Below, piece by piece: positions 1 to 64,000 of a stretch of 64,000 nucleotides of DNA. The stretch covers positions 1-64,000 of the forward strand of contig CANLXI010000019.1 of assembly GCA_947495035.1 (NCBI GenBank). Direction: 5' to 3'. The position numbers and the translations under genes are program-made. The first letter of the stretch is position 1. Every line of letters starts with the position of its first letter. The notes below the pieces were generated by a model. It did no database searches. It was not told the origin of the DNA and was given only the letters and a program-made list of their open reading frames with translations. The DNA comes from an uncultured Granulosicoccus sp. GTDB lineage: Bacteria; Pseudomonadota; Gammaproteobacteria; Granulosicoccales; Granulosicoccaceae.

Positions 1-85
1 CTGCCTGACTGCCTGACTGCCTGACTGCCTGACTGCCTGACTGCCTGACTGCCTGACTGCCTGACTGCCTGACTGCCTGACTGCC
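1..85. repeat. Octamer tandem repeat (CTGCCTGA), cut by the window edge
   Basis: Ten full copies of the 8-bp unit CTGCCTGA plus five bases run without any mismatch up to position 85, and the array may continue to the left. It lies about 175 bp upstream of the promoter of the Tct operon. No reading frame through it looks coding. Perfect copies suggest recent expansion by slippage. The gene to its left is outside the window, so whether it sits at a gene end cannot be judged. Confidence 0.95.
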
Positions 86-259
86 AACAATAATATCCGT
101 TCCTGCTCTCGGCAGTCAGGCATGCCCATCCGGGCGGTTTCCACCCTTTTCAGCCAACGACAAAGCGCCTCTGACCGCCCATCAGCGAGCAAGCTCGCGC
201 TGGCACCCGGTCGCTCTCCTACGCGTTTCTCATAATTTCATTACCCATGACAAATGTTC

Positions 260-288
260 TTGACACCTTTGAAACGCCTATTTATATT
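260..288 (+). promoter_or_regulatory. Sigma70 promoter of the Tct/DUF993 operon
   Basis: A consensus -35 box TTGACA (260-265) is separated by 17 bp from TATATT (283-288), an almost perfect -10 box. The first gene starts 42 bp downstream of the -10 box. From 86 to 259 I see no gene, only a short palindrome GCGAGC-AA-GCTCGC at 185-198. A promoter this strong is probably held down by a repressor, which fits the palindrome overlapping its -10 box. Confidence 0.8.
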
Positions 289-304
289 ACCTACTAGTTG
301 GTAA
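287..304. promoter_or_regulatory. 18-bp palindrome overlapping the -10 box, candidate TetR operator
   Basis: The sequence TTACCTACTAGTTGGTAA matches its own reverse complement at 16 of 18 positions, around a central ACTAGT. It begins in the last two bases of the -10 box and covers the expected transcription start, the classical place for a repressor. The operon encodes its own TetR-family protein at 3452-4087, the most likely ligand-controlled binder. Binding itself is inferred. Confidence 0.6.
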
Positions 305-329
305 CAAAAACAACGGGAAGGAGAAATCA

Positions 330-1346
330 ATGCAGTTCAAACACCTCATTGCAGCCTCAGTCACCACAGCCACGCTGCTGGCCGCAAGTACACCTGCCCT
401 GGCGGAATGGCAGCCGGATCGTCCCATCAACATCATCGTCCCCTGGTCAGCCGGTGGTTCCACCGATCAGGTCACCCGCGTCGTGGCGCCGCTTCTGGAA
501 GAAGGTCTGGGCACCAAGATCGTCATCGTCAACCAGCCAGGTGCCTCTGGTTCACAAGGCACCCAGGCAGCTCTCGATGCGCCACGCGACGGATACACCT
601 GGACAGCGAACGCGATTGCCAACAATGCCACCTACGCCATCACCGGCTTGGTCGAAAACACCTCCATCGATGATTATGAGATCTACCTGCACGTTGCCAA
701 TGTGCCCGTGGTCAGTGTCAATGCCGATGCTCCCTATCAGGATTTTGGTGAGTTGCTGGAAGCCATGAAGGGTGACGACGTTACCGTGGGTACCGCTGGC
801 GTCAACTCATCCGGCGGCATGGCTCTGGCAGCCATCAAGGAAGAAATAGAGGGGGAGCTGGGTGCCCGTATGGTCACTTATGACGGTGGCAACCCGGCCG
901 TCATGGCAGCTGCCAGTGGTGAAGTTGCCGTGACTACCCAGCTGGCTACCGAGCAGACGGAGATGATCCGTGCCGGCAAGTTACGCGCTCTGGCAGTCCT
1001 GTCAGACAAGCCGCTGGTGGTGGAAGGTATCGATCCGATCCCACCAGTTACCGACTGGCTGGCCGACATGCCGATCGCCGCAGACTATTTCGGGGTGTTC
1101 ATTCCCAAAGGTGCTCCGCAGGACGTGTATGACACGGTCGCAAAGGTATGGGAGGAGAACGTCATGGACTCCGAAGAGATGAAGACCTATGCCTCGGAGC
1201 GCGGTGCCGTATTTGCGCCAAGCCACGGTGAAGCAGCACGTGCCGTTGCCATGCCGGTAGTCATTGCAGAAGCCTGTGCCCGCGTCACGCGCGGCGAAGC
1301 CGTGGTCGATCCTTCCACGATCGGCATCGACTGCCCTGCCGAGTAA
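330..1346 (+). CDS. TctC-family periplasmic solute-binding protein
   Basis: This 338-residue protein is the extracytoplasmic receptor of a tripartite tricarboxylate transporter (TTT); it captures a carboxylated solute in the periplasm. A Sec signal peptide of about 25 residues ends at ALA, followed by the family start WQPDRPINIIVPWSAGGSTD. An AAGGAG ribosome site precedes the ATG. It is the first gene of the operon, with TctB 88 bp downstream. TctC homologues bind citrate, aromatic acids, sugar acids and other carboxylates, so the ligand cannot be read from sequence. Two C-terminal cysteines (near residues 317 and 335) could form a disulfide. Confidence 0.93.
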   Translation: MQFKHLIAASVTTATLLAASTPALAEWQPDRPINIIVPWSAGGSTDQVTRVVAPLLEEGLGTKIVIVNQPGASGSQGTQAALDAPRDGYTWTANAIANNATYAITGLVENTSIDDYEIYLHVANVPVVSVNADAPYQDFGELLEAMKGDDVTVGTAGVNSSGGMALAAIKEEIEGELGARMVTYDGGNPAVMAAASGEVAVTTQLATEQTEMIRAGKLRALAVLSDKPLVVEGIDPIPPVTDWLADMPIAADYFGVFIPKGAPQDVYDTVAKVWEENVMDSEEMKTYASERGAVFAPSHGEAARAVAMPVVIAEACARVTRGEAVVDPSTIGIDCPAE

Positions 1347-1434
1347 TTTCCACCAGCCCCCCGGAGTGCGGCCTCCAGGGCCGTACTCCGACATCACCTC
1401 GAGACCTGTCCCACACTCTCTGTCGATAGAAACC

Positions 1435-1923
1435 ATGTTCTCTGACCCAAGAACTGCCGATCGAATAACCGGACTGGTGCTGCTCATGCTGGGCATTGCC
1501 ATGCTGGTCGGCGGCTACACCATGGACCGCCTGGAGATACGTCAGATACATCCGGCCAGCATTCCGGGTCTGGTTCCCATGGGCCTTGGCGCCGCCATGA
1601 TCATCTGCTCCCTGCTGCTGATCCTGTCCGCCGGTGCAGGCAATGATCAGAAGAGCACGGCAGAACAGGGATCTTTCAAGAACCTCTTCATCAGCATCAT
1701 CCTGTGTATCGGCTATGCCATCGGTCTACTGGGAAAGATGCCTTTCGTTCTGGCTACCGGCATTTTCATCTTCGTGTTTTCCCTGTATTTCAGCTGGACA
1801 GCTGACAGTGGCAAGAACCACTCGACACCGAAACTCGTGATTCTGACGGCCCTGTTTGCCGCTGTGTTCTCAGGCGCCATCTCCCTGCTCTTCCAGTACG
1901 GATTTCTCGTGAGGTTACCCTGA
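1435..1923 (+). CDS. TctB-family small membrane subunit of TTT transporter
   Basis: This 162-residue integral membrane protein has about four hydrophobic segments, the usual layout of the small TctB subunit that pairs with TctA. The frame is open further upstream, but the ATG at 1435 (MFSDPRTADRI) gives the normal family length and leaves an 88-bp gap after tctC. Its stop codon shares one base with the tctA start (TGATG), which suggests translational coupling and equal production of the two membrane subunits. TctB is poorly conserved, so the call rests on length, hydrophobicity and its place between TctC and TctA. Confidence 0.88.
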   Translation: MFSDPRTADRITGLVLLMLGIAMLVGGYTMDRLEIRQIHPASIPGLVPMGLGAAMIICSLLLILSAGAGNDQKSTAEQGSFKNLFISIILCIGYAIGLLGKMPFVLATGIFIFVFSLYFSWTADSGKNHSTPKLVILTALFAAVFSGAISLLFQYGFLVRLP

Positions 1924-3455
1924 TGCAAGCGCTGCAATCACTGTTCGACGCGCTGTTCAACCTCCTCACGCCCATGTCCGTGTTCCACGTGATCTGGGCG
2001 AGCCTGCTCGGCATCTTTGTCGGAAGCCTGCCCGGACTCACGGCCACCATGGGTGTGGCCTTGCTGACCACACTCACCTACACACTGGATCGAGACGCCG
2101 CCATACTTGTATTGATCTGCATGTATGTGGGCGCCATATACGGTGGCTCGCGCAGCGCCATCCTGCTCAATATTCCAGGCACGCCTGCCAGTGCCGCAAC
2201 CTCGCTTGATGGCTACCCGCTCGCACAGAAAGGCCAGGCGGCCAATGCCATGGCGCTCGCAACTGCTGGATCTGCACTGGGAACACTGGTTGGCATCGTG
2301 CTGCTGGTGATGCTGGCACCGCCTCTGGCCGAAATTGCACTGGATTTCGGCTCCTTCGAATTCTTCTGGCTGGCTCTGTTCGGTATCGTCATATCGGGTC
2401 AGTTGACCGGCGGCGGTTCAGCGCTCAAGGGATATATAGCCGGGCTGCTGGGCTTGATGGTTGCCATGATCGGCAGCGAAGGCATTCATGCACATGTGCG
2501 CTTCAACCTCGGGCTGAGCGACCTGAACGGCGGTATCGCACTCATTCCGGCCATGGTCGGCGCCTTCGGCTTTGCCGAAGTGCTGACCGTGATGTGGCGT
2601 CCCAAGGGCGAAATGGTGGAAGCAAGCGCCAGATCTACCAGCGCCTTGCCCAGACTGATCGATCTGTGGCGCTACAAGTTCACGATCGTACGCTCCGGCG
2701 TCATCGGCACCATCGTCGGCATCATACCCGGAGTCGGTGAAGACATCGGCGCCTGGTCTTCCTACGCTGCCGCCAAGAAACTCAGCAAGGAACCCGAGAT
2801 GTATGGCAAGGGCTCCACCGAGGGTTTGACCGCAGCCGAGACCGGCAACAGCGCCGTGGTACCCGGCGCCCTGATACCGGCATTGACGCTGGCGGTACCC
2901 GGTTCAGCACCAGCCGCTGTGCTGATTGCAGCACTGTTCATTCATGGCATTCGTCCGGGTCCCATGATCATGATCGAGCAGCCCGACTTCATCTACAACA
3001 TTGCAGCCATGCTGATCCTGGCCACCATTGCAATAGCCGCTTTCGGTCTGTCCCTGACTCGGGTATTCATCAAGATACTCAAGGTACCTCGTGAACTGCT
3101 GATGCCGATCGTCTTCACACTCTGCGTCATCGGTCCCTATGCCCTGACCCAACGCGTGTTCGACATCTGGGTCATGCTGTTCTTCGGACTCGCCGGATTC
3201 ATTCTGCGACGCATGAACTACCCCATGGCGCCGCTGGTGCTGGGCATCATTCTGGGCACCTTGCTGGACAAGAGTCTGCGTCGTGGACTGACGCTCAGCA
3301 ATGGTGATCTGTCGCCATTCTTCACCCGTCCCATTTCTGCCACCTTCGCCATCATCATCGGCCTCTCCATTCTTCTCAGCATTCCTGCGGTCCGCCGCGC
3401 TCTGCTTCGCCTGCTGCCCGGCAAGCGGAATATCCCGATCCAGGATGAATCATGA
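1923..3455 (+). CDS. TctA-family large membrane subunit of TTT transporter
   Basis: This 510-residue protein has about eleven or twelve membrane segments and is the permease that moves the TctC-bound solute inwards, driven by an ion gradient. Family signatures are visible: GLTATMGVALLTTLTY near the N-terminus, the Gly-rich stretch GAIYGGSRSAILLNIPGTP, and in the middle AAETGNSAVVPGALIPALTL followed by VPGSAPAAV. The start overlaps the tctB stop and its stop overlaps the next start (ATGA). It is complete and of normal length. Confidence 0.95.
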   Translation: MQALQSLFDALFNLLTPMSVFHVIWASLLGIFVGSLPGLTATMGVALLTTLTYTLDRDAAILVLICMYVGAIYGGSRSAILLNIPGTPASAATSLDGYPLAQKGQAANAMALATAGSALGTLVGIVLLVMLAPPLAEIALDFGSFEFFWLALFGIVISGQLTGGGSALKGYIAGLLGLMVAMIGSEGIHAHVRFNLGLSDLNGGIALIPAMVGAFGFAEVLTVMWRPKGEMVEASARSTSALPRLIDLWRYKFTIVRSGVIGTIVGIIPGVGEDIGAWSSYAAAKKLSKEPEMYGKGSTEGLTAAETGNSAVVPGALIPALTLAVPGSAPAAVLIAALFIHGIRPGPMIMIEQPDFIYNIAAMLILATIAIAAFGLSLTRVFIKILKVPRELLMPIVFTLCVIGPYALTQRVFDIWVMLFFGLAGFILRRMNYPMAPLVLGIILGTLLDKSLRRGLTLSNGDLSPFFTRPISATFAIIIGLSILLSIPAVRRALLRLLPGKRNIPIQDES

Positions 3456-4087
3456 AAGCGAAAGCGAACACAGGACGACGCGACGCGGAACTCTCACGCC
3501 GCATGATTCTGGATGCGGCACTGGTCGAGTTCTCTGAGAAGGGTTTCTCGGGTGCTCGTATCGACACCATTGCGGCTGCTGCCGGTGTCTCCAAGCCCAT
3601 GATCTACAGCTACTATGGCGACAAGGATGACCTGTACGCCGCCGCTCTGCGCGAAGCCTATATCCAGATTCGAGCGGGAGAACAGGAACTGGACCTGCAG
3701 CACAAGTCCCCCGAAGAAGCCATACGTGCACTGGTGAGTTTCACACTGAATCACTTCAAGTCGAAGCCCTGGTTCATCTCCATGCTCAACACCGAGAACC
3801 TGCATCAGGGCACGACCATCAAGAAGATTCATGATGTCGGCGAGATCCAGTCGCGCCTGGTGCAGGAGCTCGAAGTCATTCTGAAACGTGGTCAGAGCGA
3901 TGGCATTTTCCGCCAGGGGATCGACCCGGTGGACCTGTATATCACCATCGCCTCTCTGTGCTACTTCCCCATTTCCAATGCGCACACGCTGCGCGTTGTG
4001 TTCAACAAACCGGTTGACGAAGACGACTGGCTGGAACAGCGCCGCCAGGACGCCGAGGACATGGTCATCCGCTTTCTACAACCCTGA
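3452..4087 (+). CDS. TetR/AcrR-family transcriptional regulator
   Basis: This 211-residue protein has an N-terminal TetR helix-turn-helix (about residues 15-60, including FSEKGFSGARIDTIAAAAG and SKPMIYSYYGDKDDLYAA), followed by a helical ligand-binding domain with the TetR_C_like layout. Its start overlaps the tctA stop (ATGA), so it lies inside the operon, between transporter and enzymes. By family precedent it represses its own operon until a substrate or intermediate binds. The palindrome at 287-304 is the best operator candidate. Its ligand is unknown. Confidence 0.9.
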   Translation: MKAKANTGRRDAELSRRMILDAALVEFSEKGFSGARIDTIAAAAGVSKPMIYSYYGDKDDLYAAALREAYIQIRAGEQELDLQHKSPEEAIRALVSFTLNHFKSKPWFISMLNTENLHQGTTIKKIHDVGEIQSRLVQELEVILKRGQSDGIFRQGIDPVDLYITIASLCYFPISNAHTLRVVFNKPVDEDDWLEQRRQDAEDMVIRFLQP

Positions 4088-4117
4088 ATTTCACTAAAGA
4101 CATCAGAGAACGACATC

Positions 4118-5269
4118 ATGACGCAGCAACGCATCGGTATCATCATGCACGGGGTCACCGGCCGCATGGGAATGAACCAGCATCTCATCCGCTCGGTACT
4201 GGCCATTCGAGATCAGGGTGGAGTATTACTCAGAGACGGCACTCGCCTGATGCCGGATCCGATCATCGTGGGACGCAACGAAGCCAAGATTGCCGAACTG
4301 GCCAAGGCGCATGGCGTGGAACGCTACACCACCGACATGGAAGCGGCCCTGGCCAATCCGGACGACACGGTATTCTTCGATGCCGCCTCCACTCAACTGC
4401 GCCCCGAACTGCTGCGACAGGCCATCGACGCCGGCAAGCACATCTACTGCGAGAAACCGATTTCCGAGAAACTCGAGCAGGCACTGGAGATTGCCAACTA
4501 CGCCAAGTCGAAAGGTGTCAAGAATGGCATCGTGCACGACAAGCTGGACCTGCCCGGTCTGCTGAAGCTCAAACGATTGCGAGACAGCGGTTTTTTCGGC
4601 AAGATCCTGTCGGTGCGCGGTGAGTTCGGTTACTGGGTATTCGAAGGCGACTGGATGCCGGCACAGCGACCCAGCTGGAACTACCGCGCAGCAGACGGTG
4701 GTGGCATCATCTCCGACATGCTGTGCCACTGGCGCTATGTTCTGGACAATGTCTTCGCACCGGTCAAGGCGGTGTCCTGCACCGGCGCTGTACACATTCC
4801 GGATCGCTGGGACGAAAACGGAGAACACTACAAGGCTGACGCCGATGATGCTGCCTATGCCACCTTCGAGCTGGAAGGCGGCATCATTGCCAATATCAAT
4901 TCGAGCTGGTGTGTGCGGGTACGTCGTGATGATCTCGTCACCTTTCAGGTTGACGGCACCCATGGTTCGGCCGTTGCCGGTCTGCACAGCTGCGTCAGTC
5001 AGCATCGCGTCAATACCCCCAAACCGGTCTGGAATCCGGATCAGCCGCAAACCATGAATTTCATGGAGGACTGGGAAGAAGTCCCTGACAATCATGATTT
5101 CGATAATGGTTTCAAGGTGCAGTGGGAACAGTTCCTCAGACATGTGGCCGAAGATGGCCCATGGAACTACACACTGATGGAAGGCGCGAAGGGTGTGCAG
5201 CTGGCCGAACTGGGACACCAGAGCTGGAAGGAGCGCCGCTGGATAGACATTCCGTCTCTGGAGGGCTGA
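4118..5269 (+). CDS. Gfo/Idh/MocA-family NAD(P)-dependent oxidoreductase
   Basis: This 383-residue protein has an N-terminal Rossmann fold (MHGVTGRMGMNQHLIRSV) and the family motif EKPIS (near residue 113), whose lysine acts in catalysis. The C-terminal alpha/beta domain follows. Members oxidise hydroxyl groups of sugars, inositols and sugar acids. It starts 30 bp after the TetR gene and is followed 3 bp later by the DUF993 gene, so it is a working enzyme of the operon. The start of the Rossmann motif is unusual for the family (HGVTGRMG rather than GxGxxG). The substrate is not predictable. Confidence 0.88.
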   Translation: MTQQRIGIIMHGVTGRMGMNQHLIRSVLAIRDQGGVLLRDGTRLMPDPIIVGRNEAKIAELAKAHGVERYTTDMEAALANPDDTVFFDAASTQLRPELLRQAIDAGKHIYCEKPISEKLEQALEIANYAKSKGVKNGIVHDKLDLPGLLKLKRLRDSGFFGKILSVRGEFGYWVFEGDWMPAQRPSWNYRAADGGGIISDMLCHWRYVLDNVFAPVKAVSCTGAVHIPDRWDENGEHYKADADDAAYATFELEGGIIANINSSWCVRVRRDDLVTFQVDGTHGSAVAGLHSCVSQHRVNTPKPVWNPDQPQTMNFMEDWEEVPDNHDFDNGFKVQWEQFLRHVAEDGPWNYTLMEGAKGVQLAELGHQSWKERRWIDIPSLEG

Positions 5270-5272
5270 AGC

Positions 5273-6442
5273 ATGTCGGTCACCATTCAACTACCTGTTG
5301 CCGATGGCTCGCTCGAGCGCATCACACTGCTTGCCGGTCCAGAACCGGCCGCAGCTGATGGCCAATGGAACCGTATCGGTTACGCAGCCGCCCACGTGGT
5401 CTGTGACCCACTGGCTGACAACGACCCCTGGATCGATACCGCTGTCGACTGGGATCGCACACTGGCGTACCGCGAATACCTGTGGAGTATCGGCCTGGGC
5501 GTGGCCGAGGCAATGGACACCGCACAACGTGGCATGGGGCTGAGCTGGGAAACCTCGCTGGAGCTGGTTCAGCGCAGTATGGAACTTGCCAATGCCGGCG
5601 GTCATCTGATCGCCAGCGGTGCCGGTACCGATCATCTGGAGATAACGCCGGATCTGACGCTCGATGATGTCATCGCCGCCTACGAAATGCAGTGCGAGGC
5701 CATTGAGGCCACCGGTAGCCGTGTCATCCTTATGGCATCCAGAGCACTGACAGCGGTAGCCTCGGGACCGGAGGACTATGCAAAGGTCTACGCACGTGTT
5801 CTCGGAGGCCTGAAGCAACCAGCCATCCTTCATTGGCTGGGTGAGATGTTCGACCCGGCCCTGAAAGGCTACTGGGGCTCTGACGATCACATGACAGCGA
5901 TGGGCACTTGCCTTGAGATCCTCAAGGACAATGCTGACAATATCGATGGAATCAAGATTTCCCTGCTGTCGGCTGACAAGGAAATCCACATGCGCAATCG
6001 CCTGCCGGAAGGCGTGAAGATGTACACCGGCGATGACTTCAACTACCCCGACCTCATTCAGGGTGATGAAGACGGTTTTTCCCATGCCTTGCTGGGTATA
6101 TTCGATCCCATCGCAGGGGCAGCGGCCAGAGCGCTGTCGGCTCTGGGTGCCGGAGATAACGCTGCATACCGACAAGCCTTCGATCCAACCGTGCCGCTGT
6201 CACGCCATATCTTCAAGGCACCGACCCGATACTACAAGACCGGTGTTGTCTTCATGGCCTATCTGAACGGTCATCAGAACCATTTCACCATGGTCGGTGG
6301 GCAGGAGAGCACGCGTTCCACCCTGCACCTGGCCGAACTCATGCGTCTGGCCAACGATGCGCAGCTGTTTACCGATCCGCAAGAGGCCGCACGTCGAGCC
6401 AGTGCGGTATTCTCCGCTCGTGGTGTGGAGATACTTGCATGA
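5273..6442 (+). CDS. DUF993 protein, dihydrodipicolinate-synthase-like TIM barrel
   Basis: This 389-residue protein belongs to the DUF993 group, distantly related to class I aldolases of the DapA/NAL superfamily. The stretch DGIKIS carries Lys228, placed where DapA-type enzymes have their Schiff-base lysine; this assignment is inferred from position. An aldol cleavage or dehydration of a keto-acid is the likely chemistry, but I know of no proven reaction. A GGAGGGC ribosome site lies in the end of the preceding gene. The stop overlaps the next start (ATGA). It is probably co-expressed with the oxidoreductase and isomerase as a pathway. Confidence 0.8.
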   Translation: MSVTIQLPVADGSLERITLLAGPEPAAADGQWNRIGYAAAHVVCDPLADNDPWIDTAVDWDRTLAYREYLWSIGLGVAEAMDTAQRGMGLSWETSLELVQRSMELANAGGHLIASGAGTDHLEITPDLTLDDVIAAYEMQCEAIEATGSRVILMASRALTAVASGPEDYAKVYARVLGGLKQPAILHWLGEMFDPALKGYWGSDDHMTAMGTCLEILKDNADNIDGIKISLLSADKEIHMRNRLPEGVKMYTGDDFNYPDLIQGDEDGFSHALLGIFDPIAGAAARALSALGAGDNAAYRQAFDPTVPLSRHIFKAPTRYYKTGVVFMAYLNGHQNHFTMVGGQESTRSTLHLAELMRLANDAQLFTDPQEAARRASAVFSARGVEILA

Positions 6443-7257
6443 TCACACCAGAGAAGCTGTCGCTGAACACGGCCACTGTCAGCAAGCAGTGGAATCTGCA
6501 GCAAGCGGTGGAAGGCTGTCTGCGACATGGTATCGGCGGCATTGCACCCTGGCGGGACAAACTGCACGAAGCCGGGGTCAGTCAGGGTGCTCGCATGATT
6601 CGCGAGTCGGGATTGGCCGTATCAGGACTCTGCCGGGGTGGCTGGTACACCGCCGAAGGCGCACTGACGCAGTCGGTCATCGATGACAACAAGGCAGCGG
6701 TGGATGAAGCCGTAGCCATCGGTGCCGCCTGCCTTGTAATGGTCGTCGGTGGCCTTGCGCCCGGCTCTCGTGATCTCATTGGCGCTCGCCAGATTGTCAC
6801 CGAAGGCCTGGGCAAGACGCTTGAGTACGCCCGCACGGTCAATATGCCCATTGCCATCGAACCGCTGCACCCGATGTATGCCGCGGATCGTGCCTGCGTG
6901 AATACCACCGGCCAGGCGCTGGATATCTGTGACGAACTCGGAGATGGTATCGGTGTGGCGCTGGACGTCTATCACATCTGGTGGGATCCGGATATTCGTG
7001 CGCAGATTCAGCGCGCCGGCAAGGAACGCTTGCTCGCCTTTCACATCTGTGACTGGTTATCTCCGACCAGCGACATGCTGACAGACCGCGGCATGATGGG
7101 TGATGGTGTCATCGACATCAGACACTATCGAGCCATGGTCGAGCATCAGGGCTTCAACGGGCTCAATGAGGTCGAGATCTTTTCGGCTGAAAACTGGTGG
7201 AAGCGCGATCCGGATGAAGTACTGCAGGAAATGATCAGCCGCGCTCGAGAGTGCTGA
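6439..7257 (+). CDS. Sugar phosphate isomerase/epimerase (AP-endonuclease-2-like TIM barrel)
   Basis: This 272-residue protein has the xylose-isomerase-like TIM-barrel fold. Metal-site motifs are visible: IEPLHP (Glu near residue 140), ALDVYHIWWDPD, FHICDW and NEVEIFS. Such proteins isomerise, epimerise or dehydrate keto-sugars and often sit beside Gfo/Idh/MocA enzymes. The ATGA overlap with the DUF993 gene indicates coupled translation. It is the last gene of the seven-gene operon. The exact reaction is unknown. Confidence 0.85.
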   Translation: MITPEKLSLNTATVSKQWNLQQAVEGCLRHGIGGIAPWRDKLHEAGVSQGARMIRESGLAVSGLCRGGWYTAEGALTQSVIDDNKAAVDEAVAIGAACLVMVVGGLAPGSRDLIGARQIVTEGLGKTLEYARTVNMPIAIEPLHPMYAADRACVNTTGQALDICDELGDGIGVALDVYHIWWDPDIRAQIQRAGKERLLAFHICDWLSPTSDMLTDRGMMGDGVIDIRHYRAMVEHQGFNGLNEVEIFSAENWWKRDPDEVLQEMISRAREC

Positions 7258-7422
7258 GCAGGCGCCAAAGCGGTTAAAATCGGTTCAATGTGCGCGGTGC
7301 CTGCCCGCGCCTTGTCCGCGTCCGGCATGGCACCCGGACAGCTCTGACGCACGAATGCACGAATGCACTAATTCACTGATGCATCATGGCCAGCAGCCAG
7401 CAAGGACATTGCCCCGCATCAT

Positions 7423-7458
7423 GAAGCACGCAACCGACCAGTAGCGGCTGCGTGCTTC
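7423..7458. terminator. Hairpin between convergent genes
   Basis: GAAGCACGCAACC and GGCTGCGTGCTTC pair at 12 of 13 positions around a 10-base loop. The hairpin sits in the 221-bp gap between the isomerase gene and the convergent oxidoreductase gene, 20 bp from the latter's stop, and could serve both. There is no good T-run on either side, so intrinsic termination is uncertain. The rest of the gap holds only a short GAATGCAC repeat near 7354. Confidence 0.4.
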
Positions 7459-7478
7459 TCCGAGCGGGGAAAAGCGCT

Positions 7479-8516
7479 TCAGCCGACTGTCTCCGGCGTG
7501 ACATCCACCTGCTTGCCTTGCTGCGATGAAGCGACCAGCGCATCGATCAGATGATGCACCCGCAGACCCTCACGACCACTGATGCGTGGTTGTGTTCCAG
7601 ACCGGATGCTGTCAACGAAATCCTCGATGAGGTCGCGATGCCAGTCGCAAGGGAAAGCCATGGGGTCCGCACCACCACCTGTCCCCGTGGTCTCTCCGAG
7701 CTCTTCACTGCTGCCATCCCGGTAATGCACGAGCAATCGACCCGCTTCCAGCGTGGCACTGCCATTTGTACCGTCGATACTGAGTGTCTCCGCCCCACCG
7801 GGATAAGCCGCCGTCGTTGCGACAATGGAGCCCACGGCACCTGACGCAAAACGCACACAACCCGCAGCAAAATCCTCGGCCTCGAGTGTGTGCAGCGGCG
7901 TCGTGGCGCACATCGCCTGCACCGAGCTGGCAGGCCCTGTCAGACTCAGCATCAGATCCATGACATGAATGGCCTGACTGATCAGGACACCACCGCCGTC
8001 TCGTGCATAACTGCCGCGCCCGGGAACATCGTAATAGGACTGCTCGCGCCACCAGGGAACCTGTACCCTCACGCTGGCGATATCACCCAGCAAGCCTTCT
8101 CGCATGATGGTTGTCAAACGTTGTGCGCCCACTCGAAAGCGATGCTGGAACACCACGCCGAATTTCACGCCGGCGGCTTCGCAGGTTTCAACCAGAGCCG
8201 TCGCCTGCTCACTGCTGCGCTCGATGGGCTTTTCCGTCAGGATGTGCTTTCCGGCGGCAGCAAAAGTTCTGACCAGATCTTCCCGTTGATCTGGTGGCGT
8301 TACCAGAATGACAGCTTCAACCGACGCATCTGCAGCAATGGCGTCGATGGTATCGAATGCTGTTACACCGTAGGCCTCGGCAACCTCCAGCGCCCGTGGC
8401 TGACTGCGATTGTATACCCCGGCCAGATCCACCTTTCCCGTGAGCTGTTTGAGAGCTTCCAGATGTGGCTTTGACGCCATGCCAAGGCCAATCAGTGCAA
8501 CGCGTGTACCTGTCAA
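7479..8516 (-). CDS. Second Gfo/Idh/MocA-family oxidoreductase
   Basis: This 345-residue NAD(P)-dependent dehydrogenase begins with a Rossmann motif ([12 protein letters not shown]) and has the catalytic TEKPIE motif near residue 96, then the C-terminal substrate domain. The start is TTG, supported by GGAG seven bases upstream and by the Rossmann strand beginning immediately after. The next in-frame ATG would remove part of that fold. It converges on the Tct operon and is only distantly similar to the first Gfo/Idh/MocA protein there. It could take part in the same sugar pathway, but shared regulation is not shown. Confidence 0.87.
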
Positions 8517-8683
8517 GAGATTCTCCGAATGTGTGCTGTGAATGGAAGCGGGATTACTCTACGTCCTACTGGCAGGCATGTCCATGGCCATTGATCCCGC
8601 TCGGAAGCGACCATTGCCTGCCTGAGGTAGAATCCAAGTCGGCAAGCAGCCTCTCGATATTCCATTACGAGCTTTACTTCATC

Positions 8684-9613
8684 ATGTCAAACACAAGCCA
8701 TGGCACAGTCGACAGTGACGCTGTCCACGATTACCTGACTCATTTTCATGACACGCTGTGCCTGCAGCTGGAAGAACTCGATGGAGGAGCCACCTTCCTC
8801 AACGATGAGTGGACGCGACCGGAAGGCGGTGGTGGTTTGACGCGCATCATGACGGAAGGCGATCTATTCGAGAAGGCCGGCGTGGCCTTCTCCCGCGTCA
8901 GTGGAACCACCCTGCCGCCTTCCGCTTCGGCTCACCGTCCGGAGCTTGCTGGTCGCAGCTGGGAGGCCATGGGGGTTTCTCTGGTTCTTCATCCGCATAA
9001 CCCCTATGTACCCACCACACACGCCAACATCCGCTTTTTCCGCGCCGACAAGGATGGCGAGTCACCCGTGTGGTGGTTCGGTGGAGGCTTTGACCTGACC
9101 CCCTACTACGGCTTCGAGGAGGACTGCGTGCACTGGCATCAGACGGCACGAGATGCCGTTGCCCCTTTCGGTGATGGCTTGCACGAACGCTTCAAGTCCT
9201 GGTGTGACGAGTACTTCTACCTCAAGCATCGAGACGAGGCTCGAGGCATAGGCGGTCTCTTCTTTGATGATTTCTCCGGTGAGAACTTCGAACATGCCTT
9301 TGGTCTGATGCAATCGGTTGGCAATCATTTCTTCCCGGCTTATGCCCCCATTGCACAGAGTCGCCGTGCGCTTCACTACACACAACGCGAACGAGACTTT
9401 CAACTCTATCGTCGTGGTCGCTATGTCGAATTCAACCTCGTGTTCGACCGGGGAACATTGTTCGGTCTGCAGTCAGGCGGACGCACCGAGTCCATTCTGA
9501 TGTCACTGCCGCCACACGTCAGCTGGCACTACAATTTCCAGCCGGAACCGGATAGTCCGGAAGCCGAACTGACCAGCCGGTTCCTGCCGGTCCGAGACTG
9601 GCTGGCCTCATGA
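8684..9613 (+). CDS. hemF: Oxygen-dependent coproporphyrinogen III oxidase
   Basis: HemF converts coproporphyrinogen III to protoporphyrinogen IX with molecular oxygen in haem synthesis. The 309-residue protein is close to the usual 300 and has the family signatures [30 protein letters not shown] and [19 protein letters not shown]. The frame extends upstream, but the ATG at 8684 fits known N-termini. The next gene overlaps by ATGA. Its presence indicates aerobic life. Confidence 0.97.
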
Positions 9614-10173
9614 AACTGTTTCTGCGATTGTTCTGGCTGATACTCACTCAGTCACGCCGCCCCCGGCTGGGCATCCTGGATACCTCCGAGACGCCGCTGC
9701 GCGTACTGCCCAACGATCTCGATATCTTCATGCACGTCAACAACGGCGTGTACCTGACCTACGCCGATCTCGGACGCACCGATCTGATGCTGCGCAGCGG
9801 CACGTTCGCCCGTGTCCGCAAACAAGGCTGGTACCCGGTTGCGGCCGAAGCGAGCATCCGCTTCCGCAAATCACTGACGCTGGGGCAGCGCTTCAACATT
9901 CATACACGCATTGCCGGCTGGGATGATCGTGCCATCTATGTCGAACAGAATTTCATGCAAGGCGATACGCTGATGGCGCAGGCCTTCATCGATGCACGCT
10001 TTCTGGTTCGCGGTGGCGGCAAGGTCAGCGTCAATGAGCTGCTGTCAGTGCTCGAGATCGACGTTCAGCCCCCCGAAATGCCCGCAGCAATGCAACGCTG
10101 GATCGACGCAAAGCGTCGGGATAACCCCACGAGCGTCGACGAAACCGTGACCCCTCTATCCCGCACTGGCTAG
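9610..10173 (+). CDS. Hot-dog fold acyl-CoA thioesterase-like protein
   Basis: This 187-residue protein has a 4HBT-type hot-dog domain. The segment [20 protein letters not shown] carries the H-x-N-x-x-x-Y pattern typical of YbgC/FadM-like thioesterases, and [19 protein letters not shown] matches the second strand region. A hydrophobic N-terminus ([10 protein letters not shown]) may touch the membrane. It overlaps hemF by four bases, so it is probably co-translated, although a link to haem synthesis is not evident. The acyl substrate is unknown. Confidence 0.82.
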
Positions 10174-10200
10174 GCACCAACGCCGAACAATCATCCTGTG

Positions 10201-10302
10201 CACCAGCACCAGCACCAGCACCAGCACCAGCATCGGCATCGGCATCGGCATCGGCATCGGCACCGACATCGGCACCGACATCGACACTGGTACTAGCACC
10301 GG
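10201..10302. repeat. Hexamer tandem repeat array with two main unit types
   Basis: Seventeen consecutive 6-bp units: five CACCAG, then five CATCGG, then CACCGA, CATCGG, CACCGA, CATCGA and three degenerate units. Each type is perfect within its block. The array lies in the 215-bp gap between the ends of two convergent genes (thioesterase and DMT transporter). A minus-strand frame through it gives only Val-Leu and Met-Pro dipeptide runs and does not look like a real protein. I see nothing else between 10303 and 10388. Confidence 0.93.
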
Positions 10303-10388
10303 CGCGCCCTCTCCCTGAAAGCCTGCTCCGAGCAATTTCCAGACGTCAAACAGAGTCGCTGACCCTGGACAATATCGCCCCTGCTCGT

Positions 10389-10829
10389 TCAGCCCCGATG
10401 CACCAGCAGGGCGCCGACAAACACCAGTCCCAGCCCCGCCAACCTTGTCCAGGACAGGCTGCGTAGCGGCAGACCGAAAGCACCGAAGTGATCGGCCAGG
10501 GCAGCCCCCATGAGCTGCCCTCCTACCAGGCAGACGAAGAACAGTGCGGCGCCCGTGATCGGGGCCAGTGCTGCAGCGCCAGCAACGATACCCACACCAA
10601 TCATCCCTCCAAGCAAGGACCACCATGGCAAGGCGGCCAACAGGCTGGGGCGTAGCGACCCACCGGAGAACGGTAGCAGGATCAGCAAACACACCAGGGT
10701 GACAAACACCGAACAGGCCGCAGCTGCCACTGGCGAGCCCAGGATTCGGGACACCGCCGTATTGATGACAGGCTGCTGAGAGAACAGCATGCCCAGCAGA
10801 ATCGAAAGACCGATGGGAAGCCACGACAT
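10389..10829 (-). CDS. DMT-superfamily transporter, YdcZ/DUF606 type
   Basis: This 146-residue hydrophobic protein has about five membrane segments, the size and layout of the short single-domain YdcZ (DUF606) transporters. Visible features are GLSILLGMLFSQQPVINTAV at the N-terminus and LAGLGLVFVGALLVHRG at the C-terminus. I chose the ATG at 10829 because AAAGGA lies upstream; the frame extends nine codons further. It is divergent from the GntR gene and shares the operator region with it, so the regulator may control it. The substrate is unknown. Confidence 0.82.
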   Translation of the reverse strand: MSWLPIGLSILLGMLFSQQPVINTAVSRILGSPVAAAACSVFVTLVCLLILLPFSGGSLRPSLLAALPWWSLLGGMIGVGIVAGAAALAPITGAALFFVCLVGGQLMGAALADHFGAFGLPLRSLSWTRLAGLGLVFVGALLVHRG

Positions 10830-10905
10830 GGCAGTAAATTCCTTTTGCAGAATCATCAGCGCGGCACATTAGCACGCATGTACGGGTCGACCGGCACAAT
10901 TCATC

Positions 10906-10938
10906 ATTGTCTGACAATCTTGAACATTGTCAGACAAT
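10906..10938. promoter_or_regulatory. Twin palindromic operators for a FadR-type GntR regulator
   Basis: ATTGTCTGACAAT (10906-10918) and ATTGTCAGACAAT (10926-10938) are each near-perfect palindromes and are exact reverse complements of one another. Their centres are 20 bp apart, about two helical turns. Both contain T-N-G-T-N3-A-C-N-A, the operator pattern known for the FadR subfamily of GntR regulators. They lie between the divergent DMT gene and the GntR gene at 10979, which encodes a FadR-type protein. Autoregulation is the natural inference. Confidence 0.75.
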
Positions 10939-10948
10939 CTGATATTAA
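10920..10948 (+). promoter_or_regulatory. Promoter of the GntR/PLP/CUT1 operon
   Basis: TTGAAC (10920-10925) is followed after 17 bp by TATTAA (10943-10948). The second operator fills most of the spacer and the first lies just upstream of the -35 box. A dimer bound to either would block RNA polymerase. The GTG start codon is about 30 bp downstream of the -10 box, with only a weak ribosome site (GACGGA). Confidence 0.55.
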
Positions 10949-10978
10949 TGAAGCCTCAGTAGATGACGGATACACGAT

Positions 10979-11761
10979 GTGACAGGCAAATCATCGATCA
11001 GACAAGGCCTCGGTACGGACACGCCAACGCGTGTGCGCGACAAATCCGCCAGCTCACCCGTGGAACTTCTGCGTCCCCTGAACCAGCCGAGCCTGGACAA
11101 ATCCGTCATCAATGCGCTGATCGTCATGATCGAAAAGGCGCAGTTGAAGGTCGGCGATCGCCTGCCACCGGAACAGACACTGGCCAGTCGCCTGGGCGTC
11201 GGCCGATCCACCATCCGCGAAGCACTCAAGGCATGGCAGAGCATGGGGATCGTGACCCGCAACAAGGGTGCCGGCACGATCCTCGCCGCCGAAGTCACCT
11301 CCAACTCGGTCAATATTCCCATCACGCTGAAGCTGGAGGCCGAAAGCCTGCTGCGAACCAATGGTGTTCGTCGACCACTGGAAGTGGAAGCCATTCGGCT
11401 GGCCTGCGGACATGCCAGCCAGAACGATCGGGACGAGATCCAGCGTCGAGCCGACATCCTGATGGAGGTCTACCAGCGAGGTGAAGACTGGCGCAAGGTG
11501 GACTCGCAGTTTCACTCCGCCGTTCACAAGGCTTGTGGCAATCCGCTGTTCGGTCAACTGAGCACCAGGATCCATGCCGTGTTCCACGACATCTACAAGG
11601 ACCCCTTCGACATGCCGTTGCTGGGTGAGGAATCCATTCCCGTTCACAGGCAGCTGGCCGATGCGATTTCAGCCGCCGATACTGCAGCTGCGGTGCAGTA
11701 CATGCTGGACATCTCGCAAATCGTCGACGACGCAGTCAGGAAACAACTCGATGAGCTCTGA
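10979..11761 (+). CDS. FadR-subfamily GntR transcriptional regulator (FCD domain)
   Basis: This 260-residue protein has a winged helix (about residues 38-100, with PPEQTLASRLGVGRSTIREA) and a C-terminal FCD ligand domain in which VDSQFHSAVHKACGNP gives the Asp and His of the usual metal site. The GTG at 10979 is the only start that leaves the winged helix intact with a normal leader. It overlaps the next gene by 11 bases. The operators just upstream match the FadR-subfamily consensus, so it probably represses its own operon until a carboxylate-type ligand binds. Confidence 0.9.
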   Translation: MTGKSSIRQGLGTDTPTRVRDKSASSPVELLRPLNQPSLDKSVINALIVMIEKAQLKVGDRLPPEQTLASRLGVGRSTIREALKAWQSMGIVTRNKGAGTILAAEVTSNSVNIPITLKLEAESLLRTNGVRRPLEVEAIRLACGHASQNDRDEIQRRADILMEVYQRGEDWRKVDSQFHSAVHKACGNPLFGQLSTRIHAVFHDIYKDPFDMPLLGEESIPVHRQLADAISAADTAAAVQYMLDISQIVDDAVRKQLDEL

Positions 11762-12953
11762 AACCACTTTGCCGGACATCCACATCGAGTCGCTCGCGAA
11801 CTCGCATGCAGACTCACTGGCAACATTGCTCAGCGAGGCCTATGGCGGTGACAGTGGCGGCAGTATCACACCTCCGATCGTACAGTCATCGCTGTTTGCC
11901 TTTGACAGCTACGAAGCCTTCGAAGACCGCATGGCCGGCCGTACCGATACAGCCTTGTACACCCGGGTGCAGAACCCGACGGTCTCGGCTTTCGAATCGG
12001 CCATGGCCAGTGCCGAAGGCGGCGACACCGCAGTGTCCTTCGCCTCTGGCATGGGCGCCATCTCGGCAACCATGCTGGCACTGGTCAAGCCCGGTGATCG
12101 CATTGCCTGTGTCGAACATGTCTACCCGGACTCCTATCGCTTGTTCGAAAGGCTGCTTCGCCCCTTCGGTGTAGACATCAGCTACCACCCTCTCAGTGCT
12201 TTCGAGAACGATCCGGAGCTGCTCGATGGTGTTAGCGTCGCCTATCTGGAAAGCCCGAACAGCCTCATGTTCGATTCACTGAAGCTGAGCACCGTCGCAG
12301 CCCACGCGAAGCGCCACGGCGCTTGCACGGTCATCGACAATTCCTGGGCCACACCGGTATTCCAGCGCCCACTGGAGCAGGGTATCGACGTCACCCTGCA
12401 TTCGGCGTCGAAATACATCTCCGGGCACTCGGATACGGTTGCAGGAGTCGTGGTTTCCAGCAAAGACATCATCCATCATATCCGCGATCTGACACTGCCA
12501 CTGCTGGGTGCGAAACTGGCGCCGTTCGAAGCCTTCTTGCTGATGCGCGGACTTCGCACCCTGGTCCCGCGCATGCAGAGACATCAGGAGAGCACCAATT
12601 CGATCATCGATCAACTGATGAATGTCGACGGTGTTGAAAAGATCAATACAGCAATCGTGTCCCCCGAGAGAGGCATCCTGGGCCGCTCAGGTCTGTTCTC
12701 GGTTCAATTCGATGAATCGGTGGATATTCGGCGCCTGTGCAACGCGCTGAGCATCTTCAAGCTCGGCGTCAGCTGGGGTGGCTTTGAAAGCCTCGCCCTG
12801 CCTGCCCGCGTCGGACTGGCCCAGGCCAGTGCCGAGAACTCCATGCAACGCTTCAAGGTGCCGGACAACCTGGTGCGCATCAGTATCGGGCTTGAAGGCG
12901 CAGATGATTTATGGAAGGACCTCAGCCAGGCCATTGCACAGGCACGAAGCTGA
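11751..12953 (+). CDS. Cys/Met-metabolism PLP-dependent lyase or synthase
   Basis: This 400-residue protein is a complete member of the cystathionine gamma-synthase/beta-lyase family. It has LYTRVQNPT (PLP phosphate contacts), FASGMGAIS, VIDNSWATP and SASKYISGHSD with Lys221 as the expected PLP lysine. The ATG at 11751 lies inside the end of the regulator gene. These enzymes cleave or form C-S bonds in sulfur amino acids. Placement between a FadR-type regulator and a sugar-type ABC transporter is unusual and suggests that the imported compound carries a thioether or amino acid part. Whether it is a beta-lyase or gamma-lyase cannot be told here. Confidence 0.9.
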   Translation: MSSETTLPDIHIESLANSHADSLATLLSEAYGGDSGGSITPPIVQSSLFAFDSYEAFEDRMAGRTDTALYTRVQNPTVSAFESAMASAEGGDTAVSFASGMGAISATMLALVKPGDRIACVEHVYPDSYRLFERLLRPFGVDISYHPLSAFENDPELLDGVSVAYLESPNSLMFDSLKLSTVAAHAKRHGACTVIDNSWATPVFQRPLEQGIDVTLHSASKYISGHSDTVAGVVVSSKDIIHHIRDLTLPLLGAKLAPFEAFLLMRGLRTLVPRMQRHQESTNSIIDQLMNVDGVEKINTAIVSPERGILGRSGLFSVQFDESVDIRRLCNALSIFKLGVSWGGFESLALPARVGLAQASAENSMQRFKVPDNLVRISIGLEGADDLWKDLSQAIAQARS

Positions 12954-13003
12954 GACACATCAGTACCTGAACGACAACTGAAACACACAGCGAGGAACAA
13001 GGC

Positions 13004-14269
13004 ATGATGATGAGACAGCTGGTCGGTGTATCTCTGGCACTGTTGCTGGGGTCTGGAGCGGCCTCCGCCGAAACGAAACTGAAACTGGTGGAAGTGATTA
13101 CCAGTCCCGAACGTACCCAGACCCTGCAGGCCATGGTCGATGACTACGAAGCAGCCAATCCGGGTGTGGAAGTGGAAATCGTCTCCCTGCCCTGGGGTCA
13201 GGCATTCGAGAAATTCGCCACCATGGTCGCCGGAGGCGACGTACCCGATGTGGTGGAAATGCCGGACCGCTGGCTGGCCCTGTACGCGGGCAACGACATG
13301 CTCATGTCACTCGAGGACAACATCAGCAATTGGGAGCACGGCGATACCCTGACACAGAAATCCCTGGACATGGGACGCTATGCAGGCGGCACCATGTACA
13401 CGGTACCTTACGGCTTCTACCTGCGTGCCATGTTCTACAACCGCAAGTTGCTGGCCGAAGCCGGTATCGATGCACCTCCGGCCACCATGGCGGAATTCAT
13501 GGAAGCCTCCGCCAGAATCTCCGAGCTGGATGGCAAGAGTGGCTATTGTCTGCGCGGTGGACCCGGCGGCCTCAATGGCTGGATCATGTTTGCAGCCACC
13601 ATGAACGGCACCAACGAATTCTTCACCGAAGACGGCAAGAGCCGCCTGGATGAACCGGGCTCCATCGAAGGTATCCAGTTTCTGATCGACATGTATCAGA
13701 AGGGCTACGCCCCCAAGGATTCGGTCAGCTGGGGATTCAACGAGATCGTGGCAGGCTTCTACTCGGGAACCTGTGCCTTTCTTGACCAGGACCCGGATGC
13801 GTTGATTGCCGTGGCCGAACGTATGGACGCTGAAGATTTTGCCGTCGCCCCGATGCCAGTCGGTCCGGCAGGCAAGGCCTTCCCCACCATCGGCTATGCC
13901 GGCTGGTCTGTCTTCAAGTCAACCGAGCATGCCAGCGAGTCCTGGGACCTGGTGGCTCATCTGTCCTCGCCCGAAAGCAACAAGACCTGGGCCAAGCGAG
14001 TTGGCGTCATTCCGATTCACGAAGGTGCCGACCAGGACCCCTACTTCCAGACCGATCAGTTCAAGGGCTGGTTCACCGAGCTCAACGAACCTCAGTACGA
14101 ACCCACCATCATGCCCACCTACCTCGAGAAGTTCGGCTTCTTTGCCGACTCCATCGCTCTGGAATCCAGCCAGGAAGCCTTGCTGGGTCAGCGCAGTGCC
14201 GAGGATATCGCCAGCGAATGGGCTGACTTTCTGACCGCGGAATACGCGAAATGGAAGGCAGACCAATAG
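13004..14269 (+). CDS. CUT1-type ABC transporter solute-binding protein
   Basis: This 421-residue periplasmic protein has a signal peptide ending near ASA (residue 22) and the family-1 sugar-binding layout, with PGVEVEIVSLPWGQAFEKFA and VVEMPDRWLALYA in lobe one. GAGGAA lies upstream of the ATG. It delivers ligand to the two permeases encoded next. The permease gene overlaps its end by 19 bases. Family members mainly bind oligosaccharides or glycerol-phosphate compounds, so the ligand is open. Confidence 0.92.
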   Translation: MMMRQLVGVSLALLLGSGAASAETKLKLVEVITSPERTQTLQAMVDDYEAANPGVEVEIVSLPWGQAFEKFATMVAGGDVPDVVEMPDRWLALYAGNDMLMSLEDNISNWEHGDTLTQKSLDMGRYAGGTMYTVPYGFYLRAMFYNRKLLAEAGIDAPPATMAEFMEASARISELDGKSGYCLRGGPGGLNGWIMFAATMNGTNEFFTEDGKSRLDEPGSIEGIQFLIDMYQKGYAPKDSVSWGFNEIVAGFYSGTCAFLDQDPDALIAVAERMDAEDFAVAPMPVGPAGKAFPTIGYAGWSVFKSTEHASESWDLVAHLSSPESNKTWAKRVGVIPIHEGADQDPYFQTDQFKGWFTELNEPQYEPTIMPTYLEKFGFFADSIALESSQEALLGQRSAEDIASEWADFLTAEYAKWKADQ

Positions 14270-15204
14270 CCGGTTTCGCAAGCGCTCGAAAAATGCCTCC
14301 AGCTGCCACGCCATGGCGTGCGCGGCTGGCGGTAGCCGCTGAGCCGTGGCTGTATCTCTCTCCGGGTCTGATTCTGATTACTCTGGTGATGCTGCTGCCA
14401 CTGGTCATCGGCATCTCCTACGCCTTTCAGGCGATCTCGCTGATGAACCCGTTCGACACCGGCTGGATCGGTCTGCAGAACTTCAGCACTCTGATGGACG
14501 ATGCCAAATTCTGGAAGTCGCTGAAGAACACCTTTCACTGGACGCTGGCGTCGGTAATCCTGCAGTTTCTGCTGGGTCTGGGACTGGCCCTGCTGCTCAA
14601 CCGCGGTTTTCACGGTCGCAAATTCGTGCAGGCACTGGTATTCCTGCCCTGGGCAGTACCCACGTTTCTCTCGGCGCTGACCTGGTCATGGCTGTTCAAC
14701 CCGGTCATCGGCCCCATCCCTCACTGGCTGGCAGCCATCGGCATACTCAGCGAGCCGTACAATATCCTGTCCGACCCCGATACCGCGCTCTGGGGACCGA
14801 TCATTGCCAATGTGTGGTTCGGCATTCCCTTCTTTGCCATCACTCTGCTGGCCGCCTTGCAATCGATCCCGAACGACCTGTATGAGGCCGCGGCCATTGA
14901 TGGCGCAACCGCCTGGCAATGCTTCATCAAGATCACCCTGCCCTTTCTGGCCCCGATGATCCTGATCACCGTCATGCTCAGAGCCATCTGGGTGGCCAAC
15001 TTTGCCGATCTGATCTTCGTCATGACGGGAGGCGGTCCGGCCAATTCCACACAGATCCTCTCCACCTATATCTTCACCACCGCATTTCGCAAACTCGACT
15101 TCGGTTATGCCTCGGCCATTGCCGTGATTCTGCTGTTGCTGCTGCTGGCCTACGCCGCTGTGTTGTTGCGCCTGCGCAAGAGCCTGAAGATGGTGGATGC
15201 ATGA
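14251..15204 (+). CDS. CUT1-type ABC permease (MalF/UgpA-like)
   Basis: This 317-residue protein has six membrane segments and the EAA loop YEAAAIDGATAWQCFIKITL that contacts the ATPase. The first ATG overlaps the binding-protein gene; an alternative ATG lies at 14293 and would still keep all membrane segments. The end overlaps the next permease start (ATGA). It forms the channel together with that second permease. Confidence 0.93.
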   Translation: MEGRPIAGFASARKMPPAATPWRARLAVAAEPWLYLSPGLILITLVMLLPLVIGISYAFQAISLMNPFDTGWIGLQNFSTLMDDAKFWKSLKNTFHWTLASVILQFLLGLGLALLLNRGFHGRKFVQALVFLPWAVPTFLSALTWSWLFNPVIGPIPHWLAAIGILSEPYNILSDPDTALWGPIIANVWFGIPFFAITLLAALQSIPNDLYEAAAIDGATAWQCFIKITLPFLAPMILITVMLRAIWVANFADLIFVMTGGGPANSTQILSTYIFTTAFRKLDFGYASAIAVILLLLLLAYAAVLLRLRKSLKMVDA

Positions 15205-16025
15205 AAACATTTCTCACCGGCAGTCGCTATCTGGCGATCGCTGCCTATGTGCTCTTCGCACTGTTTCCTCTGTACTGGCTGTTGAAGATCGCCATCACGC
15301 CGGAAAAGCTGATCTACACACAGGGCACGGCGCTGTGGCCCGGCAGCATCACGCTGGAGAACTTTCGATCGGTGATCTTCGCCTCGGATTTCATGGCGTA
15401 CTTTCGCAACAGTGTCACGGTCTCGCTGGTCAGCGCCGCCTTGACCACCGTCATCGCGGCCGCTGCCGGCTATGCCTTTTCCCGGTTCCGCTTCCGGGGA
15501 AAATCACTGGTGGTCGTGATACTGCTGATCACGCAGATGTTCCCCCTGTTGATGATCATCGCCCCGATATACAGGATCGTGGCCTCACTGGGATTGCTCA
15601 ACACCCTGACCAGCCTGATCGTGGTCTACACCGCCTTCAATATTCCATTCGCCACCTTCCTGATGCAGTCCTTCTTCGATGGCATCCCCAGGGACCTGGA
15701 TGAGGCGGCCATGATGGATGGCTGTACGCGATTGCAGGCCTTCCGCAAGGTCATTCTGCCGCTGACGCTACCCGGTCTTGCCGCCACCCTCGGTTTCATC
15801 TTCACGGCCGCCTGGAGCGAACTGCTGTTTGCCCTGATGCTGATCAATTCCAATGACAGCATGACGTTTCCGGTGGGTCTGCTGACCTTCGTATCCAAGT
15901 TTTCCGTGGACTGGGGGCAGATGATGGCAGCCGGTGTGCTGGCACTGGTCCCCAGCTGTCTGTTTTTCATCTTCATCCAGCGCTACCTCGTTCAGGGTCT
16001 GACCGCTGGTGCCGTCAAAGGTTGA
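15201..16025 (+). CDS. CUT1-type ABC permease (MalG/UgpE-like)
   Basis: This 274-residue permease has six membrane segments and the EAA loop LDEAAMMDGCTRLQAFRKVI. The frame is open far upstream inside the previous gene, but the ATG at 15201 gives the normal N-terminus and the ATGA overlap. It ends 9 bp before the ATPase gene and pairs with the preceding permease. Confidence 0.94.
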   Translation: MKTFLTGSRYLAIAAYVLFALFPLYWLLKIAITPEKLIYTQGTALWPGSITLENFRSVIFASDFMAYFRNSVTVSLVSAALTTVIAAAAGYAFSRFRFRGKSLVVVILLITQMFPLLMIIAPIYRIVASLGLLNTLTSLIVVYTAFNIPFATFLMQSFFDGIPRDLDEAAMMDGCTRLQAFRKVILPLTLPGLAATLGFIFTAAWSELLFALMLINSNDSMTFPVGLLTFVSKFSVDWGQMMAAGVLALVPSCLFFIFIQRYLVQGLTAGAVKG

Positions 16026-16034
16026 GAACCGCTC

Positions 16035-17069
16035 ATGGCCCGAATCGACATAGACAGTCTGCACAAGCGCTTTGGTGCAGACACCGTCATCAACGACGTC
16101 AACCTGTCGTTTGAAGAAGGCGAGTTCATCGTATTGGTGGGCCCTTCCGGTTGTGGCAAATCGACATTGCTGCGCATGATTGCCGGACTGGAAAGCATCA
16201 GCGGCGGTGAAATTCGCATGGATGGAAAACGCATGAACGATCTGCCACCACGTGATCGAGATATCGCCATGGTGTTCCAGTCCTATGCGCTCTATCCACA
16301 TATGGATGTTGCCCGCAACATGGGCTTCAGCATGGAAATACAAGGCAGACCCGACGAGGAGAAGCGTGGCAAGATCGAGCAGGCCGCCGAAGTATTGGGA
16401 TTGAATCGGCTTCTGAAACGTCTGCCTCGCGCGCTCTCGGGCGGGCAACGTCAGCGTGTTGCCATGGGACGTGCCATCGTGCGAGATCCCAGCGCCTTCC
16501 TGTTCGATGAACCGCTGTCGAACCTGGATGCAGCACTGCGGGTGGAAATGCGTCTGGAGATTGCCCGCCTGCATCAACAACTGGGCACCACCATGGTGTA
16601 TGTGACGCATGATCAGGTCGAGGCGCTGACACTGGCAGACCGCATTGTCGTGCTCGATGGCGGCGTCGTGCAACAAGTAGGCACGCCGATGGAACTCTAC
16701 GAGTCACCGGCCAATCTGTTCGTCGCGCGCTTCATCGGCTCACCCACCATGAACCTGATGGATATCAATGTCCTCTCACAAGCGCTGGGCCAGCCAGCCT
16801 TCCTCTCGGAAGCCAGTCAGTTGGGCATTCGACCGGAACACCTGACACCGGTCGATGCAGGTGCCGGCCATCTGCAAGGTACGGTCGAGGTGGTGGAGCG
16901 CCTGGGCGCGGATTCCTTCATCTACGCCCAGGTGCCCGGTGCCGGGCGTCTGCTCTGTCGCAGCAAGGGCAATACAAGCCTGAAACCCGGAGTTTCTCTG
17001 GGACTGCAGCTCGATCTGCCTCATCTGCATGGCTTTGACCAGCAAGGGCAATCGCTGCGACACGCCTAG
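16035..17069 (+). CDS. CUT1-type ABC transporter ATPase (MalK/UgpC-like)
   Basis: This 344-residue ATPase has Walker A GPSGCGKSTLL, signature LSGGQRQRVAMGRAI, Walker B FLFDEPLSNLD and the H-loop YVTHDQVEA. A C-terminal regulatory TOBE-like domain (about residues 240-344) follows. It completes the importer. Only one ATPase is encoded, so it forms a homodimer. It is the last gene of the operon and is followed by a hairpin. Confidence 0.94.
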   Translation: MARIDIDSLHKRFGADTVINDVNLSFEEGEFIVLVGPSGCGKSTLLRMIAGLESISGGEIRMDGKRMNDLPPRDRDIAMVFQSYALYPHMDVARNMGFSMEIQGRPDEEKRGKIEQAAEVLGLNRLLKRLPRALSGGQRQRVAMGRAIVRDPSAFLFDEPLSNLDAALRVEMRLEIARLHQQLGTTMVYVTHDQVEALTLADRIVVLDGGVVQQVGTPMELYESPANLFVARFIGSPTMNLMDINVLSQALGQPAFLSEASQLGIRPEHLTPVDAGAGHLQGTVEVVERLGADSFIYAQVPGAGRLLCRSKGNTSLKPGVSLGLQLDLPHLHGFDQQGQSLRHA

Positions 17070-17106
17070 TGTGTCACCTGCCTGATTTGTCAGAAAGCAG
17101 AAATCC

Positions 17107-17139
17107 CGTGCCAGTCTTGCTGCAAGCAGCACCGGCACG
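17107..17139. terminator. Composite hairpin between convergent operons
   Basis: CGTGCC (17107-17112) pairs with GGCACG (17134-17139), and within it TGCTG pairs with CAGCA around a CAAG loop. It lies 38 bp after the ATPase stop and 14 bp from the end of the convergent nitroreductase gene, so it could end both transcripts. No strong T-run follows. Confidence 0.45.
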
Positions 17140-17152
17140 CCGCAGCGACACC

Positions 17153-17905
17153 TCAGCGCATCGTGAATCCGCGATCGGCCAGAAAGCCTCGCATATGCGG
17201 CCGTGATTCCTTGCCGACCAGCGCCTTCATCTCGCGACTCCAGTTGCTGTCCTTGTTGCCACCGGTACGTGACAGATAGTACTGCGACAGGGCCTCGTCG
17301 TAGGCTGCCACATGCGCAGACTGCGCGTCGGCATCATAGACTTCCTGCATCAGCACCGCATCGACGGCCAGTCGCGGCTTGACTTCAGGATCCTGTGCCG
17401 GATGGCCCAGACACAGTCCGAATACCGGATACACCTGCTCGGGCAGACCCAGCAGCTCGGCAACTTCGGCCGGATTGTTGCGCAGGCCTCCGATGTAGCA
17501 GATACCCAGTCCCAGTGACTCGGCCGCAATCACCGCCGTCTGGGCCGACAAGGCGACATCGATGGTGGCAATCATGAAATGCTCGGTCATGCCCGGTTCG
17601 AACTCCCCCCCTTGAGCCGCACAGGCCGCAGCCGGTCGATGCAGATCGGCACAGTACACCAGAAAGGCCCCGGCACTGGCGACATAGGCCTGACCACCCG
17701 CCAGCTCGGCCAGACGCTGACGTTTTTCCGGTGATTTCACCTGAATGACGCTGACTGCCTGCACATTGCTGGAGGTTGCAGCGGCCTGTCCGCAGGCCAC
17801 GATCTCGCGTACCACCTCGTCGTCGACGATGCGATCCTCGAACTTGCGAATCGAGCGATGAGCCTGCAACAGTTCGATGACAGGATTGCTTGGAGTTTTA
17901 TTCAT
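17153..17905 (-). CDS. nfsA: NfsA-type oxygen-insensitive NADPH nitroreductase
   Basis: This 250-residue flavoprotein resembles E. coli NfsA over its whole length: HRSIRKFED at the N-terminus, TSSNVQA, AAESLGLGICYIGGLRNNP and KESRPHMRGFL near the C-terminus. It reduces nitro compounds or quinones with NADPH and FMN. The ATG at 17905 gives the NfsA-like start; the frame is open upstream. It begins 4 bp after the aldo/keto reductase stop, so the two are co-transcribed. Confidence 0.93.
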   Translation of the reverse strand: MNKTPSNPVIELLQAHRSIRKFEDRIVDDEVVREIVACGQAAATSSNVQAVSVIQVKSPEKRQRLAELAGGQAYVASAGAFLVYCADLHRPAAACAAQGGEFEPGMTEHFMIATIDVALSAQTAVIAAESLGLGICYIGGLRNNPAEVAELLGLPEQVYPVFGLCLGHPAQDPEVKPRLAVDAVLMQEVYDADAQSAHVAAYDEALSQYYLSRTGGNKDSNWSREMKALVGKESRPHMRGFLADRGFTMR

Positions 17906-17909
17906 GGGA

Positions 17910-18953
17910 CTACATGGGTACCGGGTGATCAAGATAGATGGCATGGATACCCGCCTTGACCTCATCACTGAGTTCGAGGGAGGTCGCCGCAAGATTGTTG
18001 CGAAGCTGATCCATGGTGGTTGCACCGATGATGGTGGAGGTCATGAAGGGACGGCCCATGCAGAAGGCCAGTGCCATCTGCGACGGATCCAGACCGTGTT
18101 CGCGTGCCAGTGCCACATAGCGGTTGCAGACCTGTGCACTGCGCTCCGAGTAACGACCACCAAGCGCCTCGTTCATGCTGCGACGTGAGCCATCGGGGAT
18201 CGTACCGTCACTGTACTTGCCGCTGAGCATGCCGGCAGCCAGCGGCGAATAGGTCAGCAGTCCGACGTTCTCATGGTGCGACAGCTCCGCCATGTCCAGG
18301 TCGAACAGGCGATTCATCAGATTGTATTCGTTCTGAATACTCACCACGCGAGGCAGATTCTCACGCTCGGCAATGCGCAGGTACTGCGCCGTGCCCCAGG
18401 CGCTTTCATTCGACAGGCCGACATGCAGGATGCGTCCGGCCTTGACCTGTGCATCCAGTTCGCGCAGCACCTCGTGCATGTTGTCCAGCACCTTGTCGGT
18501 CTGCTGGGCAGTCGGGTCGTAGGTCCAGTTCTGTCGAAACGCATAGCTGCCGCGATTCGGCCAATGCAGTTGATACAGATCGATGCGATCGGTCTGCAGC
18601 CGCTTCAGGCTGCGTTCGACGGACACGCGGATTTTCTCGGGGGTGATGTCCTTGCCACCGTACATCCATTCCTTGCCCTTGCCTGTCACCTTGGTGGCCA
18701 GCACCATCCGGTCGCGCTTGCCCGATTGCGCCACCCACTGCCCGATGATGGTTTCCGTGTCGCCCAGTGTCTCTGCCGTCAACGGCGTGGTGGGATACAT
18801 CTCGGCGGTATCGATGAAATTGACACCGTGGTCCAGCGCGCAGTCGATCTGTTCGGCCGCTTCCGCAAAGGTATTCTGGGTGCCCCAGGTCATGCTGCCC
18901 AGGCAGATTTCGCTGACCAGTGTATCGGTCCGTCCCAACGGTAGCATCTTCAT
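17910..18953 (-). CDS. Aldo/keto reductase of the Tas family
   Basis: This 347-residue TIM-barrel NADPH-dependent reductase closely resembles E. coli Tas. It has FIDTAEMYP (Asp and Tyr of the catalytic set), ATKVTGKGK (Lys), YQLHWPNRG (His) and a C-terminal IIGATTMDQLRNNL cofactor site. I chose the ATG at 18953 because it overlaps the aminotransferase stop as ATGA; four more codons lie upstream. Physiological substrates of Tas-type enzymes are uncertain. Confidence 0.92.
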   Translation of the reverse strand: MKMLPLGRTDTLVSEICLGSMTWGTQNTFAEAAEQIDCALDHGVNFIDTAEMYPTTPLTAETLGDTETIIGQWVAQSGKRDRMVLATKVTGKGKEWMYGGKDITPEKIRVSVERSLKRLQTDRIDLYQLHWPNRGSYAFRQNWTYDPTAQQTDKVLDNMHEVLRELDAQVKAGRILHVGLSNESAWGTAQYLRIAERENLPRVVSIQNEYNLMNRLFDLDMAELSHHENVGLLTYSPLAAGMLSGKYSDGTIPDGSRRSMNEALGGRYSERSAQVCNRYVALAREHGLDPSQMALAFCMGRPFMTSTIIGATTMDQLRNNLAATSLELSDEVKAGIHAIYLDHPVPM

Positions 18954-19807
18954 GAGTGTGCCCAATCCATGTAAGCGCTGCGTGCCTGCTGGGTGACAGG
19001 GCCAATCTCGTATTGTGTGTCATCGAAGGCAATGACAGGTGTGACCTTGGCCAGATTGCCGGTCAGGAACACTTCATCGGCGGCATGGAAATCCTCGATA
19101 CGCAGCACCGACTCATGCACCTTGACGCCCGCTTCGCGCAGTAGCCCCATGATGCGTCGACGTGTGATGCCATCCAGAAAAGTGCCGTTGGGAACCGGAG
19201 TGAAGACTTCTCCATCGCGCACCATGAACACATTGCTGGTGGCAGACTCTGCCACATTGCCCAGCGTGTCGCACACCAGCGCATTGGTGAAGCCCTTGCT
19301 GACCGCTTCTCGCATCATGCGCGCATTGTTGGGATAGAGGCAGGCCGCCTTGGCATTGACCGTCGCCACATCCAACGTGGGCCTGCGAAAGCTTGTCGTG
19401 GTCAGTCTGGCAGCATTGGCCGCAGGCGGCATCGGAATCTCCTGCAGACACAGGCAGAAGTCGGTGGAGTCCGGATCGGCCGAGATGAATCCATCGCCAT
19501 ACCCGGTAGACCAGTACATGGGGCGAATGTAGATCGCGGCATCCTTGTGGAATTGCGCCAGACCTTCGTTGACGCGTTCGACAATCGCCTCGCTGGTCAG
19601 GGTCGGGTTCATGCCCAGGCTCAGGGCGGATTGATTGACCCGCTCGCAATGAGGCGCCAGGTCGGGAACGACGCCGTCGAACTGTCGGGCACCATCGAAT
19701 ACCAGGGTGCCCAACCAGGTTGCATGATCAGCCGAACGCATGATGGGGACACTGCCCTTCTGCCATTCGCCGCCGTGGAAGGTGAGAATCGGATTGTCGG
19801 TGGACAC
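18950..19807 (-). CDS. Class IV PLP aminotransferase, branched-chain type
   Basis: This 285-residue protein has the branched-chain aminotransferase fold. Lys153 in VNAKAACLYPN is the expected PLP lysine and Glu187 in GNVAESATSN matches the conserved pyridine-nitrogen contact. The start is GTG. It is somewhat shorter than IlvE (about 309 residues) and lacks the classic GGNY after the lysine, so it may act on other amino donors, as D-amino acid or (R)-amine transaminases do. It heads a three-gene operon with the Tas-like and NfsA-like genes. Confidence 0.82.
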   Translation of the reverse strand: MSTDNPILTFHGGEWQKGSVPIMRSADHATWLGTLVFDGARQFDGVVPDLAPHCERVNQSALSLGMNPTLTSEAIVERVNEGLAQFHKDAAIYIRPMYWSTGYGDGFISADPDSTDFCLCLQEIPMPPAANAARLTTTSFRRPTLDVATVNAKAACLYPNNARMMREAVSKGFTNALVCDTLGNVAESATSNVFMVRDGEVFTPVPNGTFLDGITRRRIMGLLREAGVKVHESVLRIEDFHAADEVFLTGNLAKVTPVIAFDDTQYEIGPVTQQARSAYMDWAHS

Positions 19808-19857
19808 GATGTGCTTTCCTGCAAGAAATGATCAGGTAGACATGCTACCGCATCACG

Positions 19858-20388
19858 TCATTGCATGACGATCTGCGCACCCGCTTCTATGCCATTGCGT
19901 TCGAACCAGCCCTGATTCACTTCCAGCGCAAATTTTGCAGGCGCTCTGGAATCGAACAGCTGATTGGGCCCGACATTCATGTCGTGAATCTCGTTGATGA
20001 CCATGTCTTCGGAAATGAACGCGATGGACAGGGGAATCAGTGTGTTGCGCATGGTGAAGGTCAGTGGCCTTTCGCCCTCGTAGACGAACAGCATGCCTTC
20101 GTCCTCCCCCATGGAGCGGCGAAAGCTCAAGCCCATGTAGCGCTGTTGACTGGTGGCGGCCACCTCGGCGTTCATGGCCTTGCCGTCAATCAGCAGACTG
20201 ACACTTGGCAGGCGTGGCTGCGCACTGTCTGCTCTGGCAGGAAGGTGCGCGGCAAACACCAGACACAGGGTGGCGACCAGCGCCACCAGCACCGTGGTCA
20301 GACGCCAGATACCACTGTTGGCGCGAATCCACGGTCGAGCAGATTCAACGGCAATGATGTGATCGTGTCGCAGAGGTGTCTTTCGCAT
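19858..20388 (-). CDS. DUF192 protein, exported
   Basis: This 176-residue protein has a long N-terminal basic region and one membrane or signal segment (about residues 28-52), then a DUF192 domain with the family features RYMGLSFRRSM, GMLFVYEGERPLTFTMRNTL and ALEVNQGWFERNGI. The function of DUF192 is not established. It starts 5 bp after the aroE stop, so it is transcribed with it. A small GGTAG/CTACC hairpin follows its stop codon. Confidence 0.85.
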   Translation of the reverse strand: MRKTPLRHDHIIAVESARPWIRANSGIWRLTTVLVALVATLCLVFAAHLPARADSAQPRLPSVSLLIDGKAMNAEVAATSQQRYMGLSFRRSMGEDEGMLFVYEGERPLTFTMRNTLIPLSIAFISEDMVINEIHDMNVGPNQLFDSRAPAKFALEVNQGWFERNGIEAGAQIVMQ

Positions 20389-20393
20389 GAGAA

Positions 20394-21218
20394 TCAGGAT
20401 AACAGTTCGCGCAAGCGTGGAAAGGCCATGCGGGTCTTGGGGCGAACCCCCTCCCAGATCAGAAAGGACTCGGCGGCCTGCTCGACCAACATGCCCAGAC
20501 CGTTACAGGCTGTTGCACCGCAGGACTTGCTCCAGCTCATGAAAGGCGTGTCCTGCCGGCCATAGGTCATGTCATAGGCCAGGCTGTGATGCGAGGCAAT
20601 CCCATCTGGCAGCGGAGGCATGCCACCGTTCATGCTCACCGTGGTCGCATTGATGATCACATCGAAAACCGGTTCACCGTCAAGCTGCTCGAAACCGCCG
20701 CCACTCACCGGTCCAAGGTCCTCGAACAGCGATGCCAGCTGTTCGGCCTTTGACGCCGTGCGATTGGCCACATGCAGCAGTGCAGGCTGCTTGGCCAACA
20801 GCGGTGCCATGACACCACGTGCTGCACCACCAGCCCCCAGCAACAGGACACGTTTCGACTCGAGTGGGCGACGCTGATTGACGACGATATCGGCCACCAG
20901 TCCCAGGCCATCGGTATTGTGGCCGACCCGTTTGCCGTCACGGTGCATGTGAATGGTATTGACCGAGCCGGCGCGTCGGGCATTCGGACTGAGCCGTTCG
21001 CACACCTCTACGGCCAGTTCCTTGAAGGGCGCCGTGACATTGCAGCCTTGTGCCCCCGAACGCTGCCAGTCGATGACCGTCTGCGCGAAGGTCTCCGGAC
21101 TCGCTTCCGTGCGGGTATAGTGGATCCGGCGTTGTGTCAGCTCACCAAACAACTGATGCACGACAGGCGACAGGCTGTGTGCGATCGGCTGGCCAATCAC
21201 TGTATATCGGTTAATCAT
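20394..21218 (-). CDS. aroE: Shikimate dehydrogenase
   Basis: AroE reduces 3-dehydroshikimate to shikimate with NADPH in aromatic amino acid synthesis. The 274-residue protein has the substrate motif GQPIAHSLSPVVH, NVTAPFKE with the catalytic Lys, NTDGLGLV, and the cofactor motif GAGGAARG. The start overlaps the stop of the upstream membrane-protein gene (ATGA). Confidence 0.96.
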   Translation of the reverse strand: MINRYTVIGQPIAHSLSPVVHQLFGELTQRRIHYTRTEASPETFAQTVIDWQRSGAQGCNVTAPFKELAVEVCERLSPNARRAGSVNTIHMHRDGKRVGHNTDGLGLVADIVVNQRRPLESKRVLLLGAGGAARGVMAPLLAKQPALLHVANRTASKAEQLASLFEDLGPVSGGGFEQLDGEPVFDVIINATTVSMNGGMPPLPDGIASHHSLAYDMTYGRQDTPFMSWSKSCGATACNGLGMLVEQAAESFLIWEGVRPKTRMAFPRLRELLS

Positions 21219-21937
21219 GAATCGTCAGGGAATCTCAGCGCCGTTTTCGGCACTCTGTTTTGCAGGAAGAAATACTTGAGTTCGTCGAGTCGCCTCTGCA
21301 TCAATGGCGGCGTGGCATCTTCCTTGCCCAGCGGATTGTGGGCGAACTGGAATTCCCCTCCGTCACAGCGCCGGTATTCGCTCATCAGCAGTTGGAGCTC
21401 TTGCAGACTTGCCCCCGTGATGGTGGGCGATTCGAAGCGATACTGTACCGCTACCGGCGCCAGCACAACACCGCTGGCTTCACAATTCTCGGGCAAACGA
21501 TAGGATACGTCCACCGCCCGCACCGGCGGCGGAGGCTCGTCGATACCCAACACCTCCTTCAGCAGTGCCTCACCACTGCTCATCTGACTCTCCTGCGCAA
21601 CCGTGCCGTTGCCCTCCTCGGCCCCCCCGTTTTCCCTGGTCTGGTCGCCAGAATCTTCTGGCTCGGCAGCCGACCTGGGCAGCACGGAGTTAGCGTCTAT
21701 TCGTTGCACGCTCTGATCGCGCTCCGGCGCCTTTTCCGTCGGTTCCGGCAACGGTGCAGCCCGTTGTGGTCTTTCCACGCTCTTCGCCTGACTCTCCTCC
21801 TCGCGCGTATAGGCCAGTGACTTCACGTCCAGAGACTCATTCAGGTTTTCAGTACCACCCAGAAACTCGGCTACCAGGAAATACAATGCAATACAGACTG
21901 TCGCACAGGCGATAATTGCCTTTGTAATGGGATTCAT
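21215..21937 (-). CDS. Membrane-anchored protein with acidic linker, unknown function
   Basis: I do not recognise this 240-residue protein by name. It has one N-terminal membrane segment (about residues 7-25), then a long charged, low-complexity linker rich in Glu, Pro and Ser (residues 40-130), then a compact C-terminal part of about 100 residues. The last 40 residues (MQRRLDELKYFFLQNRVPKT) resemble the final helix of OmpA-type peptidoglycan-binding domains, so a degenerate OmpA-like domain is possible. It is translationally coupled to aroE. Confidence 0.75.
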   Translation of the reverse strand: MNPITKAIIACATVCIALYFLVAEFLGGTENLNESLDVKSLAYTREEESQAKSVERPQRAAPLPEPTEKAPERDQSVQRIDANSVLPRSAAEPEDSGDQTRENGGAEEGNGTVAQESQMSSGEALLKEVLGIDEPPPPVRAVDVSYRLPENCEASGVVLAPVAVQYRFESPTITGASLQELQLLMSEYRRCDGGEFQFAHNPLGKEDATPPLMQRRLDELKYFFLQNRVPKTALRFPDDS

Positions 21938-22078
21938 GGGGGCCTACCGGATACCGGAGAGAGTGAGTCAGACCATTCTGCCGACAAGTCATGGCTCATG
22001 GGCAAGACAGAATCAAGACAAGTGAACTGATTCAGGCTAAGTTAGTCATTCTTGCGCGAATGGTAACGCGACGCCTGA

Positions 22079-23191
<1,113 letters not shown>

Positions 23192-23249
23192 GAATCATCA
23201 ATCCCACTATCATTGTGTTCACGACCCGACACAAGACGAATCGAGACTC

Positions 23250-24737
23250 GTGCCCAAGAAATTCGCATACAAGGCAGTTGCTGCCGGCCTGCTGATCAGC
23301 CTCTCCGGTACCGCATTCGCTGCACTGAGTGACCAGTGGTACATCGGTATCGGTGGTGGCATGTCGGTACTGCAGCCTGAAGCCAGCGATTCGTCGGTTG
23401 ATGTAGACGACAAGAACGGCCAGTTGGGCACGATCTTTTTCGGGAAGGATTTCGATTCTCGCAGCAGCGGGCAGTTCCAGCTGTATTCACTGGGCGAATC
23501 GAGTTTCGATGACGGCCAGAGTACCGCGAGCTACGTCGGTGGCGATGCCTCCCTGTTGTACCGCTTCTTCGACTCAAGGGACCGGCGCGAGCGCGGCGCC
23601 GTGTTCGGCACGTCGTTCTACGGTCGCTTCGGCTTCGGCTTCCTGAATCGCGACTCGGATCTGCCGCTGGATGATGACGCACCGGTCTATTTCGGCGTCG
23701 GCGCCGGGCTGGAAACCTATTTCACCCACAATCTGGGCATGCGCCTGGAAGCCATGTATCACGAAACGGACGCGGCCTCGGCGAGTCTGTCGCTGGTGAC
23801 ACGTTTCGGTGGTCATCGAAGTCGCCCCCCTGTCAGACCGCCTGCCGTGGTGCCATCCGCCCCCGTGGCAGTGACCCCCCCGACAAGCAATCCGGTCGCC
23901 GAACCGGTGCCGGCGCCAGACGCGATTCCCGGCCCTGCCTCGAACCCGACTCCGGAACCCGATGTGGCAGCCGCTCCCGGTTCCCTGCCCTCCACACAAC
24001 CGGAATCGACCACTGCATCAATACCGGATATCTCTGCGGAACTGCCCCCACCGGGGGTGACCGCGCCTGAGCAGGGACCTGGCAGTTCCGAGTCTCCACT
24101 GGACTTGACGGCCCTGCAGGACACGGCCGACCAGGCAGCCAATGCGGCGCCACCAAGCGCCGAGACCATCTACCCCGCCGTGGAGGTCCTGGGCAACACG
24201 CAGGAAATCGAACAGATCGAACCTGAGGCTCCTGCCAGTGACGTTTCAGCACCGACAATTCCACCCGCTGCAAACACCGCAGCCATTGCCCCTCTACTGC
24301 CGAATGCGGACAGTGATGGCGATGGCATCAATGACATCAGGGATCGCTGCCCGGATTCCACACCTGGCTACCCTGTCAATACGCGAGGCTGCCCGCTGTA
24401 CGCCGGCCTGCTACCGGATGTGACATTCCAGGACGGTACGGCGGAGTTCGATGCCAGCAGCTTTGCGGTTCTGGACAGACTGGCGCAAACACTCAATGAG
24501 CATCCCGACAGCGCCATCGAGATCGTGGCCCATACCGACAACAGCGGCACCGAGCAGCAACAATCCGCCCTGACTCGTCAGCGATTGCGCAGTGTCGGAC
24601 TTTATCTGGTCAATCTGGGCATCAGCCAGGAAAGACTGCTGCTACGCTCTTTCGGTGGCAAACGGCCCGCCTTCGATAACGACACGGCCGACGGCCGACG
24701 CCGCAACAATCGCATTGAAGTGTTCGAAAACCCCTGA
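23250..24737 (+). CDS. OmpA-family outer-membrane protein
   Basis: This protein of 495 residues starts at a GTG (VPKKFAYKAV), which puts a clean signal peptide ending at AFA at the N-terminus; the frame is open upstream into hemB. A beta-barrel of about 170 residues follows (QWYIGIGGGMSVLQ to VTRFGG), then a Pro/Ala/Ser-rich linker of about 200 residues. A thrombospondin-3-like calcium motif (DSDGDGINDIRDRCPDS) and a C-terminal OmpA peptidoglycan-binding domain (IVAHTDNSGT, RLRSVGLYLV) complete it. It should link outer membrane and cell wall. Confidence 0.88.
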   Translation: MPKKFAYKAVAAGLLISLSGTAFAALSDQWYIGIGGGMSVLQPEASDSSVDVDDKNGQLGTIFFGKDFDSRSSGQFQLYSLGESSFDDGQSTASYVGGDASLLYRFFDSRDRRERGAVFGTSFYGRFGFGFLNRDSDLPLDDDAPVYFGVGAGLETYFTHNLGMRLEAMYHETDAASASLSLVTRFGGHRSRPPVRPPAVVPSAPVAVTPPTSNPVAEPVPAPDAIPGPASNPTPEPDVAAAPGSLPSTQPESTTASIPDISAELPPPGVTAPEQGPGSSESPLDLTALQDTADQAANAAPPSAETIYPAVEVLGNTQEIEQIEPEAPASDVSAPTIPPAANTAAIAPLLPNADSDGDGINDIRDRCPDSTPGYPVNTRGCPLYAGLLPDVTFQDGTAEFDASSFAVLDRLAQTLNEHPDSAIEIVAHTDNSGTEQQQSALTRQRLRSVGLYLVNLGISQERLLLRSFGGKRPAFDNDTADGRRRNNRIEVFENP

Positions 24738-24786
24738 GGGCTGACCCGTTCGACGATTCTGGACAGACCCCCGATTCTGGCTGGCG

Positions 24787-25170
24787 ATGGGCATCGCGCC
24801 GGTCAGCTGGTGGCTGATGCAGGCACTCGGTGTCGCCCGGCGTACCGAACCCCTGGCCATCTCGCCCTTGCTGATGATCGTGATCGTGAATCCGGTGCTC
24901 GAGGAAATCGTCTTTCGCGGCGGAGTGCAGGACTGGCTGCAAGGACGACGCGCCTTGCGTCATCGCTGGGGTCCGCTCAGTCTGGCCAATGTCCTGACAT
25001 CCCTCCTGTTTGCCAGTGTGCATCTGTTACGGCAACCACCGCTGTGGGCGGCCCTGACTTTCCTGCCTTCGCTGATTTTCGGCTGGGCGAAAGAGCGCCA
25101 TGAGACCCTTCTTTCGCCCATTGTTCTTCACATGAGTTACAACGCGGGCTTTATCTGGCTGTTTGCCTGA
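24787..25170 (+). CDS. CPBP-family glutamic intramembrane protease, short or 5'-damaged
   Basis: This 127-residue membrane protein carries the three CPBP/Abi motifs: EEIVFR (residues 39-44), FASVH (75-79) and HMSYN (115-119). The expected catalytic residues are therefore present. The frame stays open back to 24745 and reads PVRRFWTDPRFWLA, which looks like a natural N-terminus, but no ATG, GTG or TTG is available there and a TGA lies at 24742. So either the protein starts at 24787, or at a CTG (24781), or the 5' end is damaged. It follows the OmpA-like gene by 49 bp. The target is unknown. Confidence 0.75.
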   Translation: MGIAPVSWWLMQALGVARRTEPLAISPLLMIVIVNPVLEEIVFRGGVQDWLQGRRALRHRWGPLSLANVLTSLLFASVHLLRQPPLWAALTFLPSLIFGWAKERHETLLSPIVLHMSYNAGFIWLFA

Positions 25171-25195
25171 CCGGACAGTCAGAGCTGCCCCGCGC

Positions 25196-26782
25196 CTAGT
25201 GACGAAAGTGTCGTACGCCAGTGAATACCATGGCCATATCGTGCTCGTCGGCAGCGGCAATGACTTCCGGGTCATTGCGGGAGCCACCGGGCTGAATGAC
25301 GGCCACGATGCCGGCACTGGCCGCGTTGTCGATGCCATCCCTGAACGGAAAGAAGGCATCTGAAGCCATGACGGCACCGGCGACCTCCAGGCCTTCATCC
25401 GCAGCCTTGATGCCGGCAATCCGTGCAGAATAGACGCGACTCATCTGACCTGCCCCGACCCCTACGGTGGCCGCGTCCCGACCATACACGATGGCATTGG
25501 ACTTCACGAACTTGGCCACCCGCCAGGTGAACAGCAGATCGGCCAGCTCGGCCTGACTGGGCTGTCGTTTGCTGACCACCTTCAGGGAGTCTGTACTCAC
25601 GTTCAACAGGTCATCCTCCTGTACCAGCAGACCTCCGGCCACAGGACGGTACTGCCAGCTGGCGTTGCTGCCGTCGAGGACCGGCAGCGATTCACAATCC
25701 AGCACCCGGACGTTCGGCTTGGCCGCCAGCAGTTCGGTCGCTGCCGCTTCGACACCCGGCGCCACGATCACTTCGACAAACTGGCGAGCAATGATTTCGC
25801 GGGCAACCTCGGCAGTCAGGGCATGATTGAACGCGATGATGCCACCGAAGGCCGATGTCGGATCGGTGCGATAGGCCTTGTCATAGGCCTCCAGCTGACC
25901 GTCGGCAACCGCCACGCCACAGGGATTGGCATGCTTGACGATGACACAGGCCTGCCGGTCGAACTGCCGGACGCACGCCAGGGCCGCATCGGCATCCATG
26001 ACGTTGTTGTACGACATTGCCTTGCCCTGCAGCAGCTGTGCCCCTGCAATGGTACCGGCACCGGCATCCGCCGAGCGGTAGAACGCGGCGCGCTGATGCG
26101 GGTTTTCACCGTAGCGCAGCGTGTCGTTCAGCTGGAACTGCGTATTGAGCGTGCGTGGAAAATCCGCAGGCTGTGCGTGACTGGCTCCTCCCGTGCGGCG
26201 CCCCAGAAAATCGGCAATCATGCCATCGTAGCGAGCTGTGTGTTCGAAGGCCTTGACGGCCAGATCGAAACGCAAGGCGCTCTGCTCCGCCTCATCGGCA
26301 TCCAGCGCGGCAATGATGCGTGGATAATCTGCAGGGTCGGTAATGACAGCCACGGATGCATGGTTCTTGGCCGCCGAACGTACCATGGCAGGACCGCCGA
26401 TATCGATGTTCTCGATGGCATCTTCAAAGGACACATCCGGTCTGGCCACCGTGGCGGCAAATGGGTAGAGGTTCACGATCACGAAATCGATCGGAGCAAT
26501 CTGCCGCTCCTGCATGACCCCGTCATCGATGCCACGACGCCCGAGTATGCCGCCGTGCACGGTCGGATGCAGGGTCTTGACACGACCGGCCATCATCTCC
26601 GCGGCACCGGTATGTTCGGAGACATCGGTGACGGGCAGCCCGGCCTTGCGCAAGGTATCAGCCGTGCCTCCGGTGGACAGGAGCGTCACGCCCTTGTCTA
26701 CCAGAGCCCTGGCCAGTTGCTCGATGCCTTGCTTGTCAGAGACACTGAGCAAGGCGCAGGAGTCGGCAGTGTTTTCAGCCAC
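25196..26782 (-). CDS. purH: Bifunctional AICAR transformylase / IMP cyclohydrolase
   Basis: PurH does the last two steps of IMP synthesis. The 528-residue protein has the usual length. The N-terminal IMP cyclohydrolase (MGS-like) domain shows [20 protein letters not shown] and [13 protein letters not shown]; the C-terminal AICAR formyltransferase domain has [12 protein letters not shown] and SNAIVYG. The start codon is GTG. It lies 98 bp downstream of fis, the usual gammaproteobacterial order. Confidence 0.97.
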
Positions 26783-26823
26783 TAGAGGTATTTTCCGTAG
26801 AGTTCAGCAAAGAGGGTGACGTA

Positions 26824-26849
26824 GTGGACAGGACCTGTGGTCCGTCCAC
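26824..26849. terminator. Strong hairpin between fis and purH
   Basis: GTGGAC-A-GGACC and GGTCC-GTCCAC form an 11-bp stem with one bulged A and a three-base loop. A smaller hairpin (GTGGT/ACCAC) overlaps the fis stop. Either could end or protect the fis transcript. No T-run follows on the minus strand, so part of the transcription may read on into purH. Confidence 0.4.
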
Positions 26850-26880
26850 CAGATAACGACGCGTTCAGGTGGTCGAACCA

Positions 26881-27276
26881 CTAGTCCATGTCAGCCAGCT
26901 TGTTGCGCAGATTGCCACGACTGATGCCCAGCCATTCGGCAGCACGACTCTGGTTGCCACCACATTCGCGCATGACGGCACTGAGCAAGGCATGCTCGGC
27001 CTGGCGTATGACCATGCGATACAGCCCAGACGGTTTTTCACCATCGAGCATGTCGAAATAACGCACCAGTTCATCCTGCACACAGCAGCTGATGGCCGTA
27101 CCACCCGGTTCGGCACTGCAGGACGCGGCGTTTTCCGGTTCATTCGCATCTCTGGCTTTGCCGCTGCTGGTGGCCGAACGTGTTCTGGATGCAATCATGC
27201 GCTTTGTTGATGTGGGCACTACAGCGGCAGCGGCATTGCCGCCACGCTTGTCGTCGGATGTTGTTGTCATTATCAA
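26881..27276 (-). CDS. fis: Fis-family nucleoid-associated DNA-binding protein
   Basis: The C-terminal 75 residues match Fis: LVRYFDMLDG, then LLSAVMRECGGNQSRAAEWL and GISRGNLRNKL, the helix-turn-helix. At 131 residues it is about 30 longer than E. coli Fis (98), because of a basic, Ala/Ser-rich N-terminal extension. The start at 27276 overlaps the dusB stop (ATGA), as expected for the dusB-fis operon; an ATG two codons later is also possible. Fis bends DNA and adjusts growth-phase transcription. Confidence 0.93.
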   Translation of the reverse strand: MIMTTTSDDKRGGNAAAAVVPTSTKRMIASRTRSATSSGKARDANEPENAASCSAEPGGTAISCCVQDELVRYFDMLDGEKPSGLYRMVIRQAEHALLSAVMRECGGNQSRAAEWLGISRGNLRNKLADMD

Positions 27277-28259
27277 GCTGCAGCTACGAACTGGGCAGGC
27301 CGGGAAAAGAAGTCCTCAACCAGTCTGAGTTGGTCCACGGAATTTTCCACCTTGTTGATCGTCTCGCGAAATGCAGCGGCATGCTTCAAACCCTTGCAAT
27401 ACCAGGCAATATGCTTGCGAGCAATACGAACACCGCGGTATTCACCGTAAAGCTGATGACAGCCTTCGAGCTGAGTCAACAGCGTCGCCCCTACCTGTTC
27501 GAGTGAGGGAGGCAATGGTACAGGCTCACCACGCAATGCGGCAGTAATTTCGCCGAATATCCAGGGATTTCCCTGAGCCGCGCGACCGACCATCACCCCG
27601 GCTGCGCCCGTCTGGTGCATGACCTGTCGAGCCTGATCTCCGCTGGTGATATCACCATTGGCGATAACGGGAATGGAGACGGCATCGACAATCGCGGCGA
27701 TGGTGTCGTACTCGGCCTGGCCCTTGAATCGATCACTGCGGGTGCGACCATGCACCGCCAGGCAGGCGATGCCTTCGCGCTCGGCCAGTCTGGCGATATC
27801 GACACCGTTTCGCGATTCCGGCGTGGGACCGGTCCGGATCTTCAGAGTCACCGGGACATCGACTCTGGCGACCACAGCGCGCAGAATGTCGCGTACCTGG
27901 TCGGGATAGGCCAGCAGGGCGGACCCTGCCTGACGGTTGCAGACCTTCTTTGCCGGGCACCCCATGTTGATGTCGATGATTTGCGCGCCATGAGCCACGT
28001 TCAATGCGGCCGCATCGGCCATGGCCTCGGGCTCGGCACCGGCAATCTGCACGGCATGCGGCAGATCGTTGTCGGCACGCACGATTCGATGCCGCGTCTT
28101 GGCCGTGGCATAGAGCAAGGTGTCGCTGGAGATCATCTCGGAGGCGGCATAACCGACCCCCGCTTTTGCACAGGCATCCCGGAAAGGACGATCGGTTACA
28201 CCCGCCATGGGTGCCAGAAACACAGGGATATCTACAACGTGTGTTCCTATTTCTATCAT
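27273..28259 (-). CDS. dusB: tRNA-dihydrouridine synthase B
   Basis: DusB is an FMN enzyme that reduces uridine in the tRNA D-loop. The 328-residue protein has the TIM-barrel start PVFLAPMAGVTDRPFRD, the catalytic cysteine in MGCPAKKVCN, VTLKIRTG, and VHGRTRSDRFKG. It is coupled to fis, as in most gammaproteobacteria. Confidence 0.96.
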   Translation of the reverse strand: MIEIGTHVVDIPVFLAPMAGVTDRPFRDACAKAGVGYAASEMISSDTLLYATAKTRHRIVRADNDLPHAVQIAGAEPEAMADAAALNVAHGAQIIDINMGCPAKKVCNRQAGSALLAYPDQVRDILRAVVARVDVPVTLKIRTGPTPESRNGVDIARLAEREGIACLAVHGRTRSDRFKGQAEYDTIAAIVDAVSIPVIANGDITSGDQARQVMHQTGAAGVMVGRAAQGNPWIFGEITAALRGEPVPLPPSLEQVGATLLTQLEGCHQLYGEYRGVRIARKHIAWYCKGLKHAAAFRETINKVENSVDQLRLVEDFFSRPAQFVAAA

Positions 28260-28282
28260 GGCAGGTGTGGACTAAAGGCGGC

Positions 28283-28311
28283 CGTATATCCTAATACAGA
28301 TCTGTTCTTAA
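28283..28311 (-). promoter_or_regulatory. Possible dusB-fis promoter with GC-rich discriminator
   Basis: On the minus strand TTAAGA (28311-28306) lies 17 bp from TATACG (28288-28283), and GCCGCC follows directly. The surrounding 113-bp gap is much more AT-rich than its neighbours. GC-rich bases just after the -10 box are typical of stringently controlled promoters such as the E. coli dusB-fis promoter. Both boxes are imperfect. Confidence 0.35.
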
Positions 28312-28372
28312 AAATACCGTATGAGGAAACAGCAGTAGACAGATATCACCTGCTGAACAGGGAAAAAGATCG

Positions 28373-29947
28373 TTATCTGAAGTCCAGCTCGAAGGACATG
28401 GCCTCGTTGCCGGGGTCTTCCACACTGAGGCTGATGTCCAGATTTTCCCCGGTCTCGAACAGATCTCCTGCCCGCCAGTTGTCAAGGTAGTCGGAAGGCG
28501 AATAGGTGTGCTTCGCCATCAATCGACCACTGCGGTCTGTCAGCATGATGTCCAGTGTGGGATAACGCTGGGCGAACTCGGCCTCGTTCGCGAAGCCGAT
28601 GTTGATGATCAACATGTCCTCCTCATCAGGATGAGAGAAAACGGTGCGCTTGGTGACCTTGATGGTTGCCAGATCGACCCGTTCCGCCAGCGTACAACCG
28701 AAGACGGAGCAGACCGATTCCAGTACCGGCCTGACCAGCGCATTGTGTTGCAGCGCAGCCCGCTCGCGATAACCATACAGTCCGGCGGCCAGGACCAGCA
28801 CACCGGTGAACAGCAGTCCTCGCATCCACCACGCGCCGACGGGTTCATCATCGGCCAGAATCGGCATCTCGGACGATTTCAAGGTACTCAGCAGTTCGTC
28901 CATCTCACCCACGACCTTCTCATCACCACCGGTAGTCGATGCAGGCAGGTCAGTCGCGACAGAGTCGGGCGAGCGCTGTGTGGTGGCGCTGCCCTGCTCC
29001 GGAGATCCATCACTCAGCGTGGCGCGGGCATCCTCGATGACATCATCGGCATAGAGCGTTTCATCGATGGACTCGTCGAAGTCGTCCTCTTCACCCGGAT
29101 CATCGAAATCGAAGGGCGGTAATTCTCGCGTCTCGTCCAGATAGTCCAGTTCGGGCAGTCCGGCATCCGCCGAGAACAGGGCGAAATCGGCATAGGTCAC
29201 GTCCAGTGGTGAAGCCGCACCGGTCTGGCTGGCTTCGCTGGCAGAATCAGCATCAGCCGTATCGGTTTTTCCGGGGGGAGTCGGCTCGCTGACGGTCTGC
29301 CCCGGCTTGCCTGATGCCGGTTCGCCAGAGGTGTCGGCCACGGTGTCCTCTTCGGTGTCTCCGGCAGGCTTGCGCAGATTCGCCAGTGCGTCGAATATGC
29401 TCAGGCATTCCCCACAACGCACCCGCGTGTCGCTGGATTCAAGCAACTCACGTGATACCTCGAACACGGTGTGACAACTCGAGCAACAGGTCTGCGGATT
29501 CTGCTCGTCCTCTGCCGAGGTATAGGCACTCGCCAGATCATCCTCGTCGTTCTCGTCGTTCTCGTCGTTCTCGTCGTTCTCGTCGTTCTTGCCGTTCTTG
29601 CCGTTCTTGGCATCCTCGTCTGCAGCAGACTCCTGATCGGCATCGCCCTCATCAGGCTCCTCATTGCCCGAACTGCTGACATCGGCGTCGTCCTGCCTGT
29701 CCTTGCCCTCCTCGTCGCCCGAGCCTCCTGCTTTGTCCCCGGCCTCATCGGTCTCTTGACCGTCGCCCAGATCCCCTTTCCGACCGCGCCCCTTGCCATT
29801 CTCCTGACCGCTGTCGTCAGGCTCCGCCTCTGTTCCGGTGGCATCAGCCCGTTCTTCATCCGGCGCCGTCGTTGCAGCAGCATCCGTATCGGGCTTGATA
29901 CGATCCTTGCCCGGGCCGAAACGGGATTTCTGGCTGCGCTTGGCCAT
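28373..29947 (-). CDS. Zinc-ribbon and DUF3426 membrane protein with acidic repeat
   Basis: This 524-residue protein has a highly acidic, low-complexity N-terminal region with (NGK)2 and (NDE)5 repeats, then an MJ0042-type zinc ribbon (CCSCH and CGEC pairs, about residues 158-185), another acidic linker, one membrane segment (about residue 375) and a C-terminal DUF3426 domain. The start is ATG at 29947; a TTG two codons earlier is less likely. It sits between prmA and dusB, its usual place. Its function is not known. Most homologues have a much shorter linker. Confidence 0.85.
   Translation of the reverse strand: MAKRSQKSRFGPGKDRIKPDTDAAATTAPDEERADATGTEAEPDDSGQENGKGRGRKGDLGDGQETDEAGDKAGGSGDEEGKDRQDDADVSSSGNEEPDEGDADQESAADEDAKNGKNGKNDENDENDENDENDEDDLASAYTSAEDEQNPQTCCSSCHTVFEVSRELLESSDTRVRCGECLSIFDALANLRKPAGDTEEDTVADTSGEPASGKPGQTVSEPTPPGKTDTADADSASEASQTGAASPLDVTYADFALFSADAGLPELDYLDETRELPPFDFDDPGEEDDFDESIDETLYADDVIEDARATLSDGSPEQGSATTQRSPDSVATDLPASTTGGDEKVVGEMDELLSTLKSSEMPILADDEPVGAWWMRGLLFTGVLVLAAGLYGYRERAALQHNALVRPVLESVCSVFGCTLAERVDLATIKVTKRTVFSHPDEEDMLIINIGFANEAEFAQRYPTLDIMLTDRSGRLMAKHTYSPSDYLDNWRAGDLFETGENLDISLSVEDPGNEAMSFELDFR
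29543..29605. repeat. 9-bp in-frame tandem repeat coding for NDE/NGK
   Basis: Seven 9-bp units: five perfect CTCGTCGTT followed by two perfect CTTGCCGTT. Read on the minus strand they encode NGK twice and NDE five times inside the DUF3426 protein. The unit is a multiple of three, so copy-number change lengthens the acidic stretch without breaking the frame. It has the same block structure as the hexamer and heptamer arrays. Confidence 0.92.
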
Positions 29948-29964
29948 GATCAATCAGCGCGGGT

Positions 29965-30891
29965 TCAGCGACGAATCGCGGTCATCAGCGCCCAGCCGTC
30001 ACGAGCCTGGCCGGGTTCGAAGTCGAAGTTCTCGCCGTAGCGCTTGCTCAACGGTGCCATCTGCTCGCTCAGAATACCGGACACGATCAGTCGCCCCCCC
30101 GGCACCACCGTTGCTGCAAGAGTATCTGCCAGTTCCATCAATGGCTTGAAGAGGATGTTGGCCAAGACGAGTTCCACCGAAATATCGTTTACAAGGTCAG
30201 GCATGCCGATCTCGAGCCGATCCAGCACACCGTTCTGCAGGGCATTGTCACGTGTCGCTGTCAGCGCCTGTGGATCGATATCCACGGCCCAGGCCCGTTC
30301 TGCACCCAGCAGCAATGCTGCAATGGCCAGAACACCCGAGCCGCAACCGTAGTCGATGACGCGACAGCCCTGCATGGGACGCAATGTATGTGCCGTTTGC
30401 GCCCCCATCCACGCAAGGCACTGGGCTGTCGTTGCATGGGTGCCGGTGCCGAAGGCCATGCCGGGATCCAGTCGCAGGTTGATGGCCTTGTCATCCGGTG
30501 GTGGCTGCTCTGTCGGACAGATCCAGAAATGCTCTCCGAACTGCATGGGCTTGAAGGTATCCATCCAGGTTCGTTCCCATTGGCGTTCCTGCAATCGCGA
30601 CACCGAAAACAACGGCACCGAGATCCCCATCATCGCTGCCGCCAGGTACAGGGCATCCTGCAGTTGCTCGAGCTCGGTCTCACGAGCGAACAGCCCCACC
30701 AGCGTGATGTCTTCCCACAGCCGGACTTCGCCCGGCACCGGTTCCAGCACGGCATGGGCAAGATCCTCGTCATCATGACTGTCCTGGAGAGTGATGGACA
30801 GAGCACCGGCCTCCAACAGCCAGTCCTCCAGAGACTCGACCTCTTGCCGAGTCGTGTCGAGCGTGACTTCAAGCCATTCAGGAGCAGTCAT
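29965..30891 (-). CDS. prmA: Ribosomal protein L11 methyltransferase
   Basis: PrmA methylates ribosomal protein L11 with S-adenosylmethionine. The 308-residue protein has an N-terminal substrate domain (WLEVTLDTTRQEVESLEDWL), then DPGMAFGTGTHATTAQCL, the SAM motif VIDYGCGSGVLAIAAL and ELVLANILFKPLMEL. The ATG at 30891 gives the standard N-terminus. It starts 19 bp after the accC stop. Confidence 0.96.
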   Translation of the reverse strand: MTAPEWLEVTLDTTRQEVESLEDWLLEAGALSITLQDSHDDEDLAHAVLEPVPGEVRLWEDITLVGLFARETELEQLQDALYLAAAMMGISVPLFSVSRLQERQWERTWMDTFKPMQFGEHFWICPTEQPPPDDKAINLRLDPGMAFGTGTHATTAQCLAWMGAQTAHTLRPMQGCRVIDYGCGSGVLAIAALLLGAERAWAVDIDPQALTATRDNALQNGVLDRLEIGMPDLVNDISVELVLANILFKPLMELADTLAATVVPGGRLIVSGILSEQMAPLSKRYGENFDFEPGQARDGWALMTAIRR

Positions 30892-30910
30892 GATGTTCCG
30901 GCAAGGGCCT

Positions 30911-32263
30911 TCAGGAAAGGCCCAGCTTCTTTTCGAGGTAGTGGATATTGGTGCCTCCTTCCTGGAAGGCAGAATCGTTGAAGATATCGATGTGCAGAGG
31001 GATATTGGTCTTGATACCGTCGATGAAGACCTCACTGAGTGCACCACGCATGCGGGCAAGCGCCGATTCTCGCGTATTGGCGGACACGACCAGTTTGGCA
31101 ATCATGGAGTCGTAGTGAGGCGGCACCGTGTAGCCATTGTAGATATGGGTCTCGACACGCACCCCCAGACCGCCCGCCGGATGGTACTGGCGTATGGTCC
31201 CCGGGGATGGCATGAAGTTGACCGGATCTTCCGCATTGATACGACACTCGAAGGCATGACCCTTGATCTTGATGTCTTCCTGCTTCCAGCGAAGCTCACG
31301 CCCTTCGGCAGCGAAGATCTGCTCCTTGATGATGTCGATCCCCGTGATCATCTCGGTGACAGGGTGTTCAACCTGCACCCGGGTGTTCATCTCGATGAAG
31401 TAGAACTCACCATTTTCGAACAGAAACTCGAACGTCCCTGCTCCTCGGTAACCGATGCGCTTGCAGGCTTCCACGCAACGTGCGCCCATATCGGCACGTG
31501 TGGCCTCATCGATTCCCGGTGCCGGTGCTTCTTCCACCACTTTCTGATGGCGGCGCTGCATCGAACAATCACGCTCGCCCAGATGGATGGCGTTGCCATT
31601 CTCGTCACAGATGACCTGAAACTCGATATGGCGCGGCTTCTCCAGGTACTTTTCCATGTACACCATGGGATTGCCGAACGCTGTACCCGCCTCGCTCTGG
31701 GTCATGGCAATCGACTTTTCCAGCTCATCGTCAGACCGCACCACGCGCATGCCTCGGCCACCACCACCACCGGCTGCCTTGATGATGATCGGGTAACCGA
31801 TCTCGTTGGCCAGTTTGCGGTTGGTGGCAGCATCATCGCCCAGAGGACCGTCGCTGCCGGGAACACAAGGCACGCCGGCCGCCTTCATCTCGGCGATGGC
31901 GCTGACCTTGTCACCCATCAGACGAATGACGTCGGAAGTGGGCCCGATGAACTTGAAGCCACTGGATTCGACTCGCTCGGCAAAGTCGGCATTCTCGGCC
32001 AGAAAGCCATAGCCGGGATGAATGGCTTCGGAGCGGGTTATCTCGGCCGCACTGATGATGGCTGGAATATTGAGATAGCTCTTGATCGATGGTGGCGGCC
32101 CGATGCAGACAGCCTCATCGGCCAGTCGAACATGCTTCAGATCGCGGTCTGCGGTCGAATAGACTGCGACGGTCTTGATTCCCAGATCGCGACAGCAACG
32201 CATGATACGCAGGGCTATTTCGCCGCGATTGGCGATCAGCAGTTTCTTGATGGGAGTAACCAT
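30911..32263 (-). CDS. accC: Acetyl-CoA carboxylase, biotin carboxylase subunit
   Basis: AccC carboxylates the biotin on AccB with ATP and bicarbonate, the first step of fatty acid synthesis. The 450-residue protein has the usual length and the ATP-grasp motifs [16 protein letters not shown], the catalytic [28 protein letters not shown] and MITGID. It starts 12 bp after accB. Confidence 0.98.
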
Positions 32264-32275
32264 GAGTCCGTCTAC

Positions 32276-32740
32276 TCAGTCTATGACGATCAGTGGCTCG
32301 CCGTATTCGACCGGCTGGCCATCGTCAACCAGAATCGCTCGAACGGTACCGCTGATTTCAGCTTCAATCTGGTTCATGATCTTCATCGCTTCGATGATGC
32401 AGACCGTATCGCCCTTGTTGACGCTCTGGCCGACTTCAATGAAGGCCTTTGCCGTTGGCGAAGATGAACGATAGAAGGTACCGACCATGGGCGATTCCAT
32501 GATGGTACCCGGCGGCAAGAGGTCGTCAGATGCAGGGGCAGCTGGCGCCGATGGTGCGGCTGGCGCTGCGGCCGCTGGAGAATAGGTCGCGGGAGGGGGG
32601 GCAGGCGCAGCCACCGGTGCCATGGTGACACCTGATGAGCGTGCGATACGCACCGACTCTTCTCCCTCGACGATTTCGATTTCGGAAACATCCGAATCTT
32701 CCAGCAATTCGATCAACTTCTTGATCTTGCGAATATCCAT
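32276..32740 (-). CDS. accB: Acetyl-CoA carboxylase biotin carboxyl carrier protein
   Basis: This 154-residue protein has an N-terminal helix region ([20 protein letters not shown]), an Ala/Pro-rich linker and a C-terminal biotinyl domain with the biotinylation motif EAMKIMN (usually EAMKMMN) and the thumb-like TFYRSSSPT. It carries biotin between AccC and the carboxyltransferase. It is co-transcribed with accC. Confidence 0.97.
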
Positions 32741-32771
32741 GGGGCAGTCCTGTCAGTATTCCGGTTCAGTG

Positions 32772-33218
32772 TTATTGGTCTTGTTCGAGTCGGGCTACGG
32801 CGGCCGTCAAGGCCATGCTGTATCCGGCAGGGCCGAAACCGATCAATGTACCTACCGAAATATCGGAAAAATACGAATGGTGCCGGAACGACTCGCGCTG
32901 ATGAATGTTGGTTACGTGTACTTCAATCAGTGGCAGCGCCACGCCCAGAAAGGCATCTCGCAACGCTACGCTGGTATGACTGTATCCACCGGGATTGATG
33001 ATGGCGATGCGAACGCCTTCGGCCGGTGCCGCGTGTACGCGATCGATCAGAGCACCTTCGCTATTGCTTTGAAAGAAATCGATGGTGACGCCCAGTCGGG
33101 CCGCCTGCTCGCTCAGCTGCGCTTCGATATCGGCCAGACGAACAGAGCCATATCGTTCGGGCTCACGGGTACCAAGAAGGTTGAGGTTGGGCCCATTGAG
33201 CACCAGCACCTGTGACAT
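32772..33218 (-). CDS. aroQ: Type II 3-dehydroquinate dehydratase
   Basis: AroQ removes water from 3-dehydroquinate in the shikimate pathway. The 148-residue protein has LNGPNLNLLGTREPERYG with the active Tyr and Arg, FFQSNSEGALIDRVH, INPGGYSHTSVALRDAF and EVHVTNIHQRESFR with the catalytic His. It stands 31 bp upstream of accB, its usual neighbour. Confidence 0.97.
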   Translation of the reverse strand: MSQVLVLNGPNLNLLGTREPERYGSVRLADIEAQLSEQAARLGVTIDFFQSNSEGALIDRVHAAPAEGVRIAIINPGGYSHTSVALRDAFLGVALPLIEVHVTNIHQRESFRHHSYFSDISVGTLIGFGPAGYSMALTAAVARLEQDQ

Positions 33219-33242
33219 ACTCCAACGCTCCGGTTACAAAGT

Positions 33243-33271
33243 TTGCTAGATACGAAAGACATGGCGATCAA
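33243..33271 (-). promoter_or_regulatory. Possible promoter of the aroQ-accBC operon
   Basis: On the minus strand TTGATC (33271-33266) is separated by 17 bp from TAGCAA (33248-33243), about 25 bp before the aroQ start codon. Both boxes depart from consensus at two positions. The rest of the 135-bp divergent gap shows no better candidate for either gene. Confidence 0.35.
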
Positions 33272-33353
33272 TCGCGACGGTAACTGTGAACGATAGCATC
33301 AAATAGAGCTCATTTACAGACAGTTGGCGACATATACCGACGATAGGGAGTTA

Positions 33354-34352
33354 ATGATCATCGATAATCCGGACGCCACCCTCGCCTTCCAGTCTCTTGA
33401 CCCGATCCAGATACTCGATGCCATCGACAGCGTCGGCTGGCACACGGACGGGCGAGTCAGCGCCCTCAACAGCTACGAGAATCGCGTCTATTCTGTCGGC
33501 ATGGAAGATGGCCGGAATATCGTTGCCAAGTTCTATCGTCCCGGCCGCTGGAGCGACGAGACCATTCTGGAGGAACACGCCTTCTGCGATGCGTTGCTGG
33601 AACGTGACATTCCCGTCATCACGCCGTTGAAGGATGCCGCCGGCAGGACGCTGCACTGCTCAGGACCTTTTCGCTTCAGTCTGTTCCCGCGTGCCGGCGG
33701 CCGGCCACCCGAACTGGACAACCCGGAACAGCTTGCCGTCATCGGCCGGACTCTGGGACGCATGCACCTGGTTGCCGATACGCATCATTTCGAGCACCGC
33801 CCGTTCATCGATGCCTGGCGACTCGGTGACGACTGCGCCGACTTTCTGCTGGACTCGGGTGTACTGCCCGCTGACCAGGCACCGGTTTACGAATCGCTGG
33901 TCGACGAACTGCTACCCGAGATCCACGATCGACTGGACAATGTGCCTTATCGGGAAATCTGCCTGCACGGCGATTTCCATCCAGGCAACATCCTGTGGGG
34001 CAGCGACGGTACACCGCATCTGCTCGACTTCGACGATACCGCTACAGGTCCTGCCGTGCAGGATCTGTGGATGTTCATCTCCGGAGACCGGCAGTACGCC
34101 CAGGCTCGTCTGGGAGAGTTGCTCGATGGCTACCACGAATTCCGGGAATTCGATGAGCGGGAACTGGCCCTGATCGAGCCCCTGCGCAGCCTGCGCATCA
34201 TTCACTATGCGGCCTGGATAGCCAGGCGCTGGCAGGACCCGGCATTCGTCCAGGCCTTCCCCTTCTTTGCCAGTGCACGCTTCTGGGATGAACACATCCA
34301 GTCATTGCGGGAGCAGTGCGCCGCTCTGGACGAACCGCCACTGATCTACTGA
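33354..34352 (+). CDS. srkA: SrkA/RdoA-type stress response kinase
   Basis: This 332-residue protein has the aminoglycoside-phosphotransferase-like kinase fold of E. coli SrkA (YihE). Visible features are NSYENRVYSVGMEDG (nucleotide loop), VAKFYRPGRWSDETILEEH, the catalytic loop CLHGDFHPGNILW and the metal site LLDFDDTATGPAVQDLW. SrkA phosphorylates Ser/Thr and protects against stress-induced death. The ATG at 33354 is preceded by GGGAG at ideal distance, so the upstream TTG is not used. Confidence 0.93.
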   Translation: MIIDNPDATLAFQSLDPIQILDAIDSVGWHTDGRVSALNSYENRVYSVGMEDGRNIVAKFYRPGRWSDETILEEHAFCDALLERDIPVITPLKDAAGRTLHCSGPFRFSLFPRAGGRPPELDNPEQLAVIGRTLGRMHLVADTHHFEHRPFIDAWRLGDDCADFLLDSGVLPADQAPVYESLVDELLPEIHDRLDNVPYREICLHGDFHPGNILWGSDGTPHLLDFDDTATGPAVQDLWMFISGDRQYAQARLGELLDGYHEFREFDERELALIEPLRSLRIIHYAAWIARRWQDPAFVQAFPFFASARFWDEHIQSLREQCAALDEPPLIY

Positions 34353-34371
34353 TCAGAGAGGGCTTCCGGAT

Positions 34372-34827
34372 TCAGGTGTGATTGAAAACCAGGCTGCCCT
34401 TGCCGTATTTGCCCAGCTCGACATCAAAGGCCACCTCTGCATTGCCGTCAGTCAACATGCGCCTGCCCGCATCAACCACCACCTCGACCAACCGCAGATG
34501 GGCAGACTTGTCATTCATCAGCAGGCTGGAGCAGATGTTCATCATCTCGTAGAAGTTCTCACTCGCGGTGTCGGACAGGGCACCATCCTCCACCATGACT
34601 TCAGCGCCGCCGGGTGGAATCATCGACAGTGCGCAGCCCAGTGCCGCGGCCGTGGACAGGTTGCAGCTGCAACTGGCCACCAGTTCATCCTCACGATTGA
34701 GGAAAATGGCCACATGATCCAGGCCGGCGGCATCCGGCGCACTGCCCTCCTTCGCTGTGGCTTCGACGCCCAGAACCATCGACAGCATCTCGGCAACCTT
34801 GCTTGCCGTGGGTGATTGATAGTTCAT
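34372..34827 (-). CDS. CheX/CheC-like chemotaxis phosphatase family protein
   Basis: This 151-residue protein resembles CheX-type CheY-P phosphatases. It has the E-x2-N pair (Glu94 and Asn97 in FYEMMNICSS), which is the catalytic signature of that family, and the preceding hydrophobic strands. It begins 2 bp after the stop of a CheY-like gene, which strongly suggests that it acts on that protein. No other chemotaxis gene is in the window. Similarity is moderate, and the usual second E-x2-N motif of CheC is not seen. Confidence 0.68.
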   Translation of the reverse strand: MNYQSPTASKVAEMLSMVLGVEATAKEGSAPDAAGLDHVAIFLNREDELVASCSCNLSTAAALGCALSMIPPGGAEVMVEDGALSDTASENFYEMMNICSSLLMNDKSAHLRLVEVVVDAGRRMLTDGNAEVAFDVELGKYGKGSLVFNHT

Positions 34828-34829
34828 GC

Positions 34830-35192
34830 TTATCCGAGAATCGGTTCCAGGGTTCGCTGGAAAGTTGCCGCCGTGAATGGCTTGGCAACCAGAAACTGTG
34901 CACCGGCCTCCTGCGCCAGACTTCGCATTTCAGGGGTGGATTCGGTCGTCACGAATCCGAAGTTGACCATATTGCCGGCGGCTCTGATGGCCTTGAGAAA
35001 ATCGATGCCATTCATCTGTGGCATGTTCCAGTCGCACAGCACCAGATTGGGATTGCAGGCGTCGATCTTCGCCAGCGCATCGGTGCCATCTTCGGCTTCC
35101 TCGAATTCCATGTCGTCGAAGCCAGCCTGTTTGAGCGTACGCTTCACGATCATCCGCATGGATTTCGAATCATCGACAATCATTACTTTCAT
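34830..35192 (-). CDS. CheY-like single-domain response regulator
   Basis: This 120-residue receiver domain has all phosphorylation residues: Asp7 and Asp8 (IVDDS), the phosphoacceptor Asp54 (LCDWNMPQMNG), Thr82/83 and Lys104 (VAKPF). It has no output domain, so it acts by protein contact. I use the ATG at 35192; a GTG two codons upstream is possible. It is followed directly by the CheX-like gene. Its kinase and target are not in the window. Confidence 0.93.
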   Translation of the reverse strand: MKVMIVDDSKSMRMIVKRTLKQAGFDDMEFEEAEDGTDALAKIDACNPNLVLCDWNMPQMNGIDFLKAIRAAGNMVNFGFVTTESTPEMRSLAQEAGAQFLVAKPFTAATFQRTLEPILG

Positions 35193-35328
35193 GGGCACTA
35201 CACCGAGTCAGATGGGTTATGAGAGATAACGACCATCCTTCGTGCCGATGAAGGGCTGATGTAACGGTCAACTCTGACAGGCCAGGTCTCACAACGGACA
35301 ATCACAGACCGGCCATCGCGCCGAGTTG

Positions 35329-35361
35329 GCACTCCGAGAGCCTTTTTCGCTCCCGGAGTGC
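35329..35361 (-). terminator. Hairpin terminator after fabB
   Basis: On the minus strand GCACTCCGGGAGC and GCTCTCGGAGTGC pair over 13 bp with a single G-T wobble, around a GAAAAAG loop, starting 11 bp after the fabB stop codon. This is the strongest hairpin in the gap before the cheY-like gene. It lacks a T-run, so termination strength is uncertain. Confidence 0.5.
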
Positions 35362-35372
35362 GGCATCACGAT

Positions 35373-36584
35373 CTACACGCGTCGGAAAACCAGAGACGCA
35401 TTGGTTCCGCCAAAGCCGAAACTGTTGGACATGACGGTATCGATGGTCGCATTGTCAATCCGCTGACGCACGATTGGCAGATCACTGGCAGCCTCGTCAA
35501 GATCGGTGATGTTGGCCGACTCGGCAATGAAACCGGCCTGCTGCATCAACAGGGTGTAAATGGCTTCCTGAACCCCGGCAGCACCCAGTGAGTGACCGGA
35601 CAGCGACTTGGTCGAACCGATGTGCGGTACTCGCTCGCCGAAGGCCTTTCTGACCGCACCCAGTTCGGCAATGTCCCCAACTGGCGTGCTGGTGCCATGC
35701 GCATTGATGTAGTCAATGGGCGAGTCGACCGTGGAACTGGCGATCTGCATGCAACGCATGGCGCCTTCACCCGAAGGGGCAACCATGTCATAACCGTCAG
35801 ATGTGGCCCCATAGCCAACGACTTCGGCATAGATTTTCGCGCCACGCGCCTTGGCGGCTTCCAGTTCCTCGACTACCACCATGCCACCACCACCGGCAAT
35901 GACAAATCCATCGCGATTCGCGTCATAGGCGCGTGAAGCGACTGCCGGCGTGTCGTTGTACTTCGTGGACAAGGCGCCCATGGCGTCGAACAGGCTGCTC
36001 AGTGTCCAGTGCTCTTCTTCACCGCCACCGGCAAACACACGATCCTGCTTGCCCAGCTGAATCAGCTCCAGTGCATTGCCGATGCAATGCGCGCTGGTCG
36101 AACAGGCCGATGCAATCGAGTAATTGATGCCCTTGATCTTGAATGGTGTGGCCAGACAGGCCGACACGGTACTGGCCATGGTCTGGGTAACCCGGTAAGG
36201 ACCGACCCGACGGATACCCTTGTTGCGCAGGATGTCCGCGGCGTCCACCTGGCTGGCCGAAGACCCGCCACCCGAACCGGCGATGATACCGGTGCGTTCG
36301 TTGGACACTTCGCTCTCTTCCAGACCGGCGTCTTCGATGGCCTGCTGCATGGCCAGATAGGCATAACCGGCGGCATCGCCCATGAACCGGTATTGCTTCC
36401 GGTCGATCGATTCCTTGAGATCGATATCCGGAGCGGCAGCCACATGGCTGCGCATTCCCATCTCCTTGTAGATTTCCCGGTAGGTGATACCCGATTTGGC
36501 CTGCCTCAAGGATTCGGTAACCGATGCCTTGTCATTTCCCAGACAGGAAACAATGCCAATGCCGGTAATTACTGCTCTGCGCAT
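35373..36584 (-). CDS. fabB: 3-oxoacyl-ACP synthase I
   Basis: FabB elongates acyl-ACP chains with malonyl-ACP and is needed for unsaturated fatty acids. The 403-residue protein has the active cysteine in [13 protein letters not shown], the first histidine in [11 protein letters not shown], the second in [14 protein letters not shown] and the terminal [12 protein letters not shown]. It lies 12 bp downstream of fabA, the standard anaerobic-type unsaturated fatty acid pair. Confidence 0.97.
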
Positions 36585-36596
36585 GATGCGAACTCT

Positions 36597-37127
36597 TCAG
36601 AAATCTTCAGTGGATGTGAACAAACCTACCCGCAAGTCGCTGGCCGTGTAGATTTCCTTGTCATCAACCAGCATGCGCCCGTCGGCGATGCCCATGACGA
36701 GTCTTCTTTCGATCAGCCGCTTGATGGTCAGCTCATAGCGTACCACCTTGGCCGAAGGCAGCACCTGACCGAAGAATTTGACTTCGCCGGACCCCAGCGC
36801 ACGCCCCCTGCCCGGATTGCCTTTCCATCCCAGGAAAAAACCCACCAGTTGCCACATGGCATCCAGACCGAGACAGCCCGGCATGACCGGATCACTCTCG
36901 AAATGACAGCCGAAGAACCAGAGATCGGGATTGATGTCCAGCTCGGCAATGATCTGACCCTTGCCCTCCGCTCCGCCGTCGGCAGTGATGCTTGTAATGC
37001 GATCGAACATGAGCATGTTCGGCAATGGCAGACGAGCGTTGCCCTCGCCAAAGAGCTCACCATGCCCGCAGGCAATGAGCTCTTCACGCGAGAAGGTATG
37101 TCGGTCTGATAGGTCTGGTGGGTTCAT
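36597..37127 (-). CDS. fabA: 3-hydroxydecanoyl-ACP dehydratase/isomerase
   Basis: FabA makes trans-2-decenoyl-ACP and isomerises it to the cis-3 form, starting unsaturated fatty acid synthesis. The 176-residue protein has the active-site His and Asp in [20 protein letters not shown] and the FabA-type start [16 protein letters not shown] chose the ATG at 37127; a TTG six codons upstream overlaps the preceding gene. It is followed by fabB. Confidence 0.97.
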
Positions 37128-37134
37128 GTAATTC

Positions 37135-37875
37135 TCAGTTTCCAAATACGCGCTGCAGGATCTCGGTCGTGCGCTTCACCGGGTTTTCCCGGATGGCCTT
37201 CTCTTCCTGAGCCAGGTAGTAGAAGATGCCGTCTGATCCTTCTTCAACCACATAGCTCGTCAGATCCGTGTCGATCTTCGGGGCCAGTGGAATACTGTTG
37301 TAGCGTGACAACAGGCTGTTGAACGTGCTGACAGCCCCGACTTCGGCCAGGGCACTGTCCACGATCGGTGTCATCTCCGATTGCAGGTTTTCACCGGTCT
37401 TCTCACGGAAATACTGAGTCGCGGAATCGTCTTCGCCCTGCAGGATGCCCTTGGCATCTTCAACCGTCATGGACTGGATGGCACCCACGAACAGATCCCT
37501 GGCTTTCGGTGTTGCTTCCTCGGCAGCCTGATTGAGTTTGAGTTCCAGTTCGTCGAAGGAACCTCCCAGACCGACCTTGCTGGCAAAATCCCGCGCCTTC
37601 TGCAGGGATGCCGGTAATGGAATATGGATGGCCGGGTCGCCGCTGAAGCCGCCTGATTGTCCCAACTGGGACACCACGGCCGTGGAACCCTTGGTCAGCG
37701 CTTCCTTCAGGCCGAGTGTTATTTCATCCACAGTCAGGGGACCAGCCGCTGACGCCGTGTCACCCCCCAATGCGGACTCGGCAATGGATTTCAGGTCGCC
37801 AAGTTGCGATCCGTCCGTTGCGCAGCCACCCAACAAAGCTCCACACAGGATGAATCCGGTGATTCTTGCATTCAT
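37135..37875 (-). CDS. DUF4197 lipoprotein
   Basis: This 246-residue protein has a lipoprotein signal with the lipobox LLGGC (Cys near residue 18), so it should be membrane-anchored outside the cytoplasm. The rest is a helical DUF4197 domain, with [39 protein letters not shown] and a C-terminal tail ending [15 protein letters not shown]. The function is unknown. It ends 7 bp before the fabA ATG, so it may be transcribed with fabAB. Confidence 0.85.
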
Positions 37876-38243
37876 TTCAAGTTTTCCACTGATTGTGAAG
37901 GGTCGCTATCGCGAATCCCGAAGAGTATATCAAAGCACTGACCATAGCCTGAGTATCGACACTGTGCAAAGTCCACTGCCGATGCAGCAGCAGCGTCAAG
38001 GCATTCCCTCGAACCGGACGGGGATGCGCCTTGCGATCCAGCCCATGGCCCAGCCAGAGGTCCGGACCGGTCTTCGGCAGGCTTTGCGCGCCAGCCTGAC
38101 ACCACGAATCCACGCCAGTCATGGCCAAGGGCGTCAGTCTGCCAGGAACCGGCACGACCCACAGGTCAGATCAGCCGGATGTCGCCAGTTGACCGTTGAC
38201 AGGTGCGTCACTAGAGTAGGCAGGAACACCACGGAGGCACGCC
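37876..38243. other. 368-bp gap without a clear gene
   Basis: Between the DUF4197 gene and the DUF924 gene I find no convincing feature. A minus-strand frame of 92 codons (38155-37877, GTG start) runs through it. Its translation looks partly plausible (GHGLDRKAHPRPVRGNALTL), but it matches no family I know and its third-position GC is lower than in the neighbours. It could be a small gene or the remnant of one. An ACGGAGG ribosome site for the DUF924 gene lies at its right end. Confidence 0.3.
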
Positions 38244-38849
38244 ATGAAGGAACCCACTGCAGAGGATATCGTGGAATACTGGTTTCGCGACGAAGCCACC
38301 GGACGCATGGATCTGCCGCAGTCGAAACGCTGGTTCCAGGGTGGCTCCAAACTCGACCGAGAGCTTGCCGAGCGCTTCGGTTCGACGCTGGCACTTGCCC
38401 GTGCTGGCAGTCTGGACCACTGGCGCGAATCGCCGACCGGCACCCTGGCGCTGATCATCCTGCTCGATCAGTTCAATCGCAATATCAACCGTGGCACCGC
38501 TGAAGCCTTTGCCGGCGATGCTCAGGCTTTGTCGCTCTGCCATCATGCCATCGACAGGAACTATCCGGCCGGTTGGCCTCTCACCCATCAGGTGTTCTGC
38601 TACATGCCACTGGAACATGACGAATCCGTGAGCTCGCAGGAACGTTCCGTCGCCCTGTTCACCGAGTTGCTGGAGAAGGCACCGCCCGAATTACAGTCGT
38701 ATGCCAAGGGCACCCTCGACTACGCCTTGCAGCACAAGGAAATCATCGATCGCTTCGGTCGCTACCCGTATCGCAACGCCGTGCTCGAACGTGAGGATAC
38801 GGCAGAGGAACGCGAGTGGCTGGCCGATGGCAAGCGCTTCGGACAATAG
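38244..38849 (+). CDS. DUF924 family protein
   Basis: This 201-residue soluble helical protein belongs to DUF924, a TPR-like family of unknown function. The family pattern is visible: IVEYWFRDEATG, KRWFQGGSKLDRELAERFG, ALIILLDQFNRNINRGT, FCYMPLEHDES and IDRFGRYPYRNAVLERE. A strong ribosome site (ACGGAGG) precedes the ATG. It is a single gene convergent with tag. Confidence 0.93.
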   Translation: MKEPTAEDIVEYWFRDEATGRMDLPQSKRWFQGGSKLDRELAERFGSTLALARAGSLDHWRESPTGTLALIILLDQFNRNINRGTAEAFAGDAQALSLCHHAIDRNYPAGWPLTHQVFCYMPLEHDESVSSQERSVALFTELLEKAPPELQSYAKGTLDYALQHKEIIDRFGRYPYRNAVLEREDTAEEREWLADGKRFGQ

Positions 38850-38898
38850 GCAGCTGCCCACGGCCAAGCAGTCAGGCGCCAGGGTCAGGAAGCCCGGC

Positions 38899-39489
38899 TC
38901 AACCCGATTTCACCTCGGCATGGCGCGGGCACGTGATCAGATGATCGTTGACCAGCCCCGCCGCCTGCATGAAGGCATAGCAGGTCGTGGGCCCGACAAA
39001 AGAGAAACCGAGCTTCTTCAGCTGTTTGCTCATTCTTGTGGATTGCTCGGTCCGGGCCGGTACATCACTCAGTTGCCGGAAGGCATTGTCGAGCGTTTCG
39101 TGCTCCACATGCGCCCAGATGACATCGCTGAATGACTGCCCCGCCTCCCGCAGACTCAGCCATGCACGCGCGTTGCTTCGAACGGACTCGACTTTCTGTC
39201 GATGTCTCACGATTGCCGCATCACTGGCAATCCTGTCCAGCCTGGCATCGGAGAACCGCGCAATCTTCTCGGGGTCGAAACCGGCGAACAGCCGTCGATA
39301 ACCCTGACGCTTGTTGAGTATGGTTATCCAGCTCAGTCCCGCCTGCGCCCCTTCCAGTGAAATGAGCTCGAACAGCTGTACGGCATCCCGGCAGGGCACC
39401 CCCCACTCGGTATCGTGATAGTGCCGATACAACTCACTGCCCAGACACCAGCTGCAACGATTCTCTGTTCCTTCGGTCGCACTTGACAT
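38899..39489 (-). CDS. tag: DNA-3-methyladenine glycosylase I
   Basis: Tag removes 3-methyladenine from alkylated DNA. The 196-residue protein has the zinc ligands Cys in NRCSWC and His in YHDTEWG at the N-terminus, and the C-terminal pair in NDHLITCPRH. The aromatic FELISLEGAQAGLSWITILN region is typical. The ATG at 39489 replaces a TTG seven codons upstream. Confidence 0.95.
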   Translation of the reverse strand: MSSATEGTENRCSWCLGSELYRHYHDTEWGVPCRDAVQLFELISLEGAQAGLSWITILNKRQGYRRLFAGFDPEKIARFSDARLDRIASDAAIVRHRQKVESVRSNARAWLSLREAGQSFSDVIWAHVEHETLDNAFRQLSDVPARTEQSTRMSKQLKKLGFSFVGPTTCYAFMQAAGLVNDHLITCPRHAEVKSG

Positions 39490-39554
39490 GACACCGTCCC
39501 GATTCGGCAAACGTGGGACGACAGCCTACCGCGAATTCGACAGGAACTCCGCCA

Positions 39555-41657
39555 TCAACCGACCTGCCTGTCCTGCGGCGCGGGCAGCTCGAGCATGCCT
39601 TCGGGCGCCGCTCTCTCCTGCACGCCGAACGGCCAGCGTTCCAGCCAGTGGGTGTATTGTTCGGAGCTCAAGGGCTTGCTGATGAAATACCCCTGGGCAA
39701 TATCGCAACCCTGCGACTTCAGGAAGTTCAGCTGCTCCTCGTCCTCGACACCTTCGGCAACCACCTTCATGTTGAAATGCTTGCCCAGGCCCAACACCGC
39801 CTCGACGATGGCGACATCATCGTTGTCATTGGAAATATCGGTGATGAAGGCGCGATCGATCTTCAGCGTATTGACAGGAAAACGCTTCAGATAGGCCAGG
39901 GAGGAATATCCGGTACCGAAGTCATCGATTGCCAGCTTCATCCCATGCTCGCTCAGTTCGTGCAGGGACGATATCACCTCCTCCGGATCGTGCATGACCG
40001 CGCTTTCGGTGATTTCCAGCTCCAGCAGCTCCGGACTCAGCCCCGAGCTCTCCAGTGCCTGACTGACCATCGGCAACAGATTGCCATCGGTGAATTGCAC
40101 GGCCGAGATATTGACGGCGACATTCAGGCCGTCATAGCCCATTGACTGCAGCTCTCGGGTCTTGACACAGGCGGTCTGCAGGATCCAGGCACCGAGCTCG
40201 ATGATCAGGCCGGTCTCCTCGGCCACCGGCACAAAGGCTTCCGGCGATACAAAGCCGTTGACCGGGTGACGCCACCTGACCAGAGCCTCGGCACCGGTAC
40301 ACTGCCGAGTGTGTATGTTGATCTTGGGCTGGTAGTAGACTTCGAACTGATTGTCCTGCATCGCCATCTTCAGATCCTGTTCCAGACGGATTCTGGCGGT
40401 CAGGCGCAATCGCATCTTCTCGTTGAACAGCCGATACTGATTCTTGCCATTGCTCTTGGCTTCCTGCAGGGCAACGGCGGCATTGTTCACCATCTCCTCA
40501 CCCAGCATCTGCTCGTCCTGCTGCACATGCACATCGTCAGGGAAAGAGGAAATGCCCACCGATACCGCGGTCTTGAGAGTGAAGCCCCGATACTCATAGG
40601 GCGCAGTCGCGACACTCATGATTCTGGCGGCCACCTCCTCGGCACACACCGATTCATCCACCTCTTTCTGGATGACCACGAACTCGTCGCCATCGAGCCG
40701 CGCCACCAGATCGATATCGCGCATCATGGTTCGCAGCCGATTACCCACCTCGGCAACCATCTTGTCGCCCACCAGGTGACCATACTGGTCATTGAAGAAC
40801 TTGAAGTTGTCCAGATCAACCAGGAAGATGGAGAATCGCAGATCCGATTCGAGCGTTTCCTGCACCGTACGTCGCAGCGTATCTTCGAACATCAGGCGGT
40901 TCGGCAGATGCGTCAGAGGATCATGATGAGCGGCGAATTCAAGATACTGCTGCTTGACCTTGACTTGTCTGGCAGCCTTGCGCTGTGCCTCGATCATGCA
41001 ATTGAACTCTTCGGCCAGCGGACTCAGATCATTGCCACCGATGACCTTGATCGGCTCGGGCACCTGACCATCACTGATCTGGCGATGTTCACGCAACACC
41101 GCGATCAGACGCTCCATTGGCAGAATGTACCATCGAGCAGCACCTGCCATGGCAACCAGCGCTGCCAGCAAACTGGAGAGTACGGCAAAGATGCTCAGCA
41201 GACTCGCCTTGAGCAGGGCCGCCTTCAGCAGACCGCTCCTGTCCAGAAATCCGATAGCAGACACCGCGGGCTCTGCGCCATTCTGCAGCTGCCAGGCAGT
41301 GGGTTGAATCCAGCCCGATCTGGCGGGCATCTCTGCCGCGGCGGGATCGAAGTCGAGCGTATTGCCCTTGTTCAGCAGCAAGCGACCGGTAGCGTCAAGC
41401 AATACCAGCCCCACCAGTGAATCATCGAGCACATTGTCCTGGAAATCGAGGCTCTGCTGCCGATTGCCATTGAAGCCGACCTGCACCAGCGTCCTCGCAT
41501 TTCTGGACTGTTCCCGGGTAAAGCCGGAATACTGGCTGTAGACAGACGGCAGATAGACAGCCAGCTGCACCACGAACAACGTCAATGCGACCGAACCGGA
41601 CAGAGTCCGAGCCGTGTGCGAACGCAAGACTTTGCTGGTGAGGGCACGAAAATTCAA
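39555..41657 (-). CDS. Membrane-bound GGDEF-EAL cyclic-di-GMP enzyme
   Basis: This 700-residue protein has two membrane segments (about residues 18-40 and 150-175) around a periplasmic sensor part, a HAMP-like region, a GGDEF domain and an EAL domain. The GGDEF signature reads DGDEF (322-326), with an intact inhibitory I-site RDID (313-316). The EAL domain keeps EALVRWRHP, ITES, DDFGTGYSSLAYL, LKIDR, AEGVE and QGYFISKPL, so phosphodiesterase activity is likely. The start is TTG. Net synthesis or breakdown of c-di-GMP cannot be told. Confidence 0.93.
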   Translation of the reverse strand: MNFRALTSKVLRSHTARTLSGSVALTLFVVQLAVYLPSVYSQYSGFTREQSRNARTLVQVGFNGNRQQSLDFQDNVLDDSLVGLVLLDATGRLLLNKGNTLDFDPAAAEMPARSGWIQPTAWQLQNGAEPAVSAIGFLDRSGLLKAALLKASLLSIFAVLSSLLAALVAMAGAARWYILPMERLIAVLREHRQISDGQVPEPIKVIGGNDLSPLAEEFNCMIEAQRKAARQVKVKQQYLEFAAHHDPLTHLPNRLMFEDTLRRTVQETLESDLRFSIFLVDLDNFKFFNDQYGHLVGDKMVAEVGNRLRTMMRDIDLVARLDGDEFVVIQKEVDESVCAEEVAARIMSVATAPYEYRGFTLKTAVSVGISSFPDDVHVQQDEQMLGEEMVNNAAVALQEAKSNGKNQYRLFNEKMRLRLTARIRLEQDLKMAMQDNQFEVYYQPKINIHTRQCTGAEALVRWRHPVNGFVSPEAFVPVAEETGLIIELGAWILQTACVKTRELQSMGYDGLNVAVNISAVQFTDGNLLPMVSQALESSGLSPELLELEITESAVMHDPEEVISSLHELSEHGMKLAIDDFGTGYSSLAYLKRFPVNTLKIDRAFITDISNDNDDVAIVEAVLGLGKHFNMKVVAEGVEDEEQLNFLKSQGCDIAQGYFISKPLSSEQYTHWLERWPFGVQERAAPEGMLELPAPQDRQVG

Positions 41658-41791
41658 AGAGTCCCGTCCTGTTGGTACCTGAATGAAAACGAAAATGAGG
41701 AATGGCTCCTCGATAGCTACATTATCGGCACCGTTACCAGACCCTTAAGCTTCCATGCAGACTGGCGTTGTTTTCCTGTCGCACAAACGCA

Positions 41792-41815
41792 GAACCCCCG
41801 CTTGAGCGGGGGTTC
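41792..41815 (-). terminator. Terminator of groESL
   Basis: A perfect 10-bp stem, GAACCCCCGC paired with GCGGGGGTTC around a four-base loop, lies 45 bp after the groEL stop. On the minus strand it is followed by CTGCGTTTGTG, a weak T-rich tail. The remainder of the gap up to the GGDEF-EAL gene shows nothing else. Confidence 0.7.
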
Positions 41816-41859
41816 CGGATACTACAATCGAGCGTCAGCTCGCATGTGAAGGCAGTGCC

Positions 41860-43551
<1,692 letters not shown>

Positions 43552-43602
43552 CTACAGCTGCAACCGCCGGTCTCATGGAACGAATATCAACCCGTGGGTT
43601 GC

Positions 43603-43890
43603 TTATTCGAAAACACCCATGATGTCGTCTTCACGCATTACCAGCACTTCTTCACCGTCGATCTTGATCTCGGTGCCGGAATACTTGCCGAAAAGAACCT
43701 GATCGCCAACTTTCAGGTCCAGAGGGCGTACCTCGCCATTTTCAGCAATCTTGCCTTTACCAACCGACAGGACTTCACCGCGAACTGGCTTCTCGGTAGC
43801 TGAATCAGGGATCACAATGCCACCGGCACTCGTGCGCTCTTCTTCCATGCGCTTGACGACCACGCGGTCATGCAACGGACGAATGTTCAT
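43603..43890 (-). CDS. groES: 10-kDa co-chaperonin GroES
   Basis: The 95-residue protein starts with [14 protein letters not shown] and carries the mobile loop [19 protein letters not shown], and ends with [11 protein letters not shown]. The frame is open further upstream, but the ATG at 43890 gives the exact family length. It is the first gene of the groESL operon. Confidence 0.99.
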
Positions 43891-43956
43891 ACCAATACGA
43901 CTCCGAATAAATTCAATGTGGAAAAATGACTCGAAGAGGGATTGCAAACATTGCTG

Positions 43957-43983
43957 TTAGCACTCGCCCCCGAGGAGTGCTAA
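43957..43983. promoter_or_regulatory. CIRCE operator (HrcA binding site)
   Basis: TTAGCACTC, nine bases, GAGTGCTAA: this is a perfect match to the CIRCE inverted repeat in both arms and spacer length. It begins at the end of the -10 box of the groESL promoter, 67 bp upstream of the groES start codon. CIRCE is bound by the HrcA repressor and relieved by heat; the hrcA gene itself is not in the window. Confidence 0.96.
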
Positions 43984-44010
43984 TTCTAATGTCGAGCGCC
44001 ACAATATCAA
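43983..44010 (-). promoter_or_regulatory. groESL promoter
   Basis: On the minus strand TTGATA (44010-44005) lies 16 bp from TAGAAT (43988-43983). The -10 box touches the CIRCE element, so repressor binding would cover the transcription start. This indicates a vegetative sigma factor plus HrcA control rather than a sigma32-only promoter. Confidence 0.6.
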
Positions 44011-44016
44011 GTCTCG

Positions 44017-44043
44017 GGACCAACAAATTTCACTGATTGGTCC
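44017..44043 (-). terminator. Weak hairpin after fxsA
   Basis: GGACCAA and TTGGTCC can pair over 7 bp around a 13-base loop, starting 11 bp after the fxsA stop and just upstream of the groESL promoter. It may separate the two transcription units. There is no clear T-run. Confidence 0.3.
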
Positions 44044-44053
44044 TGACAGCCGT

Positions 44054-44611
44054 CTACTGGTCGTCAATACGTTTGAAGTCGGCGTCAATCACCTCGCCGG
44101 ACCTGGCCGCATCGCTGTCCCGCGGGCGTGGTCGACCACCAGCGGAGGACAGGTCATCGTAGGCCGTGTCATTGTTGCGGGCGGCCTCGGTGGCACCAGA
44201 GCCAACCGTGGTACTTCCCTGGCCGGGGCTGCGGCCGAATCCGGTCACACTGCTGACACTGACCACGGACCGGCTGGCAATGCGACCGGCGAGCCATTGC
44301 CGGGTGTGCGGCACCAGGCAGAGAAAACCGAAGGCGTCGGTCACGAATCCGGGCGTCAGCAGCAATACGCCACCCAACAGCAGCAACATGCCTTCCAGCA
44401 TCTGCTGGGCCGGCATCTCGCCGGCATCCAGACGCTGACGTGCCTTGTTGAGCGTGGCCAGGCCCTGCTGGCGCAACATGCTCGTACCGATGACAGCCGT
44501 CAGAATCACGATGGCCAGCGTCGGCAGCCAGCCGATGGCATCACCCACTTTCAGCATGACGGCAATCTCGATGATCGGCATCGCCACGAACAACAACAAG
44601 ACGTAAGGCAT
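44054..44611 (-). CDS. fxsA: FxsA-family inner-membrane protein
   Basis: This 185-residue protein has three or four N-terminal membrane segments, with MPIIEIAVMLKVGDAIGWLP, TAVIGTSMLRQQGLATL, GEMPAQQMLEGMLLLLGGVL and LLTPGFVTDAFGFLCLVP, which match FxsA over its core. The C-terminal 60 residues are charged and disordered. In E. coli FxsA affects phage exclusion; its general role is unknown. It is next to groESL, as often seen. Confidence 0.92.
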   Translation of the reverse strand: MPYVLLLFVAMPIIEIAVMLKVGDAIGWLPTLAIVILTAVIGTSMLRQQGLATLNKARQRLDAGEMPAQQMLEGMLLLLGGVLLLTPGFVTDAFGFLCLVPHTRQWLAGRIASRSVVSVSSVTGFGRSPGQGSTTVGSGATEAARNNDTAYDDLSSAGGRPRPRDSDAARSGEVIDADFKRIDDQ

Positions 44612-44860
44612 TGCTAACTCCAGGAATCGGAACAGGAACCTATCGACGCGACCGCACTCTTACAAGCTCCAGCCACCTGATGGTGGCACCATTCTGGCAG
44701 TCTCAGCCGTTCATTGCAGCATCGCGGCAATGTGATTGCCATCCGACAGAAGCCTGGTCGCCAGGTTCCTGCCAGGGCATTGAAGTACAATCACCCTTTC
44801 CGGCGCAGCACCCGCCGGGATGACGTTTCAACAAGGTAGCCGAACAGCCTGGAATTACCC

Positions 44861-47227
44861 GTGATATTGCCTCTCCCTCGCTTTTCCTGCCTGACGCGCG
44901 GCACCAAGGTACTCTGCCTGCTGATGCTGTCGTTGATGCCGACGCTCGTCAGCGCCCAGGCTGCCACCAATCTGCTGGGCGGCAATGAACCGCTGTCTCC
45001 ACAGGAAGCCTTTGTACCATCGGTGTCGCAGGTAGCCGATGGGGTCATCCATCTGCAGTTCGCCATCGCCCCGGGCTATTACCTGTACAGGGACAAGACC
45101 AGCTTCAGCCTCGAGAGCGATGAAACCGCTGGTGCCTCCCTGCTGGGCAACCCGACCACTCTGGGCGAACCTCGATATTCACCGGCCATCGTGATCGAAG
45201 ATGACTTCTTCGGTGAACAGGCAACCTTTCGTGATTCTGCCGATGTCGAACTGCCCTACACGGGCAGCCCATCCGGGCAGCTCCCATTGGCAGTGAAGTT
45301 TCAGGGTTGCGCCGATATCGGGCTGTGCTATCCGCCCACCACCGTCATGCTCGATGTCGATTTCCCGGACTCGGCCTCCTCGACAACGGGCAGCCTGGCC
45401 TCACCGCTGATCAATGCCAGTCCGATCAACGACCTCTTCGGCAGCAACAATGCACAGGATGATCTGTTGCCACCCGAACTGGCCTTTCTGCCCCAGATCA
45501 TGGCTGCCAATGACCGGCAGATCACCCTGCAGTGGCTGGTAGAACCCGGCTACTATCTATACCGCGACAAACTCTCCTTCACGCTGACAGACGCCGGTGG
45601 CGCTCAGGTTGTCAGTACCGACATCGATCCCGGCGTGGAACAGTACGACGAATTCTTCGGCAACGTGCGCATTCTGCGCGATGTGGCCGAAGCCAGACTG
45701 TACCTGGACCCGGCTGTCGACCTGAAAGCTGCCAACCTGGCAAGTCTGCAGCTCGACTACCAGGGCTGCGCGGATATCGGCGTGTGTTTCCCGCCCAGTG
45801 CAACCACCCTGCCCGTGGCCTTCGACAGCACCCCATCCGGTCTGGATGCACCCGTCGTTTCCGCGGCGAGCAGCGGTGGCGTGAGCGATGCCACCCAGGC
45901 GCTGCCACAGTCCGAGCAGGATCGCCTGTTTTCATCACTGAGCGACAAAGGCCTGTGGCTGAACGTCGCCACCTTCTTCGGTCTGGGACTGCTGCTGGCG
46001 TTCACACCCTGTGTCCTGCCGATGGTTCCCATACTCTCAAGCCTGATCGTGGGTCAGGGCGATGCCATGACGACGGGCAAGGCCTTTCGCTTGTCGCTGG
46101 TCTACGTACTGGTCATGGCCAGCACCTATGCCATCGTCGGAATCATCGTCGGCCTGTCCGGCTACAACGTGCAGGCATTCCTGCAGAATCCCTGGGTGTT
46201 ATCCGTCATCGCGATCCTGTTCGTGGCCCTGTCCCTGTCCATGTTCGGCTTCTACGGACTGCAGATGCCCACCGCCCTGCAGGCCAGGCTGACGCAATGG
46301 TCGAACCGCCAGGGCGGCGGCCAGGTCACCGGTGTCGCCCTCATGGGATTCATTTCCACCTTGATCGTCGGGCCCTGCGTCACGGCTCCGCTGGCAGGCG
46401 CGCTCATCTACATTGCCAAGACCGGCGATGCAGTCATCGGAGGCGCTGCGCTGTTTGCACTGGGTCTGGGCATGGGCGCACCCCTGCTGTTGATCGGCAC
46501 CTCTGCGGGCAAACTGCTACCGCGCGCCGGTACCTGGATGAATGCCACCCGGCACATCTTCGGGATCCTGTTGCTGGCCATGGCGGTGTACATGATTTCA
46601 CGATTCCTGCCCACTCAGATCACCATGGGGCTGTACGGCATTCTGGCAGTGATGAGCGCCATCCATCTCGGCGCCACTGACACCATCGATCGTGACAGCA
46701 GCGGCTGGCAACGCTTCGGCAAGGGTGCCGGTGTCGTGCTGGGCATCTATGGGCTGGCCCTGCTGCTGGGGGCTCTTTCCGGTGGCAGCAGCTATCGCAC
46801 CCCACTGCGCGGCTTCATGAGTGCCTCTTCCGGGCAGGCGATCGAATCGCAGCAGCCTCATCTTGCCTTCGAACGGATAAAGAGCGTCGCCGATCTGCAG
46901 CAGAGCGTGGCCAGTGCCAGCGCCCAGGGTCGTCCCGTCATGCTCGACTTCTACGCCGACTGGTGCATCAGCTGCAAGGAAATGGAAGCCTTCACCTTTG
47001 TCGACCCGCGAGTGCAGGCGTTGCTGGCCGATACCGTGGTCCTGCAGGCCGATGTGACAGCCAACGACGAACTGGACCAGGCCCTGCTGAAGAAATTCGA
47101 CCTGTTCGGCCCACCCGGAATCATCTTCTACACAGCGGATGGTTCCGAGATACCGGCAGCCCGGGTTATCGGCTTTCTGAATGCCGAGCGCTTCGGCGAT
47201 CACCTGCAGCGCTTCATTGGCGGCTGA
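44861..47227 (+). CDS. dsbD: Thiol:disulfide interchange protein DsbD with two N-terminal domains
   Basis: DsbD carries electrons from cytoplasmic thioredoxin across the membrane to periplasmic proteins. At 788 residues it is about 220 longer than E. coli DsbD (565). A signal peptide is followed by two nDsbD domains: YYLYRDKTSF with GCADIGLCYPP (about residue 150) and YYLYRDKLSF with GCADIGVCFPP (about residue 302). Each has its own Cys pair. Then come eight membrane segments with the FTPCVLPM and GPCVTAPL cysteines, and a C-terminal thioredoxin domain with WCISCK (about residue 701). The start is GTG. Confidence 0.95.
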   Translation: MILPLPRFSCLTRGTKVLCLLMLSLMPTLVSAQAATNLLGGNEPLSPQEAFVPSVSQVADGVIHLQFAIAPGYYLYRDKTSFSLESDETAGASLLGNPTTLGEPRYSPAIVIEDDFFGEQATFRDSADVELPYTGSPSGQLPLAVKFQGCADIGLCYPPTTVMLDVDFPDSASSTTGSLASPLINASPINDLFGSNNAQDDLLPPELAFLPQIMAANDRQITLQWLVEPGYYLYRDKLSFTLTDAGGAQVVSTDIDPGVEQYDEFFGNVRILRDVAEARLYLDPAVDLKAANLASLQLDYQGCADIGVCFPPSATTLPVAFDSTPSGLDAPVVSAASSGGVSDATQALPQSEQDRLFSSLSDKGLWLNVATFFGLGLLLAFTPCVLPMVPILSSLIVGQGDAMTTGKAFRLSLVYVLVMASTYAIVGIIVGLSGYNVQAFLQNPWVLSVIAILFVALSLSMFGFYGLQMPTALQARLTQWSNRQGGGQVTGVALMGFISTLIVGPCVTAPLAGALIYIAKTGDAVIGGAALFALGLGMGAPLLLIGTSAGKLLPRAGTWMNATRHIFGILLLAMAVYMISRFLPTQITMGLYGILAVMSAIHLGATDTIDRDSSGWQRFGKGAGVVLGIYGLALLLGALSGGSSYRTPLRGFMSASSGQAIESQQPHLAFERIKSVADLQQSVASASAQGRPVMLDFYADWCISCKEMEAFTFVDPRVQALLADTVVLQADVTANDELDQALLKKFDLFGPPGIIFYTADGSEIPAARVIGFLNAERFGDHLQRFIGG

Positions 47228-47262
47228 TGTGAAGCCTGCGGGATGCAGCTCCGGCAGCCTGA

Positions 47263-47937
47263 TCAGCCGCGCTCGCCAACTACCCGACTGCGAACCCTAC
47301 CCCGAGGCTGTCGGCGACTCAGATAGGCGTGCCACAACAGGCGCGCCGCGGCCGCACGGTAGGGTTGCCAACCGGAAGCACGCTGATCAAGGTCGGCATA
47401 ACTCGGCACCGTCTCCAGTTCTTCGCACTCGGCCAGACTGACCGCCAGGGCACGATCACCACTCGCCCAGGCATCCGGACGACGCATTGCCATCAGCAGA
47501 TAGACCCCCGCCGTCCATGGACCGATTCCCCGAATGGCTGTCAATTGCCGCATCACCTCCTCATCCGAGCGTTGACGTAACCGTTTCAAATCCAGTTCAC
47601 CGCCATGCAGCGCCATGGCAATGGAGCGACAATAGCTCACCTTGCGAGCGCTGATTCCGGCATCACGCAGTGCCTGTTCCGACACCTGGAGAAATAATTC
47701 CGCTGACATGCCGGGGCATAATTCCTGCACTCGCTGCATGACTGCTCTGGCACTGGCCAGAGACACTTTCTGCTCCAGAACAATGTGCACCAATGTGCTG
47801 AAATTCTGGCTACGCTGCCACATCGGCGGCATTCCGAACTGTCGCAGCAGTGAACTCATCAATGGGTCACGCTCGGCCAGAATCCGGATTGCATGATCGA
47901 GGGAGTCACGGGTCAGTGACGGGAGTGCATGGGTCAT
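47263..47937 (-). CDS. AlkA-like DNA-3-methyladenine glycosylase (HhH-GPD)
   Basis: This 224-residue protein has the helix-hairpin-helix-GPD fold of base-excision glycosylases, with the hairpin AIRGIGPWTAGVYLL and the catalytic aspartate most likely in WASGDRAL. It lacks the N-terminal domain of E. coli AlkA, as in the short bacterial types. It should remove alkylated purines. It converges with dsbD and is divergent from the glucosidase gene. Confidence 0.88.
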   Translation of the reverse strand: MTHALPSLTRDSLDHAIRILAERDPLMSSLLRQFGMPPMWQRSQNFSTLVHIVLEQKVSLASARAVMQRVQELCPGMSAELFLQVSEQALRDAGISARKVSYCRSIAMALHGGELDLKRLRQRSDEEVMRQLTAIRGIGPWTAGVYLLMAMRRPDAWASGDRALAVSLAECEELETVPSYADLDQRASGWQPYRAAAARLLWHAYLSRRQPRGRVRSRVVGERG

Positions 47938-48045
47938 GGGAAACAGTCTCCGCTATTCCAGGGCAATTTGCACTGTATGTTCTGCCCGAACTGCATGGAG
48001 CAGCGCCCTTCGGTACACTGCCGTCACTCTACAGATTCCACCCGC

Positions 48046-50706
48046 ATGCCAATCATCAAACGACCGCCGAATGCTGAAAATCGCCGGCTCAAGGCTCACG
48101 CCAGACGTACAGCCAACTGGAAGCACTGGGGCCCCTACCTGGCTGAACGTGCCTGGGGAACCGTGCGCGAGGATTACAGCAGCGATGGCAAGGCCTGGGA
48201 ATACTTCCCGCATGACCACGCCCGCAGTCGTGCCTACCGCTGGAACGAAGACGGTCTGGCCGGCTTCTGCGATCGCAACCAGTTCCTGTGCTTCAGTCTG
48301 GCTCTGTGGAACGGTAACGACCCCTTTCTGAAAGAGCGCCTGTACGGCATGTCCGGTCCCGAAGGCAACCATGGCGAAGATGTCAAGGAGTTGTACTGGT
48401 ATACCGACAGCACGCCGACCCACAGTTATGCCAGCATGCGCTATCGCTACCCGCAGGCGGAGTACCCCTATCAGCAGTTGCTGCAGGAAAGTGCCCAGCG
48501 CGGCTACCATGATCGCGAATTCGAACTCAGCGACACCGGCATATTTGCCGACAATCGCTATTTCGACATCGACGTCGCCTACGCCAAGATGGGCGAGAAC
48601 GACATCCTGATCACCATCACGGCTCACAACCGTGCGGATGAATCCGCCAGCCTGTCACTGGTGCCGCAGCTGTGGTTCCGCAATACCTGGAGCTGGGGTT
48701 ACCCGGCAGGCCCGCAGGGCAATGTGCACGGTATGCCGATGATGCAGCAGAGTGATGCACATTCTCTGCTGGCCGAGCATCCCTTGCTGGGTCGCTACCA
48801 CCTCTATTGGCAAGGCAGCCCGGAACTGCTGATGACCAACAACGAGACCAATGAACAGCGCCTGTTCGGCTCCGAGAACGCCTCACCCTGGGTCAAGGAT
48901 GCCTTTCATCGCCATATCGTCGATGGTGAAGAGGATGCCGTCAACCCCGAGCTGACGGGTACCAAGGCGGGCATTCACTACCCCTTGACCTTGTCAGCCC
49001 ACTCTTCCCGCACGATTCAACTGCGGCTGAGCGACACCGCCCGCAACAAGCCTTTCGCCGGATTCAAGCCCGCCTTCAAGCGTCGCCGACAGGAAGCCAA
49101 TATCTTCTACGACCACCTGCAGACCGGGCCACTGAGCGATGAACTGCGCCAGATTCAGCGACAGGCGTTTGCCGGCATGCTGTGGTCGAAGCAGTTGTAC
49201 TACTACAATGTGCATCAATGGCTCGAAGGCGATCCGAACAAGCCCGTACATCGGGACAATCGTCGTAACGTCCACTGGCAGCACATGGACAATTTCGACA
49301 TCATGTCCATGCCCGACAAATGGGAATACCCCTGGTATGCCGTCTGGGATACCGCCTTCCATACCCTGCCTCTGGCCGTGGTCGATGCCGCCTATGCCAA
49401 GCGGCAGCTGATGCTCATCACACGCGAGTGGTACATGCACTCCAACGGGCAGTTGCCGGCCTACGAATGGGCTTATGGGGACGTCAACCCACCCGTTCAT
49501 GCCTGGGCAACACTGCGCGTCTATGCCATGGAGAAGGAAAACACCGGCAAGGGCGATCTGGTCTTTCTGGAGAGTGTCTTCCAGAAACTGCTGCTGAACT
49601 TCACCTGGTGGGTCAACCAGAAGGACAGCCAGGGCAACTCCATCTTCGAAGGCGGATTTCTGGGACTGGACAACATCAGTCTGTTCGATCGCAGCGAGCA
49701 ACCGCCGACCGGAGGTGTCCTGAATCAATCCGACGGTACGGCCTGGATGGGTTTCTTTGCAGCCTGCATGCTGCGCATGGCACTGGAGCTGGCACGCAAC
49801 AACCCGGTCTATCAGGACATTGCCACCAAGTTTCTCGAACACTTCCTGCAGATTGCCTATGCCATCAACGGCAAGGAGCACCACCCGGGCCTGTGGGACG
49901 AAGAAGACGGCTTCTTCTACGATCGGCTGGATCTTCCCGACGGACGCTCCTCCCCGCTCAAGGTGCGCTCCCTGGTAGGGCTGATGCCGCTGATCGCCAC
50001 ATCGATCATCGAGGCTGATGTCTACGAGGAGTTTCCGGACTTCGTCCGCCGCATGAACTGGCTGGTCGAGCACCGTCCGGAACTGGCAGGCACCATGGCC
50101 AATCTGCACAAGACCGGCAGAAAGGATAGACACTTGCTGTCCTTTCTGGACGAGGAGAAACTTCGCCGCGTATTGTATTACCTGCTGGATGAGAGCGAAT
50201 TCCTGTCCGACCACGGCATTCGTTCGTTGTCCCGTTTTCATGCCGACCACCCCTTCAGCTACACCACCGATTCAGGGCACACTCTGAGTGTCGGTTATGA
50301 ACCCGGCGAAGGCGAGACCGACCTGTTCGGCGGCAATTCCAACTGGCGCGGACCTGTCTGGTTTCCGATCAATTACCTGCTGATTGAAGCCCTGCGTCGC
50401 TTCCACGCCTTTCATGGCCCATCCTTCACGGTTGAATGCCCGACAGGCTCCGGACAGATGATGAACCTGAACGAGGTGGCGGACCTGATTTCGCAACGAC
50501 TGATCTCACTGTTCACTCAAGATGAGAATGGCCAACGGCCCTGGTGCGGTGATAGCGAGGAGCTGCAGAAAGCCAGTGACGATGGCTTGCATCAGTTCTT
50601 CGAGTACTTCAACGGCGACACCGGCGAAGGTCTCGGCGCCAGCCATCAGACCGGCTGGACCGGTCTGATAGCCCTGCTGATTCAACCGGACTTGCAGTGT
50701 CGCTGA
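48046..50706 (+). CDS. Large GH63-like glucosidase (MGH1-like catalytic domain)
   Basis: This 886-residue protein has the (alpha/alpha)6-barrel layout of GH63-type glucosidases. Recognisable parts are WKHWGPYLAERAWGTVREDY, NEDGLAGFCDRNQFLC, VWDTAFHTLPLAV, ANGKEHHPGLWDEEDGFF-like catalytic region near residue 620 and SNWRGPVWFPINYLL. The frame is open 39 codons upstream, but the ATG at 48046 starts the conserved part (MPIIKRPPNAENRRL). No signal peptide is seen, so it is cytoplasmic. The substrate is probably a small glucoside or an alpha-glucan fragment. Confidence 0.85.
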   Translation: MPIIKRPPNAENRRLKAHARRTANWKHWGPYLAERAWGTVREDYSSDGKAWEYFPHDHARSRAYRWNEDGLAGFCDRNQFLCFSLALWNGNDPFLKERLYGMSGPEGNHGEDVKELYWYTDSTPTHSYASMRYRYPQAEYPYQQLLQESAQRGYHDREFELSDTGIFADNRYFDIDVAYAKMGENDILITITAHNRADESASLSLVPQLWFRNTWSWGYPAGPQGNVHGMPMMQQSDAHSLLAEHPLLGRYHLYWQGSPELLMTNNETNEQRLFGSENASPWVKDAFHRHIVDGEEDAVNPELTGTKAGIHYPLTLSAHSSRTIQLRLSDTARNKPFAGFKPAFKRRRQEANIFYDHLQTGPLSDELRQIQRQAFAGMLWSKQLYYYNVHQWLEGDPNKPVHRDNRRNVHWQHMDNFDIMSMPDKWEYPWYAVWDTAFHTLPLAVVDAAYAKRQLMLITREWYMHSNGQLPAYEWAYGDVNPPVHAWATLRVYAMEKENTGKGDLVFLESVFQKLLLNFTWWVNQKDSQGNSIFEGGFLGLDNISLFDRSEQPPTGGVLNQSDGTAWMGFFAACMLRMALELARNNPVYQDIATKFLEHFLQIAYAINGKEHHPGLWDEEDGFFYDRLDLPDGRSSPLKVRSLVGLMPLIATSIIEADVYEEFPDFVRRMNWLVEHRPELAGTMANLHKTGRKDRHLLSFLDEEKLRRVLYYLLDESEFLSDHGIRSLSRFHADHPFSYTTDSGHTLSVGYEPGEGETDLFGGNSNWRGPVWFPINYLLIEALRRFHAFHGPSFTVECPTGSGQMMNLNEVADLISQRLISLFTQDENGQRPWCGDSEELQKASDDGLHQFFEYFNGDTGEGLGASHQTGWTGLIALLIQPDLQCR

Positions 50707-50978
50707 AGCAGGGACAATGTTGCCTGTGCGCTCGTGAGAGCGCACTGACCTTCCACCACCTGATACCCCGGAAGTTGCACCGTCGCAACCGCTTTGCAAA
50801 ACACTACAGCCGGGAGCAGCTCAATGCCGGCATCCTGCTGTGTCGGCGTTGCCACCGAGGCCTGCACAAGCTCTATACCGAGATGGAACTCGGCAGCCGG
50901 CTCAACACGCTGGAAGCGCTGTCCCGGGACCCGGCCGTGGCCAGACATGTGGCCTGGGTGGCACGCCAGAAAAGCTGA
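50697..50978 (+). CDS. Small HNH-endonuclease-like protein
   Basis: This 93-residue protein has a zinc-ribbon HNH core: CCLC, then FHHLIPRKLHRRNRF, then LNAGILLCRRCHRGLHKLY. Its GTG start lies 10 bases inside the end of the glucosidase gene. It is small for an enzyme but holds the full HNH set (two Cys pairs, HH, N and H). Partners are not evident. It could be a homing-type or repair nuclease, or a structural zinc protein. Confidence 0.75.
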   Translation: MSLKQGQCCLCARESALTFHHLIPRKLHRRNRFAKHYSREQLNAGILLCRRCHRGLHKLYTEMELGSRLNTLEALSRDPAVARHVAWVARQKS

Positions 50979-51011
50979 ACCCTTCGCCGATTCGCCCGGA
51001 GTGAGTCAGGT

Positions 51012-51770
51012 TCAACTGACGTCGGCAATGAAGCGCTGGAAGGGTTCGGTACGCGGGTTGGAAAACATCTGCTCCGGTGACCCCTGCTCCAGAATCCTGC
51101 CCTCATGCATGAAGATGACATGGGTGGACACGTCTCTGGCAAAGCTCATTTCGTGAGTGACCACTATCATCGTACGGCCTTCTTCAGCCAGTGATTTCAT
51201 GGTCTTCAGCACTTCGGAGACCAGCTCGGGGTCCAGTGCCGAGGTTGGCTCATCGAACAGAATGGCGTCAGGCTCCATGGCCAGCGCACGCGCGATGGCC
51301 ACCCGTTGCTGTTGACCACCGGAAAGCTGAGACGGATACATGGACTTGCGCTCTGCCAGGCCTACCCGATCCAGCAGCGCTTCCGCTCGTTGCCGAACCA
51401 CCGCCTTCGCTTCTCCCTTGACGATGATCGGTCCTTCCATGACATTTTCCAGCACGGTTCGGTGGGACCACAGATTGAACTGCTGAAACACCATGCCCAG
51501 ATGACTGCGCAGACGCTCGATCTGCTTCTGATCCGGCTTCCCGCCCTTGCCGATACTGATTTCTTCCCCATGCAGAAAGACCCGGCCAACTGTTGGTGGC
51601 TCGAGAAAATTGAGACAACGCAACAAGGTGCTCTTGCCGGAGCCGGATGCTCCGAGTATGGAGATCACGTCCTGTTTGCGAGCAGTGATATCCACGCCCT
51701 TGAGCACCTCCAGGGAACCGAAGGACTTGCAGATCCCCTCTGCCTTCAGAACGATGTCATTGTCAACCAT
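51012..51770 (-). CDS. Polar amino acid ABC transporter ATPase (HisP/ArtP-like)
   Basis: This 252-residue ATPase has Walker [16 protein letters not shown], the HisP-type insert [20 protein letters not shown], signature [15 protein letters not shown], Walker [13 protein letters not shown] and the H-loop VVTHEMSFA. It energises the two permeases encoded upstream. Its start overlaps the preceding permease gene by 8 bases. It is the last gene of a four-gene operon. Confidence 0.95.
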
Positions 51771-52485
51771 TGCGCTGTCTGCCTTGAATCGAGGAACTGC
51801 CGGCCTGCAGATGACGGGTCATGCGCAGTTCTGCCTGACGCCACAGGAAAACGAACACCACAGTGATACTCAGGTAGATCAGGGCAGCCCACAGGTAGCT
51901 GGAGAAATCGAAGGTACGGGAGAAGACCTGGCGCGTGCGCCCCATGAGATCGAACACGGTAACAACGCTGGCCAGCGCACTGGCTTTCATCAGCAGGATG
52001 ACTTCATTGCCCAGGGCCGGCCAGGCAATACGGTAAGCATGTGGAAAGGCGACACGTTGCAGAATTCTCCAGCGCGGCATGCCCACGGCCCTTGCAGCCT
52101 CGATCTCCCGATTGTCGACGCCCATCAGCCCGCCACGCAGAATTTCGGTCTGGTAGGCAGTCGAGTTGACGACAAACGTGAACAAGGCGCAATTGAAGGG
52201 GTCCCGAAAGAAATTCCACAACCCCCAATCCTGCAGCAGCGGCCGGAATTGTCCGGAACCGTAGTACACCAGAAACAGCTGCACCAGCAGTGGCGTCCCC
52301 CGGATGAAGGAGATGTAAAGCCGTAGCGGCCATTGTGCGGCAGCTGGTGCCGACAGACGGGCGAGCGCCAGAAACGGTGCCAGCAGACCCGCCATCAGCG
52401 CACCCAGACCTGTCAGCTGCAAGGTCATCAGGGTGCCATCCAGCAGGCGCGGCCCATAATTGGCAATGATATAGAGAGGATCCAT
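51763..52485 (-). CDS. Polar amino acid ABC permease (HisM-like)
   Basis: This 240-residue permease has about five membrane segments and the family motif [20 protein letters not shown]. The start ATG at 52485 shares one base with the stop of the other permease gene (TGATG), so the two are translated together. Segments such as [20 protein letters not shown] are typical of HisM/GlnP. Confidence 0.94.
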
Positions 52486-53192
52486 CAGCGGTTGACGATA
52501 CCCCGGTTGGCGCGTTTTTCCAGCCTGTCGAGGCCGAACTCCGACATGACGCACAGCGCCCAGTAGATCAGGGCCGCCACCAGATAGAAGGTGAATGGCT
52601 GCTTGGTGGCACCGACCGCGACCTTGGTCATGCGCATCAGATCATCCAGTGCGATGATCGATACCAGTGCCGTATCCTTGAGCAGATTGATCCACAGATT
52701 GCCAAGGCCAGGCAAGGCAAAGCGCCAGGCCTGTGGCAGCTTGATGCGCAGAAACACCTGTCTGGTGTTCATGCCCACCGCCCGCCCCGCCTCGCTCTGC
52801 CCCGGATCCAGCGAGTTGAAGGCGCCGCGCAACACTTCCGAGGAAAAGGCACCGAAGACCATTCCCAGTGCTATCACACCGGCAGCAAAGGGGCTGAATT
52901 CCACCGGCGGTGAGTCGGGCGACACAAAGGCCGAAAGCTTATTGAGCAACAGGCCGACACCGTTGTAGACCACAAACAGTGTCAGCAGCTCTGGCAGGCC
53001 GCGCATGATGGTCGAGTAGGCAAAGCCCGCTGAGCGCAGCAGGGTTTGTCTGGACAGCGATGCCCAGGCAACGATGAAACCGATGAGCAGTCCCAGCAAC
53101 AGGGCAGCCACACCCAATTGCAGTGTGACGGCAAGACCGGCGAGCAATTCATCTCCCCAGCCGGTCTCACCGAAAGCGAACAGTTCTCGCAT
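52485..53192 (-). CDS. Polar amino acid ABC permease (HisQ-like)
   Basis: This 235-residue permease has about five membrane segments, with STIMRGLPELLTLFVVYNGV and the ATPase-contact loop SEAGRAVGMNTRQVFLRIKL. It forms a heterodimer with the HisM-like subunit. It starts 23 bp after the binding-protein gene. Confidence 0.94.
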   Translation of the reverse strand: MRELFAFGETGWGDELLAGLAVTLQLGVAALLLGLLIGFIVAWASLSRQTLLRSAGFAYSTIMRGLPELLTLFVVYNGVGLLLNKLSAFVSPDSPPVEFSPFAAGVIALGMVFGAFSSEVLRGAFNSLDPGQSEAGRAVGMNTRQVFLRIKLPQAWRFALPGLGNLWINLLKDTALVSIIALDDLMRMTKVAVGATKQPFTFYLVAALIYWALCVMSEFGLDRLEKRANRGIVNR

Positions 53193-53215
53193 GCTGTTGG
53201 CCAGGACTCTCGCCG

Positions 53216-53989
53216 CTACTTCATGGTGTAGACGTCGATATCAAAATACTTCTCGTTGATGGCCTGATAGGTGCCATCGTCCCGGATCTCCTGCAGTGCC
53301 TGGTTCAGACGCTCGCGCAGGTCATCATCCTCCTGGCGCACGGCAATACCGACACCTTCGCCGACGAAGGCAGGGTCGGTGATGGGCTCTCCAGCCATCT
53401 CGCAACAGGCACCGTCATCGGTATTGTTGACCCAGTCAAGCATGGGCAGCAAGTCACCCACGACCAGATCGATTCGTCCACTGGCCATGTCCAGGTTGAC
53501 TTCGTCCTGTGTGGGATAGAGACGGATATCGGCATCCGGATAAGTGGCTTCGATGAAATCTGCCATGGTGGTGCCGGATTGGGCACCGATGACCTTGTCT
53601 TCCAGCGCCTCGGGCGTGAACTCGGTGATATCCGACTCCTTTGCAACCACATGCGTCATGGCGGCCAGATAGTAGGGATCGGTGAAATCAACCTGCTTGA
53701 GACGCTCCTCGGTGATGAACATCGAGGCGATGATGAAATCGTATTTCTCTGCCACCAGGCCGGGGATGATGCCGTCCCAGTCCTGAGCCACCACCGTGCA
53801 ATCAGCACCGATCTTCTCGCACAGTGCCAGGCCGATCTCGACATCGAAACCCTTGATCTCGCCACTGGCATCAATGAAGTTGAACGGAGGATAGGCGCCT
53901 TCGGTTCCCAGGCGAAGCTCCTCAGCGGAGGCGCTGGCTGATGCCATTGCGCCAGCCATGGCGAGGGCTGTCAGTAGTCGTCTTGTCAT
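53216..53989 (-). CDS. Periplasmic basic amino acid binding protein (HisJ/ArgT-like)
   Basis: This 257-residue protein has a signal peptide ending ASA near residue 21 and a family-3 binding fold with EELRLGTEGAYPPFNFID, GFDVEIGLALCEKIG, DGIIPGLVAEKYDFIIASM and GAQSGTTMADFIE. Two Cys pairs may form disulfides. HisJ and ArgT bind histidine, lysine, arginine or ornithine; the exact ligand is open. It is the first gene of the operon, and the ATG at 53989 gives the clean signal peptide. Confidence 0.94.
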   Translation of the reverse strand: MTRRLLTALAMAGAMASASASAEELRLGTEGAYPPFNFIDASGEIKGFDVEIGLALCEKIGADCTVVAQDWDGIIPGLVAEKYDFIIASMFITEERLKQVDFTDPYYLAAMTHVVAKESDITEFTPEALEDKVIGAQSGTTMADFIEATYPDADIRLYPTQDEVNLDMASGRIDLVVGDLLPMLDWVNNTDDGACCEMAGEPITDPAFVGEGVGIAVRQEDDDLRERLNQALQEIRDDGTYQAINEKYFDIDVYTMK

Positions 53990-54020
53990 TCTGCAACTCG
54001 TAGATGAAAAATTTGAACGC

Positions 54021-54049
54021 AGTGTATAGCCTCGACACGAGTTTGACAA
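54021..54049 (-). promoter_or_regulatory. Promoter of the amino acid ABC operon
   Basis: On the minus strand TTGTCA (54049-54044) is 17 bp from TACACT (54026-54021), and the predicted start lies about 25 bp before the binding-protein ATG. Nearby TATACA would allow a 15-bp spacer as an alternative. Confidence 0.55.
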
Positions 54050-54074
54050 AACAGTTGATGCAATACCCGCTCGG

Positions 54075-55955
54075 TCAAGCCGACTGATTCACACTTATGT
54101 TGGACGATTCCGGCAGCTCCAGAAATCCACCGGATTGACGCGCCCACAAACTGGCATACAGACCCTCACCCGCCGCCAGTTCGGCATGGGTTCCCTGCTG
54201 TACCACTGCCCCGGCATCCATGACGATCAGGCGATCCATGGCGGCAATCGTGGACAGACGATGGGCAATCGCTATGACGGTCTTGCCCTGCATCAGAGCG
54301 CTCAGGTTCTCCTGAATGACAGCCTCCACTTCACTGTCCAGCGCCGAGGTTGCCTCGTCCAGAACGAGAATGGGGGCATCTTTCAGAAACATGCGGGCAA
54401 TGGCCAGCCGTTGCCGTTGACCACCGGATAGCTTGACACCGCGCTCGCCCACCTGCGCCTCATATCCACGCCGCCCCGCCGTATCTTCCAGCTGCAGAAT
54501 GAATTCATGCGCATTGGCGCGCTTCGCTGCGGCCTCCACCTCTTCACGGGACGCATCACGGCGTCCATAGGCGATGTTCTCGTAAACGCTTCGGTGCAGC
54601 AGTGACGTGTCCTGCGTCACCACACCAATGTGCTGACGCAGACTTTCCTGCCTGATGCGGGAGATATCCGAACCGTCAATCAGGATGCGCCCGTCTTCGA
54701 CATCGTACAGTCGCAGCAACAGATTGGTCAGCGTTGTCTTGCCAGCTCCCGAACGCCCGACCAGGCCGATTTTCTCGCCACCGGCGATCTCCAGGTTCAG
54801 TTGTTCGATGGCCCCCTTCTCGCGACCGTAATGAAAACGCACTTTCTCGAACTGGATGCGGCCGATCGGCACGCTCAGATCCCTGGCATCCGGCTCGTCG
54901 ACGATCTCCTGCTTCGTGGAGAGCATCTGCATGCCGTCATAGATCACGCCAACGCTTTCGAACAGGCCGGACAGCTCCCACATGATCCAGTGGGACATTC
55001 CCTGCAGGCGCAGCACCAGACCGACACCGACTGCCAGGGCACCGACGCTGGTCATGCCCTGGACCCACAGCAGCAGTCCTGCCAGCGCAACACTGAACAG
55101 CAAGGAGGCATTGAGCAGCGACAGACAGGTATTCAAGCCGGTGACAAGTCTGAACTGCGGATGAACCGTGCCCAGGAACTTCTGCATGCTGTTGCGTGCA
55201 TAGCCGGCCTCATGGCCGGCATGGGCAAACAGCTTGACGGTCATGATGTTGGTGTAACTGTCCACGACCCGCCCTGTCATTTCCGACCGGGCATCGGCCT
55301 GGCGTCGCGAAACCCCTTTCAGACGCGGCAGAAAGTAGCGCAACATGAGTATGTAGGTCACCAGCCAGACGATGAAGGGCAGAATCATCCACACACTGAA
55401 GGATGACACGAGCACCATGGCCCCCAGGAAATAGACGCCGACATAGACCAGCACATCCAGAACCTTGAGAACCGCATCGCGGATGGCCAGAGACGTCTGC
55501 ATCACCTTGGTGGCGACACGCCCGGCAAACTCGTCCTGATAGAAGGAATAGCTCTGCCCCAGCATCCAGCGATGCGCCTTCCAGCGAATCGTCATGACGA
55601 AATTGCCGATGATGGTCTGATGCAGCAGCAGTGAATGGAACAGCCCTGCCAGTGGCAACAGCACCAGAATGACCAGAGCCATCCACAGCAACCGGTCGGA
55701 TTCTTCGGCCAGCAATGTGGCAGGGTCACGGCTGCCCAGCCAGTCGACCAGATTGCCCAGAAAGGCAAACAGGCTGATTTCCAGCACCGAGATGATCGCG
55801 GAGAACACGCCCATCAGCAGCAACCAGTGCCACGAGGCACCGATGTAATGCCACAGGAAAGGCAGCAGTGTGGCCGGAGGGCGGGTCGGCGCCGAGTCCG
55901 GGAAGGGTTCGATGCGCTCTTCGAAAAAGCTCAGAAAACGACCGACCGGACTCAT
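54075..55955 (-). CDS. ABC exporter with fused membrane and ATPase domains
   Basis: This 626-residue half-transporter has six N-terminal membrane segments (about residues 35-340) and a C-terminal ATPase with Walker A GRSGAGKTTLTNLL, signature KLSGGQRQRLAIARM, Walker B ILVLDEATSALD and H-loop IAIAHRLSTIA. It works as a homodimer and probably exports lipids or drugs, as MsbA-like proteins do. The ATG at 55955 overlaps the stop of the small membrane-protein gene (ATGA). The substrate is unknown. Confidence 0.93.
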   Translation of the reverse strand: MSPVGRFLSFFEERIEPFPDSAPTRPPATLLPFLWHYIGASWHWLLLMGVFSAIISVLEISLFAFLGNLVDWLGSRDPATLLAEESDRLLWMALVILVLLPLAGLFHSLLLHQTIIGNFVMTIRWKAHRWMLGQSYSFYQDEFAGRVATKVMQTSLAIRDAVLKVLDVLVYVGVYFLGAMVLVSSFSVWMILPFIVWLVTYILMLRYFLPRLKGVSRRQADARSEMTGRVVDSYTNIMTVKLFAHAGHEAGYARNSMQKFLGTVHPQFRLVTGLNTCLSLLNASLLFSVALAGLLLWVQGMTSVGALAVGVGLVLRLQGMSHWIMWELSGLFESVGVIYDGMQMLSTKQEIVDEPDARDLSVPIGRIQFEKVRFHYGREKGAIEQLNLEIAGGEKIGLVGRSGAGKTTLTNLLLRLYDVEDGRILIDGSDISRIRQESLRQHIGVVTQDTSLLHRSVYENIAYGRRDASREEVEAAAKRANAHEFILQLEDTAGRRGYEAQVGERGVKLSGGQRQRLAIARMFLKDAPILVLDEATSALDSEVEAVIQENLSALMQGKTVIAIAHRLSTIAAMDRLIVMDAGAVVQQGTHAELAAGEGLYASLWARQSGGFLELPESSNISVNQSA

Positions 55956-56398
55956 GACAATTTGCTCACAGCACCGCTGATCAGATTGATATTCTGCCAG
56001 ATGAACCACAGTGCCGAGAGTGCGGCCGCAGCAATGAGCGAACTGGCCACACCGACCGGCGACGACGCCATCCAGCCCAGCAGGCCGGTAGCCAGGACAA
56101 ACATGAACAGGGCAATCGTTGCACAAGCGGTTCCCAGACGTCGAACCATGGAAACCTTGTCAAGCAGACTTTGTGGCAAGGTATCCACACCAGCCAGCTC
56201 GATGCTCAGACGGACATCGGTATACAAGGCCACCAGAAACAGCAATGACGACAGCAGGAACAACAGGAATACCACTTGCGCCACACGACTGCGCAGCCCG
56301 TAACGCAGGACATGCGCGGCAATCGACAAGGAAAAGCCTGACATGAGACCACTGATGAAGGCAACCTGGCCTGTTTGCAATTCCAATAATTCTCGCAT
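55952..56398 (-). CDS. Small integral membrane protein, unknown function
   Basis: This 148-residue protein has about four membrane segments, including VAFISGLMSGFSLSIAAHVL, VVFLLFLLSSLLFLVALYTD and CATIALFMFVLATGLLGWMA. I do not recognise the family with certainty. The ATGA overlap with the ABC exporter suggests a joint role, perhaps as an accessory subunit. The start at 56398 lies only 18 bp from the divergent GTPase start, so both promoters must overlap or lie inside coding sequence. Confidence 0.7.
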   Translation of the reverse strand: MRELLELQTGQVAFISGLMSGFSLSIAAHVLRYGLRSRVAQVVFLLFLLSSLLFLVALYTDVRLSIELAGVDTLPQSLLDKVSMVRRLGTACATIALFMFVLATGLLGWMASSPVGVASSLIAAAALSALWFIWQNINLISGAVSKLS

Positions 56399-56416
56399 TG
56401 GCGGAGTATACGGCAG

Positions 56417-57526
56417 ATGAATCTGAAACCAGGCTGGAGACGCTGGTTGCAGGCACTGGTTCAACCGGAGCCAAGCCCTGCGCTCGAGGAAGCCCTGTCA
56501 CGACATCGCGAAACCCTACCGGTGTTATGGCTGCTGGGCAAGACTGGGGCGGGAAAATCCTCGGTCATACAACGTCTCACGGGGGACTCCCGCGCGCAAG
56601 TCGGTAACGGTTTCGAGCCATGCACTCGCAGTGCCATGCACTATGACCATCCGCAGGATGTTCCGGTCATGCGATTCCTGGACACACGCGGTCTCGGTGA
56701 AGCCAGTTATGACCCGGCAAGCGATCTGGCAGCGGCTCGAGGCGGCAGTCATGCCTTGCTGGTTCTCACGCGCGTCGACGATCCTGCGCAGGCAGCACTG
56801 ATCGCCGCACTCGAATCGCTGACTCGCGAGGACGCACGCCTGGCCACTCTGCATATGCACAGTGCACTGCACGGCGTGTCCAAGGCGGATCTGGAAAGAG
56901 CCATTCAGTTCAACAGCGAGCAAGTCGCCAACGCATTGCAACGCAAGCCCACAGCGGTTCGCATCGACTTCACCGATCCTGACGACGGCTTCGAGAATCC
57001 GGACGTGGGCCTTGCCGAACTGCGCGAAGCCATCATCGACCTGGTACCCGAACTTGCTCGCGTTCTGAGCCGTAGTGACGGACACGATCAGGAAGAAACA
57101 CTCTACCTTTCATTGCGCCGGGAAATCACCGGATACGCCAGCGCGGCGGCGGCCGTTGATCTGGTGCCGGCCGTCGGTCTCGTGGCGGTACCCAGCCTGC
57201 AGGGGAAGATGTTGCATGCCCTGGCAGGACGCTACGACATTGCCTGGGATCGCCGCATTGCTACCGAATTCATTGCCGCTCTGGGCAGCGGCTTTCTGTA
57301 CCGTTATGTGCTCTCGCTCGGCGGCCGGCAACTGGCCAAGTTCATTCCGGTATACGGTCAGAGCGCAGGAGCGGCGGCGGCGGCCAGTATCAGTTTTGCC
57401 AGCACCTACGCGCTGGGGCGTGCGGCCTGCCTCTACCTGTACCGCCGCAAGCACCACCAGAGCGTCGATCCCGACGTGCTGCGTGATGCTTTCGTCAAGG
57501 CCTTCAAGGAGCAGAAAAAACCGTGA
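56417..57526 (+). CDS. GTPase with C-terminal DUF697-like membrane domain
   Basis: This 369-residue protein has an Era/YfjP-type G domain: P-loop GKTGAGKSSVIQRL, switch region with EPCTRS, FLDTRGLGE (G3) and LTRVDD as a degenerate G4. The C-terminal part (about residues 230-350) is hydrophobic with AAAAVDLVPAVGLVAVPSLQ, resembling the DUF697 domain of YcjF-like proteins. It should attach to the inner membrane. Its stop overlaps the start of a second GTPase gene (GTGA). The role is unknown. Confidence 0.82.
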   Translation: MNLKPGWRRWLQALVQPEPSPALEEALSRHRETLPVLWLLGKTGAGKSSVIQRLTGDSRAQVGNGFEPCTRSAMHYDHPQDVPVMRFLDTRGLGEASYDPASDLAAARGGSHALLVLTRVDDPAQAALIAALESLTREDARLATLHMHSALHGVSKADLERAIQFNSEQVANALQRKPTAVRIDFTDPDDGFENPDVGLAELREAIIDLVPELARVLSRSDGHDQEETLYLSLRREITGYASAAAAVDLVPAVGLVAVPSLQGKMLHALAGRYDIAWDRRIATEFIAALGSGFLYRYVLSLGGRQLAKFIPVYGQSAGAAAAASISFASTYALGRAACLYLYRRKHHQSVDPDVLRDAFVKAFKEQKKP

Positions 57527-59139
57527 AATGGCTGTCGCTGTTCAGAGGAACCGCTCGTAGCGCCGCCTGGTATGCAGCTCTGGTGGTGGTTGTGCCACTG
57601 GTCAGTCTGGGCGTTCTCGGTCTGGTGTTTCTGTGGCAGAACGACTCTCTGTTGCTGGTACTGGCCGTCTGGCTGGGAATTACCCTGGCCGGCTATGCCT
57701 TGTTCAGATTCCTGCCGCAGGGGCGGCAGAAGCCTGCCGGTGCAAACCCTGCCACAAGACAGGACCTATCGGAGCAACTACCTGACAGACTGGAAGAACA
57801 GGCCGACTGGACGGAGCAGGACCGTGCGCTGTGGCAAGACATGTGTACGTTGATAGAGCAACGCCTTGACATGGACATGCCCTGGCAGAGCCTGCCGGAC
57901 GAATCCCTGGAACTGCTCTCCACGGTCTCCGCGCACTACAACCCTCGCAGGAGCAGAAAACCGGCAGAGGATGCTCGACCCAGTGGACTGGAGTATCGAT
58001 TTACCCTACCGGAAGCCTTGCTGGTGCTGTCAGTAGCCAGTGGCCGCTATCGCAATGTCATCCTGCAGCATATTCCCTTTGCCGAGAAAGTGACGGTTGC
58101 CTCGCTGGTGACCCTGTACGACCGGCAACAGGACATTCGTACCGGCTACACCTGGTTCAACACCATCCGCCGCACGCTGCGACTGGTCAATCCGCTGGCT
58201 GCCGCCATCGGAGAAATCCGCGACCAGTTCACCAACCGGGTATTCGACCACCTGAGCAACAACGTGCAACGGGATCTGAAACGGCTGCTTCTGCAGGAAG
58301 TGGTGCAGGTCGGCATGGATCTCTACAGCGGCCGGCTCAAGACCTCGGTCGCCGAGCTGCAGGACTATCGAAGTCGTGCCTATCAGGAAGACCTGCAGCA
58401 AACGGCCCCTCTGGCCGAGCCATTGAGAATCGTCATCGTCGGCCAGACCAGCGCGGGCAAGTCTTCCCTGATCAATGCACTTGCCGACACCCTGAATGCG
58501 GAAATCGACATATTGCCCAGCACTGACCGTCTGGTGACTCACCGACTGCAACTCGACGATGCCGCCCCCATGCACCTGATCGATACCGTGGGGCTCGACC
58601 ATGACACGATCGATGCCGGCCTGCTGACCCGGTTGGCCGTCAATGCCGATATGATACTGCTGACCGTACGAGCCAACCAGCCGGCGCGGGCACCTGATCA
58701 ACAAGTCTGGGCCATACTGCAGGAAGCCTTTGCCAATCTGCCCAGACGACGACCTCCTCCTCTGATGCTGGTCATGACGCATATCGACCAACTCACCCCC
58801 AGAGCGCTGTGGTCACCCCCTTATGCGCTAGACAGCGACGATCGCAAGGCCGCCAGCATTCGCGCCGCCCTGAAGAGTGCTCTGGACCAGATCGATCTGC
58901 CTGAGGAAACACCGGCGGTCCCGGTATGCCTGTCGGTGGAGAAGGGTCGCTATAATGTGGAAGCCGTGGCAGCGCAGATCATGATGCTGCAAGACACTGC
59001 AACTCTGACACAATTGAATCGCCGACGAGTCGAACAAGGCGAGCAATCCGTCAGCTGGCAACAACGCTGGTCGCAGGTACGACGCCTCGGCCAGGTGCTC
59101 GGGCGTGCCGCGACAGGCCGCCGGGAGTCGGACTCCTGA
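57523..59139 (+). CDS. Membrane-anchored GTPase of the Era/YfjP type
   Basis: This 538-residue protein has two N-terminal membrane segments (about residues 10-65), a helical middle region, then a G domain (about residues 300-460): P-loop VGQTSAGKSSLINAL, DTVGLDHD (G3) and MTHIDQL (G4, TxxD type). The start is GTG, overlapping the stop of the first GTPase gene, so the two are probably made in fixed ratio and may form a heterodimer. It ends 45 bp before the heptamer array. Confidence 0.82.
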   Translation: MKWLSLFRGTARSAAWYAALVVVVPLVSLGVLGLVFLWQNDSLLLVLAVWLGITLAGYALFRFLPQGRQKPAGANPATRQDLSEQLPDRLEEQADWTEQDRALWQDMCTLIEQRLDMDMPWQSLPDESLELLSTVSAHYNPRRSRKPAEDARPSGLEYRFTLPEALLVLSVASGRYRNVILQHIPFAEKVTVASLVTLYDRQQDIRTGYTWFNTIRRTLRLVNPLAAAIGEIRDQFTNRVFDHLSNNVQRDLKRLLLQEVVQVGMDLYSGRLKTSVAELQDYRSRAYQEDLQQTAPLAEPLRIVIVGQTSAGKSSLINALADTLNAEIDILPSTDRLVTHRLQLDDAAPMHLIDTVGLDHDTIDAGLLTRLAVNADMILLTVRANQPARAPDQQVWAILQEAFANLPRRRPPPLMLVMTHIDQLTPRALWSPPYALDSDDRKAASIRAALKSALDQIDLPEETPAVPVCLSVEKGRYNVEAVAAQIMMLQDTATLTQLNRRRVEQGEQSVSWQQRWSQVRRLGQVLGRAATGRRESDS

Positions 59140-59183
59140 CCCTCAGCTTCTGACTCCGAACTCCCAGCTTCGCACCCTCATCC

Positions 59184-59386
59184 CCCGATTCCCGATTCCC
59201 GATTCCCGATTCCCGATTCCCGATTCCCGAATATCGAATACCGATTCCCGACTCCCGACTCCCGACTCCCGACTCCCGACTCCCGACTCCCGACTCCCGA
59301 CTCCCGACTCCCGACTCCCGACTCCCGATTCTCGATTCTCGATTCTCGATTCTCGATTCTCGATTCTCGATTCTCAATTCTCAATT
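59184..59386. repeat. Heptamer tandem repeat array, 29 units in blocks
   Basis: Twenty-nine consecutive 7-bp units: six CCCGATT, then CCCGAAT, ATCGAAT and ACCGATT, then eleven CCCGACT, one CCCGATT, six CTCGATT and two CTCAATT. Blocks are internally perfect and differ from their neighbours by one base, with a short degenerate zone in the first third. The array fills the space between two convergent genes and supplies the stop codon of the minus-strand one. Reading frames through it give only a 7-residue periodic peptide and are not real genes. Confidence 0.96.
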
Positions 59387-59974
59387 CTCGAGCGAGGGGG
59401 CCGGTGGAAGTGGCGACTTCGAATCGTTGATGTGATTCGTCAGATTGGTGAAATGAATGGTGCTGATCACCATCGTCAGATCGACGAGATTTTCGTCATC
59501 GATTCCCATGTCCCTGGCCTCTTGCAGCAAGCCATCGGACAATTTTCCGGGTACCTGCATCAACTGTGTAGCCAGCCGCAGCAGGCAGTCGATACGCGCA
59601 TCACCGATGGATTCGCCGCGACGCAAGGCCAGGATCTGCTCGCCAGTGAACCCCGCCTTGCCAGCCTTGAAGGTATGAATGGAAAGACAGTAGTCACAAC
59701 CGGTCTGCTGACTGACCCACAGCTTGATGGCTTCGATCTCGCGCCCGTCGAGCGAGCCGGCCGCCAGAGCCTGCTCCATCTGCAGATAGGCCCGCAGGGC
59801 GGCTTCGCTGTTGGCAAACTGCAGATACACATCGGCCAGTTTGCCATTCATGCGCACCGCCTCCAGCGCACTCAGGGTTTCCGGCTGAAGGTCATTCTCG
59901 TCAAGAGTGGATAGTCGCGACACGGTATGATCACCAGTACAGAAAGACAGGACATTATGCCCCATGGACCCCAT
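59381..59974 (-). CDS. AhpD-like carboxymuconolactone decarboxylase-family protein
   Basis: This 197-residue protein has the AhpD-type active site TGCDYCLSIHTFKAGKAG (C-x2-C-x3-H), so it is probably a disulfide reductase or peroxidase component rather than a decarboxylase. The C-terminal residues come from the edge of the heptamer array, and the TGA stop (59383-59381) lies in a CTCAATT unit. The first ATG at 59974 is only 2 bp from the divergent plsB start, so a later start (ATG at 59965, or the GTG of HTVSRLST) is quite possible. Confidence 0.85.
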   Translation of the reverse strand: MGSMGHNVLSFCTGDHTVSRLSTLDENDLQPETLSALEAVRMNGKLADVYLQFANSEAALRAYLQMEQALAAGSLDGREIEAIKLWVSQQTGCDYCLSIHTFKAGKAGFTGEQILALRRGESIGDARIDCLLRLATQLMQVPGKLSDGLLQEARDMGIDDENLVDLTMVISTIHFTNLTNHINDSKSPLPPAPSLEN

Positions 59975-59976
59975 TC

Positions 59977-62421
59977 ATGATTGACAGACTCCATGACACG
60001 CTGAGCCGCTTGTCACAACGGCTCATGTCTCACTGGGTCAAGCCGGCAGTGCTACCCGCTGACCCTGATAAGCTGATCAATCCGGAGCTGCCGATATTGT
60101 ACGTTCTGGAGTTCGGCGGCCTCGCAGATCGTACCGCCCTGCAACTGGCCTGTACCCGTCACGGCCTGCCCGCCCCCGGTGACAGGCTCGTATTCGGCCC
60201 ACTGACGGAAAACTCCTCGATCGATATTCTCAAGCAGCGACAGGGAACCGTATTCCGTCCCTATCGCCATTTGCTGTCAAGGCGGCTCTCCAGAATCGTT
60301 GCGGCCGGCCTGGAAGAAGGTGCCGGTGAGTTGCAGATCGTACCGGTTGCCGTCTATTGGGGGCAGGCCCCGGAGAAGGAATCCTCGGTCTGGCGGCTCT
60401 GGTTCACCGAGAACTGGCACTTTGCCGGACGCAGTCGAAAATTCATGACCACGCTGCTGCATGGACGTAACACCTTGTTGAGCATCAGCGAGCCACTCTC
60501 CTTCGCTACCCTGCGTAGCAGCGGCGAGCCCCCGGAAGTGCTGGAAAGAAAATTGTCGCGCATTCTGCGAGTGCATTTCCGGCAACGCCGTATTGCCACC
60601 CTCGGTCCTGATCAATCGCATCGTCGCATGCTGATCGATCATGTTCTGGCAGACGCCACTGTGCGGCAGGCCATCATCACCGAAGCGGCAGGCAAGTCTC
60701 CCGCACGCGCGCGTCGTCAGGCGGAGAAGTATGCCTTCGAGATAGCGGCTGATGTTTCTTATCCTACGGTTCGCATTCTCAACAAGCTGCTGACAAGACT
60801 CTGGAACGAGCTGTATGACGGCGTGGAGATACACGGTCTCGAACGACTGAAATCCGTGGCTGACGGGCACGAGCTGGTGTATGTCCCCTGCCACCGCAGC
60901 CACATCGACTATCTGCTCCTGTCCTATATCCTGTACCGTCACGGTTACGCCTTGCCGCATATCGCCGCCGGCATCAACCTCAATCTGCCGATGGTCGGCG
61001 GGCTGCTGCGTCGCGGCGGTGCATTCTTTCTACGCCGCAGCTTTGCAGGAAAGCCACTGTACACGGCCGTTTTCAATGGCTATCTCAAGGAAATACTGCA
61101 ACGCGGTCATGCGCTGGAGTATTTCGTGGAAGGTGGCCGCAGCCGAACCGGCCGCCTCCTGCCGCCCAAGGGAGGCATGCTGGCGATGACCGTGCATGCC
61201 TATCTGCAGAAACCCAGAACGCCGGTGGTCTTCGTGCCAGTCTACCTCGGCTATGAACGCCTGCTGGAGGGACGCGCTTTCACCAGCGAATTGTCCGGCG
61301 GCAAGAAACAGAAGGAAACCGTACTGGCACTGCTGAGGTCCCTGCGCTCACTCAAGGAGGACTACGGCCACGTCTATGTGAATTTCGGCGAACCGATTCC
61401 ACTGACGAAGCTGCTCGATAGTCACCAGAGCAACTGGCAGAACCAGCCTGCCTCCCATGATCGACCTGACTGGCTCAAGCCGGTGGTACACGAGCTGGGT
61501 AACCGTATCATGCAGAACATCAATGAAGCGGCTTGTGTGACGCCGGTCAGCCTGCTGGCCACCACCATGCTGGCCACGGCACGAGGACGCATCAGCCAGG
61601 AGGAGCTGGTACAGCAGATGGACATGTACCAGCAACTGATCAGATCGGCTCATGCACATGCCCTGGTGGAAGTGCCCGATATCAATGCCTCGCAACTGAT
61701 CGAACACGGCATACGTCTGGGTTTCATCGAGAACCATGCCGACAGCCTCGGTCCCATCATTCAGGTTCGTGACGGCCAGATGGCACCCTTGCTGTATTTT
61801 CGCAACAATATCCTGCACCTGCTGACACTGCCCGCCCTGATAGCCGCCGCATTCACCAACACAGGTACCCGTGACGATGGCCAGCTGCGCAAGCTGCTGT
61901 CTCTGACCTTCCCGTTTTTGCAAGGAGAGTTGTTCCTGCCGACAGAACTGCCCCGCCCTGTCATTGATGGCAGCCTGAGCGCCCTGGAGAATGCGGGGCT
62001 GATGCAATTCAGGAATGGGGTATGGCACCGGGCTCCAGCCGGTTCGTTGCAGGCGGTCTCCCTGATGCGACTTGCTCAAGTCGTCATGCCGGCTCTGGAA
62101 CGGCACTACCTCTGCGCCTCATTGCTTGCCCGAGCGCCGGAAGGGCAGCTGAGCGGTGCTGAACTGGCCAAGCGCAATCTGCTCGGTGCCGAGAGACTGG
62201 CGGGTACACACGGTGGACAGGTCAGCGAATTGTTCGACAAGCACTCACACGTGATCTTCGTCGATGGACTCATCCGGCATGGTTACGTTCACCTTGAAGA
62301 CGGCATGCTGGTTCCTCAGGCTTGCATGCTGGAAGTGGAACGCGAGGCACGATCACTGCTGGGGGAACAGACACGGCATGCCATCATCAATGCAGCTCTG
62401 GCGGCCAGTAACGTGGCCTGA
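59977..62421 (+). CDS. plsB: Glycerol-3-phosphate 1-O-acyltransferase
   Basis: PlsB adds the first acyl chain to glycerol-3-phosphate in phospholipid synthesis at the inner membrane. The 814-residue protein has the standard length and motifs: HRSHIDYLL (H-x4-D), GGAFFLRRSF, FVEGGRSRTGRLLPPKGGML and FVPVYLGYERLLEG. It uses acyl-ACP or acyl-CoA. No good ribosome site is visible before the ATG. Confidence 0.97.
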   Translation: MIDRLHDTLSRLSQRLMSHWVKPAVLPADPDKLINPELPILYVLEFGGLADRTALQLACTRHGLPAPGDRLVFGPLTENSSIDILKQRQGTVFRPYRHLLSRRLSRIVAAGLEEGAGELQIVPVAVYWGQAPEKESSVWRLWFTENWHFAGRSRKFMTTLLHGRNTLLSISEPLSFATLRSSGEPPEVLERKLSRILRVHFRQRRIATLGPDQSHRRMLIDHVLADATVRQAIITEAAGKSPARARRQAEKYAFEIAADVSYPTVRILNKLLTRLWNELYDGVEIHGLERLKSVADGHELVYVPCHRSHIDYLLLSYILYRHGYALPHIAAGINLNLPMVGGLLRRGGAFFLRRSFAGKPLYTAVFNGYLKEILQRGHALEYFVEGGRSRTGRLLPPKGGMLAMTVHAYLQKPRTPVVFVPVYLGYERLLEGRAFTSELSGGKKQKETVLALLRSLRSLKEDYGHVYVNFGEPIPLTKLLDSHQSNWQNQPASHDRPDWLKPVVHELGNRIMQNINEAACVTPVSLLATTMLATARGRISQEELVQQMDMYQQLIRSAHAHALVEVPDINASQLIEHGIRLGFIENHADSLGPIIQVRDGQMAPLLYFRNNILHLLTLPALIAAAFTNTGTRDDGQLRKLLSLTFPFLQGELFLPTELPRPVIDGSLSALENAGLMQFRNGVWHRAPAGSLQAVSLMRLAQVVMPALERHYLCASLLARAPEGQLSGAELAKRNLLGAERLAGTHGGQVSELFDKHSHVIFVDGLIRHGYVHLEDGMLVPQACMLEVEREARSLLGEQTRHAIINAALAASNVA

Positions 62422-62502
62422 GCCGTTAGAGGGTTTCCCGGTACGGTACGTGCACTCAGAATGTTTCCGAATTCCGCATTCCGATCTGACACTGAGGTTT
62501 CA

Positions 62503-63837
62503 ATGTCCCGTCCCATATGTAACAAGACTACTGCAGGCATGTGCTCTGTCGCCCTGTCAGCCTTGCTGTGTACCCCGGCAATGGCAGGCGATGCACGTTC
62601 CATCGCACTCGGCGGCTCCGTGATTGCCAACGGCCAGGGGGTGCACGGCGCGGTGGAGAACCCGGCCTCGCTGATGGCCATGAAGCGCCGAGATGAGCGC
62701 TTTCACTTTCGCATCGGCTTTGCCATGGAACTGCGAGATACCGGCGATGCCATTGATGTCCTCACTGAAGATGAAAATGAAGACCTGATCGATGACATTG
62801 AAACGGAGATCGATATTCTGAGTCAATCCCAGGTTCAGTGCGATCCGATCTTCGGTGACGGTTCCGATGTCTGTGTCGGTGGTACGCAGGCTGTTGCGGA
62901 CCTGTCCGGTCGTCTGCTGGACATTCTCGATACTGTCGATGACGAGACCATCGATGGACAGGCTAGCTTCGACATGGGCGTCGCCTTCACCGGCAAGGCC
63001 TGGCCAATGGCCGTCAACCTGAAATTCAGCGGTACGGCATCCGGTACTCCGGACATTGCCGATGGAGACCGCGGCTACATTGCCGAGTTTCAGGATCTGC
63101 TGGGTGACGACGTTCTGACGCTGGATGAAGCACGCAACTCCCAGTTTCTCGAAGCCAACGCGCTGGGTGCAACGCTCGAAGTCCAACAGCCCGAGGACGT
63201 GCTGCGATCCCAGGCTCAAGGGGCGGCACTGGCCAGGGCCCAACTGGGCATCAGCTTCGCCAGATCATTCAATGTCGGCAACTACGTCGTCGATGCAGGC
63301 ATCACGCCCAAGATTTCCAGCCTGGTGGCCTACGATGTGGCCATTCGAGTAGAGGAAGAATTCGATGATGCGAGTGAATCCATCCAGGACCGTCTCGATG
63401 ACAGCGAGGTCACGGAGAGCTCCTTCACGTTTGATGCCGGTGCTTCCACGGTCCTGCCCGGCCTGCCCGTTCGCGTGGCCGCCGTGTTACGCAATGTCAT
63501 TCCGGAATCCGTCAAGACCGAGAACGATTTCGAATTCGAAACCACCCCGCAACTGGTCATCGGCGCCCTCTATCAGAAGGGCATGCTCAGCGTCAGTGGC
63601 GATCTGGCTCTGAATGAGAGCAAGGTCGATAACTTCGAAACGCAGAAAATCGGTGTCGGCGTGGAATTCGGTACCCGCAAATTCGCGATACGAGGTGGCC
63701 TCAGCAGCGACCAGTCGCGCGATGAGGATGCCACATCGGTCAGCCTGGGCTTTGGCCTGGGACCACTACAGGTCGGAGCACGCCTGACGGGAATGGAATC
63801 TCTCGAAGCCGGCGCACAGATTGCCTACAGTTTCTGA
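62503..63837 (+). CDS. TraF-like outer-membrane protein (TraF_2 family)
   Basis: This 444-residue protein has a signal peptide ending AMA (near residue 26), then DARSIALGGSVIANGQGVHG with ENPASL, the start typical of FadL/TraF-type barrels, a middle part with helices, and a C-terminal series of amphipathic strands ending in Phe (QIAYSF). I chose the ATG at 62503 because GAGG lies just upstream; another ATG is 14 codons earlier. Databases often call such proteins conjugal transfer TraF, but no conjugation genes are here. Its role is unknown. Confidence 0.78.
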   Translation: MSRPICNKTTAGMCSVALSALLCTPAMAGDARSIALGGSVIANGQGVHGAVENPASLMAMKRRDERFHFRIGFAMELRDTGDAIDVLTEDENEDLIDDIETEIDILSQSQVQCDPIFGDGSDVCVGGTQAVADLSGRLLDILDTVDDETIDGQASFDMGVAFTGKAWPMAVNLKFSGTASGTPDIADGDRGYIAEFQDLLGDDVLTLDEARNSQFLEANALGATLEVQQPEDVLRSQAQGAALARAQLGISFARSFNVGNYVVDAGITPKISSLVAYDVAIRVEEEFDDASESIQDRLDDSEVTESSFTFDAGASTVLPGLPVRVAAVLRNVIPESVKTENDFEFETTPQLVIGALYQKGMLSVSGDLALNESKVDNFETQKIGVGVEFGTRKFAIRGGLSSDQSRDEDATSVSLGFGLGPLQVGARLTGMESLEAGAQIAYSF

Positions 63838-63858
63838 GCGGATAGTCTCCCGGTATCG

Positions 63859-63887
63859 GATTCCAGGGGCAATCTGCACCTGGAATC
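63859..63887 (+). terminator. Hairpin after the TraF-like gene
   Basis: GATTCCAGG and CCTGGAATC form a perfect 9-bp stem around an 11-base loop, 22 bp after the stop codon, followed by TTGCAAAAGCC. The T-run is short. From 63888 to the window end I see no secure feature. Confidence 0.5.
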
Positions 63888-64000
63888 TTGCAAAAGCCTG
63901 TCGAAGATCCCGTCGTAATACCCGGCTTCGCCGCGAGAGTCGCTCGGTTCAGAAGCGCAGTGGTCGCCGCACGATAGCCCTCGCCTGTCGTTGGGCGGCC

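Follow-up and report, generated by a model that had tools for sequence, protein, structure and literature searches.

A probable uptake and catabolism operon in an uncultured Granulosicoccus: a tripartite tricarboxylate transporter joined to a conserved cassette of Gfo/Idh/MocA, DUF993 and isomerase-like enzymes

Layout of the operon and its control region

Examination of 64,000 nucleotides of contig CANLXI010000019.1 (C19; hereinafter, the window) from an uncultured Granulosicoccus sp. shows seven genes at positions 330-7257, all on the forward strand, that, judging from open reading frames and Pfam matches, are arranged in the order TctC-TctB-TctA-TetR-Gfo/Idh/MocA-DUF993-isomerase and are preceded by two candidate control elements:

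260-288, forward strand: sigma-70-like promoter, with TTGACA at 260-265, a 17-nt spacer and TATATT at 283-288 (11 of 12 consensus matches)
287-304, no strand: palindrome TTACCTACTAGTTGGTAA overlapping the -10 box, a candidate TetR operator (pattern search and relatives)
330-1346, forward strand: TctC, periplasmic binding protein of the tripartite tricarboxylate transporter (TTT) (PF03401, 63.2 bits)
1435-1923, forward strand: TctB, small membrane subunit (PF07331, 56.8 bits; the Pfam scan used 1429-1923)
1923-3455, forward strand: TctA, large membrane subunit (PF01970, 454.3 bits)
3452-4087, forward strand: TetR-family regulator with TetR_N and TetR_C_29 domains (PF00440 and PF17938)
4118-5269, forward strand: Gfo/Idh/MocA oxidoreductase of the 3OQB subfamily (PF01408, PF22725, PF02894)
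5273-6442, forward strand: DUF993 protein, predicted DHDPS/NAL fold (PF06187, 587 bits)
6439-7257, forward strand: xylose-isomerase-like TIM barrel of the 3JU2/3QC0 subfamily (PF01261)

The tight coupling of the seven genes that was claimed in a preliminary description is borne out by the open reading frames, the Pfam matches and inspection of the junctions: TctB and TctA are joined by TGATG, TctA and TetR, as well as DUF993 and the isomerase, by ATGA, and 30 bp and 3 bp separate TetR from Gfo/Idh/MocA and the latter from DUF993. The 88 bp between TctC and TctB are missing from the list of gaps given in that description. The transporter is complete, all three subunits scoring above the respective Pfam cut-offs (27 bits for TctC, 29.1 for TctB and 28.9 for TctA). 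That the seven genes constitute a single unit of uptake and catabolism is well supported.

Position 260, from which the operon was originally delimited, falls on the -35 box of the sigma-70-like promoter. The scanned region contains three promoter-like sites compared with 3.1 in shuffled sequences, so the promoter by itself counts for little. A search for the palindrome in the form TTACCNACTAGTNGGTAA, with at most three mismatches allowed, gave one occurrence in the window, where 0.02 would be expected for this pattern, which was derived from the site itself. Twelve similar sites were detected in relatives, nine of them upstream of TctC or Gfo/Idh/MocA, compared with four in the reversed-sequence control; a loose search of the organism's own genome yielded four places versus 27 control matches per strand. 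The palindrome is likely to be the operator for the TetR protein encoded in the operon, although these control counts weigh against that reading, and the promoter, together with the recurrence of the palindrome upstream of TctC or Gfo/Idh/MocA, suggests one regulated unit. The best NCBIfam match of the TetR protein is RutR, at 63.3 bits, far under the cut-off of 368.

Conservation of the enzyme cassette and variability of its surroundings

Among the 80 nearest loci, a set skewed to close relatives, 73 contain the Gfo/Idh/MocA, DUF993 and isomerase genes on one strand and in identical order, and in 66 the three genes are closely spaced, with less than 350 bp between matches. In a sample of 299 genomes of the phylum, the Gfo/Idh/MocA and isomerase genes co-occur in an identical set of 13 genomes, every one of which also carries DUF993. 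The three enzyme genes, then, form a real cassette, in which DUF993 travels with these two subfamilies. The converse holds only in part. Both partners are absent from the vicinity of DUF993 in 11 of the 24 genomes of this sample that encode it, so the pairing marks only the present subgroup of DUF993 and neither partner is required for every DUF993 reaction. The preliminary description took DUF993 homologues that never co-occur with these genes as evidence against its reading, and this objection is half borne out, with all three genes present in 13 of the 299 genomes and neither partner near DUF993 in those 11.

Gene calling recovered DUF993 in 75 of the 80 loci, compared with 71 for the isomerase and 69 for Gfo/Idh/MocA, with zero genes called in L012, L058 and L073, so the cluster counts are lower bounds. 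An enolase-superfamily gene is added in 43 of these loci and a ketose-3-epimerase-like gene in 13. The surroundings of the cassette are far from uniform. TctC together with a TctA of at least 50% identity was found in 17 of the 80 loci, and in other relatives NMT1-type ABC, sugar ABC or MFS transporters occupy the TTT position. Hence a TTT transporter does not always accompany the cassette. Dehydrogenases near DUF993 vary as well. The tree of the relatives omitted sequences whose length was unusual, together with 18 Bradyrhizobium-type loci that are nearly identical; its context labels were assigned by hand, and it carries a long-branch warning for L105 and L106. Glycerate kinase genes recur near DUF993, in 10 of 21 plasmid loci and three of 11 further genomes, which hints at a C3 product; no such gene was found in the present operon or in the other 11 plasmid loci, for which the gene tables are incomplete.

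A further comparison is with the pAO1 sugar cluster of Paenarthrobacter nicotinovorans, which is reported to be linked to oxidative xylose use. There, Gfo/Idh/MocA (59% identity) adjoins DUF993 (49%) as it does here; by contrast, the examined stretch of that cluster gave no isomerase or TTT match, and it carries a sugar ABC transporter, a GMC oxidoreductase, AldH and glycerate kinase. Passages of PMC10494377 and PMC6214936 yielded no function. In Sinorhizobium meliloti Ak57, a close DUF993 locus (L084), possibly the counterpart of SMc04132 discussed below, has a mandelate-racemase-type gene as well as a sugar ABC transporter but, unlike the present operon, shows no TTT in the displayed stretch.

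One could surmise from the variation of the transporters and from the 11 genomes in which DUF993 lacks both partners that the seven genes are chance neighbors rather than components of one pathway. Given that the genes overlap, that operator-like sites precede TctC and Gfo/Idh/MocA in relatives, that the phyletic patterns of Gfo/Idh/MocA and the isomerase are identical, and that gene order is retained in 73 loci, albeit from a set biased to close relatives, this explanation is already disfavored and hardly credible.

The three enzymes and their candidate reactions

The Gfo/Idh/MocA protein consists of an N-terminal Rossmann domain and a C-terminal domain and contains both the EKP and the DxxxH motifs that are typical of these oxidoreductases; E112, K113, P114, D200 and H204 are unchanged across 17 sequences. 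It belongs to the same subfamily as 3OQB (608.7 bits, E 3.6e-182, almost full length), which the PDB names only "oxidoreductase". Its best NCBIfam equivalog match, levoglucosan dehydrogenase, is below cut-off at 66.4 versus 650 bits, as is inositol 2-dehydrogenase (IolG) at 62.9 versus 355 bits.

The isomerase exceeds the cut-off of Pfam PF01261, and its probable metal-site residues are E141, D176, H202 and E246, of which H202 was assigned from the motif and is unpaired by hhalign; the roles of such E-D-H-E residues are known from ketose 3-epimerases. The protein shares a subfamily with 3JU2 (SMc04130; E 5.5e-106), 3QC0 (E 6e-106) and 7VPF (E 1.6e-72), named in the PDB "uncharacterized protein", "sugar isomerase" and "xylose isomerase", respectively. 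At an E-value of 0.001, only the 5-keto-L-gluconate epimerase IolO is listed in NCBIfam (25 bits versus a cut-off of 300), and the hydroxypyruvate isomerase and psicose epimerase equivalogs gave no match.

These distant affinities bear on two alternative readings. Under oxidative deglycosylation, for which the levoglucosan, 3-keto-disaccharide and C-glycoside pathways provide parallels, an acidic glycoside would be oxidized at C3 by the oxidoreductase, the TIM-barrel enzyme would eliminate or hydrate at the glycosidic bond, and DUF993 would act on the freed keto sugar or aglycone. The top rank of levoglucosan dehydrogenase is compatible with such a route, as are the presence of DgpA (7XR9, E 2.9e-9) among the weaker PDB matches of the oxidoreductase and the sugar ABC transporters and DUF2264 proteins, presumably of a glucuronidase family, in some relatives. 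A search of the open-licence PMC literature for DUF2264 and glucuronidases found nothing. Against this route, the levoglucosan dehydrogenase score is far under its cut-off, the NCBIfam matches listed for the oxidoreductase at E 0.001 do not include the 3-keto-disaccharide family (BT_2159), and the sole match of the isomerase is the 25-bit one to the keto-gluconate epimerase; we consider the route somewhat unlikely. A cyclitol-type pathway, with an oxidoreductase resembling inositol dehydrogenase or MocA and a TIM-barrel enzyme resembling IolI or MocC acting on an inosose-like carbocycle, is very improbable: besides the IolG match, the isomerase matches IolI in the PDB (1i60, E 2.8e-7), but the IolG score falls well short of its cut-off and a neutral substrate sits oddly with a carboxylate transporter.

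The DUF993 protein is predicted to adopt the fold of dihydrodipicolinate synthase and N-acetylneuraminate lyase (DHDPS/NAL), and the 61% identical 4DNH, hypothetical protein SMc04132 of S. meliloti 1021, for which no function is given, is a solved structure. In the class I aldolases of this fold, the Schiff-base lysine sits on the sixth barrel strand; in DUF993, K228 is invariant, lies on strand 224-230 and is paired with that lysine in two profile comparisons, at moderate hhalign probabilities (74.8 and 48.4%), the larger second DUF993 profile giving the weaker support. Other active-site motifs are altered: EAMDT, next to a gap in the alignment, takes the place of the DHDPS motif GTTGE, and the YNIP tyrosine pairs with the invariant H187, so the chemistry may differ from that of pyruvate-type aldolases. 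With these replacements, some 95 additional residues and no match to PF00701 (PF06187 is its sole Pfam family at E 0.001), the protein falls outside DHDPS, NAL and KdgD proper. The aldolase-like role envisaged in the preliminary description would nevertheless fit the predicted fold and the invariant lysine. Because the fold accommodates both types of chemistry, DUF993 might instead be a Schiff-base dehydratase or decarboxylase, comparable to KdgD or keto-deoxy-pentonate dehydratase; the glycerate kinase neighbors fit C3 cleavage better, although they are not proof, and we regard this alternative as unlikely.

DUF993 is widespread, a single scan having confirmed at least 583 related stretches, and, in agreement with the earlier statement that it has no known reaction, neither DUF993 nor PF06187 is named in the open-licence PMC literature, absence there not being absence in print. 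The same literature contained no relevant work on 4DNH, 3OQB, 3JU2 or 3QC0, no activity for the 3JU2, 3QC0 and 7VPF proteins and nothing relevant on a Paenibacillus sugar isomerase. In S. meliloti, SMc04132, SMc04133, SMc04135, SMc04138 and SMc04139 appear in a published table, and SMc04134 has been handled as a transcription factor. Solved structures are thus available for DUF993 and both partner enzymes, without a reaction assignment in that literature.

A possible pathway and a second TTT operon

What each of the three enzymes does, and in which order they act, is inferred. The interpretation that we favor, and to which we would give something approaching an even chance, is that of an inducible operon for the import and degradation of a polyhydroxy carboxylic acid, namely, a sugar acid, perhaps of cyclic or glycosidic structure, through oxidation, metal-dependent isomerization and Schiff-base C-C cleavage. 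Without substrate, the TetR protein would occupy the palindrome at 287-304 and block the promoter. As is characteristic of the transporter family, periplasmic TctC would capture the acid, and TctA and TctB would carry it inward. The family assignment and conserved catalytic motifs of the oxidoreductase suggest conversion of a secondary hydroxyl to a ketone with NAD(P)+, and the conserved metal-site residues of the TIM-barrel enzyme point to isomerization or epimerization of the carbon adjoining the carbonyl. DUF993, judging from its fold, lysine and neighbors, would then link K228 to the ketone as a Schiff base, followed by retro-aldol C-C cleavage. One product would probably be glyceraldehyde, hydroxypyruvate or tartronate semialdehyde, a C3 compound that would join metabolism by way of glycerate.

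The same genome has a second TTT operon, on contig C67, which includes enolase-superfamily, ketose-3-epimerase-like, NAD-dependent epimerase-type and DHDPS-like genes; the enolase-superfamily, epimerase and DHDPS-like genes adjoin the cassette in other genomes. For the enolase-type model, the top enolase-superfamily entries of Foldseek differ from those of a second aligner. In the search of the genome with up to three mismatches, the palindrome was absent at this operon, which probably acts on a related substrate or opens the ring within the same pathway. The claim that the seven genes contain a full set for uptake, control and three-step conversion is therefore correct as to the components named but perhaps incomplete, given that extra genes of related loci (43 and 13 of the 80 loci) are here located on C67, and the set may not be self-sufficient.

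Beyond the preliminary description, the present analysis brings out the DHDPS/NAL fold of DUF993 with K228, the C67 operon, and the variable transporters and dehydrogenases and recurrent glycerate kinase around DUF993. It is conceivable, if rather doubtful, that DUF993 represents an overlooked family of class I lyases that combines the DHDPS lysine with a different pocket (EAMDTAQR, HWLG, YTGDDFNY) binding a keto sugar acid rather than pyruvate. Such a family would provide the common cleavage step of several bacterial pathways, the ketone being made by differing dehydrogenases (Gfo/Idh/MocA, SDR or CoA-linked systems) and the C3 product collected by glycerate kinase; here, two paralogous TTT operons would share the pathway between them. 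As one clear gene set offers a predicted catalytic lysine, a regulator and a binding protein, the function is directly testable in a laboratory strain such as S. meliloti 1021, and the answer would assign a function to many genes now labeled "dihydrodipicolinate synthase family protein".

The putative upstream contig C79 was considered as the carrier of missing pathway genes and rejected: no pathway-like genes were noticed there, and the one open reading frame scanned against Pfam is a transglutaminase. An 8-bp repeat at the start of C19 is common to C79.

Conservation of the enzyme cassette

The seven genes that the preliminary description had placed in one operon were confirmed in position by ORF and Pfam analysis, all on the + strand, and the overlaps and gaps described at their junctions match the sequence. 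A scan of species genomes confirmed at least 583 stretches with DUF993 relatives (L-numbers below denote these and other loci compared), of which the best 80, a set skewed to close relatives and including many Bradyrhizobium, were searched with the window proteins using tblastn. DUF993 was detected in all 80 loci, the isomerase in 76 and Gfo in 75, and the whole triad in 73, without exception co-oriented, with Gfo first, DUF993 next and the isomerase last; in 66 of the 80, the match-to-match gaps within the triad were below 350 bp, and part of the missing genes is due to truncation of loci at contig ends (e.g., L047 and L048). Across 299 evenly sampled genomes of the phylum (thresholds of E <=1e-60 for Gfo and E <=1e-35 for the isomerase), DUF993 was found in 24 genomes, and Gfo and the isomerase in an identical set of 13, every one inside those 24. 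The hypergeometric p values, which are a rough guide only because the sampled genomes are related, were 1.3e-16 by genome and 2.8e-8 by genus for DUF993 with Gfo, and 5.3e-23 and 6.0e-11, respectively, for Gfo with the isomerase.

The proposal that DUF993 acts with Gfo and the isomerase in one pathway holds in outline for the subgroup of DUF993 to which the window protein belongs, and co-occurrence is borne out in the 73 loci and 13 of the 24 genomes, but not in the other 11, in which neither partner was detected within ~6 kb on each flank of DUF993 (tblastn, E 1e-12). The operon consists of ordinary families within a strongly conserved pathway, for which we found no assigned function.

In Gfo, E112-K113-P114 and D200/H204 are kept in 17 of 17 aligned sequences; 3OQB is the sole solved relative of near-identical length. 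In the isomerase, E141, D176 and E246 are kept in all 23 sequences and H202, a position assigned by motif, in at least 90%; these four residues probably have the metal roles known from ketose 3-epimerases. Profile comparison with a ketose-3-epimerase-like paralogue (E 2e-12) paired E141/E152, D176/D185 and E246/E249. Neither Gfo nor the isomerase reached an NCBIfam equivalog cut-off.

Partners and distribution of DUF993

DUF993 changes partners, as the differing neighbours in the 11 genomes, the plasmid loci and the tree demonstrate: the dehydrogenase and the transporter vary, and oxidoreductases and, often, glycerate kinase recur. Near DUF993, six of the 11 genomes encode a CoA-transferase, an enoyl-CoA hydratase and a distant aldehyde dehydrogenase, and five encode a distant GMC oxidoreductase and an SDR, with glycerate kinase in three of these five. 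Among 21 annotated plasmid loci, glycerate kinase is present in 10, and eight carry a '3-ketoacyl-ACP reductase' (SDR) without a window-type Gfo, seven of them with an acyl-CoA dehydrogenase. These eight SDR-type loci form a single clade (SH-aLRT 99) in a DUF993 tree of 76 sequences, built with a quick method, on which the TTT label requires 11 changes.

The window DUF993 belongs to a group of 12 sequences (SH-aLRT 99), nine of them with the TTT label; those members of the group that carry a name are alphaproteobacterial. In the genome sample, just two others of the host's class carry DUF993. Horizontal transfer into the Granulosicoccus host is plausible. DUF993 also occurs, for example, in Bacillota (L038, L058, L073), in Thermosporothrix (L061) and on plasmids of actinobacteria (L105, L106).

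Two neighbourhoods were also observed, the second of which may hint at a glycosidic substrate:
L105 8838-12382, plasmid pAO1 of Paenarthrobacter nicotinovorans: genes for Gfo, DUF993 and glycerate kinase in direct succession, adjoined by AldH and a GMC oxidoreductase
L065 14367-16226 (-) and L106 6652-8643 (-): DUF2264 proteins adjoining DUF993 clusters with sugar ABC transporters

A palindrome upstream of the operon

260, + strand: -35 box of a sigma-70-like promoter (promoter scan)
287-304: 18-bp palindrome TTACCTACTAGTTGGTAA, overlapping the -10 box of this promoter
L002, L003, L007 (two), L008 (two), L050, L083, L091: matches upstream of TctC or Gfo genes
L067, L082, L086: remaining three matches, with an aldehyde dehydrogenase downstream in L082 and a CoA-transferase downstream in L086

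A genome-wide pattern search found the exact palindrome in the host only at 287-304. With 3 mismatches, there were three further matches, which are noise because the backwards-read pattern gives 27 per strand. In a set of related loci (1,993,068 bases), TTACNNACTAGTNNGTAA with <=2 mismatches yielded 13 matches, including the window's own site, versus 4 in the reversed control. Since nine of the 12 matches in relatives lie within ~120 bp upstream of a TctC or Gfo gene, the sequences suggest that transport and enzyme genes form one regulon in close relatives.

Other features of the host genome

7479-8516 (-): another Gfo/Idh/MocA gene, which converges on the operon and shares 44% identity with a gene in the vicinity of the Roseibium DUF993 locus (L050)
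10200-10287: short tandem repeats with periods of 6 bp and 12 bp, in a region where ORFs >=90 aa were listed on the - strand only
10979-17069: genes running in one direction for a GntR/FCD regulator, a PLP enzyme of Cys/Met metabolism and an ABC transporter of sugar type (its binding protein and ATPase identified with Pfam, two permease-like ORFs recognised by eye)
L128 292-8704 (host contig C67): a further TTT operon that also encodes TetR and NAD-epimerase-type, DHDPS-like, ketose-3-epimerase-like and enolase-superfamily proteins, and that has homologous modules adjoining DUF993 in other genomes
1-85, at the start of the window's contig, C19: 10.6 perfect tandem copies of the 8-bp unit CTGCCTGA

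The same 8-bp repeat ends the right side of another host contig, C79 (3747 bp; matches 3668-3747), and, because both contig ends share it, the two contigs may join there.
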